Source: an uncultured Thermoanaerobaculia bacterium (GTDB lineage: Bacteria > Acidobacteriota > Thermoanaerobaculia > Multivoradales > Multivoraceae). From it: 64,000 nt of DNA. How positions within the stretch are numbered: the stretch's first letter is position 1; every line of letters starts with the position of its first letter. Positions 1 through 64,000 of this stretch are shown piece after piece. Made by a program: the position numbers and the translations under genes. The DNA lies in contig CATOTG010000006.1 in NCBI GenBank assembly GCA_951813015.1, positions 1,083,501-1,147,500 of the forward strand, in the 5' to 3' direction. Under the pieces are notes generated by a model. That model did not search any database. It was not told the DNA's origin and saw only the letters and a program-made list of their open reading frames with translations.

Positions 1-9
1 ACTAAGGGC

Positions 10-1488
10 TTGTGCCGCGGAGACCGGGTGCGCCGGCGTCCCCGCCGGCTGTGGCGCGGGTCTTCTGACCCGCATCGAGGAAGACGTGCCGCGAAGTGGC
101 GACTTGCCGCGGCGCCTGGCCTTCCGTGGTCGCGGTCGGTTCTCGCAGTGGTCGTCATCGTCCTCGGAGCCTTGGCACTGACTTCATCGCCGACCACCGC
201 CCAGTTGCGGGCCGGCGCCGCCGCGGTCGAGATCACGCCGCCGGCCGGCGCCCTGCTCTACGGCTACGGCGCCCGCGGCACGAACCGGTCGGAGGGAGTT
301 CACGATCCGCTCCATGCGCGGGCGCTCGTCCTCGAAGCGGGCGGTGAGACGGCCGCGCTGGTGACGCTCGATCTCGGTTCGATCCGCAAGGAGAACACCC
401 TGCCCGTGCGGCAGGCGGTCCGCGACGCCGCCGGCTTCGACCACGTGCTGCTGAACGCCTCCCACGCCCACTCCGCGCCACTGTTCGAGTCGGACTTCCC
501 GAGCGCGGAGAGTCCGTGGATCGGGGAACTGGAGCGGAAGATCGCCGGCGTCGTCCTCAAGGCCCATGCCGCTCTCCGACCTGCCCGCGTCGCGGTGGGC
601 TGGGGCCGGGCGAGCGAGGGGCACAACCGGCGCCGGGTGCTCCCGGACGGCAGCGTCGAGATGTTCTGGCGCAACCGCGAGCGGCTGCCGACCGCGCCGC
701 TCGACGAGGCTGTCGGCGTGCTGGCGGTCGACGGCGCGGACGGCGAAGCGATCGCCACGGTCGTCAACTTCGCCGTTCACCCGGTCATCCTGGGGCCCGA
801 GAACATGCTCGTCTCGGCCGACTATCCGGGCGCGATGGCCGCTCTGGTCGCGGAGAGGGGAGGCGGCGTGCCGATGTTCCTGCAGGGCGCCGCCGGCGAC
901 ATCAACCCGTTCTGGGACAAGACGCCGCCCGCGGAAGGCGCTTTCGAGCAGGTACGGATGGCGGGAGAGCGGCTGGGGCAGGAGGTCCTCCGCGTTCGCG
1001 CCGATCTGGCCGCGGCGGAGGCCTTCCACGATCCGGCCAGCCTGTCCGTGAAGCGCCACCTGGTGACGCTCGACCCGCGCTGGGACCTCGACTCTCCGGT
1101 GGTCGAGCAGGGCTTCCGGCGCCACGGGCTCGAGGCGTCCCTTCAGAGGTACAGAGCGCGCTTCCCGCGCGAACGGGAGGCCGAGGTGAACACTCTGGTT
1201 CTTGGCGACCGCGGCGAAGGCCAGTTCGCCCTCGCCACGTTCCCCGGCGAGTTCTTCGTCGAGCACCAGCTCCGCCTGCGGGCCGCGACTCCGGTATCCC
1301 ACGTCTTCTTTGCCGGCTACACCAACGGCGAACTCGCCTACTTCCCGACCATCGCCGCGGCGGCGCAGGGCGGCTACGGCGGCAGGGAAGCTACGATTGT
1401 CGAGGTCGGCGCCGGCGAGAAGCTGGTCGATCTGGCCGCGGTTTCGATTCTCGAGCAGGCCGGTTGGCTGCGCGACGCGCCGCCCTGA
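10..1488 (+). CDS. Neutral/alkaline ceramidase-like exported hydrolase
   Basis: Predicted exported amidohydrolase of the neutral/alkaline non-lysosomal ceramidase N-terminal family, whose known members cleave the N-acyl bond of ceramides using a metal centre. The metal-binding motif NASHAHSAP begins at about residue 149, a second conserved His lies in VNFAVHP, and a GAAGDIN segment follows. A basic N-terminus precedes a hydrophobic stretch (residues about 44-57) ending near a TTAQ cleavage-like site, so export is likely. At 492 residues it lacks the C-terminal Ig-like domain of long ceramidases. The TTG start is uncertain and the gene could begin before the window. It lies 44 nt before the S9 peptidase gene on the same strand, so co-transcription is likely. 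Substrate is not proven: related fold members act on other amides. Confidence 0.75.
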   Translation: MCRGDRVRRRPRRLWRGSSDPHRGRRAAKWRLAAAPGLPWSRSVLAVVVIVLGALALTSSPTTAQLRAGAAAVEITPPAGALLYGYGARGTNRSEGVHDPLHARALVLEAGGETAALVTLDLGSIRKENTLPVRQAVRDAAGFDHVLLNASHAHSAPLFESDFPSAESPWIGELERKIAGVVLKAHAALRPARVAVGWGRASEGHNRRRVLPDGSVEMFWRNRERLPTAPLDEAVGVLAVDGADGEAIATVVNFAVHPVILGPENMLVSADYPGAMAALVAERGGGVPMFLQGAAGDINPFWDKTPPAEGAFEQVRMAGERLGQEVLRVRADLAAAEAFHDPASLSVKRHLVTLDPRWDLDSPVVEQGFRRHGLEASLQRYRARFPREREAEVNTLVLGDRGEGQFALATFPGEFFVEHQLRLRAATPVSHVFFAGYTNGELAYFPTIAAAAQGGYGGREATIVEVGAGEKLVDLAAVSILEQAGWLRDAPP

Positions 1489-1532
1489 GCCGCCGGCTCT
1501 TCCAACACATCCGCCCCCCGAGGAGACTCGAT

Positions 1533-3500
<1,968 letters not shown>

Positions 3501-3540
3501 GGGGAGCGGCGGTGTGCGGGCTTCCCCGTTCCTCCTCCGT

Positions 3541-3578
3541 TCGACAGTGGCGCATGGATGCGCATACAGTATGCGCAT
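3541..3578 (+). promoter_or_regulatory. ccdAB promoter with palindromic operator over the -10
   Basis: A -35-like TCGACA (3541-3546), an 18-nt spacer and a -10-like TACAGT (3565-3570) form a good sigma70-type promoter. A perfect inverted repeat, ATGCGCATAC / GTATGCGCAT with one central base, covers 3558-3578 and so overlaps the -10 and the ATG codons. Toxin-antitoxin operons are typically autorepressed through such sites; assigning this as the CcdA/CcdB operator is inference. The predicted transcription start is about 3577. Confidence 0.6.
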
Positions 3579-3840
3579 GACGTTGGCCGGCAAGAGCTTC
3601 GGGCTATATGACGAGTCGGCTCGGAAGCGGCCGGCGAACCTCTCCATCAATAGCGATCTACTGGCAAAGGCTCGGGCCTTGGGTGTCAACCTGTCCGGAG
3701 CACTTGAGGAAGCGCTGGTCGACCGGCTGGCTCGGCAACGGAGACGGGACTGGATCGAATCCAATCGGACAGCGATCCGGTCCTACAACCAACGGGTCGA
3801 GGCCGAGGGAGTGTTCGGGGATCGGATGCGGCGCTTCTGA
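3577..3840 (+). CDS. ccdA: CcdA-family antitoxin
   Basis: Antitoxin of a type II toxin-antitoxin pair. In this family the N-terminal ribbon-helix-helix domain binds DNA for autoregulation and the disordered C-terminus wraps and neutralises CcdB. The protein is about 87 residues, with an N-terminal section NLSINSDLLAKARALGVNLS and a C-terminal W-I-E-S-N ... Y-N-Q-R-V-E-x-x-G-V-F-x-D element typical of the CcdA toxin-binding tail. The start is the second of two in-frame ATGs (3571 and 3577), because the predicted transcription start falls at about 3577. There is no Shine-Dalgarno sequence, so a leaderless mRNA is likely. The stop codon overlaps the ccdB start by one base (TGATG), giving translational coupling. 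Confidence 0.8.
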   Translation: MTLAGKSFGLYDESARKRPANLSINSDLLAKARALGVNLSGALEEALVDRLARQRRRDWIESNRTAIRSYNQRVEAEGVFGDRMRRF

Positions 3841-4154
3841 TGGCCCAGTTCGATCTCTACACGAATCCGAGCAAGGAAACGAGCGGTGCCGTTCCCTTTC
3901 TGCTCGACCTCCAGTCCGACCTGCTCGATCCCTTGGCAACGAGAGTTGTCGCGCCGCTCTTCCGGGCGGAGTCAGCGGGGCCTCCCGCGAGGACGCTGAT
4001 GCCTCGCTTCGAGATCGACGGGCGGCAAGTCGTCATGTCCACCCCGGAGCTGGCGGGAGTGTCGCGCGGCCAACTCGGTTCGCGAGTCGGGTCTTTAGCC
4101 CACCGTCGCGACGACATCATCGCGGCCCTGGACATGCTCTTCACGGGCATCTAG
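3840..4154 (+). CDS. ccdB: CcdB-family toxin
   Basis: Toxin partner of CcdA; classical CcdB poisons DNA gyrase subunit A. The 104-residue length and features match the family: an N-terminal F-D-L-Y-T-N strand, the L-L-D-L-Q-S-D-L-L-D segment, V-A-P-L in mid-protein, and a C-terminal D-D-I-I-A-A-L-D-M-L-F-T-G-I. In E. coli CcdB the last three residues Trp-Gly-Ile are needed for gyrase poisoning. Here the Trp position is Thr while Gly-Ile is kept, so target or strength may differ. Translation is coupled to ccdA by a one-base overlap. A chromosomal, isolated pair; no plasmid genes are adjacent. Confidence 0.8.
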   Translation: MAQFDLYTNPSKETSGAVPFLLDLQSDLLDPLATRVVAPLFRAESAGPPARTLMPRFEIDGRQVVMSTPELAGVSRGQLGSRVGSLAHRRDDIIAALDMLFTGI

Positions 4155-4159
4155 AAGGG

Positions 4160-4181
4160 AGCGCAGCGGTAGCGCTGCGCT
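4160..4181 (+). terminator. Hairpin after ccdB, possible terminator
   Basis: Perfect 9-bp stem AGCGCAGCG / CGCTGCGCT with a 4-nt loop begins 5 nt after the ccdB stop. No T-run follows, so it is not a canonical intrinsic terminator; it could be a factor-assisted terminator or a 3'-end stabiliser. The same 8-nt stem core recurs in the rpsL leader (27437-27457). Confidence 0.4.
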
Positions 4182-4283
4182 GACGGGCACGAAACGGGCC
4201 GCGCGCTGGATATGCCCGCGTCGCCATCCGGCTGCCGCTGCAGACTGGCTGGCGCCTGACGAATCTCGCTCTTCATCGCGGGA

Positions 4284-4362
4284 TCTTCACGGTTTGGTGA
4301 CCCTTCTTTTCACCGTCTCTTGACGGCTTTCGCGGCGTCTCTTCACAACGGAGCCGAAGAAT
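4284..4362 (+). promoter_or_regulatory. Predicted Pho box and promoter for the beta-helix/TonB operon
   Basis: Heptamers resembling TCTTCAC lie on one helical face: TTTTCAC at 4307, TCTTGAC at 4318, a degenerate unit at 4329 and TCTTCAC at 4340, all 11 bp apart, with another TCTTCAC at 4284 (23 bp upstream). Known Pho boxes are tandem 7-mers (consensus CTGTCAT/C) at 11-bp phase, replacing the -35 and ending 10 bp before the -10. Here a -10-like AAGAAT (4357-4362) starts exactly 10 bp after the last repeat. Matching sites occur at the porin and phoU. Confidence 0.6.
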
Positions 4363-4389
4363 CCTCCTCCAGAACCACTGGAGGAGGAT
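4361..4389 (+). promoter_or_regulatory. Inverted repeat masking the Shine-Dalgarno of the beta-helix gene
   Basis: Perfect 11-bp inverted repeat: ATCCTCCTCCA (4361-4371), loop GAACCAC, TGGAGGAGGAT (4379-4389). The 3' arm contains the ribosome binding site GGAGGAGG, 4-6 nt before the TTG start at 4393. If transcribed whole, the stem would hide the ribosome binding site. If transcription starts at about 4369, as the -10 predicts, the 5' arm is mostly not transcribed and the repeat would act as DNA or be accidental. Confidence 0.55.
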
Positions 4390-4392
4390 CAC

Positions 4393-6111
4393 TTGATTCT
4401 GCATCGGCTTGTCTCGTCTGCCTGCCGGAACGCCCCGTTCCGGGCGGGTTTCCTGTTGACGGCGGCTTCGGCTCTGCCGGTCGCGGCCTTCTTTCCGCCG
4501 GTTGAACCGGGCATCCCGAATCGCCCGGCCATCCTGCTGGAAACCAACTTCTACGTCTTCACCTCCGCGCTCGAGCTGACCGAGCCGGACCTCGACCTGA
4601 CCCTGGACGCCAGGGGGTATACGACCCCGGCGACGGTCTACCTGTACTGGGAGGAGCGGGCGACCCAGGCCAGGACCTGGTACAACCAGGGAACGAACTC
4701 GTTCGGCGCCGAGGAGACCGACGTGTTCGGTTCCGCCGGCGCGGTGCAGGCGATCGATCTCACCGGACTGGGGCGCCGGTTGGGAGCGTCGTCGAACACC
4801 TTCCGGCTGTTCGGCAGCGGCGGCGCACTCGGTGAACTGCCGGCGTCCGTGCCGCGGGCAACCGGTCTCTACCAGTTCGTGCTGGAGATCCGGGACGCGG
4901 CGGGAGACAAGGTCATCGCGCGGGGCAACGCGATGTACAGCCACGTGGACGCCGTGATCCACAAGGTTGGCAACATCGCGTCGAGCGAGACCTGGACTGC
5001 GAACAATGCGTACTACCTGAACGGCCCGACCTTCATCGACGGCGGGGCGACTCTGACGATCGAGCCCGGCACGTTCGTTTTCGGGGGCAACGTCAACCAG
5101 GGCGTGCTGGTGGTCAAGCCCGGCTCGAAGATCATGGCCGCCGGCACGGCCCGGATGCCGATCGTCATGACGTCGGAGTTCGATGTCGGCGAGCGGGCGC
5201 CGGGCGACTGGGGCGGCCTCGTGATCAGTGGCAACGCTCCCTGCAACGTCTGTCCCCGCGAGGGCGAGGGCGACTCGGGTCTGTTTGGCGGCAGCAACGC
5301 GGCGGACTCGAGCGGCCGGCTCTCGTACGTGCGGGTCGAGTTCGCCGGCATCCGGTTCACCGATGAGAACGAGCTGAACGGCATCGCTCTGCAGGGCGTC
5401 GGCAGCGGTACGCAGATCGACCACGTCCAGGTCCACCACAACGCGGACGACGGCATCGAGTTCTTCGGCGGCACGGTGGACGCGAAGTACGTGCTGATCA
5501 CCGACTCCCAGGACGACAGCATCGACTGGACGTTCGGCTGGCGGGGCCGGATGCAGCACGCGGTCGTTCTGCAGCGTTTCGACGACCACGACAAGGGGAT
5601 CGAGGCGGACAACGAGAAGTCGAACAACAACCTCGAGCCGCGCTCCCATCCGACGATCTACAACCTGACCATCTCGATGTGGCGCGACTCGGGCGATCCG
5701 GGGATTCTGCTGCGTCGCGGCACGGCGATCACGTTGCGCAACGCGATCGTCATGAACGCCAAGGACTACGCGGTGGACATCGACGGCGCGGTGACCGCGA
5801 GCCTGGTGGGGAACCTGCTGACGATCGACGACAGCATCTTCTTCAACAACCGGGACGGCTTCGCCAACGTCGATCTTGAGGCGACGAACATCCTGGCCTC
5901 CGATCCACTGCTTCCCAACTCGCGGAGCCGCGTGCAGCCGGACCTGGCGCCCCTGCCGGGTTCGCCGGCCCGCTCGGGCGGCGCGCCGATACCCGCGGCC
6001 GCCGCCGCCTCCTCGGGAGACGGCTTTTTCGATGCCGTGACCCACATCGGCGGCGTCTCGCCGGAAGACCCGTGGGTCGACGACGGCTGGACCACCTTCT
6101 CGGACAACTAA
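4393..6111 (+). CDS. Secreted right-handed parallel beta-helix protein of unknown function
   Basis: Exported protein of 572 residues. A signal-peptide-like segment spans about residues 16-34 (F-R-A-G-F-L-L-T-A-A-S-A-L-P-V-A). The middle of the protein (about 190-470) is built of short repeats rich in G, N, D and V (such as V-H-H-N-A-D-D-G-I-E-F-F-G-G), the signature of a parallel beta-helix. One Cys pair, CNVC, lies in the helix. No catalytic motif of a known polysaccharide lyase was recognised. Start is TTG preceded by the strong ribosome binding site GGAGGAGG, itself inside an inverted repeat. The TonB receptor follows after a short gap, so the two probably form an operon. The upstream Pho-box-like repeats suggest a role in scavenging a phosphorylated substrate; this is inference. 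Confidence 0.7.
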   Translation: MILHRLVSSACRNAPFRAGFLLTAASALPVAAFFPPVEPGIPNRPAILLETNFYVFTSALELTEPDLDLTLDARGYTTPATVYLYWEERATQARTWYNQGTNSFGAEETDVFGSAGAVQAIDLTGLGRRLGASSNTFRLFGSGGALGELPASVPRATGLYQFVLEIRDAAGDKVIARGNAMYSHVDAVIHKVGNIASSETWTANNAYYLNGPTFIDGGATLTIEPGTFVFGGNVNQGVLVVKPGSKIMAAGTARMPIVMTSEFDVGERAPGDWGGLVISGNAPCNVCPREGEGDSGLFGGSNAADSSGRLSYVRVEFAGIRFTDENELNGIALQGVGSGTQIDHVQVHHNADDGIEFFGGTVDAKYVLITDSQDDSIDWTFGWRGRMQHAVVLQRFDDHDKGIEADNEKSNNNLEPRSHPTIYNLTISMWRDSGDPGILLRRGTAITLRNAIVMNAKDYAVDIDGAVTASLVGNLLTIDDSIFFNNRDGFANVDLEATNILASDPLLPNSRSRVQPDLAPLPGSPARSGGAPIPAAAAASSGDGFFDAVTHIGGVSPEDPWVDDGWTTFSDN

Positions 6112-6152
6112 GGGCAATGAACTTCACAGAGCACACAGGAGCAGGTTTCACC

Positions 6153-8957
6153 ATGCACAACACAGGCGCCCGCGGGGACGCGGGATCCACCACGCGACGG
6201 CTCATCGACGTAGCGGTCGCGATACTCGCGGTCTGTTTCCTTGCCGCCGGCGCGGCGGTCGCCGAGGACGGCGCCGCCACCGGCATGATCCTCGATGGCC
6301 GCAGCGGCGCGCCGGTGCGCGGCGCCACGGTTGCGGTCGAGGGCGGCCTGGCGTCCGCAACGACGTCGGTCGACGGCGCGTTCCAACTGGCGTTGCCGGC
6401 CGGCACGCATTCCGTCGTCGTGTCGGCGGAGGGCTACGAATCCCGGCGCATTCTCGATGTCGTGGTCGAGGCGGACGGTGTGGCGCGGTTCAGCGCGGTG
6501 CTCATGCCGGCCGGCCAGGGCGCCGGCCAGGAAGTCGCGCTGGCGGACACGATCACGGTCGAGGCGGCGGCGGTCGATGCTTCGGCCTCGGCTCTTCTGG
6601 CCGAACGCAAGGCGTCGGCCGAGATCATCGACAACATCGGCTCGGAGGAGATCTCGAAGAACAGTGGTTCCGACGCCGCCGACGCCCTGCGCCGGGTGAC
6701 CGGCATCTCGCTTCAGGACAGCAAGTTCGCCTATGTCCGCGGTCTCGGCGACCGCTACGGCAACACGACCCTGGACGGCTCGCGCATCCCCTCGACGGAG
6801 TTCGAGCGCAAGGTCGTGCCGCTCGACCTGTTCGACGCCGACCTGCTGGACAACATCACGGTCAGGAAGTCGTACTCGCCGGAACAGCCGGGCGACTTCG
6901 CCGCCGGGGCGATTGAACTCGTGACCCGGAGCTTCCCGGCGCGCCAGGTGCTCTCCGTCGGCCTCTCGAGCGGTCACAACTCCCAGACCACGGGCGACCC
7001 GCTTCTCCAGGACCCGATGGGCCTCGGTTCCTCCGGCGCCGGTGGCCAGCCGCTGCCGGCCGACTTCCCGGATCGGGCGGTCGTGCGCCAGAGCCGTTTC
7101 CTGGGCATCGGCTTCGGCAGCGCCGATCTCGAACAGTTGGGCGAACGGATCGCCGGCCGCTGGACTCCGACCGACAGCGACGACGCCCCGCTCGGCCGCG
7201 GCGGGAAGATCGCCTACGGCAACACCTTCGGCGGCTTCGGGGTCATGGTGGCCGGAAACTGGGACAACAGTTTCGAGTCCCGCGCCGAGCAGCGAACGTT
7301 CTACTCGGTCGGCCAGGGCGGCGCGATCGTGCCGCTGCACGCTTACGACTTCGACTACGGCGTGGAGCAGGTGAAGAGTTCCTGGATGGGCAACTTCTCG
7401 CTCCGGGCGGGCGATGGCGGCCACATCGAGATCCGGTCGCTGCAGACGAACCTCAGCATGTCCGAGGCGCGCTTCCAGAAGGGGTTCTTCTCGGACATCA
7501 ACAACGACATCGAGGATCACCGGCTCCAGCATGAGGACCAGAAGGTGTTCAACCTGCAGATCGGCGGCGACCACTACGTCTCGGGCGTCGGCTCGAACGG
7601 CAGCACCTTGACCTGGCGCGGCTCGTCCTCGACGGCCCGAACGCACGAGGATCTGCGCCAGACGATCTACGAACTGTTCGAGGACGGTTTCCGCCTGACG
7701 AACAACGGGCAGAGCGGCTTCATGTACTTCAACGACCTCGAGGACGAGATCGACGACTACCGCGCCAATTGGGAGACGTTCTTCGCCCGCGGCGACCGCT
7801 TCGGCAGTTTCAAGGTCGGCGTGCGCCGCTGGACCAACGACCGGGCCTTCGGCGGCCGGCGTCTCCGCATGTTCCCCAGGAACACGGAGGGCATCGATCT
7901 CACCGGCACGCCGGAGCAGATCTACTCGCCAGCGAACATCGACTTCTTCGGCTTCCAGTTGACCGAAGTGACGAACGCGACGGACAGCTACGGCGCCGAC
8001 TGGGGCGTCGACGCGGCGTACGCGCAGGTCGACTACGGCTGGCGGGACTGGAGGATCGTCGGCGGTCTGCGGCTGGAGGAGTCGGACCAGAACGTCCGCA
8101 CGATCGACCGGACCGCCCTCGGCGGCGCCGAGACGGTGACGAACAAGTCCCATGACGACATCGCCGGTTCACTGAGCGTCATCCGAAGCCTCGGCGCCAC
8201 GCAGAACCTGCGCTTCAGCGTCTCGCGGACAGTCAACCGACCGGAGTTCCGCGAGATCGCGCCGTTCCGCTTCAAGCACATCGTCGGCGGTTTCGTCGTC
8301 GTGGGCAACCCCGATGTCGAGCGCGCCCTGATCGACAGCTTCGACGCCCGCTGGGAGTGGTTCCCGTCGGCGGGCGACGTGGTCGCGACGAGCGTCTTCT
8401 ACAAGAACTTCACGGACCCGATCGAGAGCGTCGTCATCTCGGCCGTCGAGCCGACGGAGACCTTTCGCAACGCGGAGGGCGCCCGCAACCTGGGCCTGGA
8501 GCTCGAGTTCCGCCGCAACCTCGGCTTCGTCGGTTCTGCCGCCGAGAACTGGACGGCCATCTTCAACTACACGTTCATCGACTCCGAGATCCAAATCGAC
8601 GCGGGCGCCACGGTGCTGACGAATCCCGTCCGGCCGTTGACCGGTCAGCCCGAGAACCTGGTCAATCTCGGGCTCGAGTGGGCGCCGGACAGCTACGACA
8701 CGACGCTGCGCGTCCTCTACAGCATGGTGGACGACAAGATCCATCTGGGCGGCGTGTTCGGGCTGCCCGACGTGATCGAGGAGGCGCGGAGCAGCGTGGA
8801 TCTCGTGTGGCGCCAGGGCATCGTCGGCGGCCTGGACCTCAAGCTGGCCGTCGTCAACGTCCTGGACGAAGAGCGCAACTGGCGCCAGGGCAAGGAGACG
8901 TTCCGCCTCTACGATCCGGGCATAGGCATCAGCGTCGGATTGGGGTACTCGTTCTAG
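6153..8957 (+). CDS. TonB-dependent outer-membrane receptor with carboxypeptidase-regulatory-like domain
   Basis: Energy-coupled outer-membrane transporter, 934 residues. Order: signal peptide (about 17-37, ending AAVAED), a carboxypeptidase-regulatory-like beta-sandwich (about 42-120, G-M-I-L-D-G-R-S-G-A-P-V-R-G-A-T), a plug domain (about 140-260 with V-R-G-L-G-D-R-Y-G-N-T-T-L-D-G and P-L-D-L-F), then a beta-barrel ending in the terminal aromatic G-Y-S-F expected for BAM insertion. The start is ATG with AGGAGCAGG upstream; another in-frame ATG 36 nt earlier is possible but has a poorly spaced ribosome binding site. It is the second gene after the Pho-box-like promoter, so its cargo may be phosphate-related. 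The ligand cannot be read from sequence. Confidence 0.85.
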   Translation: MHNTGARGDAGSTTRRLIDVAVAILAVCFLAAGAAVAEDGAATGMILDGRSGAPVRGATVAVEGGLASATTSVDGAFQLALPAGTHSVVVSAEGYESRRILDVVVEADGVARFSAVLMPAGQGAGQEVALADTITVEAAAVDASASALLAERKASAEIIDNIGSEEISKNSGSDAADALRRVTGISLQDSKFAYVRGLGDRYGNTTLDGSRIPSTEFERKVVPLDLFDADLLDNITVRKSYSPEQPGDFAAGAIELVTRSFPARQVLSVGLSSGHNSQTTGDPLLQDPMGLGSSGAGGQPLPADFPDRAVVRQSRFLGIGFGSADLEQLGERIAGRWTPTDSDDAPLGRGGKIAYGNTFGGFGVMVAGNWDNSFESRAEQRTFYSVGQGGAIVPLHAYDFDYGVEQVKSSWMGNFSLRAGDGGHIEIRSLQTNLSMSEARFQKGFFSDINNDIEDHRLQHEDQKVFNLQIGGDHYVSGVGSNGSTLTWRGSSSTARTHEDLRQTIYELFEDGFRLTNNGQSGFMYFNDLEDEIDDYRANWETFFARGDRFGSFKVGVRRWTNDRAFGGRRLRMFPRNTEGIDLTGTPEQIYSPANIDFFGFQLTEVTNATDSYGADWGVDAAYAQVDYGWRDWRIVGGLRLEESDQNVRTIDRTALGGAETVTNKSHDDIAGSLSVIRSLGATQNLRFSVSRTVNRPEFREIAPFRFKHIVGGFVVVGNPDVERALIDSFDARWEWFPSAGDVVATSVFYKNFTDPIESVVISAVEPTETFRNAEGARNLGLELEFRRNLGFVGSAAENWTAIFNYTFIDSEIQIDAGATVLTNPVRPLTGQPENLVNLGLEWAPDSYDTTLRVLYSMVDDKIHLGGVFGLPDVIEEARSSVDLVWRQGIVGGLDLKLAVVNVLDEERNWRQGKETFRLYDPGIGISVGLGYSF

Positions 8958-8976
8958 CTGCTGGCGGTGCGGCGCC

Positions 8977-10136
8977 TTAGAAGTCGAAGTGCAGCAACAA
9001 GCCGAAATGCTCGACCGATCCGGCGCCGTCCGGGTCGGTCGAAACGTAGTTCGCCAGCATTCGAAGGTTGCTGCGGAGGTACCAGTTGAGGGCCAGGGAG
9101 AGACTCTGCTGGCTGCCGCCGGGAACGGAACCGCCGCTGAGATCGATGTGGTCCCAGCGCGCGGCGAGTTCCCACGCGCCCCTGCCTTCGGGCACGGGAG
9201 TTGTCGGCCTCAGCCGGGTGAACGAGCGGCCGCTGCGACTGTAGGGCTTCCTCTCGCCGGTGAAAAACCAGCCCGCTTCGACGTACCGGGCGTCGAAACG
9301 GGCGCTCCGGCCCTCCGGGGAACCAGCCGGCAGGAGGTCGACCTGGGCCGACAGGAGCTCGCCCTGCAGCCACAAGGAACTCCGCGCGAACAGGAACTCG
9401 ACGCCCAGCAGGCGCATGCCGTCGGCCGGCAGCCAGCCGGTGTCGACCTGGCGAGGCGCCAGCCGGACGCCGGTGCGGCCGCGCAGACGGACCGCGTCGG
9501 CGGTGGGCTGGCGGTGCGAGACGGCCACGCCGAGGTGGAGCAGCGGATCGCTTCCCTCGTCTGCGTCCCGGGCGAGACCGGTGAGGCGGCCGGTCAGGCT
9601 CCAGTCCGAACCGGGCCGCATGTCGTAACCGTCGCTGTCGCGGAAGGCGCCGACGGCCCAGGCGACGCGGTCGCCGGGAAGCCGGTCGTGAACCATGAAG
9701 CCGAGGTTGCGGCCCGGCGCCAGGGCGGTGACCGCCGCAGGGCGAGCGACGAAGGCGTGGTAGTTCGAGGATTGCTGGATCGAAAGGCTGAAGGGCTCCT
9801 TGAAGTGCCCGGCGCGGAAGGTGGCCGCGCCGTCGTTCGGCGTTGCCTCGACGAAGACATCGGTGGGCACGATGTCGCCGCTCGCGATGTCGTGCTCGAT
9901 CTTGAACGTGAACCGTCGAGAAACTCGCCGTTCAGCACCAGGCGGACGCGTCGCCAGTCGACGCCGTCCTCGAACCCGAACCGTTCTTCCAGAGCCGGGT
10001 CGGGCGACGAGGCGCTGGCCTCGACGTGGACTCGCCCGCCGACGGAGATGTCGAAGGCGCCCTCTTCGGCCTGCATCGTCGTGGCCACGCTGACCAGAAA
10101 CAGCGCGGCAAGAGCCGGGGAACGGGACATTCGCAC
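8977..10136 (-). pseudogene. Phosphate-selective porin O/P-like gene with one frameshift
   Basis: Outer-membrane porin of the OprO/OprP family, which conducts phosphate or polyphosphate during phosphate limitation. The N-terminal frame begins M-R-M-S-R-S-P with a signal peptide cut near T-M-Q-A-E, continues to L-N-G-E-F-L-D-G, then breaks. The sense resumes one frame over as F-T-F-K-I-E-H-D-I and runs to a C-terminal H-F-D-F, the barrel-insertion signal. The break is a one-base loss near 9917; total length (1160 nt) is exactly one base short of a 386-residue gene. Divergent from phoB and preceded by Pho-box-like repeats. Either a genuine pseudogene or a base error in the assembly; neighbours phoB and phoR are also frameshifted. 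Confidence 0.75.
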
Positions 10137-10224
10137 TCCTCGCCGGGTCGGTATGGGTCTTCGGTGGTCTGGCCGGGAGCAGCCGGCCCGGCGGCCGCTC
10201 GCGCCGTTACGTTGTTGGGAAGGC

Positions 10225-10242
10225 GTGAAGGGACGGTGAAGA
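10225..10242 (-). promoter_or_regulatory. Predicted Pho box between porin and phoB
   Basis: On the minus strand TCTTCAC and CCTTCAC are separated by exactly 11 bp (TCTTCAC-N4-CCTTCAC), the spacing of PhoB half-sites. Orientation points toward the porin gene, whose ATG is about 90 nt downstream. phoB diverges on the other side, so the site could serve both. No convincing -10 was found at the expected place. Confidence 0.55.
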
Positions 10243-10368
10243 TCTTGAAGATAGCGGGGTTCGAGAAGCCGATGTCAGGTCGCGTTCGGGGTTCGGCTTT
10301 ATCGCCCGTTCACGAAAGTCCGGCTAGCCTTGGGCCGGGTCCACCGTGTTGAAGGTTCCGGACGTCCA

Positions 10369-11072
10369 ATGAGCGCCGCGAAGGTCGTCGTCATCGAGGA
10401 CGAACCCGACATCCTCGAGCTGATCGAGTACAACCTCCGCCGGGAGGGCTTCGAGGTCGTGACCGCCGCCAACGGCCGAGCGGGTCTTTCCGTGATCGGT
10501 CGCGAAAAGCCGGACCTCGTGCTGCTCGACCTGTTGCTGCCCGGCCTGGACGGTCTGGATGTCTGCCGCCGCCTTCGCGCGGTGGAATCGACGCGCGACC
10601 TGCCGGTGATCATGGTCACGGCTCGCGGCGAGGAGAGCGACGTCGTTCTGGGTCTGGGCGTCGGCGCCGACGACTACATCCACAAGCCCTTCAGCCCTCG
10701 CGAACTGATCGCCCGCGTCCGGGCCGTCCTGCGCCGGGGGCCGTTGCGCGAAAGCGATCCGGATCAAAGAGTCGTCCGCGGGCCGCTCGTCGTCGACCCG
10801 GTCAGGCACCGGGTCGCGGTCGACGGCCGGCGGCTGGAGTTCACGCCCACCGAGTTCGCCTCGTGCACTTCCTGGCTTCGCATCCGGGCCGCGTCTTCAC
10901 CCGTGGCCAACTCCTGGATCGGGCGATCGGCGATCGGGCAATCGTCATCGACCGGAACATCGACGTTCATGTCCGCGCCGTGCGCAAGAAACTCGGATCG
11001 CACCGCGACCTGATCGAGACGGTGCGCGGCATCGGCTACAGCTTCCGCGAAGACGAGGGCCGGGACGTGTAG
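10369..11072 (+). pseudogene. phoB: PhoB-type response regulator, frameshifted in the DNA-binding domain
   Basis: OmpR/PhoB-family response regulator. The receiver domain (residues 1-120) is intact: acidic pair near Glu10-Asp11, phospho-acceptor Asp54 in L-L-D-L-L-L-P-G, and the conserved Lys in H-K-P-F. The winged-helix domain reads to F-T-P-T-E-F-A and then loses frame. One frame over it continues H-F-L-A-S-H-P-G-R-V-F-T-R-G-Q-L-L to G-Y-S-F, a canonical PhoB-type C-terminus. Inserting one base near 10860 (a C in GCCTC) restores the full protein. Start is ATG giving M-S-A-A-K-V-V-V-I-E-D-E; the GAAGG upstream is distant. phoR begins about 50 nt after the stop. As written, the protein could not bind DNA. 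Confidence 0.8.
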
Positions 11073-11121
11073 GTTGTGGATACCCGGCTCGGCCGGATTC
11101 CCGGCCGTCTCAGGGGTTCCC

Positions 11122-12501
11122 ATGATTGGCTCACCTCTCTTCTGGCGTCTCTTTCTGGGCGGAGTCGCGCTGCTGGCTTCGGTCTGTTGCTGGGGCGGCG
11201 CGGGCGCCTCAGGCCGGACGGGCGCGGTCCTGGTCGGGGCGGTGGCGCTTCTGGCCGCGGCCGGCGCCGGTCTCGCCGCCGGCCGGTTGGCGGGCGGGCG
11301 CGAAGCCTGCTGGCCAGAGCCGCGGCGCTGGGCTCCCCCGGGCCGCCTCGGCGGGCCGGTCGCGGTGACGAATTCGCCCGCCTCGAGGCTTGTCTCGAGG
11401 AGAACGAAGCGCGTTTCGTGGAACAGGTCGAACAGCTCAGGGCGGAACGCAATCAGCTGACGGCGGTGCTGGGCGGCATGGTCGAGGGTGTGGTGGCGAT
11501 CGATCTCGACCGGCATGTGCTGCACCTGAACGCGGTCGCCGCGAAGTGGTTCAGACGCCCGGCGCCGGAGTCGGCGGTCGGACGTCCGATCTACGAACTG
11601 TCGCGCCAGCCGGAGATCTCGGGCGCTCTGATCGAGGCGATGGAGAGGCGGAGGCAGGTGAGTCGCACCTTCACCCTGGCCCGCTTCGCCGGCCAGGTCG
11701 ACGGACCGAACAGGTTCGAGCTGAACGCGTCGCCCCTGCTCTCGTCCCGCCGGGACGACGAAGTGGTCGAAGGGGCGGTGGCCGTGATCCACGACATCAC
11801 GGAGTTGGAGCGCCTGGAGAGCGTGCGGCGGGACTTCGTGTCGAATGTCTCGCACGAGCTGAAGACGCCGCTTACCGCGATTCACGGCTACGTGGAAACC
11901 CTGCTGGAGGCCGATCCGATCGACGGTCCGACGCGTGGCCGCTTCCTGCGCAAGATCCGCCGGCAGAGCAACCGTCTGGGCGCGCTGGTTTCCGATCTGC
12001 TCACTCTGTCGCGGATCGAGTCCGCGGCCGAGCCGCCGGCGACGATCCTCGATCTGCGGTCGCCGGCCGGCGAAGTGTTGAATCTGCTAGGTCCGGCGGG
12101 CGAGGAGCGCGGTCTCGAACTGGTCGCCGACTTCCCGCAGGCAGCGGTCGAGGTCCTGGGCGAAGAGGAAGCGATCCGGCAGGCGCTGTCGAACCTGGTC
12201 GACAACGCGGTCAAGTACTCGTCGTCAGGCGGTCGCGTGCTCGTTCGCCTGCAGACGGAGAACGGGCGGGCGGTGCTCGAGTGTCGAAGACGAGGGACCG
12301 GGCATCGCCGGCGAACATCTGGACCGGATCTTCGAACGCTTCTACCGTGTCGACCGGGCCCGTTCCAGGGAGCTCGGCGGCACCGGCCTCGGCCTGGCGA
12401 TCGTCAAGAACGTCGCCAGACGGCACGGTGGCGGAGTAGAGGTGGAAAGCGAACGGGGGCGGGGCTCGACGTTCCGTTTCTGGTTGCCCTCCGCCGGCTG
12501 A
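11122..12501 (+). pseudogene. phoR: PhoR-type sensor histidine kinase with two frameshifts
   Basis: Membrane sensor kinase partner of PhoB. The N-terminus (M-I-G-S-P-L-F-W) has two hydrophobic segments within about 55 residues. A linker leads to a PAS-like domain (V-L-G-G-M-V-E-G-V-V-A-I-D), the dimerisation/phospho-acceptor box V-S-H-E-L-K-T-P-L-T, the N box [10 protein letters not shown], then G1/G2 boxes ([19 protein letters not shown]). The membrane part and the G boxes are in one frame and the middle kilobase in another. One base appears lost in the GC-rich run near 11300 and a T gained near 12282 (GAG-T-GTC). Both must be corrected for a complete kinase. An ATG with AGGGG upstream is preferred to an earlier TTG. 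Confidence 0.8.
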
Positions 12502-12506
12502 TGCGG

Positions 12507-12540
12507 GCTTCACGCGCTCTTCACATGGTTGCGCGACATT
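12507..12540 (+). promoter_or_regulatory. Predicted Pho box and promoter for phoU
   Basis: GCTTCAC (12507-12513) and TCTTCAC (12518-12524) are 11 bp apart, and a -10-like GACATT (12535-12540) follows exactly 10 bp after the second repeat. It lies just after the phoR stop, about 40 nt before phoU. Same sequence and geometry as the repeats before the beta-helix gene and the porin. Confidence 0.6.
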
Positions 12541-12580
12541 CGCCGCGGTTCCGGTTCCCGGGCCGACTAGGATTGGCGAC

Positions 12581-13237
12581 TTGAGGATTCACCTGCAACG
12601 AGACCTTGACCAGGTGACGCGGTCGCTGCTGGAAGTAGCGGCGATGGTCGAGGAGATGATCGCCGGGTCGCTCAGGGCGCTTCGGGAGCGGAGCGTCGAT
12701 CTGGCCCACGAGGTCCAGCGCAAGGATCGCGTGATCGACGCCCGCGAGATCGAGGTCGAAGAGGAGTGCCTCAAGATCCTCGCCCTGCACTCGCCGGTTG
12801 CCTCGGACCTCCGGATGGTCGTGACCTACCTGAAGGTGAACAACGATCTCGAACGGGCCGGCGATCTGGCCCGCAATCTCGCCGAGCGCGCGGAGAGTCT
12901 AGCGGTAGCCGAGCCGGTCGATATTCCGGAAGAGATCTGGGTCATGGCCGAGAGCATCCCGAAGATGCTCCGAGCGGCTCTCGACGCGGTCGTGGGTGGC
13001 GACACGGAACTCGCCCGCTCGGTCATCGCGGAGGACGAGGTCGTCGACCGCAGCCACGAGGCGATGTACGGCGTGGTTCGGAGGATGATCGAGAAGGAAC
13101 AGGCTTCGGTCGGCGTCAGCATCCAGTTCCTGTCGATCTCCCGCTATCTCGAGCGCCTGGCGGACCTGGCGACGAACATCGCCGAGGATGTCGTCTTCCT
13201 CGTCGACGGCGAAGTCGTGCGTCACCAGGCGTTGTAG
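12581..13237 (+). CDS. phoU: PhoU phosphate-signalling regulator
   Basis: Two-repeat, all-helical cytoplasmic protein of 218 residues that in other bacteria couples the Pst transporter state to PhoR and dampens Pho regulon expression. Both PhoU repeats are visible: E-E-E-C-L-K-I-L-A-L-H-S-P-V-A-S-D-L-R near residue 62 and a second helical pair with S-I-Q-F-L-S-I-S-R-Y-L-E-R-L-A-D-L-A-T-N after about 175; the metal-contacting E/D-rich helices are present. Start is TTG with AGGA 8 nt upstream. Intact, unlike phoB and phoR immediately upstream. Has its own Pho-box-like promoter, so expression apart from phoBR is likely. No pstSCAB genes lie in the window. Confidence 0.9.
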   Translation: MRIHLQRDLDQVTRSLLEVAAMVEEMIAGSLRALRERSVDLAHEVQRKDRVIDAREIEVEEECLKILALHSPVASDLRMVVTYLKVNNDLERAGDLARNLAERAESLAVAEPVDIPEEIWVMAESIPKMLRAALDAVVGGDTELARSVIAEDEVVDRSHEAMYGVVRRMIEKEQASVGVSIQFLSISRYLERLADLATNIAEDVVFLVDGEVVRHQAL

Positions 13238-13292
13238 CGTCCCCCTTGGGTCCGAGCCCCGATCGGCGAAGTGGACGGATGTTGCCGGGGGG

Positions 13293-13322
13293 GTTTACTG
13301 CCGCGGTGGAAGCGGCTAGACT
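13293..13322 (+). promoter_or_regulatory. Candidate promoter for the tRNA-Thr/tuf transcript
   Basis: TTTACT and TAGACT with an 18-nt spacer match sigma70 hexamers at 4 of 6 positions each. A hairpin, CCGCGGAG / CTCCGTGG (13344-13364), and three 10-bp repeats follow before the tRNA. Weak evidence: position and hexamers only. Confidence 0.3.
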
Positions 13323-13395
13323 CCGCCCCTTCCCTGCCATGCACCGCGGAGCCTGACTCCGTGGGGCAAGGTCCCATTGCGTGTCGAGGGGTGCC

Positions 13396-13425
13396 TTCCG
13401 GGAGATTCCGGGAGATTCCGGGAAG
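13396..13425 (+). repeat. Three tandem 10-bp repeats upstream of tRNA-Thr
   Basis: TTCCGGGAGA occurs twice exactly and a third time as TTCCGGGAAG, head to tail, in the untranslated leader of the tRNA-Thr/tuf gene cluster. Too short for CRISPR. Function unknown; may be replication slippage. Confidence 0.6.
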
Positions 13426-13497
13426 TTCGGGAGGGGAGATTTTGGGTGTCCCGCCACACGGTTCAGAGACTTGAAGATGGGGAATCCTGAGACGGCA

Positions 13498-13572
13498 GCC
13501 CACGTGGCTCAGGGGTAGAGCACTTCCTTGGTAAGGAAGGGGTCACCGGTTCAAATCCGGTCGTGGGCTCCA
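13498..13572 (+). tRNA. tRNA-Thr (anticodon GGT)
   Basis: Complete cloverleaf. The 7-bp acceptor GCCCACG pairs with CGTGGGC; the D arm contains GGCTCAGGGGTAGAGC; the anticodon stem CTTCC/GGAAG encloses the loop TTGGTAA, giving anticodon GGT (Thr, ACC/ACT); the T arm ACCGG-TTCAAAT-CCGGT is standard. The discriminator is T, and CCA is encoded. It sits directly before tuf, as in many bacteria (for example thrT-tufB of E. coli), and is probably cut from the same transcript. Confidence 0.95.
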
Positions 13573-13652
13573 GACGGACATCAAGGCAGCAAGTACACGA
13601 TTGCGAGTACACGGATAGTTGAGCCGCGAGAGCGGGAGAGGCAACGAGCGTC

Positions 13653-14846
<1,194 letters not shown>

Positions 14847-14886
14847 AGCGAGTTGAAGTTGGATTCGTGACTGGACTTGAGGACTC

Positions 14887-14962
14887 AGGCCAGTAGCTCA
14901 ATTGGTAGAGCATCGGTCTCCAAAACCGAAGGTTGGGGGTTCGAGACCCTCCTGGCCTGCCA
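14887..14962 (+). tRNA. tRNA-Trp (anticodon CCA)
   Basis: Cloverleaf with acceptor AGGCCAG/CTGGCCT, D arm with AGCTCAATTGGTAGAGC, anticodon stem TCGGT/ACCGA with loop CTCCAAA (anticodon CCA), T arm with GTTCGAGAC, discriminator G and encoded CCA. It lies between tuf and secE, a common arrangement. The rpmG gene often found here is absent: only 128 nt separate the tRNA from secE. Confidence 0.95.
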
Positions 14963-15090
14963 GATGTTCTTGGAGCGATTCCGGGGACGCGTTGCAGAAA
15001 GTCGAGATAGCGCGAAGAACGCCGGGATGGAGAACGGGTTTCGCGGAGACAGGGCGAGTTTGACGGAGACCGGAAGGGGCAGGGTGAGAT

Positions 15091-15291
15091 ATGGCGGCAA
15101 TCGGCAGGCTTGGAGCGTTCCTGGGAGAGGTGCGCACCGAGATGAAGAAGGTCACGTTCCCGTCGCGGGAGGAGGTCGTGGGTACGACGATCGTCGTGCT
15201 GATCACGAGCGTCATCTTCGCCATCTTCCTGTGGATTGCCGACGTCGTGATCCTGCGTCTCTACAACGGCCTCAACGGCATCTTCGATTGA
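15091..15291 (+). CDS. secE: Preprotein translocase subunit SecE
   Basis: Single-spanning clamp subunit of the SecYEG protein channel in the inner membrane. 66 residues: an amphipathic helix with the family motif E-M-K-K-V-T-F-P-S-R-E-E-V (about 17-29) precedes one membrane segment (T-I-V-V-L-I-T-S-V-I-F-A-I-F-L-W-I). This is the short one-helix form found outside enterobacteria. The ATG has AGGGTGAG upstream. nusG follows after 34 nt, the conserved secE-nusG pairing. secY is 26 kb downstream in the spc cluster. Confidence 0.95.
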   Translation: MAAIGRLGAFLGEVRTEMKKVTFPSREEVVGTTIVVLITSVIFAIFLWIADVVILRLYNGLNGIFD

Positions 15292-15325
15292 GTTCGGAGA
15301 TCGGAGCGAGAGCGGGGAGCACCTG

Positions 15326-15958
15326 ATGAGCGAGGTCGAAACGGCAGCCATGGACGACGTCGAGGTTGCGGCGGACGGCGGTGAGGAATCCTCGGCGGCG
15401 CCGCGGCAGTGGTACATCGTCCATACCTACTCGGGTTACGAGGAGCGCGTCCGGGAGACGCTGCGGCAGCGCGCCGAGGCCCACGGTCTCGGCCACGCGT
15501 TCGGTGAGGTCCGCATTCCGACCGAGACGATCGTCGAACTGAAGGGCGGGAAGAAACGGGAGACGCAGCGCAAGTTCTTCCCCGGCTACATCCTGGTGGA
15601 GATCGAGTGCGAGCAGCGCGGCGACGGGCGGCTGAAGATCTCGGACCAGGCCTGGCACGTGGTCAAGAACACGCCGAAGGTGACCGGCTTCGTCGGCACC
15701 GGCAAGGAACCGACGCCGCTCGATCAGGCCGAGGTCGACGCGATCATCGAGAAGGTCGTCACGGCGAAGGAGAAGCCGAAGCCGAAGTACCTGTTCGAGA
15801 AGGGCGAGCTGGTCAAGATCGTGGATGGGCCCTTCAACAACTTCACCGGCACCGTGGAAGAGATCAACCTGGATCGAAGCACGTTGAAGGTGATGGTCAC
15901 GATCTTCGGCCGCCAGACGCCGGTCGAGCTGGAGTTCCTTCAGGTCCAGAAGACCTGA
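15326..15958 (+). CDS. nusG: Transcription termination/antitermination factor NusG
   Basis: NGN-KOW elongation factor that binds RNA polymerase at the clamp and contacts Rho or ribosomal S10. 210 residues: an acidic N-terminal extension of about 28 residues not present in short NusG, the NGN domain starting W-Y-I-V-H-T-Y-S-G-Y-E with F-F-P-G-Y-I-L-V, and a KOW domain with V-D-G-P-F-N-N-F-T-G-T-V-E-E. Placed between secE and rplK, the classical order, and probably co-transcribed with both. Confidence 0.96.
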   Translation: MSEVETAAMDDVEVAADGGEESSAAPRQWYIVHTYSGYEERVRETLRQRAEAHGLGHAFGEVRIPTETIVELKGGKKRETQRKFFPGYILVEIECEQRGDGRLKISDQAWHVVKNTPKVTGFVGTGKEPTPLDQAEVDAIIEKVVTAKEKPKPKYLFEKGELVKIVDGPFNNFTGTVEEINLDRSTLKVMVTIFGRQTPVELEFLQVQKT

Positions 15959-16020
15959 GGACGGATGAACTGAGCGGATGAACGGCGAGTTCGGTCCTTG
16001 TTGAAAGCAGGTAGGGAGCG

Positions 16021-16461
16021 ATGGCGAAGAGAACGACGGGCAAGAGAGTAACGGGGCAGATCAAGCTCCAGATCCCCGCTGGCGGGGCGACGCCGGCGCC
16101 TCCGGTCGGTCCTGCCCTGGGCCAGGCCGGCCTGAACATCATGGACTTCTGCAAGGCGTTCAATGCCAGGACGCAGGGCGACGGGGGGTTGATCATCCCG
16201 GTCGTGATCACGGTCTACGCTGACCGCACGTACTCGTTCATCACGAAGACGCCGCCGGCCGCGGTGCTGCTGCTCAAGGCGGCCGCCCTGGACAAGGGAT
16301 CGGCCGAGCCCAACCGGGACAAGGTGGGCAGGGTGACCCGCGCCCAGGTCGAGGAGATCGCCCGAACGAAGATGCCCGACCTGAACGCGGTCGACCTGGA
16401 TGGCGCCTGCAGGATCATCGCTGGCACTGCCCGGTCGATGGGGCTGGAGGTCGACGCCTGA
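16021..16461 (+). CDS. rplK: 50S ribosomal protein L11
   Basis: Part of the GTPase-associated centre of the large subunit. 146 residues. The N-terminal domain has the conserved proline-rich [19 protein letters not shown] and the C-terminal domain [24 protein letters not shown], both typical. One small deviation: an extra K-R-T-T-G-K-R at the N-terminus. First gene of the rplK-rplA-rplJ-rplL cluster; the next gene starts 44 nt later. Confidence 0.96.
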
Positions 16462-16505
16462 TCGGCGTCGAGGCGTCAAGGGAACACTGGGCAAGGAGAA
16501 CGAGC

Positions 16506-17210
16506 GTGGCCAGGGAAGGCAGGAAGTACAGAGAGGCGAAGGCGGCGGTAGGCGACCGTCCGCACGGGCTTGAAGAGGCCCTGGAACAGGTCAAGAACGG
16601 CAGCTTCGCCGGGTTCGACGAGACGGTGGAGATCGCGATTCGCCTGGGGGTTAACCCCAGGCACGCGGATCAGATGGTGCGCGGCACGGTCGTTCTGCCG
16701 CACGGCACCGGACGCACCGTTCGGGTGCTGGTGTTCGCCTCCGGCGAGAAACTCCAGGAGGCCGAGGCTGCCGGCGCCGACGAAGTCGGCGGCGAGGAGC
16801 TGGCAAAGAAGATTCAGGGCGGCTGGCTGGACTTCGACGCGGTCGTCGCGACACCGGACATGATGCGTGTCGTGGGGCGGCTGGGTCGCGTGCTGGGCCC
16901 CCGCGGTCTGATGCCCAACCCGAAGACCGGGACCGTCACCGTCGACGTGGCGAAGGCCATCGGGGACATCAAGGCGGGCAAGGTCAACTTCCGGGTGGAC
17001 AAGGCCGGAATCATCCATGCGCCGCTGGGCAAGGTTTCGTTCGACACGGAGCGATTGAAGGAAAACGCCGCGGTGCTGTTGGCCGAAGTGGTCCGTGCGC
17101 GGCCCAGCGCAGCCAAGGGTACGTACGTCCGCTCGGTGAACCTGAGTTCCACGATGGGCCCGGGCGTTCGGGTCGACACGGCTGAAGCCGCTGCCGTGGA
17201 AGCGTCGTAG
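16506..17210 (+). CDS. rplA: 50S ribosomal protein L1
   Basis: L1-stalk protein; in other bacteria also a translational repressor of its own mRNA. 234 residues, with the conserved [15 protein letters not shown] near residue 38, [17 protein letters not shown] near 127, and [14 protein letters not shown] start preceded by AAGGAG. rplJ follows after only 30 nt, so there is no room for a separate L10 leader of the usual kind at that junction. Confidence 0.96.
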
Positions 17211-17240
17211 GCGACTGAGACTGTCTGGAGGAGAGTCGGA

Positions 17241-17768
17241 ATGGCACTGACACGGGAGACGAAGGCCGAGTTGCTGGCCAACTACCAGAGCGACATGGCC
17301 GGAGTGCCGCATGCGTTCCTGGTTGGATTCTCCGGCATTACGGTGGGGCAGGTCGACGATCTGCGACGCCGGGTGCGAACGGCCGGCGGCGGCTACTCGG
17401 TGGTCAAGAACCGGATAGCCAAGCTCGCCTTTGAAGACACCGGCCTTGGCGCTCTCTCGGAGCACCTGACAGGGCCGACGGCGATCGCTTACAGCGAGAA
17501 CGATCCCGTCGGGTTGGCCAGGACGCTGACCGAGTTCGCGAAGGACGTGCCGGTGATCGAATTCAAGGCCGGCCTGGTGGACGGCCAGGCGGTTTCCGCC
17601 GACGCGATACAGAAGATCGCCAATATTCCGAGCCGGGAGGCTCTGGTGGCGAAGCTCCTGTTCCTGCTCCAGTCGCCGATTGCACGGTTGGTGCGGGGTC
17701 TGGGCGACGTGACGCCGCAGTTCCTGCGCACCCTGAACGAGATTGCAAGCCAGAAGGAAGAGGGCTGA
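17241..17768 (+). CDS. rplJ: 50S ribosomal protein L10
   Basis: Base of the L7/L12 stalk. 175 residues with the family pattern: an N-terminal RNA-binding region (V-K-N-R-I-A-K-L-A at about 54), T-G-P-T-A-I-A-Y in the middle, and a C-terminal helix that carries L7/L12 dimers. GGAGGAGAG precedes the ATG. A hairpin lies in the 75-nt gap before rplL, where many bacteria adjust the higher output of L7/L12. Confidence 0.95.
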
Positions 17769-17798
17769 CCGTAGCCCCAGTCAACGATGTTTGGAACC

Positions 17799-17819
17799 GC
17801 GGCGCCCGACTGGCGCCGC
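17799..17819 (+). promoter_or_regulatory. Hairpin between rplJ and rplL
   Basis: Perfect 8-bp stem GCGGCGCC / GGCGCCGC with a 5-nt loop in the rplJ-rplL gap. No T-run, so not a standard terminator. It could set mRNA processing or stability around rplL, which must be made at several times the level of L10. Confidence 0.45.
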
Positions 17820-17843
17820 TGAACAGGAAGGGGATCCAAGGAA

Positions 17844-18221
17844 ATGGCAGTAGCAGCAGCGGAGCTGATCAAGCAGATCGACGAGATGACCGTGCTCGAG
17901 CTGAACACGCTGGTCAAGGAGCTCGAAGATCATTACGGTGTGTCGGCGGCGGCGGCGGCGGTCCCGGTGGCCGCGGCCGGTGGCGGCGAGGCCGAAGAGG
18001 CCGAAGAGCAGACCGAATTCGATGTGCAGTTGACCTCGTTCGGCGACAAGAAGATCGCCGTCATCAAGGTCGTGCGCGAAGTCACGAGTCTCGGTTTGAA
18101 GGAAGCCAAGGACCTGGTCGAATCGGCGCCGGTCGCCGTCAAGGAAGCCGTCTCGAAGGACGAGGCCGACGAGGTCAAGTCGAAAATCGAGGAGGCCGGC
18201 GGGCAGGCCGAGGTCAAGTAG
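17844..18221 (+). CDS. rplL: 50S ribosomal protein L7/L12
   Basis: Stalk protein that recruits translational GTPases. 125 residues: an N-terminal dimerisation helix ([14 protein letters not shown]), an Ala/Gly-rich hinge (about 33-52, with [15 protein letters not shown]) and a C-terminal globular domain with [16 protein letters not shown] and [10 protein letters not shown]. All as in the family. 243 nt separate it from rpoB. Confidence 0.96.
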
Positions 18222-18230
18222 CCATTCCGG

Positions 18231-18260
18231 CTGGCGATCTTCTCCCGGTCGGCGTAGAAT
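18231..18260 (+). promoter_or_regulatory. Weak candidate promoter in the rplL-rpoB gap
   Basis: CTGGCG and TAGAAT with an 18-nt spacer lie near the start of the 243-nt non-coding stretch before rpoB. Only the -10 is good. The rest of the gap holds a short CTCGC/GCGAG stem (near 18352) and no gene. An internal promoter or processing site for rpoBC is common here in other bacteria. Confidence 0.25.
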
Positions 18261-18464
18261 CACGTTGGCCAACCTCGACCCGGCATTCGGCGCCGGGGTG
18301 GCATTCGTGTGGTCGCCCCGTCGCTCCGGCTCTACCGTTCCCTGTCCGCTCGCCGAAGCGAGGCGGATCACTCCGGGGGCACTTGCGCTTGTCGCGCCTC
18401 CGGTTTCAGCACCTGCCTTGCTCGCGCCTTTGCCCAGAGGACCTGAAGTAGGAGACATCGAAGC

Positions 18465-22736
<4,272 letters not shown>

Positions 22737-22749
22737 GGGAGGTCGCCTG

Positions 22750-27234
<4,485 letters not shown>

Positions 27235-27537
27235 CGGCCTGGGCCGTTGGACGCCGTCCGGCCACCAGGGACCTGTCCGCTGGACTGCAACTGAGACTTC
27301 CCACATCGGGGCTTCCCCGGCTCTCAGGTTTCTGCTAACGTTCGCGCCCTTGTGCGGCTCGCGCGGAGCGGGCCAAAGAGAGTCCACCACCACGTCTGCG
27401 AGCCAGGCCTTGAACCGGGTGTCCACCCGGTGCTGAGCGCAGCGCAAAACGCTGCGCGCGGTCAGCCAGGTCGGTTCGCTCCGGCTTCGGGTCTTTCCCG
27501 ATCGGCCGGTTTCTTGTGCCGTCAAGCAGGAGTATTG
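27235..27537 (+). promoter_or_regulatory. Structured non-coding leader between rpoC and rpsL
   Basis: 303-nt gap without a gene. It holds two hairpins close together: ACCGGGT/ACCCGGT with loop GTCC (27414-27431), then a 13-bp stem (27432-27466) made of GCTGA/TCAGC outside and GCGCAGCG/CGCTGCGC inside, with a 4-nt bulge and a CAAAA loop. No T-run follows either. The position immediately upstream of the str operon suggests a termination/antitermination or autoregulatory leader. The promoter of the str operon is probably here but no convincing hexamer pair was found. Confidence 0.45.
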
Positions 27538-27912
27538 ATGCCCACCATTCGCCAACTGGTCCGCAAGGGCCGCCAGCGCCAGGTCGTGAAGACCAAGAGC
27601 CCGGCGCTCCAGGGTTCGCCGCAGAGGCGCGGCGTGTGCGTGCGCGTGTATACGCAGACGCCGAAGAAGCCGAATTCGGCCTTGCGCAAGGTGGCTCGCG
27701 TTCGGCTGACCAACGGCATCGAGGTCACGACCTACATTCCCGGCGTTGGGCACAATCTCCAGGAGCACTCGATCGTGCTCATTCGCGGCGGCCGGGTGAA
27801 GGACCTGCCCGGCGTTCGTTACCACGTGATTCGCGGCACTCTGGATGCGGTCGGCGTCGATGAACGCCGCCGGGGGCGATCGAAGTACGGCGCCAAGCGG
27901 CCCAAGAACTGA
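27538..27912 (+). CDS. rpsL: 30S ribosomal protein S12
   Basis: Decoding-centre protein, 124 residues. The streptomycin-relevant lysines are wild type: the T-P-K-K-P-N-S loop and G-G-R-V-K-D-L-P-G. The start is the ATG giving [10 protein letters not shown], preceded by AGGAG; an open frame extends further upstream but lacks similarity to S12. First gene of the str operon (rpsL-rpsG-fusA-tuf). Confidence 0.97.
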
Positions 27913-27931
27913 GTCGGAAGGAACCTGAACG

Positions 27932-28405
27932 ATGCCGCGACGCCGCGAAGTCCCCAAGCGCCAGATCCTGCCCGACCCGCTGTACAACTCGCAGTTGGTC
28001 AGCAAGTTCGTCAACGTCCTGATGAAGGACGGCAAGAAGTCCATCGCCGAACGCATCCTCTATGACGCTCTGAACACGATCAAGGAGCGCACCGGCGAGG
28101 AGGATCCGGTGGCCGTCTTCCAGAAGGCGATCGACAACGTGAAGCCGGCGGTGGAAGTCAAGTCGAGACGCGTTGGTGGCTCGACCTACCAGGTTCCGAT
28201 CGAGGTGCGGCCCGCACGCAAGCTGGCCCTGGCCATGCGATGGCTGATTCAGGCGGCAAAGGGCCGCAGCGAGAAGACGATGAGACTGCGGTTGGCTGGC
28301 GAGTTGCTCGACGCGGCCGAGAACCGTGGAGTGGCGATCAAGAGGAAAGAGGACACCCACCGGATGGCAGAAGCGAACAGGGCCTTTTCCCACTACCGCT
28401 GGTAG
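27932..28405 (+). CDS. rpsG: 30S ribosomal protein S7
   Basis: Assembly-initiating protein of the 30S head; in E. coli also the autoregulator of the str operon. 157 residues, starting M-P-R-R-R, with conserved [15 protein letters not shown], the beta-hairpin [12 protein letters not shown] and C-terminal [12 protein letters not shown]. 19 nt after rpsL. 240 nt without a gene follow before fusA: a GGCGCC stem near 28417-28438 and a pyrimidine-rich stretch, no clear signal. Confidence 0.97.
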
Positions 28406-28645
28406 CGGATGATCGCGGCGCCGCCCTGGGCCGGCGCCCGCATCGTTCCCTGCCCCTCAGGTTGTTCACGGCCCATCCCCTCGCCGCCTGCTTTCCGTGT
28501 CGAGCGGCGTCTGACACGTTTTACCCCTTCATCCGTCCTCCTGTTTCTTCACCTGTTTCCCATCTTCGAACAACGAACGCCTCCCGAACCGACCCCCTCC
28601 CGACCGGCCGACCACACTCCAGAACCCGATCTCAGCCGCTGCGTC

Positions 28646-30718
<2,073 letters not shown>

Positions 30719-30837
30719 GCCCGACGGGCCCGGCCGCCAACCGTTCAGCAGCAGTTCTTTCAAGACACCCCTCCGGACAAGACAAACCAGCCAAGACAAG
30801 TAACCAGGCATCAAACCGAGATAGCAGGAGCACCGCA

Positions 30838-32031
<1,194 letters not shown>

Positions 32032-32080
32032 AAGTTTCCAGGCGCGGCAGGTATTCGAGGAAGGTTGGGATCAGGCAGAA

Positions 32081-32398
32081 ATGGTGAACGAGAAGATCCG
32101 TATTCGGCTCAAGGCCTTCGACTATCGCATTCTGGATACGTCGACACACGAGATCGTCGACACCGCGCGGCGTAGCGGCGCGCGCGTGGTCGGGCCGATC
32201 CCGTTGCCGACCCACATTGCCCGCTACACGGTGAATCGCTCACCGCACGTGGACAAGAAGTCGCGGGAGCAGTTCGAGATCCGCACTCACAAGCGGTTGC
32301 TCGACATTTTCGAACCGACCAGCCAGACGGTCGACGCACTGATGAAGCTCGAGCTTCCGGCGGGTGTCGATGTCGAGATCAAGGCTTTTGGCAGTTGA
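32081..32398 (+). CDS. rpsJ: 30S ribosomal protein S10
   Basis: 30S head protein and NusE antitermination subunit. 105 residues with [17 protein letters not shown], and [12 protein letters not shown], all conserved. First gene of the S10 cluster. The 49-nt gap from tuf leaves no space for the long L4-responsive leader known from E. coli. Confidence 0.96.
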
Positions 32399-32441
32399 AC
32401 CGGCAGTTGAGTCGGGGCTCTAGCTAAGGGGATCAGGAACG

Positions 32442-33074
32442 GTGAGTGAAAACAAGGGATTGCTCGGGCGCAAGATCGGCATGACGCAGATCTACGCCGA
32501 GGACGGCGCCGCGGTGCCGGTGACCGTCCTGGAGGTCGGCCCGTGCCGGGTCGTGCAACGGAAGACCGCGGAGTCCGACGGCTACGAGGCGGTGCAGATC
32601 GGCCTGGTCGAGAAGCGGCCGCCGAGGAGCGTCACCGAGGCTCGCCGGGGTCACTTCAAGAAGGCCGGTGTCGAGGCGATGCGCCACCTGGCGGAGGTGC
32701 GGGTCGAAGCGGCGAACGAGTCGCAGCCGGGCGACGAGATCGGCGTCTCGATCTTCGAGGTCGGCGCCCGTGTCGACGTGATCGGAACCGGCAAGGGGAA
32801 GGGATTCCAGGGCGTCATGCGCCGCCACGGCTTCGGGGGCGGCCGAGCCACGCACGGCTCGATGTTCCATCGCGCGCCGGGTTCGGTCGGACAGTCTGCG
32901 AGTCCCTCGCGTGTCTTCCCGGGCATGAGGTTCCCGGGCCGGATGGGCGGCAAGCGCGTGACGACGAAGAAGCTGAAGGTGGTCAAGGTGGACGAGGAGA
33001 ATCGGCTTCTCTATCTGCGTGGAGCAGTTCCCGGCGGCCGCAACGGTCTGGTCATGGTTCGGAGTTCGTACTGA
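32442..33074 (+). CDS. rplC: 50S ribosomal protein L3
   Basis: Large-subunit protein whose extension reaches the peptidyl-transferase centre. 210 residues beginning L-L-G-R-K-I-G-M-T-Q-I-Y, with the extension G-T-G-K-G-K-G-F-Q-G-V-M-R-R-H-G-F and the methylated-Gln-region motif G-S-V-G-Q-S-A-S-P-S-R-V-F. GTG start with AGGAAC upstream. Stop overlaps the rplD start by one base (TGATG), so translation is coupled. Confidence 0.96.
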   Translation: MSENKGLLGRKIGMTQIYAEDGAAVPVTVLEVGPCRVVQRKTAESDGYEAVQIGLVEKRPPRSVTEARRGHFKKAGVEAMRHLAEVRVEAANESQPGDEIGVSIFEVGARVDVIGTGKGKGFQGVMRRHGFGGGRATHGSMFHRAPGSVGQSASPSRVFPGMRFPGRMGGKRVTTKKLKVVKVDEENRLLYLRGAVPGGRNGLVMVRSSY

Positions 33075-33724
33075 TGCCCAAGGTCGCGATCAGGAGCCTC
33101 GCCAACGAGGAAGTCGGCAGCCTGGACCTGCCGGAAGAGGTCTTCACCTACCCGTACAACGAGCACCTGATCCACTTGGCGGTGGTGTCGGTCCGCGCCG
33201 CGCAGCGGGCAGGTACGCACAGCGTCAAGGGCAGGCATCAGGTGCGTGGCGGCGGGGCAAAGCCGCATCGGCAGAAGGGCACCGGTCGAGCTCGCGCCGG
33301 CAGCATCCGCTCGCCGCTGCGCCGCGGCGGCGGCGTCGTTCATGGCCCCCGGACCCGCAGTCATCGCAACAAGCTGTCGCGGAACGAGAAGCGCAATGCC
33401 CTCAAGTCGGCGCTTTCGCGCAAGCTGGCGGAAGAGCGGATCATGGTCGTCGACTCGCTTGATCTCGACAGTCACAAGACGGGCGCCTTCGCGGCGCGTC
33501 TTCAGGGGCTCGGCCTCGACGAGAAGACGCTGATCGTCGACGACCACGGCAACCGCAACCTGATCCTGGCGTCCCGCAACCATCCGCAGCTCAAGACCGT
33601 CGACGCCTTGGGCGTGAATGTCTACGATGTCGTCGATCGCGGCTACGTGCTGTTCAGCGAGACCGCGATAGGCCGCCTGTCCGCCGTGCTGCGGAAGCGG
33701 CGGAAGAACGGGAGCGCGTCATGA
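33074..33724 (+). CDS. rplD: 50S ribosomal protein L4
   Basis: Exit-tunnel protein, 216 residues. The tunnel loop is recognisable: G-R-H-Q-V-R-G-G-G-A-K-P-H-R-Q-K-G-T-G-R followed by S-P-L-R-R-G-G-G-V-V-H-G-P. The C-terminal D-V-V-D-R-G-Y-V-L-F-S-E-T-A matches the family. Start is ATG one base into the rplC stop; the end overlaps rplW by 4 nt (ATGA). In enterobacteria L4 represses the S10 operon; no matching leader is seen here. Confidence 0.95.
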   Translation: MPKVAIRSLANEEVGSLDLPEEVFTYPYNEHLIHLAVVSVRAAQRAGTHSVKGRHQVRGGGAKPHRQKGTGRARAGSIRSPLRRGGGVVHGPRTRSHRNKLSRNEKRNALKSALSRKLAEERIMVVDSLDLDSHKTGAFAARLQGLGLDEKTLIVDDHGNRNLILASRNHPQLKTVDALGVNVYDVVDRGYVLFSETAIGRLSAVLRKRRKNGSAS

Positions 33725-34008
33725 GAGTGCAGGAAATCCTGCGTCGGCCGCTGATTACCGAGAAGTCGACCGAGCTCCGTGACGATCGGAACATCATTGC
33801 CTTCGTCGTCGACTCCCGAGCCAACAAGATCGAAGTGCGACGCGCGGTGGAGGCCCAGTTCCAGGGTGTCAAGGTGGCGGAAGTCCGGATCGTGAACATG
33901 CACGGCAAGGTTCGCCGCCAGGGCCGCTTCGTCGGTCGTCGCCCCGACTGGAAGAAGGCGTACGTACGGCTGGCCGAGGGCCAGATCGACCTCTTCGACA
34001 ACGTCTAG
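33721..34008 (+). CDS. rplW: 50S ribosomal protein L23
   Basis: Docking site at the tunnel exit for trigger factor and SRP. 95 residues; N-terminal I-L-R-R-P-L-I-T-E-K-S-T and the central A-N-K-I-E-V-R-R-A-V-E segment are typical, as is the G-R-R-P-D-W-K-K-A-Y-V-R-L end. Overlaps rplD by 4 nt; rplB starts 15 nt later. Confidence 0.95.
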   Translation: MRVQEILRRPLITEKSTELRDDRNIIAFVVDSRANKIEVRRAVEAQFQGVKVAEVRIVNMHGKVRRQGRFVGRRPDWKKAYVRLAEGQIDLFDNV

Positions 34009-34023
34009 CGAGAGCCGAAGAAA

Positions 34024-34854
34024 ATGGCGATCAAGAAACTCAAGCCGACGAATCCCGGCAGCCGCTTCCAGGAGTACGCGCGACGGGAGGGAGTCACGAA
34101 GGACCGGCCGCACAAGCCCCTCGTCGAGGGCAAGAAGCGGATCAGCGGCCGCAACAACAAGGGCAGGCAGACGCTTCGGTTCCGGGGCGGAGGCCACAAG
34201 CGGCGCTACCGGCGGATCGACTTCCGGCGCGACAAGGTCGGCGTGCCCGCCAAGGTGGCGACGATCGAGTACGACCCGAACCGTAGCGCGCTGATCTCCC
34301 TGCTGCACTACGCCGACGGAGAGAAGCGCTACATCCTCCACCCCCAGGGGCTGAAGGTGGGCGCCGTGGTCCAGGCCGGCGAGGGCTCGGAGATCGATGT
34401 GGGCAACTGCCTGCCGATCCGCTTCATCCCCCTGGGCACGATGATCCACAACATCGAACTGAAGATCGGCGGAGGCGGCCAGATGGTGCGCAGCGCCGGC
34501 GCCGGCGCCCAGTTGATGGCCAAGGAAGGCGTCTACGCTCAGGTCCGCCTGCCGTCGGGGGAGGTCCGCCGCGTTCACATCGACTGCTCCGCCACGATCG
34601 GCCAGGTCAGCAACTCGGAGCACTCGAACCTCGCGCTCGGAAAGGCCGGCCGCAACCGCTGGCGTGGCCGCCGGCCGCATAACCGCGGCGTGTCGATGAA
34701 TCCGGTCGACCATCCGATGGGCGGCGGCGAGGGCAAGGCCTCCGGTGGACGGCATCCGACGACGCCTTGGGGCAAACCGACCAAGGGCTACAAGACACGC
34801 AGGAACAAGCGCACGAGCGGCATGATCGTACGGCGACGGGCACGTCGCAAGTAG
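34024..34854 (+). CDS. rplB: 50S ribosomal protein L2
   Basis: Core large-subunit protein near the peptidyl-transferase centre, 276 residues. Conserved [18 protein letters not shown], and the functional-loop region H-P-M-G-G-G-E-G-K with its essential His are present. Ends in a basic tail. In a tight run with rplW (15 nt) and rpsS (30 nt). Confidence 0.97.
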
Positions 34855-34884
34855 GTCGGGCGAGAGCACGAAACAGAGGTCAGC

Positions 34885-35172
34885 ATGGGACGTTCACTCA
34901 AGAAGGGTTTCTTCATCGACAATCACCTGTATGACAAGGTGGTCGCGATGAATGCGGGCCATGACCGGAGGGTCATCAAGACCTGGTCGCGCCGGTCCAC
35001 GATCATTCCGGAGATGGTGGGTCACACCGTCGCCGTCCACAACGGCATGAAGTTCATTCCGGTCTTCATCAGCGAGAACATGGTCGGCCACAAGCTCGGA
35101 GAGTTCGCTCAAACCCGAACGTTCCGTGGTCATGCCGGCGGCAGGAGGGAGCGCCGAGCGCGCCCCCGGTAG
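34885..35172 (+). CDS. rpsS: 30S ribosomal protein S19
   Basis: 30S head protein contacting S13 and the B1a bridge. 95 residues: [25 protein letters not shown] and [14 protein letters not shown] conserved. Normal length, slightly basic tail. AGAGGTCAGC precedes the ATG. Confidence 0.96.
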
Positions 35173-35192
35173 TTGGAGAGAGAGAGAGCAGA

Positions 35193-35564
35193 ATGATGGA
35201 ATCAATCGCCCGACTCAGGTACCTGCAGGCGTCGCCGCAGAAGGTGCGCCTGGTGGCGGACCTGATCCGCGGCCGGGACGTCGAGGAAGCCGCGACGATG
35301 CTGCAGTTGAGCACCAAGGCCGCGGCGCGGCCGATTTCCAAGCTGTTGCGGTCGGCGGTAGCCAACGCCGAGAACAGCGCCGAGAACCAGCAGGGGGGCA
35401 TCGACGTGGGCCAGCTCTACGTCAAGGAGATCTTCGTGGACGGTGGCCCGACGCTGAAGCGCCTGCGCCCGCAGCCCATGGGCCGGGCGTTCCGGATTCT
35501 CAAGCGGCAGAGCCACGTCACGATCAAGCTCGATTCCCGCGGTCAGTCGACCGAGGCAACGTAG
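35193..35564 (+). CDS. rplV: 50S ribosomal protein L22
   Basis: Tunnel-constriction protein, 123 residues. [16 protein letters not shown] at the start, S-A-V-A-N-A-E-N in the middle and the hairpin [13 protein letters not shown] that lines the tunnel. An A-T-G pair (two tandem Met) leaves the start ambiguous by one codon. Upstream AGAGAGAGAGAG run contains the ribosome binding site. Confidence 0.95.
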
Positions 35565-35572
35565 GAGCGCTC

Positions 35573-36223
35573 ATGGGTCAGAAGACACATCCGTACGGCT
35601 TTCGTTTGGTCTACAACCAGGGCTGGCACTCGCGCTGGTATGCCGAACGGGACTACGCCAGCACTCTGCACTCGGACATCGAGTTGCGGACCGGTCTGAA
35701 GAAGCGCCTGATGCATGCGGGCGTGAGCCAGATCGACATCGAGCGCGCCGCGGACAAGCTGCGCGTCACGATCTACACGTCGCGTCCGGGCATCATCATC
35801 GGCCGCAAGGGCGCGGAGGTGGACAAGCTGCGCGACGACCTGAGCCGGCAGATGGGGCGGGAAGTCCACATCAACATCCAGGAGATTCAGCGTCCTGAAC
35901 TCGATGCCCAGCTCGTGGCCGAGGCGATCACGGGGCAGCTCCTGCGTCGGGTCGCGTTCCGTCGGGCGATGAAGAAGGCGATGGAATCGGCCTTCCGTTT
36001 CGGCGCCAAGGGTGTCAAGATCATGGTTTCGGGTCGACTCGGCGGCAACGAGATCGCCCGTACCGAGTGGTACCAGGAAGGGCGGTTGCCGCTGCACACT
36101 CTGAAGGCCGACATCGACTACGGCTTCGCCGAGGCGTTCACGACCTACGGTGTGATCGGGGTCAAGGTCTGGGTCTACCGCGGTGATCTTTCGCGGGAAC
36201 GCGGTCGCCGCGCGGTGGCCTAG
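35573..36223 (+). CDS. rpsC: 30S ribosomal protein S3
   Basis: mRNA-entry protein with helicase role. 216 residues: [11 protein letters not shown], the KH motif [10 protein letters not shown], and [14 protein letters not shown]. The start follows the rplV stop by 8 nt; the open frame extends upstream into rplV but without S3 similarity. Confidence 0.96.
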
Positions 36224-36264
36224 AGCGTGGCGGGACGCCTGGAGATTCGAGGGAGTAACGAACG

Positions 36265-36684
36265 ATGTTGATGCCGAAGAAGGTCAAGTTCCGCAAGCAT
36301 CACCGCGGCCGTCGCCGCGGTCTGGCCAAGGGCGGCAACGTCGTGGCCTTTGGCGAGTACGGCTTGCAGGCGCAGGAGGCCGGTTGGGTCACCGCCCGCC
36401 AGATCGAGGCCGCACGAATCGCGATCACCCGCCACATCAAGCGGAGCGGCAAGGTCTGGATCCGGGTCTTTCCGGACAAGCCGATCACGAAGAAGCCTCT
36501 GGAAACGCGGATGGGCAAGGGCAAGGGCAACCCGGAGGAGTGGGTTGCGGTCGTCCGGCCCGCCCGCATTCTGTACGAGCTCGAGGGCGTGTCGCCGGAG
36601 CTGGCGAAGTCGGCGATGAGGCTGGCTTCCCACAAGCTCGGGATCAAGACCCGTTTCGTCGGGCGCCACGGCGCGCAGGTGTGA
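36265..36684 (+). CDS. rplP: 50S ribosomal protein L16
   Basis: Large-subunit protein that helps position A-site tRNA. 139 residues with [15 protein letters not shown], the motif [16 protein letters not shown] and a basic C-terminus. Length and motifs as in E. coli. rpmC starts 13 nt downstream. Confidence 0.96.
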
Positions 36685-36697
36685 GGGTGGCAAGGCG

Positions 36698-36895
36698 ATG
36701 AAGGCAAGCGAACTCAGGGAACTGACTCCGGACGAACTGCGGCAGAAGGAGGAAGAACTGGCTGATCAGTTGTTCGCCCTGCGGCTGCAGAAGTCGATCG
36801 GTCAACTGGAGAAGCCGAGCAGGATCAGAAAGGCCCGGGTCGAGTTGGCGCGGGTCCTCACCGTCAGGCGCGAGAGAGCGACAGGAACGACATGA
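36698..36895 (+). CDS. rpmC: 50S ribosomal protein L29
   Basis: Small helical-hairpin protein beside L23 at the tunnel exit. 65 residues: [24 protein letters not shown] and [13 protein letters not shown] match the family. Ends with a 4-nt overlap (ATGA) with rpsQ. Confidence 0.94.
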
Positions 36896-37167
36896 GCGTG
36901 GAGCAGCAACAAGCGCGCGGCCGCCGCCAGGTCCGGGTGGGCCAGGTGGTCAGCGCCAAGATGGACAAGACAGTCGTCGTGGCGGTCGAGAAGACGGTCA
37001 TGCACCGGCTGTACCACCGCCTGATGAAGAAGTCTTCGCGGTGCGTGGCGCACGACGAATCGAATGAGTGCCGGGAGGGGGACGTCGTTTCCCTCGTCTC
37101 GACCAGGCCGATGTCACGCCGCAAGCGCTGGCGCGTACAGCGGATCGTCAAGCGTGCGGAAGGGTAG
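36892..37167 (+). CDS. rpsQ: 30S ribosomal protein S17
   Basis: OB-fold protein binding 16S rRNA helix 11. 91 residues: G-Q-V-V-S-A-K-M-D-K-T-V-V-V-A-V-E and a C-terminal S-T-R-P-M-S-R-R-K-R-W-R-V-Q-R-I are typical. About 15 extra N-terminal residues (Q-Q-Q-A-R-G-R-R-Q) precede the fold. Overlaps rpmC by 4 nt. Confidence 0.95.
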   Translation: MSVEQQQARGRRQVRVGQVVSAKMDKTVVVAVEKTVMHRLYHRLMKKSSRCVAHDESNECREGDVVSLVSTRPMSRRKRWRVQRIVKRAEG

Positions 37168-37179
37168 AGGGGCGCCGAG

Positions 37180-37548
37180 ATGATCCAGATGGGAACGGTG
37201 CTCGACGTCGCCGACAACTCCGGGGCCAAGAGAATCGCCTGCATTCAGCTGCGGGGCGGTTCCACCGGGCAGTACGGCGTGCTGGGCGACGTGATCACCG
37301 CCTCGGTCAAGGAGGCGGCGCCCGAGGGCACGGTCAAGAAGGGTCAGGTCGTGCGCGCGGTGATCGTGCGGACCCGCAAGGAGCGCCGCCGCAAGGACGG
37401 GAGCTACATCCGCTTCGACAACAACGCTGCGGTGCTGATCAACGAGGCGCAGGAACCGATCGGAACCCGCGTCTTCGGCCCGGTTGCCCGCGAGCTGCGC
37501 GAGCGGCGCTTCATGCGCATCGTGTCGCTGGCGCCGGAGGTGATCTGA
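37180..37548 (+). CDS. rplN: 50S ribosomal protein L14
   Basis: Interface protein that also binds the silencing factor RsfS. 122 residues with [28 protein letters not shown] and [11 protein letters not shown], fully canonical. rplX follows after one base. Confidence 0.97.
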
Positions 37549-37549
37549 A

Positions 37550-37888
37550 ATGCCCAAATCTGGCAGACACAAGGTGAAGATCAAGAAGGGCGACGAGGTG
37601 CTGGTCATCGCGGGCCGGAGCCGCGGCGTCCGCAGCAAGGTGCTGCGGGTGCTTCCTGCCGAGAACCGAGCGATCGTCGAGCGCGTGAATCTGGTCAAGA
37701 AGCACGAGCGGCCGAACCCGCAGCGCCAGGTACAGGGAGGCATCCTCGAGCGGGAGTCGCCCATCCACCTCTCGAATCTCAAGGTGATCTGCCCGGACAC
37801 CGACAAGCCGACGCGGGTTGGCAAACGGCGTCTCGAGGATGGCAAGTCGACCCGCTACGCCAAGGTCAGCGGCGCGGTGTTGAGTTGA
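37550..37888 (+). CDS. rplX: 50S ribosomal protein L24
   Basis: Assembly initiator with a KOW motif ([15 protein letters not shown]). 112 residues, including [22 protein letters not shown]. As in the family; the ATG overlaps nothing and sits one base after the rplN stop. Confidence 0.95.
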
Positions 37889-37905
37889 GGCAGTGACCTG
37901 AAGGA

Positions 37906-38454
37906 ATGACCATGGTTCCCCGATTGAAGACTCAGTACCAGGAGGAGGTCGTCGCCTCCCTCCAGCAGGAGTTCGGCATCTCCAACTCGATGGCGGTGCC
38001 GCGGCTGGAGAAGATCGTTCTCAACATGGGTATCGGTGAAGCGATCCAGAACATCAAGATTCTGGAGAACGCCGTGCCCGAACTGGCCCGGATCGCGGGT
38101 CAGCAGCCGGTCATCACCCGTGCCCGCAAGTCGATAGCCGCGTTCAAGCTGCGTGAGGGAATGCCGATTGGCTGCCGGGTCACGCTGCGCCGCGACCGGA
38201 TGTGGCACTTTCTCGATCGACTGGTTACCGTCGCGCTGCCGCGAGTACGCGACTTCCGCGGTATCTCGGACCGGAGCTTCGATGGACGGGGCAGCTACAC
38301 CCTGGGTATTCGGGATCACCTGATCTTCCCCGAGGTCGACTACTCGAAGAGCGACGGTTCCAAGGGCATCAACGTCACACTCGTCACCTCGGCGGAGTCC
38401 GATGCGCAGGCGCTGCACCTGCTGCGGGGTCTCGGCATGCCGTTCGCGACCTGA
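37906..38454 (+). CDS. rplE: 50S ribosomal protein L5
   Basis: 5S rRNA-binding protein, 182 residues. Conserved [27 protein letters not shown] and [17 protein letters not shown]. The next gene is rpsH, only 44 nt away: rpsN (S14), which normally follows rplE, is not there. Confidence 0.96.
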
Positions 38455-38498
38455 GTGAAGACCAGACCCCTTTCAATGATTGGCCAAGGATTGTCACG

Positions 38499-38897
38499 AT
38501 GACCATGACCGACCCCATCGCGGATCTGCTGACCACGATTCGCAACGCCCTGATCGTCAAGCACGATCAGACCGAGTCGCCGGCTTCGAAGCAGAAGATC
38601 GCGCTGTGCCGCGTGCTGCGGGACCAGGGCTACATCAGCCACTACGAGGTCTGCGATTCGCCGCCGGGCAGGACGCTCCGGATCTTCCTGGCTTACAGCA
38701 AGGAGGGTGTGCCGACGATCACCAAGGTGCGGAAGATCAGCAAGCCCGGGCGCAGGATTTATCGGGGCGCCGACGATCTGAAGCCGGTTCTGAACGGGCT
38801 GGGTGTCGCGATCCTGTCGACCTCGAAGGGTCTGCTCACGGATTCCCAGGCCCGGAGCCAGCGCGTGGGCGGCGAAGTTCTCTGCGAGGTGTACTAG
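38499..38897 (+). CDS. rpsH: 30S ribosomal protein S8
   Basis: Central-domain assembly protein; in E. coli the autoregulator of the spc operon. 132 residues: [24 protein letters not shown] and the end G-G-E-V-L-C-E-V-Y conserved. An ATG two codons later (M-T-D-P) is an alternative start. The stop abuts the rplF start with no gap. Confidence 0.95.
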
Positions 38898-39440
38898 ATG
38901 TCGCGCATAGGAAAGACGCCGATTGCACTGCCGGACACGGCGAAAGTCGCGGTGAACGGCGGCACGGTAACCATCGAGGGTCCGAAGGGGAAGCTGGAAC
39001 AGCCGCTCCAGCCCGGCATCGAGGTCCGGATGGAGGATGGCGTCGTCACGCTGCACCGTTCGGGCTCGAGCGGACCGGAGAGGGCTCTGCACGGGCTGGC
39101 TCGCGCGCTGCTCGCGAACGCCGTCGTGGGCGTCACCGAGGGCTTCCGGCGAGAGCTGGAGATCGTCGGCGTTGGCTACCGGGGAGAGGTCAAGGGGCGC
39201 GAAATCCACCTGGCGCTCGGCTACTCCCACCCCGTGGTCTACTCGATTCCGGACGGAATCGACGTTTCCATCGACGATCGGGCGAACCGGATTGCCGTTT
39301 CCGGCATCGACAAGCAGCAGGTCGGGCAGGTAGCGGCCGACCTGCGCAGCCTGCGCAAGCCGGATGCGTACAAGGGCAAGGGCATCCGGTACAGCGACGA
39401 GGTCATCCGGCTCAAGGTCGGCAAGGCGGCGACGGTCTAG
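38898..39440 (+). CDS. rplF: 50S ribosomal protein L6
   Basis: Two-domain protein near the GTPase-associated centre. 180 residues: [24 protein letters not shown] and [10 protein letters not shown] all present. Starts immediately after the rpsH stop, so coupled translation is likely. Confidence 0.96.
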
Positions 39441-39481
39441 ACACTTTGGTACGAAGTCAGGGAAACAGGGACATCGAGGAA

Positions 39482-39868
39482 ATGAGCGACCTGCGCAGAA
39501 AGAGAACATTGGACCGGAGCCGTCGTCGGCGCCGGGCGCGCTACCGGGTCCGAAAGAGGATCCGGGGCTCCGAGGAGCGGCCGCGTCTGGCTGTCCACAA
39601 GAGCCGCCGGCACATCTACGCCCAACTGATCGACGATCGGGCGGGACACACCCTGGCCTTCGCGAGTTCGCTGGAGCCGGGAGTCTGCGGGGAGTTGGAA
39701 GGCTCGACGGGAAGCTGCAGCGCGGCGCAGGCGGTGGGCGAGGCGCTGGCGGCGCGCGCGAAGGAGCGGGGCGTGCAATCCGTGATCTTCGACCGCGGCG
39801 GCTTTCTCTACCACGGCCGAATCCGGGCGCTGGCGGACAGCGCTCGCGCCGGAGGCCTCAAGTTCTGA
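39482..39868 (+). CDS. rplR: 50S ribosomal protein L18
   Basis: 5S rRNA-binding protein, 128 residues. Arg-rich start ([12 protein letters not shown]), [16 protein letters not shown], and [16 protein letters not shown] conserved. The ATG of M-S-D-L-R-R-K is used; the frame is open further upstream without L18 similarity. Two Cys in the middle (G-V-C-G, G-S-C-S) are not typical. Confidence 0.95.
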
Positions 39869-39914
39869 TGCAGCAGGGAAGCGAAGGAGCGAACATTGGC
39901 TAGGGACGTGAACA

Positions 39915-40481
39915 GTGGCTAGAAGAGACATCGATCTCGACAGCGAGTTCTTCGAGCAGGTTGTCGACATCAACCGGGTGACGAAGGTCGTCAAGGGCGG
40001 CAAGAATTTCTCCTTTACCGCACTCGTCGTGATCGGCGACGGCGCCGGCCGCGTCGGCTACGGCTCGGGCAAGGCGAAGGAGGTCCCATCCGCGATTCGC
40101 AAGGGGATTCAGATCGCCAAGCGCAACCTGGTCCATGTGCCGCTGGCTGGAACGACGATCCCGCACGAGACGGTGGGCGTGTTCGGCGCCGGTCGGGTGA
40201 TGCTGAAACCGGCTTCCGAAGGAACCGGGGTCATCGCCGGCGGCCCGGTGCGGGCGGTGGTCGAGGGCGCCGGCATTCAGGACATCCTGACCAAGTCGCT
40301 CGGGACGACGAACCCGCAGAACGTCGTCAAGGCGACTTTCGCCGGGCTGCTGTCCCTGCGCAACGAGGAGCAGGTCAGGACGCTGCGTGGGCTGGATTCG
40401 CTGGACGGCGCGTCGATCAACGGAGACCGGGAAGGAGCCGAGAGTGGCTGGCAGAACGATACGGATTCAGCAGGTGCGTAG
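39915..40481 (+). CDS. rpsE: 30S ribosomal protein S5, C-terminal extension overlapping rpmD
   Basis: Accuracy-related 30S protein, 188 residues versus about 166 in E. coli. Core motifs [27 protein letters not shown] and [13 protein letters not shown] conserved. GTG start. The extra acidic tail of about 25 residues ([14 protein letters not shown]) runs 38 nt into rpmD in another frame, the longest overlap in this cluster. Confidence 0.95.
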
Positions 40482-40641
40482 CGCGATCGGCAGGCCGAGA
40501 CCGCAGCGCGAGGTTCTGCGCGGTCTCGGCTTGAGGCGCATTCGCCACATCGTCGAGCGGGAGGACTCCCAGGCGGTGCGGGGCATGGTGCGGAAGATTC
40601 CCCACCTGGTCCGGATCGTGGTGGACTCCGAGGAGAACTGA
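40444..40641 (+). CDS. rpmD: 50S ribosomal protein L30
   Basis: Small large-subunit protein, 65 residues. [25 protein letters not shown] and H-L-V-R-I-V-V match L30. GTG start with GGAAGGAG upstream, inside the end of rpsE. rplO begins one base after the stop. Confidence 0.93.
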
Positions 40642-40642
40642 C

Positions 40643-41077
40643 ATGAAGCTCCACGAACTCAAACCGGCGCCGGGAAGCCGCCGTCCGCGCAAGCGGGTCG
40701 GGCGTGGACCGGGATCCGGTACGGGCAAGACCGCCGGGCGTGGCCACAAGGGCCAGCGCTCGCGCGCGGGATTCTCGCGGCGCGCCGGCTTCGAGGGCGG
40801 CCAGATGCCGCTTGTGCGGCGCGTCCCGAAACGCGGGTTCACCAACATCTTCCGCACCGAGTACACGGTGATCAACGTCGGCGACCTGGACGGTCTCGGC
40901 GAAGTGGTCGACATGGAACTCCTCGTTTCCCACGGCCGTGTGCGCCGGGGCATGAGGCTGAAGGTTCTGGGGGCAGGCGATGCACCGGCCGGGGTAACCG
41001 TCCGGGCGCACCGCTTCAGCGCATCCGCGCGCGCCAAGATCGAAGGCGCCGGCGGCGCCTGCGAAGAGATCGCCTGA
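40643..41077 (+). CDS. rplO: 50S ribosomal protein L15
   Basis: Late-assembly protein, 144 residues. [12 protein letters not shown], the Gly/Arg-rich [18 protein letters not shown] and F-E-G-G-Q-M-P-L conserved. Precedes secY by 12 nt, the classical spc order. Confidence 0.95.
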
Positions 41078-41089
41078 GGGAGCTGGCAA

Positions 41090-42475
41090 GTGGGCGTCGA
41101 GAGTTTTCGCAACATCTTCGCGATTCCGGATCTCCGGAAGCGCGTGTTGTTCATGTTCGGCCTGCTGGCCGTGTACCGCATCGGCTGCATCATTCCGACG
41201 CCGGGGATCGATCCCCAGGCTCTGCTCGAGTTCATGGAACAGATGCAGGGCACCGTGCTGGGGTTCGTCAACACGTTCACCGGCGGCAGCCTGGGCCGGG
41301 TGGCGATCTTCGCGCTCGGCATCATGCCGTACATCTCGGCGTCCATCATTCTGCAGTTGCTGACCGTGGTCTGGCCGTACCTCGAGAAGCTCTCGAAGGA
41401 AGGCGAGATGGGCCGGCGGAAGATCACCCAGTACACGCGGTACGGCACGGTGGTCATCTCGATCATTCAGGCCACGAGCATCGCCTTCTTCCTGGAGAAC
41501 CTGACCTCGCCGGGAGGCGCGCCCCTGGTCTTCAACCCGGGTCTCGGGTTCAAGTTCATGACCGTGCTCTCGCTGACCACGGGCTGCGCCTTCGTCATGT
41601 GGCTGGGCGAGCAGATCAGCGAGCGGGGTATCGGCAACGGCATCTCCCTGATCATCTTCGCCGGCATCGTGGTGGGCCTGCCGGGCGCCGTCCTGACGCT
41701 CTTCGGCCAGATGCAGAGCGGCGCGATGTCCCTGCTCAAGATCCTCTTCCTGTCGGCCTTCATGCTCGTGGTCGTTGCCTTCATCGTCTACATGGAGCGG
41801 GCGCAGCGGCGTATCCCGGTGCAGTACGCCAAGCGGATCGTCGGCCGGCGCCAGTACGGCGGCCAGAGCACCTACCTGCCCCTGCGGGTGAACACCGGCG
41901 GCGTGATTCCGGTCATCTTCGCGAGTTCCGTGGTCACCGTGCCGGCCACCGTCGCGGGCATGATCCAGTACGAGCCGATCCAGCGGATCGCCACCGCGCT
42001 GCAGTGGGGTCAGCCGATCTACTACCTGTTCTACGTGGCGGCGATCATCTTCTTCTCGTACTTCTACGTCTCGATCATCTTCAATCCGAACGATCTTGCC
42101 GAGAACATGCGCAAGTACGGCGGGTTCATTCCCGGCATCCGCTCCGGCAGGCGCACTTCGGAGTACATCGACAAGGTGCTGACGCGGTTGACCCTGGTCG
42201 GTTCTCTCTACCTGGCGGGCGTTTCGGTGTTGCCGGAGTTCCTGATCGCCGGCTTCAAGGTCGGTGGCCTTCCGTTCGTTGGCGCTACCCTGGACCGGGT
42301 CGCGCCGCTCTGGCTGACCGAGGGCATGGGGATCAACTTCTACTTCGGCGGCACGTCGCTCCTGATCGTCGTCAGCGTGGCGATGGACACCCTGCAACAG
42401 ATCGAGAGCCAGCTCGTGATGCGCAACTACGAGGGCTTCATGAAGCGGGGCCGGATCCGAGGCCGCCGTGGGTGA
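41090..42475 (+). CDS. secY: Preprotein translocase subunit SecY
   Basis: Ten-helix channel of the Sec translocon in the inner membrane. 461 residues; landmark motifs: R-I-G-C-I-I-P-T-P-G-I near residue 25 (TM1), G-I-M-P-Y-I-S-A-S-I-I-L-Q-L (TM2b region), E-R-G-I-G-N-G-I-S-L-I-I and the cytoplasmic loops with R-R-I-P-V-Q-Y-A-K-R. GTG start. Overlaps adk by 8 nt. Partner secE is upstream at 15091; secG is not in the window. Confidence 0.97.
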   Translation: MGVESFRNIFAIPDLRKRVLFMFGLLAVYRIGCIIPTPGIDPQALLEFMEQMQGTVLGFVNTFTGGSLGRVAIFALGIMPYISASIILQLLTVVWPYLEKLSKEGEMGRRKITQYTRYGTVVISIIQATSIAFFLENLTSPGGAPLVFNPGLGFKFMTVLSLTTGCAFVMWLGEQISERGIGNGISLIIFAGIVVGLPGAVLTLFGQMQSGAMSLLKILFLSAFMLVVVAFIVYMERAQRRIPVQYAKRIVGRRQYGGQSTYLPLRVNTGGVIPVIFASSVVTVPATVAGMIQYEPIQRIATALQWGQPIYYLFYVAAIIFFSYFYVSIIFNPNDLAENMRKYGGFIPGIRSGRRTSEYIDKVLTRLTLVGSLYLAGVSVLPEFLIAGFKVGGLPFVGATLDRVAPLWLTEGMGINFYFGGTSLLIVVSVAMDTLQQIESQLVMRNYEGFMKRGRIRGRRG

Positions 42476-43040
42476 TTCTCTGCGCATCGTACTGCTCGGG
42501 GCGCCGGGTTGCGGCAAGGGAACCCAGGCCGCGCGCCTGGAAGTGTCGCTCGGCGTGCCGGCAATCTCGACCGGCGACATGCTGCGGGCCGCGGTGGCGG
42601 CTGGCAGCGAGTTGGGTCAGCGGGTGGAGGGTCTGATGGCGTCCGGCGCCCTGGTCGACGACGGCTTGATGGCCGAGGTGGTCCGCGACCGTCTGGCCCA
42701 GGACGACGCCGCGGACGGGTTTCTGCTCGACGGCTATCCGCGCACCGCGCCGCAGGCCGGGACCCTCGAGGAGATCCTGAACGGTCGCAAGCTCAACCAC
42801 GTGGTGACGATCGATGTTCCCGACGAGGTGCTGGTTCAACGGATTGTCCTGAGGGGCCGCGGCGCGGATGACCGGGAAGAAGTCGTGCGCGAACGGTTGC
42901 AGGTTTACGCCGCGCAGACACAACCCCTGATCGCTCACTACGAGCGCCTTGGCCTGCTGCGTCGGGTCAACGGCAACGTCGGCATCGAACAGGTGACTGC
43001 GGCGATCGAGTCGGCGCTGGCCGAAGGCGGAGCCGCCTGA
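42468..43040 (+). CDS. adk: Adenylate kinase, short form without LID insertion
   Basis: Phosphotransfer enzyme interconverting ATP + AMP and 2 ADP. 190 residues. P-loop G-A-P-G-C-G-K-G-T, AMP-site T-G-D-M-L-R, and F-L-L-D-G-Y-P-R-T conserved. The LID is reduced to a short L-R-G-R-G-A-D-D-R-E loop in place of the roughly 30-residue (often zinc-binding) domain of long forms. GTG start within secY. The last base is shared with the map start (TGATG). Confidence 0.94.
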   Translation: MGDSLRIVLLGAPGCGKGTQAARLEVSLGVPAISTGDMLRAAVAAGSELGQRVEGLMASGALVDDGLMAEVVRDRLAQDDAADGFLLDGYPRTAPQAGTLEEILNGRKLNHVVTIDVPDEVLVQRIVLRGRGADDREEVVRERLQVYAAQTQPLIAHYERLGLLRRVNGNVGIEQVTAAIESALAEGGAA

Positions 43041-43789
43041 TGGCGACTCTCAAGACACAAGAGGAACTTGACCTGATGGAGCGCGCCAACCGCATCGTTC
43101 TGGAGGTGCTGGCCTCCCTGGAACGGCGGCTGCATGCCGGAGTCACCACGCGCGAACTCGATGCTCATGCGGAGGCCTCGATTCGCGAGCGTGGCGGCCG
43201 ACCGGCCTTTCTCGGTTACCGGGGGTTTCCGGCCACCCTGTGCACCTCGGTGAACGACGTGATCGTCCACGGCATCCCGAATGATGTGCCTCTTGAGGAT
43301 GGAGACATCGTCAGCATCGACTGCGGGGTGGAGTTTTCGGGTTACTATGGCGATGCTGCGCGCACGTACCGTGTAGGTGCGGTCTCGGAGCAGGCCGCAC
43401 GCTTGCTGGAAGTCACTCGCCGGGCCCTGGATGTGGCCTTGGACTGCGTGGCGCCCGGCAGGTGGCTGCACGACATCGGTCGAGCGGTTGAGCGGTACGT
43501 CAAGGATCGCGGGTACTCCGTGGTCCGTGATTTCGTCGGTCACGGCATCGGTTCAGCACTTCACGAGGAACCGGAAGTGCCGAACTACCGCCGGCGGGGT
43601 CGTGGCATCGAGTTGCGGTCAGGCATGGTCTTGGCGATTGAGCCGATGGTCAACGCCGGAAGCCGGGCGGTGAAGATGGATGGGGACGGTTGGACGGCGA
43701 GAACGAAGGATGGATCGTTGTCGGCTCACTTCGAGCACTCGGTCGCGGTGACGGAGGCCGGAGCGCGCGTACTGGGCCTGGCGGCTTGA
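43040..43789 (+). CDS. map: Methionine aminopeptidase type I
   Basis: Removes N-terminal Met from nascent proteins. 249 residues with the five metal ligands in place: Asp94, Asp105, His168 (G-H-G-I-G), Glu201 (I-E-P-M) and Glu232 (F-E-H-S-V). Spacing equals E. coli MAP. No N-terminal SH3 or zinc-finger extension. The secY-adk-map-infA order is the usual spc end. 37 nt before infA. Confidence 0.96.
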
Positions 43790-43826
43790 ACCAAAGAGGA
43801 AGCAAGAGGGCGAAGGGATACTGGGT

Positions 43827-44048
43827 TTGAAGAAAGAAGAGGCGATCGAAGTCGAGGCAATGGTGGTGGAGACACTGCCGAACGCAGTCTTCAAGGTCCA
43901 GCTTGACAACAAGCACCAGGCCTTGGCCCACATTTCGGGCAAGATGCGCAAGCACTTCATCCGGATCCTCCCGGGCGATCGCGTCCTGGTCGAACTTTCG
44001 CCCTACGACCCCGGCCGTGGCCGGATCGTGTACAGGTTGCGGACCTGA
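43827..44048 (+). CDS. infA: Translation initiation factor IF-1
   Basis: OB-fold factor blocking the A site during initiation. 73 residues: [40 protein letters not shown] and [13 protein letters not shown] conserved. Start is TTG with AGGGA 8 nt upstream. Confidence 0.96.
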
Positions 44049-44078
44049 CGGCCGGTTTCGAATCGAAGGAGATCCATC

Positions 44079-44192
44079 ATGAAGGTGCGAGCGTCAGTAA
44101 AGAGGATGTGCGTGAAGTGCAAGGTGGTCCGGCGTCGCGGCGTGATCCGCGTCATCTGTGAGAACCCCAAGCACAAGCAACGGCAAGGCTGA
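44079..44192 (+). CDS. rpmJ: 50S ribosomal protein L36 (zinc-binding form)
   Basis: 37-residue protein starting [11 protein letters not shown]. It keeps the full zinc set Cys11, Cys14, Cys27 and His32 (C-V-K-C ... C-E-N-P-K-H), so it is the C+ form. A good GAAGGAG precedes the ATG. Located between infA and rpsM as in most bacteria. Confidence 0.95.
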
Positions 44193-44213
44193 GCAGGACG
44201 GGAGAGAGTTGGA

Positions 44214-44594
44214 ATGGCGAGAATCGCAGGGATCGATCTACCGCAGAACAAACAGGTCGGCATCGGCCTCACCTACATCTACGGCATCGGCCGCTCTCGG
44301 GCGCTGGTGCTGCTGGATCAGGCGGGTGTCGCCGCCGAGGTCAAGGTCCGGGACCTGACCGAGGACGAGACCGGGCGTATTCGCCGGGTCGTTCAGGAGG
44401 CGGGGTCGGTCGAGGGAGACCTGCGCAAGGAAGTGACCCAGAGCATCAAGCGCCTGATGGAGATCGGCAGCTACCGCGGTGTCAGACACCGCAAGGGTCT
44501 GCCGGTTCGTGGCCAGCGTACGCACACTAACGCGCGCACCCGCAAGGGACCGCGGCGGGCTACCGTGGCCGGCAGGAAGAAGGTCGGGAAGTAG
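44214..44594 (+). CDS. rpsM: 30S ribosomal protein S13
   Basis: 30S head protein contacting P-site tRNA. 126 residues: [17 protein letters not shown], and the tail [16 protein letters not shown] conserved. First gene of the alpha cluster. A 118-nt structured gap follows before rpsK. Confidence 0.96.
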
Positions 44595-44712
44595 GCGAGA
44601 GAGGGGTACCTATGTGTTGTGTCGCCGACAGCGGCTCACAGGCGGCCGACATGATAGTACCCACGCCATAGCTGGCTTCATCTGGCAAACCAAAGCGGAG
44701 ACACAACACTAG
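44595..44712 (+). promoter_or_regulatory. Structured leader between rpsM and rpsK, possible pseudoknot
   Basis: No gene fits. Two pairs of complementary segments interleave: GGGTAC (44604-44609) with GTACCC (44657-44662), and GTGTTGTGTC (44614-44623) with GACACAACAC (44700-44709). Their order a-b-a'-b' is that of a pseudoknot. The last segment lies just before the rpsK ATG and next to its ribosome binding site GGAG. In E. coli the alpha operon is controlled by S4 through a pseudoknot, but that one precedes rpsM. Function here is inference. Confidence 0.4.
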
Positions 44713-45090
44713 ATGGCAAAAGCGAGGAAGAAGGAAAAGCGCGTCGTGCCCCACGCCGTGGCGCACGTCAATGCGACCTTCAACAACACACTGGTCTGCA
44801 TCAGCGATCCGGACGGCAATGTCCTGACCTGGTCGTCGTCGGGCCGAAACGGTTTCAAGGGGTCCCGCAAGGGAACGCCCTTCGCGGCTCAGGTGGCCGC
44901 GCAGGCGGTGGGCTATCAGGCCAAGGACCTTGGCGTGCGGTCGGTCGACGTGTTGGTCAAGGGGCCGGGCGGCGGTCGCGAATCGGCAGTCAGGGCCCTG
45001 CAGGCCACCGGCATCAGCATCCGATCGATCCGTGACGTGACCCCAATACCACACAACGGCTGCCGTCCTCGCAAGCGGCGTCGGGTCTGA
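44713..45090 (+). CDS. rpsK: 30S ribosomal protein S11
   Basis: Platform protein near the E site. 125 residues: [28 protein letters not shown] and the end [15 protein letters not shown], the usual signature. Next gene is rpoA after 79 nt; rpsD (S4), normally between them, is missing. Confidence 0.96.
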
Positions 45091-45169
45091 GCCCGGCGTT
45101 TCGCGGCTGGACCGCACCGAGACATCACACGTTTCCACCTGGAACGCAATCGAGATAGTAGGAGTCAAC

Positions 45170-46156
45170 ATGCTCTGGAAGGGATTTCAACGCCCGAAGC
45201 GGATCGAGATCGATACCGAGACTCTGACCGACACGTACGGCAGATTCACGGCCCAGCCGTTTGAACGCGGCTTCGGCGCCACCGTGGGCAACGCATTGCG
45301 GCGTAGCCTCCTGTCGGCAATCGAGGGCGCCGCGATTACCGCTGTGCGGATCGAGGGCGCACTGCACGAGTTCTCTTCACTCGAAGGGGTGGTCGAGGAC
45401 ACGACGGACATCATTCTGAACCTGAAACAGGTGCCTCTGCGGTCCTTCGACCAGACGACACGCGTGATCACGCTGGACGTGTCAGGGCCGCGCGAGGTGA
45501 CGGCCGCGGACTTCAACGGCGACCCGAGCGTCGAGATCCGCGACCCGAAGAGCAAGGTGGCGACTCTGAACGAACGGGGTCGGCTCCGCCTCGAGGCGCA
45601 GGTCAAGAACGGACGCGGCTACGTCGGCGCCGACCAAAATCTCGACGAGTCGATGGGAATCGGCTGGATTCCGCTCGACTCGGTCCATAGCCCGGTAAAA
45701 CGCGTGAACTATCGCGTCGAGTCGGCGCGCCTTGGCCGGACCACCGACTACGAGCGACTGATCGTCGAGGTCTGGACGGACGGAACGGTGACACCGGAAG
45801 AGGGAATCTCCCGGGCCGGCGCCCTGCTGCGCGATCATCTGGCCATCTTCATTGACGCCGAGGAGAGCCTGGTCGTCGAAGCAGCGGCCGAGGAGGAAAT
45901 CGACGGGAGCGATCTCAGCGCCATGCTCCGGAAGGAGATCGACGATCTGGATCTGAGCGTTCGTTCGGCGAACTGCCTGAGGAACGCGAACATCAATACG
46001 GTGGCCGACCTTGTCGCGCGGAGCGAGAAGGAGATGCTGGAGACGAAGAACTTCGGCCGCAAGTCGCTCGAGGAGATCCAGGAAGTGCTCGACCGGATGG
46101 GACTGTCCTTCGGCATGGAAGTTTCTGAGAACGCGGAGACCAGCGTCCAGGCCTGA
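45170..46156 (+). CDS. rpoA: RNA polymerase alpha subunit
   Basis: 328 residues. N-terminal dimerisation domain with F-E-R-G-F-G-A-T-V-G-N-A-L-R-R-S-L-L-S and E-D-T-T-D-I-I-L-N; C-terminal domain (about 245-315) with L-D-L-S-V-R-S-A-N-C-L-R, N-F-G-R-K-S-L-E-E-I, the part that binds UP elements and activators. An acidic tail follows. Preceded by rpsK and followed by rplQ, as in the alpha operon. Confidence 0.97.
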   Translation: MLWKGFQRPKRIEIDTETLTDTYGRFTAQPFERGFGATVGNALRRSLLSAIEGAAITAVRIEGALHEFSSLEGVVEDTTDIILNLKQVPLRSFDQTTRVITLDVSGPREVTAADFNGDPSVEIRDPKSKVATLNERGRLRLEAQVKNGRGYVGADQNLDESMGIGWIPLDSVHSPVKRVNYRVESARLGRTTDYERLIVEVWTDGTVTPEEGISRAGALLRDHLAIFIDAEESLVVEAAAEEEIDGSDLSAMLRKEIDDLDLSVRSANCLRNANINTVADLVARSEKEMLETKNFGRKSLEEIQEVLDRMGLSFGMEVSENAETSVQA

Positions 46157-46198
46157 GGGCCGCGGACCGCTTTCGAGCTTCCCCGGGAAGGAGCGATC

Positions 46199-46561
46199 AT
46201 GCGTCACGGAGTTGGCTACAAGAAACTGGGTCGGACCACGGCCCACCGACGGGCAATGTTCCGCAACATGCTCGCCTCGCTGGTCGATCACGGCCGGATC
46301 CAGACGACCCTCGCCAAGGCCAAGGCCCTGCGTCCGGTCGCCGAGAAGCTCATCACCCGCAGCCGCGAGGACTCCGTCCACGCCCGGCGCCTGGTCCGCC
46401 GGTGGCTTCCCAACCGCGACCACGTCAAGAAACTCTTCGACGAAATCGCCCCCCGCTACGCCGACCGCCCCGGCGGCTACCTCCGCATCACGAAGCTCGG
46501 CCCCCGCCGCGGCGACGCCGCCGAACGCGCCGTGATCGAGTTCGTCGACGCCGACGAGTAG
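46199..46561 (+). CDS. rplQ: 50S ribosomal protein L17
   Basis: Tunnel-exit rim protein, 120 residues. M-R-H-G-V-G-Y-K-K-L-G-R-T-T-A-H-R, M-F-R-N-M and G-G-Y-L-R-I-T-K-L-G-P-R-R-G-D-A-A conserved. Last gene of the plus-strand ribosomal run; a hairpin follows. Confidence 0.96.
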   Translation: MRHGVGYKKLGRTTAHRRAMFRNMLASLVDHGRIQTTLAKAKALRPVAEKLITRSREDSVHARRLVRRWLPNRDHVKKLFDEIAPRYADRPGGYLRITKLGPRRGDAAERAVIEFVDADE

Positions 46562-46576
46562 GGAGACACCGGGTGC

Positions 46577-46594
46577 GCCGGCCCTCTGGCCGGC
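46577..46594 (+). terminator. Hairpin between convergent rplQ and the EF-G paralog
   Basis: Perfect 7-bp stem GCCGGCC / GGCCGGC with a CTCT loop, 15 nt after the rplQ stop in a 172-nt convergent gap. No T-run on either side. Position fits a transcription end; the mechanism is unclear. Confidence 0.4.
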
Positions 46595-46733
46595 ATCCGC
46601 GCCGTCGCGAAGCGAGCGGCCCCTGGGACATCTCCCCGGACCGCAGCAGGCGGGTGCGTCCGACACGGTCTCTGGCGCGCGCCAGCGGCGCGCACAGCGC
46701 GGCACGGCCGCGTCTCCGAATCCGGCCGGCGAG

Positions 46734-48830
46734 CTAGCTCTCTTCGTCCGCCCGCTTCGCTTCGGCGATGATCTTCTCCTGGATCTGGCGGGGGACTTCT
46801 TCGTAGTGGGAGAAGGTCATCGTGAAGCTGGAGCGGCCCTGGGTCATTGAGCGCAGGGCGGGGGCGTAGGTCAGCATCTCCGCCATGGGGACGGTGGCCT
46901 TGACGATCTGGGCGTTGCCCTTGGCTTCCATGCCCTGGGGGCGGCCTCGGCGGGAGGAGAGGTCGCTCATGATGTCGCCCATGAAGTCCTCGGTCGTGCT
47001 GATGTCGACCTGCATCACGGGTTCGAGCAGGGTGGGGGCGGCCTTCGCCATCGCGTCCTTGAAGGCGAGGGAGCCGGCGACCTTGAAGGCCATTTCGGAT
47101 GAGTCGACGTCGTGGTACTTGCCGTCCTGGAGGCGGACCCGGAAGTTGCCGACCGGGTAGCCGGCCAGGTAGCCTCGTGCGGCTGCCTCGAGCAGGCCCT
47201 TCTCGACGGCCGGGCGGTAGTTCTGGGGGATCGAGCCACCGAAGATCTCGTCGACGAACTCGTAGTCCTCGGGCGTGGCGACCGGTTCCATCGTGATCGT
47301 GCAGTCGGCGAACTGGCCGCGGCCGCCGCTCTGCTTCTTGTGCCGGCCGTGGCCGACCGCGGGCCTTCTGATCGCTTCGCGGTAGGGCACCTTGGGTGGG
47401 TGCAGGATGACCTCGACCTTGGAGCGGGCCTTCAATTTCGAGACGGCGATCTCGACGTGGAGCTGGCCGGCGCCCGAGAGGAGGAACTCACCCGTCTGCG
47501 GGTCGCGGCCGGCGCGCAGGCTCGGATCCTCCTCGACCAGCCGGAGCACCGCCTCGCCGATCTTCTCTTCGTCGCCCTTCGTCTTCGGCTCGATCGCGAA
47601 CGAGATCGCGGCGACCGGAGGGTCGGGGAAGCCGAGGTGCAGGGGCCGTTCGCGGCTCGTGATCGAGTCGCCGGTCACGCTGCTCTTGAGCTTCGCCACG
47701 CCGCCAATGTCGCCCTCGACGAGTTGAGGCACGTCCTGGCCGGTCTTGCCCTGCATGTGCATCAGGTGGCCGACGCGCTCGGCCCCTTCACGCCGGGCGT
47801 TCCAGTAGCTCGTGTCGGAGGTCATGCGGCCCGCGGCCACGCGGAGCAGGGAGATGCGCCCGGTGAAGGGATCGTTCAGCGTCTTGAAGACGATCGCGCT
47901 GACCGGCGCGCCGTCGCCGCGCTCGATCTCCACGGGCTCTCCGCCGATGTCGGTGGCCGGCATCGGCCGAGAGCCTGCGGGCGACGGCAGCAGCTTGACC
48001 ACCGCATCGAGCAGGGCCGAGTTGCCGATGCCGTGACCGGCGGAGGACATCGTGACCGGGAACAGCGCCCGGTTCCTGATCGCATTCTTGAGCCCCTCGA
48101 CCAACTGGTCCTGATCGAGGTCGCCCTGATCGAAGTAGGCCTCCATCAGGTCGTCGTCGCTCTCGGCGACCGCTTCCGTGAGCTTGCCTCGCCACTCGTC
48201 GATCTGTCCTTCGAGTTCGGCCGGCGGCGCCGAAACCTTGCTGCGGCCGGCGCCGTCCCGGTCGTAGACATACGCCTTGCGGCTGACCAGGTCGACCACG
48301 CCGATGAAGTCCTTGCCGTCGCCGATCGGGATCTGCACGGGTAACGCCATGCGGTCGAAGTTCTGCTGCAGTTCGGCGATACAACCCTCGAAGTCGATGT
48401 TCTCGCGGTCCATCTTGGTCAGGTGCAGCATGACCGGCTGGTCGATTCCCGCCGCGATCTCCCAGGCCTTCTCCGCCATGACTTGCGTCGGCGAGGCGGC
48501 GTTCAGGCACAGCAGGGCGGCATCGGCCGCCCGCATCCCCGAGCTGGTCTCGTGGACGAAGATTCCGGAGCCCGGACAGTCGATCAGGTTGAGCTTGTGT
48601 TCGTCCGAGCCGTCCGACCAGGGCGTGTAGCAGACGGCGAGGCCGATCGAGATGCCGCGACGAATCTCTTCGTCGTCGAAGTCCGTGACCGTGTTGCCGT
48701 CCTCGACCCGGTTCTGCCGGTTGAAGACGCCGCCGGTGTAGAGGAGGCCGGCGAGCAGCGTCGTCTTGCCGGTGTCGTTGTGTCCGACGACGGCGAGGTT
48801 GCGTATCTGGTCCGAACTTTCGAGTTGCAT
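46734..48830 (-). CDS. EF-G-like paralog (EF-G2 type)
   Basis: Translational-GTPase homologue of 698 residues, clearly diverged from the fusA product. G1 reads G-H-N-D-T-G-K-T-T (not A-H-I-D-A-G-K-T-T), G2 R-R-G-I-S-I, G3 D-C-P-G, G4 T-K-M-D. Domain IV/V segments are EF-G-like (K-Q-S-G-G-R-G-Q-F-A-D, D-I-M-S-D-L-S-S-R-R-G, F-S-H-Y-E-E-V-P). ATG with GGGAG 5 nt upstream chosen; a GTG 15 nt earlier is possible. Members of this EF-G2 group have a poorly known role, possibly in stress or recycling. Downstream of the M16 peptidase genes on the same strand (158-nt gap). Confidence 0.85.
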   Translation of the reverse strand: MQLESSDQIRNLAVVGHNDTGKTTLLAGLLYTGGVFNRQNRVEDGNTVTDFDDEEIRRGISIGLAVCYTPWSDGSDEHKLNLIDCPGSGIFVHETSSGMRAADAALLCLNAASPTQVMAEKAWEIAAGIDQPVMLHLTKMDRENIDFEGCIAELQQNFDRMALPVQIPIGDGKDFIGVVDLVSRKAYVYDRDGAGRSKVSAPPAELEGQIDEWRGKLTEAVAESDDDLMEAYFDQGDLDQDQLVEGLKNAIRNRALFPVTMSSAGHGIGNSALLDAVVKLLPSPAGSRPMPATDIGGEPVEIERGDGAPVSAIVFKTLNDPFTGRISLLRVAAGRMTSDTSYWNARREGAERVGHLMHMQGKTGQDVPQLVEGDIGGVAKLKSSVTGDSITSRERPLHLGFPDPPVAAISFAIEPKTKGDEEKIGEAVLRLVEEDPSLRAGRDPQTGEFLLSGAGQLHVEIAVSKLKARSKVEVILHPPKVPYREAIRRPAVGHGRHKKQSGGRGQFADCTITMEPVATPEDYEFVDEIFGGSIPQNYRPAVEKGLLEAAARGYLAGYPVGNFRVRLQDGKYHDVDSSEMAFKVAGSLAFKDAMAKAAPTLLEPVMQVDISTTEDFMGDIMSDLSSRRGRPQGMEAKGNAQIVKATVPMAEMLTYAPALRSMTQGRSSFTMTFSHYEEVPRQIQEKIIAEAKRADEES

Positions 48831-48988
48831 CGACGCTCCCGTCACTGGCGTACGCGGGCCTTGTGTGGGAGCCCGCTCGGGTCGCGGTTGGTCGGGATCC
48901 GGCCACCCTGCGGGACGCGGATCTCAGGCTTGGAACAGCCGCAGAAGATACCACGCAACCGAGCCGGCGAGCGCCGCCGCGCCGGCCG

Positions 48989-50374
48989 TCACCCGGCCGG
49001 CTGAACCTCGACCGTTCCCAGGTCCTCAAGTTGCGGTGCGAGTTCGGAGGCCGGACCAACCGCGGTCACGATCAGCCGGTCCGGGAAGAGATGGCGCCGG
49101 CAGACTTCCTGGACGTCTTCCCGGGTCGTGGCGCGGATCCGGTCGGGCCAGAGTTCGTACTCGTCATGGTCCAGGTCGAAGGTAGCGAGCGCCTGCAGCC
49201 GGGAGGCGAGATTCTGGATCGTCTGCAGGGTGTAGGGGAACACGCCGACCAGGTAGTTGCGGGCGTCGTCGAGTTCCGCCTGGCTCGGTGGTTCACCGCG
49301 TAGACGCTCGAGTTCGCCGACGATCTCCCGACAGGCTGCGCCGGTTACCTCGTTCGCCACCGCCGTCCCGACGACGAACGGTCCCGGGCCCCGGCGGGAA
49401 CTGAAACTGCTGGAGACGCCGTAGGTGTAGCCGTGTCGCTCTCTCAGGCTGAGATTCAGACGGCTGATGAACTTGCCGCCGAGGATGGAGTTGGCAACCT
49501 GGATCGGGATGCGGTCGGGATGGCGGCGCGGTATCCCGACATGGCCGACGCGCAACTGCGTCTGCGCGGCGTCGGGGCGGTCCACGATCACGACCCGCCG
49601 GCCCTCTGTCGTCGGGCTGGGCGGTGCGAGACCGGCCGGCTCGTCGTCGAAGCGCTTGCCGTGGGATCGAAGCTGGCGTTCGATCTTCTCTTCGATCGCT
49701 TCGCGTACCCGCCCCGACCCCAGGTCGCCGACCGCGATCAGGTGGCAGGATCGCGCGGCGACTGCCCCCTCATGGAACGCCACGATTTCGCTTCGGGTGA
49801 TGGCCCGGGTCGTTTCGTGATCGCCGATCGCCGCCTTGCCGTAGGGCGTCGGGTCGTAGACGGCGTGCGCGAAGGCTGCCCGGGCCAGACTGCCGGGGTC
49901 GCTGCGGCGCCGGTCGAGTTCGGCGAGCCGGCGTCGGCGGGCGCGTTCGATCTCCTCCGCGTTGAAGGTCGGTTGCAGGGCGGCCTCGGCGACCAGCTCC
50001 AGACCGCTGGCTACATCCTCCGAGCGGATCGTCGTGCCGATTCCCGCCATCTCCCACGAGCAGGAAGACGAGACGCCGGTCCCCAGGTCCTCGGCCGCGG
50101 CAGCGAACTCGAGCGCCGAGCGCCGGCTCGTGCCCTTGCTGCGAAGTCCTGCCGTGAACGAGGCGAGCCCTGCCAGGTGGGGAGGATCGAGTTCGCTGCC
50201 GCCGGGCAGGAGCAGCGTGGCGGTGACGAGATTGCGTCCGGGGACGTCGATCGTCCATAGCCGGACGCCGGACCCGAGCCGCTCCTGTTCGAACGGGGGG
50301 AAGGCGCAGGGCCGGCTGCGTGCCGGGGCGGGAGGCCGGCTGCGGTCGAGCGTCGCTGAGGTCGCGGTACTCAC
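48989..50374 (-). CDS. M16 family peptidase-like subunit without catalytic motif
   Basis: 461-residue M16 (insulinase/pitrilysin) fold: N-terminal repeat with G-S-G-V-R-L-W-T-I and L-A-S-F-T-A-G-L-R, and the C-terminal half with L-N-L-S-L-R-E-R-H-G-Y-T-Y-G-V-S-S-S-F, the R/Y substrate-binding signature. The HxxEH zinc motif is replaced (about H-L-A-G-L-A-S), so it should be the non-catalytic partner of the adjacent M16 protein. GTG start overlapping the upstream gene by 4 nt (GTGA), typical of paired M16 subunits. Likely a periplasmic or cytoplasmic heterodimer; no signal peptide seen. Confidence 0.85.
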   Translation of the reverse strand: MSTATSATLDRSRPPAPARSRPCAFPPFEQERLGSGVRLWTIDVPGRNLVTATLLLPGGSELDPPHLAGLASFTAGLRSKGTSRRSALEFAAAAEDLGTGVSSSCSWEMAGIGTTIRSEDVASGLELVAEAALQPTFNAEEIERARRRRLAELDRRRSDPGSLARAAFAHAVYDPTPYGKAAIGDHETTRAITRSEIVAFHEGAVAARSCHLIAVGDLGSGRVREAIEEKIERQLRSHGKRFDDEPAGLAPPSPTTEGRRVVIVDRPDAAQTQLRVGHVGIPRRHPDRIPIQVANSILGGKFISRLNLSLRERHGYTYGVSSSFSSRRGPGPFVVGTAVANEVTGAACREIVGELERLRGEPPSQAELDDARNYLVGVFPYTLQTIQNLASRLQALATFDLDHDEYELWPDRIRATTREDVQEVCRRHLFPDRLIVTAVGPASELAPQLEDLGTVEVQPAG

Positions 50375-51663
50375 GCCTTGGGCGCCACGACGACGGCGGC
50401 TCGACGTTCCTGGCCGAGAGTGCGCTCGGCCAGGCCGCGAATCTGCTCTGCATCGACGCGGAGCAGCCGATCCGGTTCGGTCCAGGCGAGGGCGGGATCG
50501 TCGAGGTAGGTCGCCGCCGCGGACAGCCGGTCCGCGCACAGAGCGAGATCCTGTTCGCTGTCGCGATAGTCGAGCAGCAGAATCCGCCGCGCCCGCTCGA
50601 GTTCGGACTCGGTCGGACCCTGCGCCCGAATCGCTTCGATGTGTTCGAGGACGGCCTGCTCGACGGCTTCGGCGTTTCCGAGAGGGTCGGGCTCGCGGCT
50701 CTGACAGGTAGCGACGACGGCGAACATGGCGCAGATCTCCGTCGGCAGGATCATCGCGGATACGGACTGCGCGATCTGGCGTTCGTAGACCAGGTCGCGG
50801 TGGAGCCGGCTCGTCATCCCGGACGAGAGAATCGTCGCCAGCATGGCGCCGGCGTGCCAGTCGTCGCTGCCGTAGCCGTCCAGACACCAGGCGGAGTAGG
50901 AGCGAGGCAGTTCGATCGTGTCCTCAAGCACTTCCCGCGCCGTGCCGTGGGGGCCGATTTCCGCCGCCGGCTCGACCGGCGGCGCCTGCGGAAGCGGCGC
51001 CGCCGGGATGTCTTCGAAGTAGCGCCGTGCCTGATCGAGGGCGCGGGCGCTGTCGATGTCGCCGGCCAGGGTCAGGACCGCGTTGTTCGGCCGGTACCAG
51101 GCGCCGAAGAAGTCCCGGACCCCGTCGAGGGTCGCGGCCTCGAGGTCCTCCATGTAGCCGATCACCGGCCAGGCGTACGGATGGTTGCTGCCGTCGCTCT
51201 GGCGGTAGAGGAGTTCGCTGAGCCGTTCGATGGCAAGCCCGTAGGGCTGGTTGTCGACGCGCTGCAGCCGCTCGTTCATCACCACGGAGAGCTGGTTCTC
51301 GAACTTCTCCTGAGTCAGGGCCTCGAGCAGGAAACCGAGGCGGTCGGATTCCAGCCACAGGCCGAGCTCGAGATGGTTGGAGGGCAGAGTCTCGTAGTAG
51401 TTCGTGCGGTCGTACCAGGTCGAGCCGTTGGCGACGCCGCCGACGCTCTGGATGTGCTCGAAATGTCCGTTCTCGGAGACGTGCGCTGAGCCCTGGAACA
51501 GCATGTGTTCGAACAGGTGGGCCAGTCCGGTGCTGCCGGTGACCTCGTTCTTCGAGCCGACGTGGTACCAGATGTTCACGGCGGCCAGCGGCAGGCGCCG
51601 GTCTTCGTGAAGCACGACGCGCAGGCCGTTGGCGAGTTCGTGCTGCTCCAGGCGCCGGGTCAT
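50371..51663 (-). CDS. M16 family zinc metallopeptidase, catalytic subunit
   Basis: 430 residues. Inverzincin motif H49-L-F-E52-H53 with a probable third ligand Glu131 (V-V-M-N-E), followed by the second half-domain typical of two-domain M16B peptidases. Start M-T-R-R-L-E-Q-H-E-L-A-N-G-L-R-V is standard for cytosolic/periplasmic M16B without signal peptide. First gene of a minus-strand pair with the inactive subunit; divergent from lexA across a 119-nt region. Known relatives degrade small peptides. Confidence 0.9.
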   Translation of the reverse strand: MTRRLEQHELANGLRVVLHEDRRLPLAAVNIWYHVGSKNEVTGSTGLAHLFEHMLFQGSAHVSENGHFEHIQSVGGVANGSTWYDRTNYYETLPSNHLELGLWLESDRLGFLLEALTQEKFENQLSVVMNERLQRVDNQPYGLAIERLSELLYRQSDGSNHPYAWPVIGYMEDLEAATLDGVRDFFGAWYRPNNAVLTLAGDIDSARALDQARRYFEDIPAAPLPQAPPVEPAAEIGPHGTAREVLEDTIELPRSYSAWCLDGYGSDDWHAGAMLATILSSGMTSRLHRDLVYERQIAQSVSAMILPTEICAMFAVVATCQSREPDPLGNAEAVEQAVLEHIEAIRAQGPTESELERARRILLLDYRDSEQDLALCADRLSAAATYLDDPALAWTEPDRLLRVDAEQIRGLAERTLGQERRAAVVVAPKA

Positions 51664-51688
51664 GTGGGAGGCGTTCCGAGGTTAGGTT

Positions 51689-51708
51689 CTTTGGCGCGTG
51701 CGCCAAGG
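51689..51708. promoter_or_regulatory. Palindrome between the M16 genes and lexA
   Basis: TTGGCGC-GT-GCGCCAA is a perfect 7-bp dyad, extended by a T-G wobble and a C-G pair. It lies in the divergent region, about 26 nt from the M16 start and 37 nt before the lexA -35. It could be an operator, for LexA or another dimeric regulator. It does not match a LexA box that I recognise. Confidence 0.35.
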
Positions 51709-51744
51709 CATGCGCGAGGGTTGGTCGCGTAGTCTATGCGCCAC

Positions 51745-51773
51745 TTGTCTTACGCTCGGTTTCCGTCTAGCAT
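51745..51773 (+). promoter_or_regulatory. Candidate lexA promoter
   Basis: TTGTCT and TAGCAT with a 17-nt spacer (4 of 6 matches each). Transcription would begin at about 51780, almost on the ATG at 51783, so the lexA mRNA would be nearly leaderless. There is no Shine-Dalgarno sequence, which agrees. Confidence 0.4.
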
Positions 51774-51782
51774 CGCTTGTCG

Positions 51783-52406
51783 ATGGATGACTTCCTGACC
51801 GAGCGGCAGAAGCAGGTTCTCGACTTCGTGTGCGAGTTCGTTTCCGTGCGGGGTGTAGCGCCCACGCACCTGGAGATCCGGCGCCGGTTCGGCTACCGCT
51901 CCTACGGCACCGTCCACAAGCATCTCAAGCTGCTGCGGCAGAAGGGCTACCTTCGGGGCGGCTGGAACCAGAAGCGCGGCCTCGAGCTGACCGAGAAGAC
52001 GCTCCGTTCCCGCCGTTCGGCGCCTTTCGCCGTTCCCTTCCACGGCCGGATCGCGGCCGGTCAACCGATCGAGGCGGTGGCCGGCGTAGACGACCTGTCC
52101 GTCCCCGAGCACCTGCTCACGAAGGGTGCCTCCGGCCGGCACTACGTGCTCCAGGTGGAAGGCGACTCGATGGTCGACGACGGCATCTGTGACGGCGATC
52201 TGGTGGTCATTGCCAGGCGGGAAGAGGCCCACGCCGGTGAGTTGATCGTCGCTCTCGTCAACGACGAGGCGACCCTCAAGCGGTACTACCCCGAAGGTGC
52301 GACGGTTCGGCTGCAGCCGGCGAACGGGGAGATGGAGCCCATCTACGTTCCCGCTGACCAGCTCAGTGTCCAGGGCGTGGTCGTCGGGCTGATGCGCCGC
52401 TACTAG
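51783..52406 (+). CDS. lexA: LexA-type SOS repressor
   Basis: Autocleaving transcriptional repressor of 207 residues. N-terminal winged helix with L-T-E-R-Q-K-Q-V-L-D-F and Y-G-T-V-H-K-H-L-K-L-L; C-terminal S24 peptidase domain with scissile bond Ala92-Gly93 (R-I-A-A-G-Q-P), nucleophile Ser129 (G-D-S-M) and Lys166 (A-T-L-K-R). All required residues are present, so RecA-stimulated cleavage is expected. The ATG is chosen over an in-frame TTG 6 nt upstream because of the predicted transcription start. Divergent from the M16 pair. SOS targets are not evident nearby. Confidence 0.9.
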   Translation: MDDFLTERQKQVLDFVCEFVSVRGVAPTHLEIRRRFGYRSYGTVHKHLKLLRQKGYLRGGWNQKRGLELTEKTLRSRRSAPFAVPFHGRIAAGQPIEAVAGVDDLSVPEHLLTKGASGRHYVLQVEGDSMVDDGICDGDLVVIARREEAHAGELIVALVNDEATLKRYYPEGATVRLQPANGEMEPIYVPADQLSVQGVVVGLMRRY

Positions 52407-52525
52407 CACTAGCGCTAGAGGCCGTGCGGGCGATTGCCCGCCGACCGGCTGAACGGCCCCGCGGCGGCGGTCCCGGTCGGCGTGCACGCGGACGAAGCGG
52501 ACGACGGCGCGCTGTTCGAGCGGCG

Positions 52526-54304
52526 TCAACTGCCGCCGGCAGTCACCGTGCGGCTGGCGCTGCCCTGGGGCACGCCGTAGTACGACAGGATGCCGTCGAC
52601 GATGGCCTCGGCGACGCGCTGCCGGTAGGCGCGGGTCTTCATCAGTCGGCGATCCTGCTCGTTGCCCAGGTTGCCGACCTCGAGCAGGATCTTCGCCGGT
52701 ACGCGGTTGAAGCGGAGTTGCGCCGGCACGTAGACCCGGCGGCCCTGGAAGATCCGGTCCCGGATCGGACCGTTGTGATGGATCGCCAGGTCCGCGTCCC
52801 TGAAGCTGGCCAGCATGTGTTCGGCCAGATCGCGCGACAGCCCCTTGCTCGTGGTCCGTTCGTTGCGGGTGAAGGAAACCCGCGGCGCCGCTTTGACTTC
52901 GCGGCGGGAGGTGTAGGGAGCTCCACTCTTGCCGTAGTTGTTCGTGATGCCGACCAGTCCCGGAATGTAGACCATTGCGCCTCGCAGCGAAGGGTGCAGA
53001 GAGTCCGCGTGAATCGAGATGAAGATCACCTGGCCCGGGTCGATTCCCGCCTTTCGACGTTGGTCGTAGACCCAGTTCGCCAGGTACCAGCGGAAGTTCG
53101 TTGCCACCCTGGCGTCGTCGATCCGGTAGGGCGGATTCGTCAGCACGGCGTGACCCCGGGACTTCGGCAGCACGTCGGCGTCGGCGATCCGGAACGTCGA
53201 GCCCTCGCGGGTCGTCGGTACGACGGTGGCCGCGGTACGGCTTTCCAGCACCTTCTTGGTCCGCAGCATGATGTCGTAGACGTAGTTGCTCTCCCACAGG
53301 CCGCCTACCGGAGCACCGATGTCCCGGCCACCGTGGCCGGCATCGAGCACCACGCTCACGCCGTCGAGGTCCAGCGCAAGAACCTCGTTCTCGATTTGCT
53401 CTCCGGCGGCGCGTTGCGCCTCCCACTCCACGCGGCGCGGATGGTCCGGCGGCAGGTAGCGCGCCGAGAGCAGGTCGATGGGGATTCTGACCTCGTAGCC
53501 GACCGGCAAGTCCCTGACGTCGCCGATCCTGTTGCGCTGCTTGATCTCCCGCACCAGCTCGTTCACGTCGCTGGCGAAGAGACGGCCGGTGAATCGCATG
53601 ACGACGCTCGAGTAGAGGGCCTCGCCCGCCTTCAGCCGATAGCTCGCGTACTCGCCTTTCTCGTCCGATCCGTAGCCGGCGAAGGGTGTCGTCGCTTCCG
53701 CCCCGGCGGGTACGGTCGCCGTTCGGGGCGGCGGCGCGGGCAGCATGCCGGCAAAGGGTTCAACGAGGAGGCGGCGAGGGACGAGGATGGTCTGGCCGGG
53801 ACGGATCACGTTGCTGGTCAGGCTGTTCGCCTGCCGCAGCACCCGGTGGTTCTCGCCGGCGCCCGTGAACCACTCGGCGATGCTCCACAGGCTCTCCGCA
53901 TCGCGGCCGCGCCGGGAAGACGACACCCGGTGCTTCCAGCCGTCGGTTACTGCCTGGTCCCTTGGCAGCAGGGCACGAATCGCCAACAGCTGGCTTGCCT
54001 TCGGCAGCAGATCGAAGGGAACCCTGTAGCGGACACCGCGCTTCAGGCGCCGTACGCCGCCGTTGGCGCGGCTGAGTGCGGAGGAGTGCCTCGCGTTGCC
54101 GCAGAGTCGCTGCGCGAAGGCGAGCAGGCCTTCGTTGGCGCGCGGCTTCGCCTCGAGGTGAATCCTGCCGTTTCCAGTCATCACGGCGACCGGCGTCGGC
54201 GAACCGATCTCGGGTACCGCGACCCGCTTCGTCGCCCCTGCCCCCGCCGCTGGCAGGACAAGAGCGAGAGCCGCGGCGCAGACGATCGTCGTGCGGACCT
54301 TCAT
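52526..54304 (-). CDS. LysM-containing N-acetylmuramoyl-L-alanine amidase
   Basis: Exported cell-wall hydrolase of 592 residues. Signal peptide M-K-V-R-T-T-I-V-C-A-A-A-L-A-L-V-L-P-A-A. Two LysM-like modules follow (A-E-S-L-W-S-I-A-E-W ... I-R-P-G-Q-T-I-L-V-P around 140-195; K-A-G-E-A-L-Y-S-S-V near 230-290). The C-terminal Amidase_3 zinc domain has V-V-L-D-A-G-H-G-G (about residue 325), E in W-E-S-N-Y, S-I-H-A-D and the catalytic E in L-L-E-V-G-N-L-G-N. It cleaves the sugar-peptide amide bond in peptidoglycan. Translationally coupled to gatA by a 4-nt overlap (ATGA), an unusual partner. Its stop faces that of lexA. Confidence 0.9.
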   Translation of the reverse strand: MKVRTTIVCAAALALVLPAAGAGATKRVAVPEIGSPTPVAVMTGNGRIHLEAKPRANEGLLAFAQRLCGNARHSSALSRANGGVRRLKRGVRYRVPFDLLPKASQLLAIRALLPRDQAVTDGWKHRVSSSRRGRDAESLWSIAEWFTGAGENHRVLRQANSLTSNVIRPGQTILVPRRLLVEPFAGMLPAPPPRTATVPAGAEATTPFAGYGSDEKGEYASYRLKAGEALYSSVVMRFTGRLFASDVNELVREIKQRNRIGDVRDLPVGYEVRIPIDLLSARYLPPDHPRRVEWEAQRAAGEQIENEVLALDLDGVSVVLDAGHGGRDIGAPVGGLWESNYVYDIMLRTKKVLESRTAATVVPTTREGSTFRIADADVLPKSRGHAVLTNPPYRIDDARVATNFRWYLANWVYDQRRKAGIDPGQVIFISIHADSLHPSLRGAMVYIPGLVGITNNYGKSGAPYTSRREVKAAPRVSFTRNERTTSKGLSRDLAEHMLASFRDADLAIHHNGPIRDRIFQGRRVYVPAQLRFNRVPAKILLEVGNLGNEQDRRLMKTRAYRQRVAEAIVDGILSYYGVPQGSASRTVTAGGS

Positions 54305-55761
54305 CGAATCGCCTCCGGGTTGCATTCGAAACCGATGGTCAGCTCGACCGCTCTCGCTGCCCGCAGAGCCATCGCGTCGGCGAAGGGCGGGGCGAGGATC
54401 TGAAGACCCAGGGGAAGGCCTCGTCCGTCCAGACCGCACGGTACCGAGACTCCGGGAATCCCGACCAGGCTGGGCGGCGTGGTGAAGACGTCGGACAGGT
54501 ACATGGCCAGCGGGTCGTCCACCCGTTCTCCACGGGCGAAGGCGCCCGAGGGACAGGTTGGAGTCACCAGGAGGTCGACGGCTTCGAAGGCCTCCGCGAA
54601 CTGCTGCCGCATCGCCCCGGCGATGCGCGCGGCGCGGCCGTAGTAGGCGTCGTAGTAGCCGGAGGAGAGCGCGAACGTACCCAGGATGATCCGGCGCTTG
54701 ACCTCGCTGCCGAAGCCCTCGCTCCGGCTGTCGGTGTACATCCTCTGGAGGGAACGGGCGCTGGCGGACCGGTGTCCATAGCGACTGCCGTCGAAGCGGG
54801 CCAGGTTCGCGCTGGCCTCGCTGTTGGCGAGAACGTAGTAGGTGGCCACCGCCGCGTCGATCAAGGGAATGCTCACCTCGGCCAGCCGGGCGCCGGCTGT
54901 CTCGAGTGCGTCGAGTGCCTGCCGATAGCCCTCCGCCGCGTCCTCGTCCAGTGCCGAGGCCCGGACTTCCCGGATCGTGCCGACCGTCAGGCCTTCGATG
55001 CCGTCTTCGATCGATTCGAGATAGTCCTCGACCGGCAGTTCGCTGCACGTGGAATCGCGGGGGTCGGGGCCGGCAATCGCGCCGAGCGCCAGCGCCGCGT
55101 CCCGCACGTTTCGGGTGAGCGGTCCGATCTGGTCGAGGGACGAGGCGAAGGCCACGAGGCCGTAGCGGGAAACGCGGCCGTAGGTTGGCTTTACGCCTAC
55201 GACACCGCAGAAAGCGGCTGGTTGCCTAATCGAGCCTCCGGTATCGGAGCCCAGAGCAAGAGGCGCCTCGGTCGCCGCGACCGCGGCCGCGGAACCTCCG
55301 CTCGAACCACCGGGCGCCATGTCCAGATCCCAGGGATTGCGGGTGTCGGCCAGCCTTGAGTTCTCGCACGAGGAACCCATCGCGAACTCGTCCATGTTCA
55401 CACGGCCGACCGGCACGGCGTCGGCAGCCAGCAGACGCTCTACGGCGCCGGCGGTGTAGGGCGCGCGGTAGCCGGAGAGGATTCGGGAGCCGCAGTTCAA
55501 CTCGTGTCCGGCCAGCGACAGGTTGTCCTTGAGCGCCGTGGGCACACCGGCCAGAGGGCCGAGGGATTCCCCGGAATCCCGGCGACGGTCGATGTCGGCC
55601 GCCCGTTCGACCGCCTGGTCCCGCCAGACTTCGAGGAAGGCGCCCACCGAAGCGTCGACCTGGTCGATGCGCGCGAATGCCTGCTCGACCGTCCCGACGG
55701 CGGTGCGCTCACCCGATCGGACGGCGCCTGCCAGCGCTTCAGCGGTCATCGTCGGCCTCAC
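54301..55761 (-). CDS. gatA: Asp-tRNA(Asn)/Glu-tRNA(Gln) amidotransferase subunit A
   Basis: Glutaminase subunit of the GatCAB complex that converts Glu-tRNA(Gln) and/or Asp-tRNA(Asn) to the amide form. 486 residues. The amidase-signature triad is exact: Lys78, cis-Ser153 (G-G-S-S-G-G-S) and Ser177 (D-T-G-G-S), as in characterised bacterial GatA. The start overlaps gatC by 4 nt. An ATG four codons on is an alternative. gatB is not in the window, so the complex is encoded at two loci. Confidence 0.95.
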   Translation of the reverse strand: MRPTMTAEALAGAVRSGERTAVGTVEQAFARIDQVDASVGAFLEVWRDQAVERAADIDRRRDSGESLGPLAGVPTALKDNLSLAGHELNCGSRILSGYRAPYTAGAVERLLAADAVPVGRVNMDEFAMGSSCENSRLADTRNPWDLDMAPGGSSGGSAAAVAATEAPLALGSDTGGSIRQPAAFCGVVGVKPTYGRVSRYGLVAFASSLDQIGPLTRNVRDAALALGAIAGPDPRDSTCSELPVEDYLESIEDGIEGLTVGTIREVRASALDEDAAEGYRQALDALETAGARLAEVSIPLIDAAVATYYVLANSEASANLARFDGSRYGHRSASARSLQRMYTDSRSEGFGSEVKRRIILGTFALSSGYYDAYYGRAARIAGAMRQQFAEAFEAVDLLVTPTCPSGAFARGERVDDPLAMYLSDVFTTPPSLVGIPGVSVPCGLDGRGLPLGLQILAPPFADAMALRAARAVELTIGFECNPEAIR

Positions 55762-56063
55762 TCGGCGCCGCCGGGTGTTGCCTTGACCTGTGGCACGAGA
55801 AGGAAACGGTCGAGGGAGGCGGGTGCGTTGTCCAGAAAGTCGTCGAGAAGCGGGCGGCCTTCCGCCGGCACATCGTTCGCGTCGTCGGTCCCCTCCGGTT
55901 CGCTGTCGTCCGACGGCGCGGCCCCCGCACTGAACGCACTGAGCTGGTCGATGTAGTCGACGATCTCAGAAAGCTGGGAGGCGAACCTCGCTTCCTCAGC
56001 GGCCGAGAGCCGCAGCCTCGCCAGTTCAGCTATCCGCCGAACCTCCTCGACATCCAGAGACAC
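55758..56063 (-). CDS. gatC: Asp-tRNA(Asn)/Glu-tRNA(Gln) amidotransferase subunit C
   Basis: Small belt subunit that stabilises GatA-GatB. 101 residues: V-R-R-I-A-E-L-A-R-L-R-L and V-D-Y-I-D-Q-L conserved, then an acidic linker (S-D-D-S-E-P-E-G-T-D-D) and a C-terminal L-L-V-P-Q-V-K. Precedes gatA with a 4-nt overlap. 62 nt after the Gre-fusion gene stop on the same strand, so one transcript Gre-gatC-gatA-amidase is likely. Confidence 0.92.
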   Translation of the reverse strand: MSLDVEEVRRIAELARLRLSAAEEARFASQLSEIVDYIDQLSAFSAGAAPSDDSEPEGTDDANDVPAEGRPLLDDFLDNAPASLDRFLLVPQVKATPGGAE

Positions 56064-56125
56064 TTCGCCATAAGTCTAGCATTCCGTGCGTTCAGGTAGC
56101 CGAGACGTGGCGGAGCGAAGCGTCT

Positions 56126-58198
56126 CTACTCCGGCGCCGGACTGGCGCTTGCCAGGGTCTGGATCGCCTGCAGCGTGAACGTTTCACCGTCCATCTCGAC
56201 CTCGGCGCCCGGCTCGGAGCCCAACAGCTTGAGGGCGAGATCGGATTCGTACGAGATGATTCCGCGCTCGGGGGCGCTCTCCCAGGGGCCGAGGATGGCC
56301 AGAGTGCGCTGCTCGCCGCTTTCGGACTCCAGGATCGCCTGGTTGCCGATTCGGAGCTTGTCGCAGGCGGCGGCGGCGAGGTCGATTGGCGTGGAACGCT
56401 GGAGGTCCTGTTGCAGTTCGGTGGCCAGGGAAGTCAGGTACTCGTGGCGCTGGCGCGCGGACTTGTACTCGAAGTTCTCCCGGAGGTCGCCCAGGGCACG
56501 CGCTTCCTCGATCGCCTTGCGATTGGCGGGCAACTCCTGCTCGACCAGCTCACGCAACCTCTCCCGCTTTGTGGCGATCGAAGCCGGCAGGGCGTAGAGA
56601 TCGTCGTCGGTGTCCTGGTCAGCCAGCAGATCGGGGAACTTCAGGTGCAGCGCCGTGAGCAGAGGCTCCCGCCGGTAGTCCTCGAGCGCCGCGTGGCGTA
56701 TCGAGACCTCGGCTTGCCGAGCCTCCTCCAGGGTCAGTTCGGGCAGCAGCTTGGGCACGGTGCCGCCGGAGTCGAAGAGTGCCTTGAGGCGGAGTCGAAA
56801 CGGAGCGAAGGCTTCGTTCCGCAGCGCCTGAATCAACAGATTGAGGAGACGGTTCTGCCGGCCGTCGCGCAGTGCCGGGTCGGTCGCGGCCCCCTCCGCC
56901 AGCCAGGTGAAGGCGGCCGGCGTGCGGTGCGGCTGGACCTGAGCGCGCGCCGCGCAGCGGCGCCGCAAGTCCTCGTCGATCAACTCGGCGATCGTCCCGA
57001 TCGCCTTCGTGTCGGTCTCCAGGAGGAAGCGTTTCTCGAGCACGTCGCGCCAGTCGCTGCGACAGTCGGGCAGGACGCGGTAGGCCTGTTCACGTGGTCC
57101 TCGCGGGTCAATCGACGCGAAGAAGTCCAGCGGATCCTTCAGGCTGGCCAGGAGTTCCTCCGCCGGCCATGTCGGCTCGGCGCCGAAGCGCTCCAGAGCA
57201 CAGCGAATCTCGAATGCGAGCGCGGGCTGGCCACGCGCCAGACCCAGGCCCAGGTCGTCCAGGAACGCCGCCATCCGATCCCTCAGTTCCTGCGACTGGT
57301 TCGCCGCGCGTCGCAGCAGGCCGATCCTGGCGCGAGGGGCCGCCTGTTCGAACTCCTGCCAGAGGGAGCTCTCGGCGTCCGTTGCTTCGACCCAGCGGTA
57401 GGTCTGCCGGGAGCCGCCGGATGACAGGACCTGGGCCTGCTTGCGGGCGCTGGTCCACCAGCTCGACCAGCGGCGCGCTGGAATGATGCCGACGACGATG
57501 GCCCGCACTTCCGCGCCCGTCAACGGGCGGTCGTAGCTCTTGAGCGTCCGTTCGAGCAGCTCGGGCGGCTTCATCGCCGCCAGTTCCTCCGGCTCTTCGA
57601 GTTTGCGCCGCAGGACATGCTCCGGGGGTAGCAGGGTGAGCATCTTGCCGGCGGCGCGGAAGCCGACCGCGACTCCGTTCGCCTTCTCGAGGTCGACCTT
57701 GAAGGTCTGTAGCGGCATGTTCACCTCGGCGATGCGACCGACTCCCCTGCCTGTCATTTCGACGATGTCGCCGCGCTGGAAGGCCAGCAGGTTGCGGAGC
57801 CGGTCCACCTTGTCCCAGAGCTTGACGGTCTCCTGCCGGCCCCGGTCCAGGCCGAGCTCGTGCAGTAGCTCGCTCAGGTCGGACTCGCGGTCCCGGTAGA
57901 GCTCGTGCAGCGTGTCGAGAACGGTTTCGTAGACCTGGCCGCTACGCAGATACCGGCTGCCTGCGCCGCGGATCAGATCGAGACGTTCCGCCCACTGGCC
58001 ACGATCCTGGAGTTGGTCGTCGAGCAGTTCGAGCAGGGTCCCGACCCGTTCCCCTTCGTTTAGTCGAACGAGTCCGTTCGTGATGGCGAGGAATGTCTCG
58101 ACCGCGATCTCCCCGTCGACCGCGGCCAGCCACTCTGCCTCGACCGCGTCGATGTCACCGCCGGTCAGACTGTGTTGGATGCTTGGCGGTATCCTCAT
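56126..58198 (-). CDS. GreA/GreB-type transcript cleavage factor fused to a long N-terminal region
   Basis: 690 residues, over four times the size of GreA (about 158). The C-terminal 170 residues are Gre-like: coiled coil L-P-A-N-R-K-A-I-E-E-A-R-A-L-G-D-L-R-E-N-F-E-Y, keeping the acidic tip D and E needed to stimulate RNA cleavage in the polymerase secondary channel, and an FKBP-like end (Y-E-S-D-L-A-L-K-L-L-G). The N-terminal 500 residues are mainly helical, with a small beta region near 145-200 (R-G-D-I-V-E-M-T-G-R-G-V-G-R-I) that resembles a KOW/CarD-type module. Large Gre proteins exist in spirochetes; whether this belongs to that type is not settled. First gene of the minus-strand run; divergent from rodZ. 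Confidence 0.8.
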   Translation of the reverse strand: MRIPPSIQHSLTGGDIDAVEAEWLAAVDGEIAVETFLAITNGLVRLNEGERVGTLLELLDDQLQDRGQWAERLDLIRGAGSRYLRSGQVYETVLDTLHELYRDRESDLSELLHELGLDRGRQETVKLWDKVDRLRNLLAFQRGDIVEMTGRGVGRIAEVNMPLQTFKVDLEKANGVAVGFRAAGKMLTLLPPEHVLRRKLEEPEELAAMKPPELLERTLKSYDRPLTGAEVRAIVVGIIPARRWSSWWTSARKQAQVLSSGGSRQTYRWVEATDAESSLWQEFEQAAPRARIGLLRRAANQSQELRDRMAAFLDDLGLGLARGQPALAFEIRCALERFGAEPTWPAEELLASLKDPLDFFASIDPRGPREQAYRVLPDCRSDWRDVLEKRFLLETDTKAIGTIAELIDEDLRRRCAARAQVQPHRTPAAFTWLAEGAATDPALRDGRQNRLLNLLIQALRNEAFAPFRLRLKALFDSGGTVPKLLPELTLEEARQAEVSIRHAALEDYRREPLLTALHLKFPDLLADQDTDDDLYALPASIATKRERLRELVEQELPANRKAIEEARALGDLRENFEYKSARQRHEYLTSLATELQQDLQRSTPIDLAAAACDKLRIGNQAILESESGEQRTLAILGPWESAPERGIISYESDLALKLLGSEPGAEVEMDGETFTLQAIQTLASASPAPE

Positions 58199-58355
58199 GG
58201 GGTACGGGCGCGCCCGGTCGCGGTCCCGGCGGTCAAGGGGGCGCGTGTGCGGGCCAGTGATCGTATCAGCCGGGAGTCAAGCGGTGGCGGCCCCGGAGCC
58301 GGGAGGGACTAGAATAGGTCAGCCAGTTGTGGGCGCCAACGACGACGATGGGGAT

Positions 58356-59102
58356 ATGAGCGACGAAAATCAGGCCGCGGTCCCTGTGGGCGAGGGAGAG
58401 TCGTTCGGCTCCTGGCTTCGCAGCCAGCGTGAAGTTCGCGAGGTCGAGCTGGAGACGATCAGGCAGTCGAGCAAGATCAACATCCGATATCTGGAGGCTC
58501 TGGAACAGGATCGCTTCGACCTGTTGCCGGCGACCATCTTCGTCAAGGGCTTCCTGCGCGAGTACGCACGGATCGTCGGCCTCGATCCGGACGAGGTGCT
58601 CAACTTCTTTCTCGCCGCGTCTGCCCGGGACGATCTCGAGGGCGGGATCGAAAACCCGAGGAAGCGGTCTCCACGGTCCCCGTTTGGACGGACCGTGTTG
58701 GTCGTGCTGGTCGTGGCGGCGATTCTCGTTCTTCTCGTGTGGCGCTTCTTTCCCGAGCCGGACGGTGAGGGAGCCGAGGAGATGGAGCCGATGGCGCCGC
58801 CGATCACGCAAGAAGCGCCTCCTCCGCCCCCGCCCGTGTCGCTGCCCGAGCGGGCCTTGCGGGTCACACTCGAGTTCCGGGCCACCAGTTGGGTCGATGT
58901 TCACAGCGACGGCGAGCGCTTGGTCAGCGAGCTGCGGGTTCAGGGCGAGTCCCTGACGGTGACAGCGGACGAGGAAATCCGTCTCAAGCTCCGCAACGCC
59001 GACGCAGCGGCGATTGAGGTGAACGGCGAGCCGTTCGAGTACGACGCGGGCGACGACGGGGAGATCGTGATCCCGGCGCCGAAGGCCGACGTACCGCCTT
59101 GA
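58356..59102 (+). CDS. rodZ: RodZ-like protein (HTH, one membrane segment, DUF4115)
   Basis: Cytoskeletal membrane protein linking MreB to the cell-wall elongation complex. 248 residues: an Xre-type helix-turn-helix (about 15-90, F-G-S-W-L-R-S-Q-R-E, I-F-V-K-G-F-L-R-E-Y-A), a basic juxtamembrane segment, one membrane helix (T-V-L-V-V-L-V-V-A-A-I-L-V-L-L-V-W), a proline-rich linker and a C-terminal DUF4115-type beta domain (W-V-D-V-H-S-D-G). ATG of M-S-D-E-N-Q chosen. Two 19-bp tandem repeats overlap the stop. Upstream TAGAAT at 58310 may be its -10. Confidence 0.88.
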   Translation: MSDENQAAVPVGEGESFGSWLRSQREVREVELETIRQSSKINIRYLEALEQDRFDLLPATIFVKGFLREYARIVGLDPDEVLNFFLAASARDDLEGGIENPRKRSPRSPFGRTVLVVLVVAAILVLLVWRFFPEPDGEGAEEMEPMAPPITQEAPPPPPPVSLPERALRVTLEFRATSWVDVHSDGERLVSELRVQGESLTVTADEEIRLKLRNADAAAIEVNGEPFEYDAGDDGEIVIPAPKADVPP

Positions 59103-59133
59103 AGCGGCGGCGTTGCCTTGAAGCGGCGGCGTT
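59096..59133 (+). repeat. Exact 19-bp tandem duplication over the rodZ stop codon
   Basis: GCCTTGAAGCGGCGGCGTT occurs twice head to tail; the first copy contains the rodZ TGA. The duplication leaves the protein unchanged and extends the 3' untranslated region. Replication slippage is likely. The remaining convergent gap to the sulfatase (to 59350) shows no gene. Confidence 0.8.
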
Positions 59134-59350
59134 ACAGAAGCAGGAGCGGATCTCGGATCAATGGGCGGCGATGCGGTAGCCTCCGTGATTCCCCAGAATG
59201 ACTCGCGGCTCGGCCTGGCAGCCCGTGGCAGAAGTCCGTGTCGCACCGAGAGTGGCCAGGCACCTGCCCGGCATCGTTGCTCCTCGGTCGAACATGGCCC
59301 GATATGCTCCCTCGTGACACGTCAGGCTCACGCCGATAGGCAGGCGGTTC

Positions 59351-60799
59351 TTACGGCGCAGCTCCCTGGCCTGGTGTCTCCTTCGGCTCGCGCCCGGACG
59401 GCAGGACCATCCCCTCCGGGTAGTCGGCGCCGGTGATGCTCTTGTCGACGGACCGGTTCCAGGCGTCCAGCTCCGCGCGCATGCGGGCGGCGACCTCGGG
59501 CTGTTCTTCGATCAGGTCGTCCTGTTCCTCGGGGTCGTCGACCACGTTGTAGAGCTCGAAGGCTTCGGGTGAGTCGGCCGTGTAGTTCCTGACCAGCTTG
59601 ACGTCGTTGTCGAGCCAGGCGAGGCCGCCGCTGGCGCGAAAGCTGATGGGCGCGTCCCTGCGGGCGGGCTCGGCGTCGAACGCGTGGGCGATGGAGATGC
59701 CGTCGTGGACGGCGTTGATCGACTCGGGGTCGAGCCCCGCAACCTCGATCAGCGTGGGGAAGATGTCCATCGTGCTGGCGGGGAAGTTCGTGATCCTCGG
59801 GGCGATTCCGCCCGGCCATTCGATGATCGTCGGCACGCGCAGGCCGCCTTCGTAGAAGTCCTTCTTGAAGCCGCGCAGGTGGCCGGTCGTGTCGGGGCGG
59901 ACACCGGGATGATCAGGGCTGTAGTCGATGTCGGGCAGTCCGCCGTTGTCGCTGGTGAACCACAGGAGGGTGTTGTCGGCGATGCCGAGTTCGCGCAGGC
60001 CCTGGCGGAGGGCGCCGATCGAGCGGTCCATCGCGACGATCTCGGCGTGGTGCGCCTTCGAGGCGTCGTCGAGTTCCGCGAAGGGCTCCTCGTCTTCCGG
60101 AAAGGCGCCGAAGGGCCGGTGCGGTGAGGGGTACCAGATCACCGCGAACACGGGTCTGCCGTTCTCTGCCTGCCCGGAGATGTAGCGCAGCGCCTCGGCG
60201 ACCAGGATTTCGGACGAGTCGCCCTCGAACTGCTTCGGCGTCCCGTTCTCGCTCAGCACAGGGTCCAGATTGAACTGGTTCGTGTGGCTCAGCCAGTAGT
60301 CGAAGCCGAGCTCGCCGGGGTTGTGGGGATCGTCCGCCGGGAGCGGATTGTCCCCGCTTGGCTGGACCTGGTTCAGGTGCCACTTGCCGAAGTGCGCCGT
60401 CGCGTAGCCGGCCTCGCCGAACGCCTGGGCGATCGTCTTCTCCTGCTTGTTGATCGAGTCGCCGACGCGGAAGGCCCCGGTGCGGTCGTTCGTGCGGCCG
60501 GTGATGACCGTTGCCCGGGTCGGGGTGCAGCTCGGGGCGCCGGCGTAGAACCGGTCCATGCGCAGGCCGGCAGCGGCCATCGCGTCGAAGTGCGGCGTCT
60601 CGAGCAGGGGATGGCCGTAGTAGCCGGTCTGCGCCCAGCCCATGTCGTCGGCCATGAGCAGCACGACGTTGGGCCGGTCGTCCGCGAGCTGGTTGTCCGC
60701 GGGCTGGTCGTCCGCGAGCCGATCGTCCTCGGCCGCGGGTTGGCAGCCGCAGGCCGCGATCAGCAGCACGGGCAGGAATCTGACGATGGGCTTTTTCAT
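59351..60799 (-). CDS. Sulfatase of the arylsulfatase family, probable lipoprotein
   Basis: 482 residues. Alkaline-phosphatase superfamily fold with N-terminal metal motif M-A-D-D-M-G, the sulfatase signature C91-T-P-T-R whose Cys becomes formylglycine, H-F-G-K-W-H, and the later metal pair in T-S-D-N-G-G. N-terminal lipobox I-A-A-C17 after a short hydrophobic stretch, then a low-complexity acidic linker of D-D/Q-P-A-D repeats, so it is probably anchored at the envelope. It should release sulfate from organic sulfate esters; substrate unknown. No formylglycine-generating enzyme or polysaccharide genes are adjacent. Confidence 0.9.
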   Translation of the reverse strand: MKKPIVRFLPVLLIAACGCQPAAEDDRLADDQPADNQLADDRPNVVLLMADDMGWAQTGYYGHPLLETPHFDAMAAAGLRMDRFYAGAPSCTPTRATVITGRTNDRTGAFRVGDSINKQEKTIAQAFGEAGYATAHFGKWHLNQVQPSGDNPLPADDPHNPGELGFDYWLSHTNQFNLDPVLSENGTPKQFEGDSSEILVAEALRYISGQAENGRPVFAVIWYPSPHRPFGAFPEDEEPFAELDDASKAHHAEIVAMDRSIGALRQGLRELGIADNTLLWFTSDNGGLPDIDYSPDHPGVRPDTTGHLRGFKKDFYEGGLRVPTIIEWPGGIAPRITNFPASTMDIFPTLIEVAGLDPESINAVHDGISIAHAFDAEPARRDAPISFRASGGLAWLDNDVKLVRNYTADSPEAFELYNVVDDPEEQDDLIEEQPEVAARMRAELDAWNRSVDKSITGADYPEGMVLPSGREPKETPGQGAAP

Positions 60800-61084
60800 T
60801 GGAGGGCGTCACCTCATGGTAGTTCGGGCCGCGCTGCCGCCGGGCGGGAATCTGGCGATGGGTCCTCTCGTCGGAGGGGCGGTTGAAGAGGGAGGAAGCG
60901 TGTGAAGGTCGGTCGCGGCGATCAGATCAATCCGGTCCGCCGCAGCGCCGAGGGGCGGAGATCTGGCGGCGGCGGGAGTCGTGGAGCGGGCCGCGACGCC
61001 GCCGCTGGCCGCGCCCGCGGACCAAAGGCCTTGCCGCGGTGAGAGGCAATCCGTCGAAGTCCAGGTCGAAGTCGAAGTTCAAGC
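60800..61084. other. Non-coding gap with a copy of the sulfatase 5' end
   Basis: 285 nt between divergent sulfatase and GHKL ATPase. It holds an imperfect copy (18 of 20 positions) of the sulfatase codons 3-9 region: GGCAGGAATCTGACGATGGG at 60770-60789 and GGCGGGAATCTGGCGATGGG at 60843-60862. The rest is low-complexity purine-rich sequence with GTCGAA/GTCCAG repeats near the ATPase start. No convincing gene or promoter. Confidence 0.5.
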
Positions 61085-63331
61085 GTGAGTATCCTACAGT
61101 CGTCCCCGATGGCCGCCGTTGAACGCAGACCGCTGGAAGTCGCTTCGCGCCGGATCGTGCAGGACGCCAAACTGGCGATCCGGGATGTCTACGACGCGAT
61201 CGTGGAGCTGGTCACCAACGCTGACGACCGCTACCAGATCCTGGGAACCGAGGGACTGGTGGAGATCGAGATCGGCCGGCAAGGGAAGGGCAAGCCGTCG
61301 ATCCTCCGCGTGCGCGACTTCGCCGACGGAATGACCACGGAGCAGATGAACCGGAAGCTCGGACGTATCGGCGGACGGGTCAGCGGCCTGGAGGAAGGGA
61401 AGGCCGTGCGCGGCACCAACTCGCGCGGAGCGAAGGACATCGCGGCGCTTGGCAAGGTCACCTTCGAGTCGATAGCGGCCGACGGCCGCGCGCACACGTG
61501 CCGCATCTTTCCCAACCTGGAGTACGAAGCCGACGACCCGCGCAAGGTGACGCCCGGGGTCCGCAAGAGCCTGGGAATCGCCGAGGGAACGGGAACCGTG
61601 GCCACCATCGAGGTCGATCCGAGCCACCGGATTCCGAAGATCGACACGCTCGTCCCGAAGGTCGCCACCCTGGTGCGGCTGCGGGACATCGTCTGGCAGC
61701 AGAAGACCAGGCTGGTGGTCAGGGGGCTGAAAAAGGATACCCGGCGCGCAGTGCGTCTCCATCGGCCGGCCGGGCGCAAGAGCGTGGCGGCCACCTTCGC
61801 CGTGCCGGGGTATCAGGGAGCGCAGGCCAAGCTCCTCGTGTTCCGTGCGAGGAAGCAGTTCAAGTCCGGGAGGGACCGCTTCCGCCTCGGGGGAATCCTG
61901 GTCAAGTCGCGGCACGCGATCCACGAAGCCACGCTCTTTGACCGCGGGCTCGAATGGGACTCGAACGCGCTGTGGTTCCACGGCCGCCTCACCTGCGAGG
62001 CCATTGACGACCTGTGGAACGAGTACGACGAGCGGCAGGCGCGCGGGGCGGTGCACCCGCCGGAGAACCCCGTCCCGATCCTCGATCCGTCCCGCAAGTC
62101 CGGGTTGACGCCGGACCACCCGTTCGTGGACGCACTCTACGGTCAAGCGCTCGGGTTGCTGCGTCCGCTGGTCGAGGAGGAGCGCACCCGGGCGGAACGG
62201 GAGCGCGCCCGCAGCGTCGAGAGCCGGAAGACGAGAAAGCGACTGGACGCGCTCGAGAAGGCCGCGAACCGGTTCATGGAGGACTTTTCGGACGCGGAGC
62301 CGTCACGCAACCCGGAGGGCAGGCAGACGGGCAGCCGGTTCATGATTCGCGGCTATGTGCTGAGCCCGCGGTATGCGCAGCACGTGCGGGGTCAGTCCTT
62401 CGGGTGCTGGCTGACCGTGCTTGCCGAGGCGTTTCCGGAGATTGGAGAGGGCGACGAGGTGAAGGTGGAGTGCCTGACGGACGACCTGCGGACCGAGAGC
62501 GGCGAAGTTCCGCTCAAGCCGCTCGACGGACAGGAGGGGGTGCTGAGGGCCGCCTGGTCGGTCAAGGCGCTTGAAGCGACGCCGGCGACCGGGCTGGCGG
62601 TCCGCGTGGGTCCGATCGAAGCCGAATCGACGATCGCCGTGCTGGAGTCGGAGGCCGAGCGCTACCGTGACCTCGCGGGTCTGAAGTTCGAGCGCCCGCG
62701 TTACCGGATACGCGGCGGCTCACGCCGCCAGATCCGCCTGTTGGCGCCGAAGGAGCTCGTGCAATCGGTCGGCATGGACTTCGAACTGACGCTGTCCTCG
62801 GACGACTTCCAGGTCTCGGGGACGAGACAGTTGCTGCTTAAGCCGAGCCTCGGAATTGGGGTGGCCCGACTGGCGGTTCGGGTCCTGGACGACGACGCGT
62901 CGCCGGCGACGCTCGTTGCGCGGGTTGGAGATCACGAGGCTGAAACCGAGTTGCGCGCCGTGCCGGAGTCCGGCGCGGGAATCGTCATCAAACTGGAGGA
63001 CGTGGACCACGGCGCGCTCCGCTATCGCTGGAACAGGAACGTGCTGGAGGTCGGGGCGCGGCACCCATCGCTGCAGCGCTACCTCGGGCGCAAGGCGGAG
63101 AGGTACCCCGGCCAGGACGATCTTCACTTCCGGGTGCTTCTGGCGGAGGTGGTAGCCGAAGCGCTGTGCGCACGGCGGTTGGAGGGGAACATCAAGGCGA
63201 ACCCCGGTGACTTCAAGGGCATGTCGTGGGACGACTACTACCGGCACTTCGCGGAACTCCTGTCGCGGTTCCTGCCCAATGCGCACAAGTTGATGGCGCC
63301 GGAGATCGAGGGCGTCCGGCGGGCGCGATGA
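61085..63331 (+). CDS. Uncharacterised GHKL (HSP90/MORC-like) ATPase
   Basis: 748 residues. N-terminal GHKL ATP-binding fold: N box E41-L-V-T-N45-A-D-D48 (like the HSP90 E-L-I-S-N-A-S-D), D78-F-A-D81-G82-M in the position of the D-x-G-x-G motif, and a lid motif R-G-T-N-S-R-G-A-K-D at 109-118. A second alpha/beta region follows, a charged coiled coil (about 360-400, E-E-E-R-T-R-A-E-R-E-R-A), then beta-rich C-terminal modules and a helical end (L-L-A-E-V-V-A-E-A-L-C). Not HSP90, MutL or gyrase B by the remainder. GTG start; an ATG 24 nt on is possible. No partner gene is visible upstream. Similar ATPases occur in antiphage systems, but that link is speculative here. Confidence 0.75.
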   Translation: MSILQSSPMAAVERRPLEVASRRIVQDAKLAIRDVYDAIVELVTNADDRYQILGTEGLVEIEIGRQGKGKPSILRVRDFADGMTTEQMNRKLGRIGGRVSGLEEGKAVRGTNSRGAKDIAALGKVTFESIAADGRAHTCRIFPNLEYEADDPRKVTPGVRKSLGIAEGTGTVATIEVDPSHRIPKIDTLVPKVATLVRLRDIVWQQKTRLVVRGLKKDTRRAVRLHRPAGRKSVAATFAVPGYQGAQAKLLVFRARKQFKSGRDRFRLGGILVKSRHAIHEATLFDRGLEWDSNALWFHGRLTCEAIDDLWNEYDERQARGAVHPPENPVPILDPSRKSGLTPDHPFVDALYGQALGLLRPLVEEERTRAERERARSVESRKTRKRLDALEKAANRFMEDFSDAEPSRNPEGRQTGSRFMIRGYVLSPRYAQHVRGQSFGCWLTVLAEAFPEIGEGDEVKVECLTDDLRTESGEVPLKPLDGQEGVLRAAWSVKALEATPATGLAVRVGPIEAESTIAVLESEAERYRDLAGLKFERPRYRIRGGSRRQIRLLAPKELVQSVGMDFELTLSSDDFQVSGTRQLLLKPSLGIGVARLAVRVLDDDASPATLVARVGDHEAETELRAVPESGAGIVIKLEDVDHGALRYRWNRNVLEVGARHPSLQRYLGRKAERYPGQDDLHFRVLLAEVVAEALCARRLEGNIKANPGDFKGMSWDDYYRHFAELLSRFLPNAHKLMAPEIEGVRRAR

Positions 63332-63386
63332 ACCGGAGGTGCGGGCGGGTTAGAGTGCGGGCGACACTTTCTTTCTGGAGGACGAC

Positions 63387-63920
63387 ATGCACAAGTACCG
63401 AGCAATGATCCCGCTGACCCTGATGGCCCTTCTGGTCACGGCGCTTCCCGCCCTGGCGCAGCGCGAGGACGACGCCGACCGGGCGAGCAAGAACGGCAAG
63501 GTTGAGGGGATGATCGACGGCGTCACGGTGACGCTGGAGTACGGGCGGCCCAAGGTGAAGGGCCGGACGATCTGGGGAGACCTGGTTCCCTACGGCAAGG
63601 TCTGGCGGACGGGCGCCGACGAGGCGACGACGATCACTTTCAGCGCCGACGTCGAGATCAGCGGCAAGGTGCTGGCTGCCGGTACCTACGCCCTCTTCAC
63701 CGAGCCGGGCGAGAACGAGTGGACCTTCATCTTCAACAAGGTCGCGAAGCAGTGGGGCTCCTTCCGGCATGACGTCGGTCAGGACGCGCTGCGGGTGACC
63801 GCCACTCCGAAGACCGTCGGGGAGCACGTGGAGGAAATGGAGTTCGTCATCGTGGATGGCTGGGTCGCCTTGCAGTGGGAGAGGCTCGCCGTGCCGTTCG
63901 AGGTAAAGAAGGCGGGCTGA
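63387..63920 (+). CDS. DUF2911 family exported protein
   Basis: 177 residues: signal peptide (M-I-P-L-T-L-M-A-L-L-V-T-A-L-P-A-L-A-Q) and one DUF2911 domain with the family pattern V-T-L-E-Y-G-R-P-K-V-K-G-R, P-Y-G-K-V-W-R-T-G-A-D-E-A-T and L-A-A-G-T-Y-A-L-F-T. Function of the family is not known to me. Excellent GGAGG before the ATG. Convergent with nothing; follows the GHKL ATPase by 55 nt but with its own ribosome binding site. Confidence 0.88.
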   Translation: MHKYRAMIPLTLMALLVTALPALAQREDDADRASKNGKVEGMIDGVTVTLEYGRPKVKGRTIWGDLVPYGKVWRTGADEATTITFSADVEISGKVLAAGTYALFTEPGENEWTFIFNKVAKQWGSFRHDVGQDALRVTATPKTVGEHVEEMEFVIVDGWVALQWERLAVPFEVKKAG

Positions 63921-63925
63921 CCTCC

Positions 63926-64000
63926 TTGCTCGATCGGAACCGGGCGCTCAAGTCCCGGGGTGAGCGCGTGACCCCCGGCGGCATGTACGGGCACATGTCC
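63926..64000 (+). CDS. 5' end of a probable class III aminotransferase (partial)
   Basis: The last 25 codons are open to the window edge. They end E-R-V-T-P-G-G-M-Y-G-H-M-S, which resembles the start of glutamate-1-semialdehyde-type PLP-dependent aminotransferases (x-x-V-x-P-G-G-x-x-x). The TTG start is uncertain and no ribosome binding site is clear. Only the N-terminal tip is seen, so the call is tentative. Confidence 0.4.
   Translation, partial: MLDRNRALKSRGERVTPGGMYGHMS

Follow-up and report, generated by a model that had tools for sequence, protein, structure and literature searches.

The locus considered here raises the question of what a secreted beta-helix protein and the TonB-dependent receptor encoded directly behind it are doing among the phosphate-regulatory genes of an uncultured bacterium of the Acidobacteriota. 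The window, a 64,000-nucleotide stretch of contig CATOTG010000006.1, comes from a 4.32 Mb genome in 14 contigs whose closest named relatives are Thermoanaerobaculia MAGs (Acidobacteriota). A preliminary description of this DNA had reported a beta-helix gene followed by a TonB receptor, next to a phosphate porin and phoBRU, and this arrangement was borne out by our annotation: the two genes are adjacent, and genes of the porin O/P, PhoB, PhoR and PhoU types lie downstream. The pst operon is located ~11 kb upstream of the beta-helix gene. Features of the region are given below in window coordinates.

4308 to 4346, plus strand: Pho-box-like operator with 11-bp-spaced units, TTCAC (4309), TTGAC (4320), a degenerate unit (4331) and TTCAC (4342).
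4361 to 4389, plus strand: RNA hairpin pairing the Shine-Dalgarno sequence GGAGGAGGA of the beta-helix gene (fold -31.8 kcal/mol, z -3.9).
4393 to 6111, plus strand: secreted right-handed beta-helix protein of the ElpS/FII family (Pfam PF13229, Beta_helix).
6117 to 8957, plus strand: TonB-dependent receptor with CarboxypepD_reg, Plug and barrel matches.
8977 to 10136, minus strand: phosphate-selective porin O/P gene (PF07396, E 7e-33), frameshifted in the assembly.
10225 to 10241, minus strand: Pho-box-like operator before the porin, CTTCACCGTCCCTTCAC, one of three exact matches in the genome.
10330 to 11051, plus strand: phoB-type response regulator (best match TIGR02154, 177 residues) with a one-base frameshift near 10857.
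11076 to 12503, plus strand: phoR/pnpS-type sensor kinase (HisKA, PAS; partial matches to NF046044 and TIGR02966) with a frameshift near residue 410.
12508 to 12524, plus strand: operator between phoR and phoU, the third exact match, conserved in congeners.
12581 to 13237, plus strand: phoU (TIGR02135, above its cut-off).

The porin, phoB and phoR genes (8977-12503) each contain a frameshift and are intact in the bacterial relatives examined; past the frameshift near 10857, the C-terminus of PhoB reads on in another frame. These frameshifts are probably long-read assembly errors and conceivably real gene loss. Just upstream of the beta-helix gene is a toxin-antitoxin pair of the ccdA/ccdB type (3577-4154), which is found likewise in the related loci L018 and L023. 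The genome also encodes two tandem pstB genes behind pstSCA (L082, 11253-12838), and similar tandem pstB genes occur in several congeners.

The beta-helix gene and the receptor act as one module, gained or lost together. The receptor gene opens with an ATG at 6117, six bases after the beta-helix gene, and runs to a stop at 8957 (946 aa). Both genes are present in seven of 21 congeners and neither in the other 14 (chance p = 8.6e-6). In the nine pair-less congeners that were inspected directly, the pair is cleanly missing: the gene order is S9 peptidase, porin, phoB, phoR, phoU, tuf, and the interval between peptidase and porin is empty. A profile survey of Acidobacteriota detected the beta-helix domain in 38 of 396 genomes, representing 30 of 210 genera, and at every locus with enough flank a receptor stood beside the beta-helix gene, usually within 800 bases. 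Distance matrices of the two proteins were correlated in a mirror-tree analysis (Spearman 0.63, with 0 of 2000 permutations as high), a value that is partly due to species phylogeny. In the single-contig relative OX638294.1 (L018, 8001-11526), the beta-helix gene is without residues 64-253, apparently in frame, and the receptor is without residues ~674-808. A small secreted protein of unknown family adjoins the pair in L020 (5326-6018) and L021 (1891-2634), and a differently sized one does so in L019 (5542-6654).

Regulation of the pair was approached through the repeats in front of it, which the preliminary description had singled out as the best Pho-box array of the window. The array is real and conserved, but its rank depends on the matrix used: scored with a Pho-box matrix from E. 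coli, the array at 4308-4346 came 12th in the window when two units were scored and 3rd with four. Because this matrix failed to single out the site, we turned to conservation, to a count of the pattern over the whole genome and to controls on spacing. The array hardly differs among seven congeners, whereas the stretch preceding it is variable. The pattern YTTCACSNNNYCTTSAC has only three exact matches in the 4.3-Mb genome, one each ahead of the beta-helix gene, the porin and phoU. It was derived from the first two of these sites, so the independent evidence consists of the third site and of conservation in congeners that have no pair, nine of which retain TTCAC-N6-TTCAC before both the porin and phoU. 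A similar repeat, TCTTTACGGGTTGTTCAC, is found upstream of pstS. Conservation of the array and the near-identical site before the porin indicate that the operator at 4308-4346 is real, and its conserved upstream tandem direct repeats with 11-bp spacing are a trait of the PhoB regulon.

Comparable signals accompany the pair elsewhere. Pho boxes scored higher upstream of the pair (27 target regions) than in 153 control upstream regions, both with the E. coli matrix (p = 4e-6) and with a matrix built from this genus's own porin, phoU and pstS sites (p = 7e-7), and the excess was specific to the 11-bp spacing in targets and not seen in controls. Random windows had first been tried as a promoter control and were dropped owing to composition bias, and upstream regions of other genes were used instead. 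Genes of the pho and pst systems were present in the fetched flank of 13 of 37 loci and in none of 20 control regions drawn from these genomes under identical thresholds (Fisher p = 0.0015), some controls being short and related genomes not being fully independent, but with arrangements that vary among families. PhoB was the best NCBIfam match for all seven neighbouring regulators, with scores below the curated cut-off. A putative phosphate-starvation association, already proposed in the preliminary description, is supported by these sequence comparisons, in which homologous pairs were linked both to pho genes and to Pho boxes. Three observations count against a phosphate-uptake reading: about two thirds of the survey loci are not adjacent to pho genes, a clear Pho box is absent from many of the upstream regions of the pair, and the phoB, phoR and porin genes of the window itself are frameshifted as read.

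The preliminary description did not recognise the pair as a described system, but homologous pairs are known from Caulobacter (ElpS-CC0171) and from Flavobacterium johnsoniae (FI and FII with their TBDTs). Caulobacter ElpS (CC0170), which is paired with CC0171, is made on phosphate starvation, is surface-exposed and released, and has no alkaline phosphatase activity (PMC2996285). As at that locus, a homologous secreted protein is encoded directly beside a TonB receptor in the window, homology being shown via the elpS-TBDR-T2SS layouts of Sphingomonas and Indioceanicola; a Sphingomonas pair with this described order is homologous to the window protein at 37.7% identity (E 4e-34). In contrast to ElpS, a lipoprotein (LAGC lipobox) encoded next to a T2SS, the window protein has neither attribute. 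No T2SS genes were found at the window locus, and genome-wide no GspD exceeded its curated cut-off, secretin matches being limited to sub-cut-off scores. In Caulobacter, the T2SS and several TonB receptors are under PhoB control (PMC11208175).

Resemblance to F. johnsoniae extends to the whole cluster. Its lipoproteins FI, FII and FIII are induced by low phosphate and related to ElpS, FI being the most abundant exoprotein; FI, which is contained in PUSIII, and FII both adjoin low-phosphate TBDTs (PMC8115612). PUSIV consists of OprP (Fjoh_0542), PhoR, PhoB, a TBDT (Fjoh_0545) and the FII lipoprotein (Fjoh_0546), and phosphate depletion strongly induces the TBDT and FII, with log2 fold changes of 8.0 and 9.9, respectively (PMC8115612). 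Compared by description, in which FII is related to polygalacturonase-type beta-helices, the window holds the same five gene types (porin O/P, PhoB, PhoR, TBDT and a secreted beta-helix-type protein). It differs from PUSIV in gene order and in a beta-helix protein without a lipobox and with an added N-terminal domain. The window cluster is the Acidobacterial counterpart of PUSIV, a variant of a described kind. A secreted or surface partner combined with a TonB receptor also recalls SusCD and PusCD, which are likely a working analogy; the partner in the window is a right-handed beta-helix and not a SusD-type helical lid protein. The SusD fold is helical and TPR-like.

Homologous pairs are further carried by plasmids, together with ExbB, ExbD and TonB genes in Pseudoalteromonas, with ExbB-ExbD-TonB and a PstS gene in Alteromonas, and directly before T2SS genes in Indioceanicola and Sphingomonas. 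Annotated plasmids of Bacteroidota also contain the pair, and on a conjugative plasmid of Marinobacter the beta-helix gene occurs with no annotated TonB receptor beside it.

The open reading frame at 4393-6111 begins with TTG and encodes 572 aa, with Beta_helix as its sole Pfam match. A Sec-type leader (residues ~1-32) is followed by an added N-terminal domain of ~145 residues (40-185), which is also present in five related loci of the same class, and by the beta-helix from residue 186 onward. Homologues are ~35-45% identical and span three phyla. A cysteine lipobox was sought in the leader and is absent, as it is from most Acidobacterial members; it is present in Sphingomonas, Bacteroidota and most phage members. 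Ahead of the gene, the strong hairpin at 4361-4389 hides the Shine-Dalgarno sequence and is kept in most congeners with differing loops (it is lost in L016), making translational control of the beta-helix gene possible.

Residues 184-572 were modelled as a right-handed beta-helix (mean pLDDT 78.6, pTM 0.84) using an alignment that included phage homologues. A first model built from close orthologues only (pLDDT 43) was unusable, and its fold matches were ignored. In VIA-align, lyases, epimerases, NosD, adhesins and tailspikes matched the good model with tied Z values near 22; with so many beta-helix proteins tied, the fold names no function and we assign no enzyme class. Searches of PDB sequences with the protein found no relative. 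The earlier remark that it has no recognised catalytic motif holds for the named motifs, none of which was found, but overlooks nine acidic positions shared without exception by 34 homologues in three phyla (E327, D352, D353, E356, D374, D375, D378, E404 and D406). In the model, D352-D353-E356 and D374-D375-D378 fall at equivalent positions on consecutive turns with E404 next, and E356, D378 and E404 are each the second residue of a strand. We infer that the invariant acidic residues line one face of the helix as a site for binding or catalysis.

Our preferred explanation, to which we assign a probability of roughly 0.6, is that the two genes constitute a PhoB-controlled outer-membrane phosphorus-acquisition pair. 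During phosphate starvation, PhoB would bind and activate the operator at 4308-4346, and the beta-helix and receptor genes would be transcribed together. The beta-helix protein would be exported to work at or outside the cell surface, where it may bind a phosphorus-bearing ligand, probably through the ladder of invariant acidic residues, which possibly binds metal. The TonB receptor, presumably in contact with its partner at the surface, would then import the ligand into the periplasm for use by Pst and phosphatases. Capture of a phosphorylated or phosphate-scavenging substrate by the pair, as envisaged in the preliminary description, would fit this scheme. Support from the present analysis comes from gene pairing, co-inheritance, operator conservation, pho linkage, the predicted beta-helix fold and the invariant residues. 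For homologues, work by others has demonstrated induction by phosphate depletion and a surface or extracellular location. Three results from Caulobacter count against uptake: deletion of elpS left secreted phosphatase unchanged, no change in intracellular phosphate was detected, and cc0171 was reported to be expressed in rich and poor media alike (PMC2996285).

Invariant acidic residues on consecutive turns of the modelled helix would also suit an extracellular enzyme, such as a phosphodiesterase, lyase or esterase acting on phosphate-rich polymers, whose products the receptor imports, and the fold is one common to pectate and alginate lyases and polygalacturonases. We regard such an enzyme as unlikely in view of the missing named motifs, the scatter of fold matches over many functions, including adhesins and tailspikes, and the inactivity of ElpS as an alkaline phosphatase. 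Quite improbable, in our judgement, is a helper role of the kind suggested for ElpS, in which the beta-helix protein serves to activate a separate secreted phosphatase or to hold it at the surface, and the receptor imports something else. Overproduction of ElpS, itself not a phosphatase, does raise alkaline phosphatase activity in the culture fluid (PMC2996285); however, the genes for the receptor and the beta-helix protein come and go together and co-vary over three phyla, which favours a direct partnership between the two proteins. Finally, the role of the pair might be unrelated to phosphorus and its nearness to pho genes a matter of chance, as could be argued from the majority of survey loci that are not within 10 kb of such genes. 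Against this stand the repeated pho linkage in different arrangements, the specificity of the Pho boxes for 11-bp spacing and the induction of homologues by low phosphate, and we consider coincidence very improbable.

Pairs in Caulobacter and Flavobacterium were described already; new here are pairs borne by large phages. The same beta-helix profile recovered 224 relatives from IMG/VR, from which 80 loci were kept, and addition of the megaphage LR745206 (634,780 bp) gave 81 viral loci (L119-L199). A TonB receptor lies beside the beta-helix gene at 67 of these loci and in 17 of 24 clusters at 90% identity, and the stop and start codons of the phage pairs often overlap. Several features indicate that the contigs are phages and not stray host DNA. 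Strong terminase matches were obtained on 20 of the 48 viral contigs tested; a 326-kb contig has portal and terminase genes to one side of the pair and an endolysin to the opposite side, and on another contig baseplate wedge genes adjoin the pair. Some viral contigs gave weak terminase matches that proved to fall on PhoH genes; these were not counted toward phage origin, and PhoH is too common to lend support to a phosphate role. All of the invariant acidic motifs looked for are kept in the phage proteins, which mostly have lipoprotein leaders.

The phage pairs showed no enrichment of Pho boxes upstream, and for this reason we put forward phosphorus uptake by them as a hypothesis. A paper on megaphages reported a 'SusC' receptor in LR745206 and took it to serve carbohydrate uptake (PMC9723777). 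From homology to the bacterial pairs, we hypothesize that the phage pairs, including this receptor, may take up phosphorus rather than carbohydrate. A wider proposal, which we advance tentatively and at somewhat less than even odds, is that the pair serves generally, in at least three bacterial phyla, as an outer-membrane phosphorus uptake complex independent of SusD, and that large phages, LR745206 with its 'SusC' among them, repeatedly acquired it as an auxiliary metabolic unit of two genes that brings phosphorus into infected cells. A literature search of partial coverage returned no report of ElpS-type pairs in phages. The analysis unites as one family three things noted separately, Caulobacter ElpS, Flavobacterium FI and the unannotated Acidobacterial pair, and provides this family with a fold, invariant residues open to mutation and a predicted partner. 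If the proposal is true, large phages carry outer-membrane phosphorus importers, and the known phage phosphate genes would extend to the outer membrane.

Two minor observations concern the viral contigs themselves. Terminase genes with internal TGA or TAA codons, which may reflect introns, frameshifts or recoding, were seen on the contigs of L193, L197, L161, L170, L171 and L175. Among the phage genes flanking the viral loci is one with a match to the Thoeris inhibitor Tad3.
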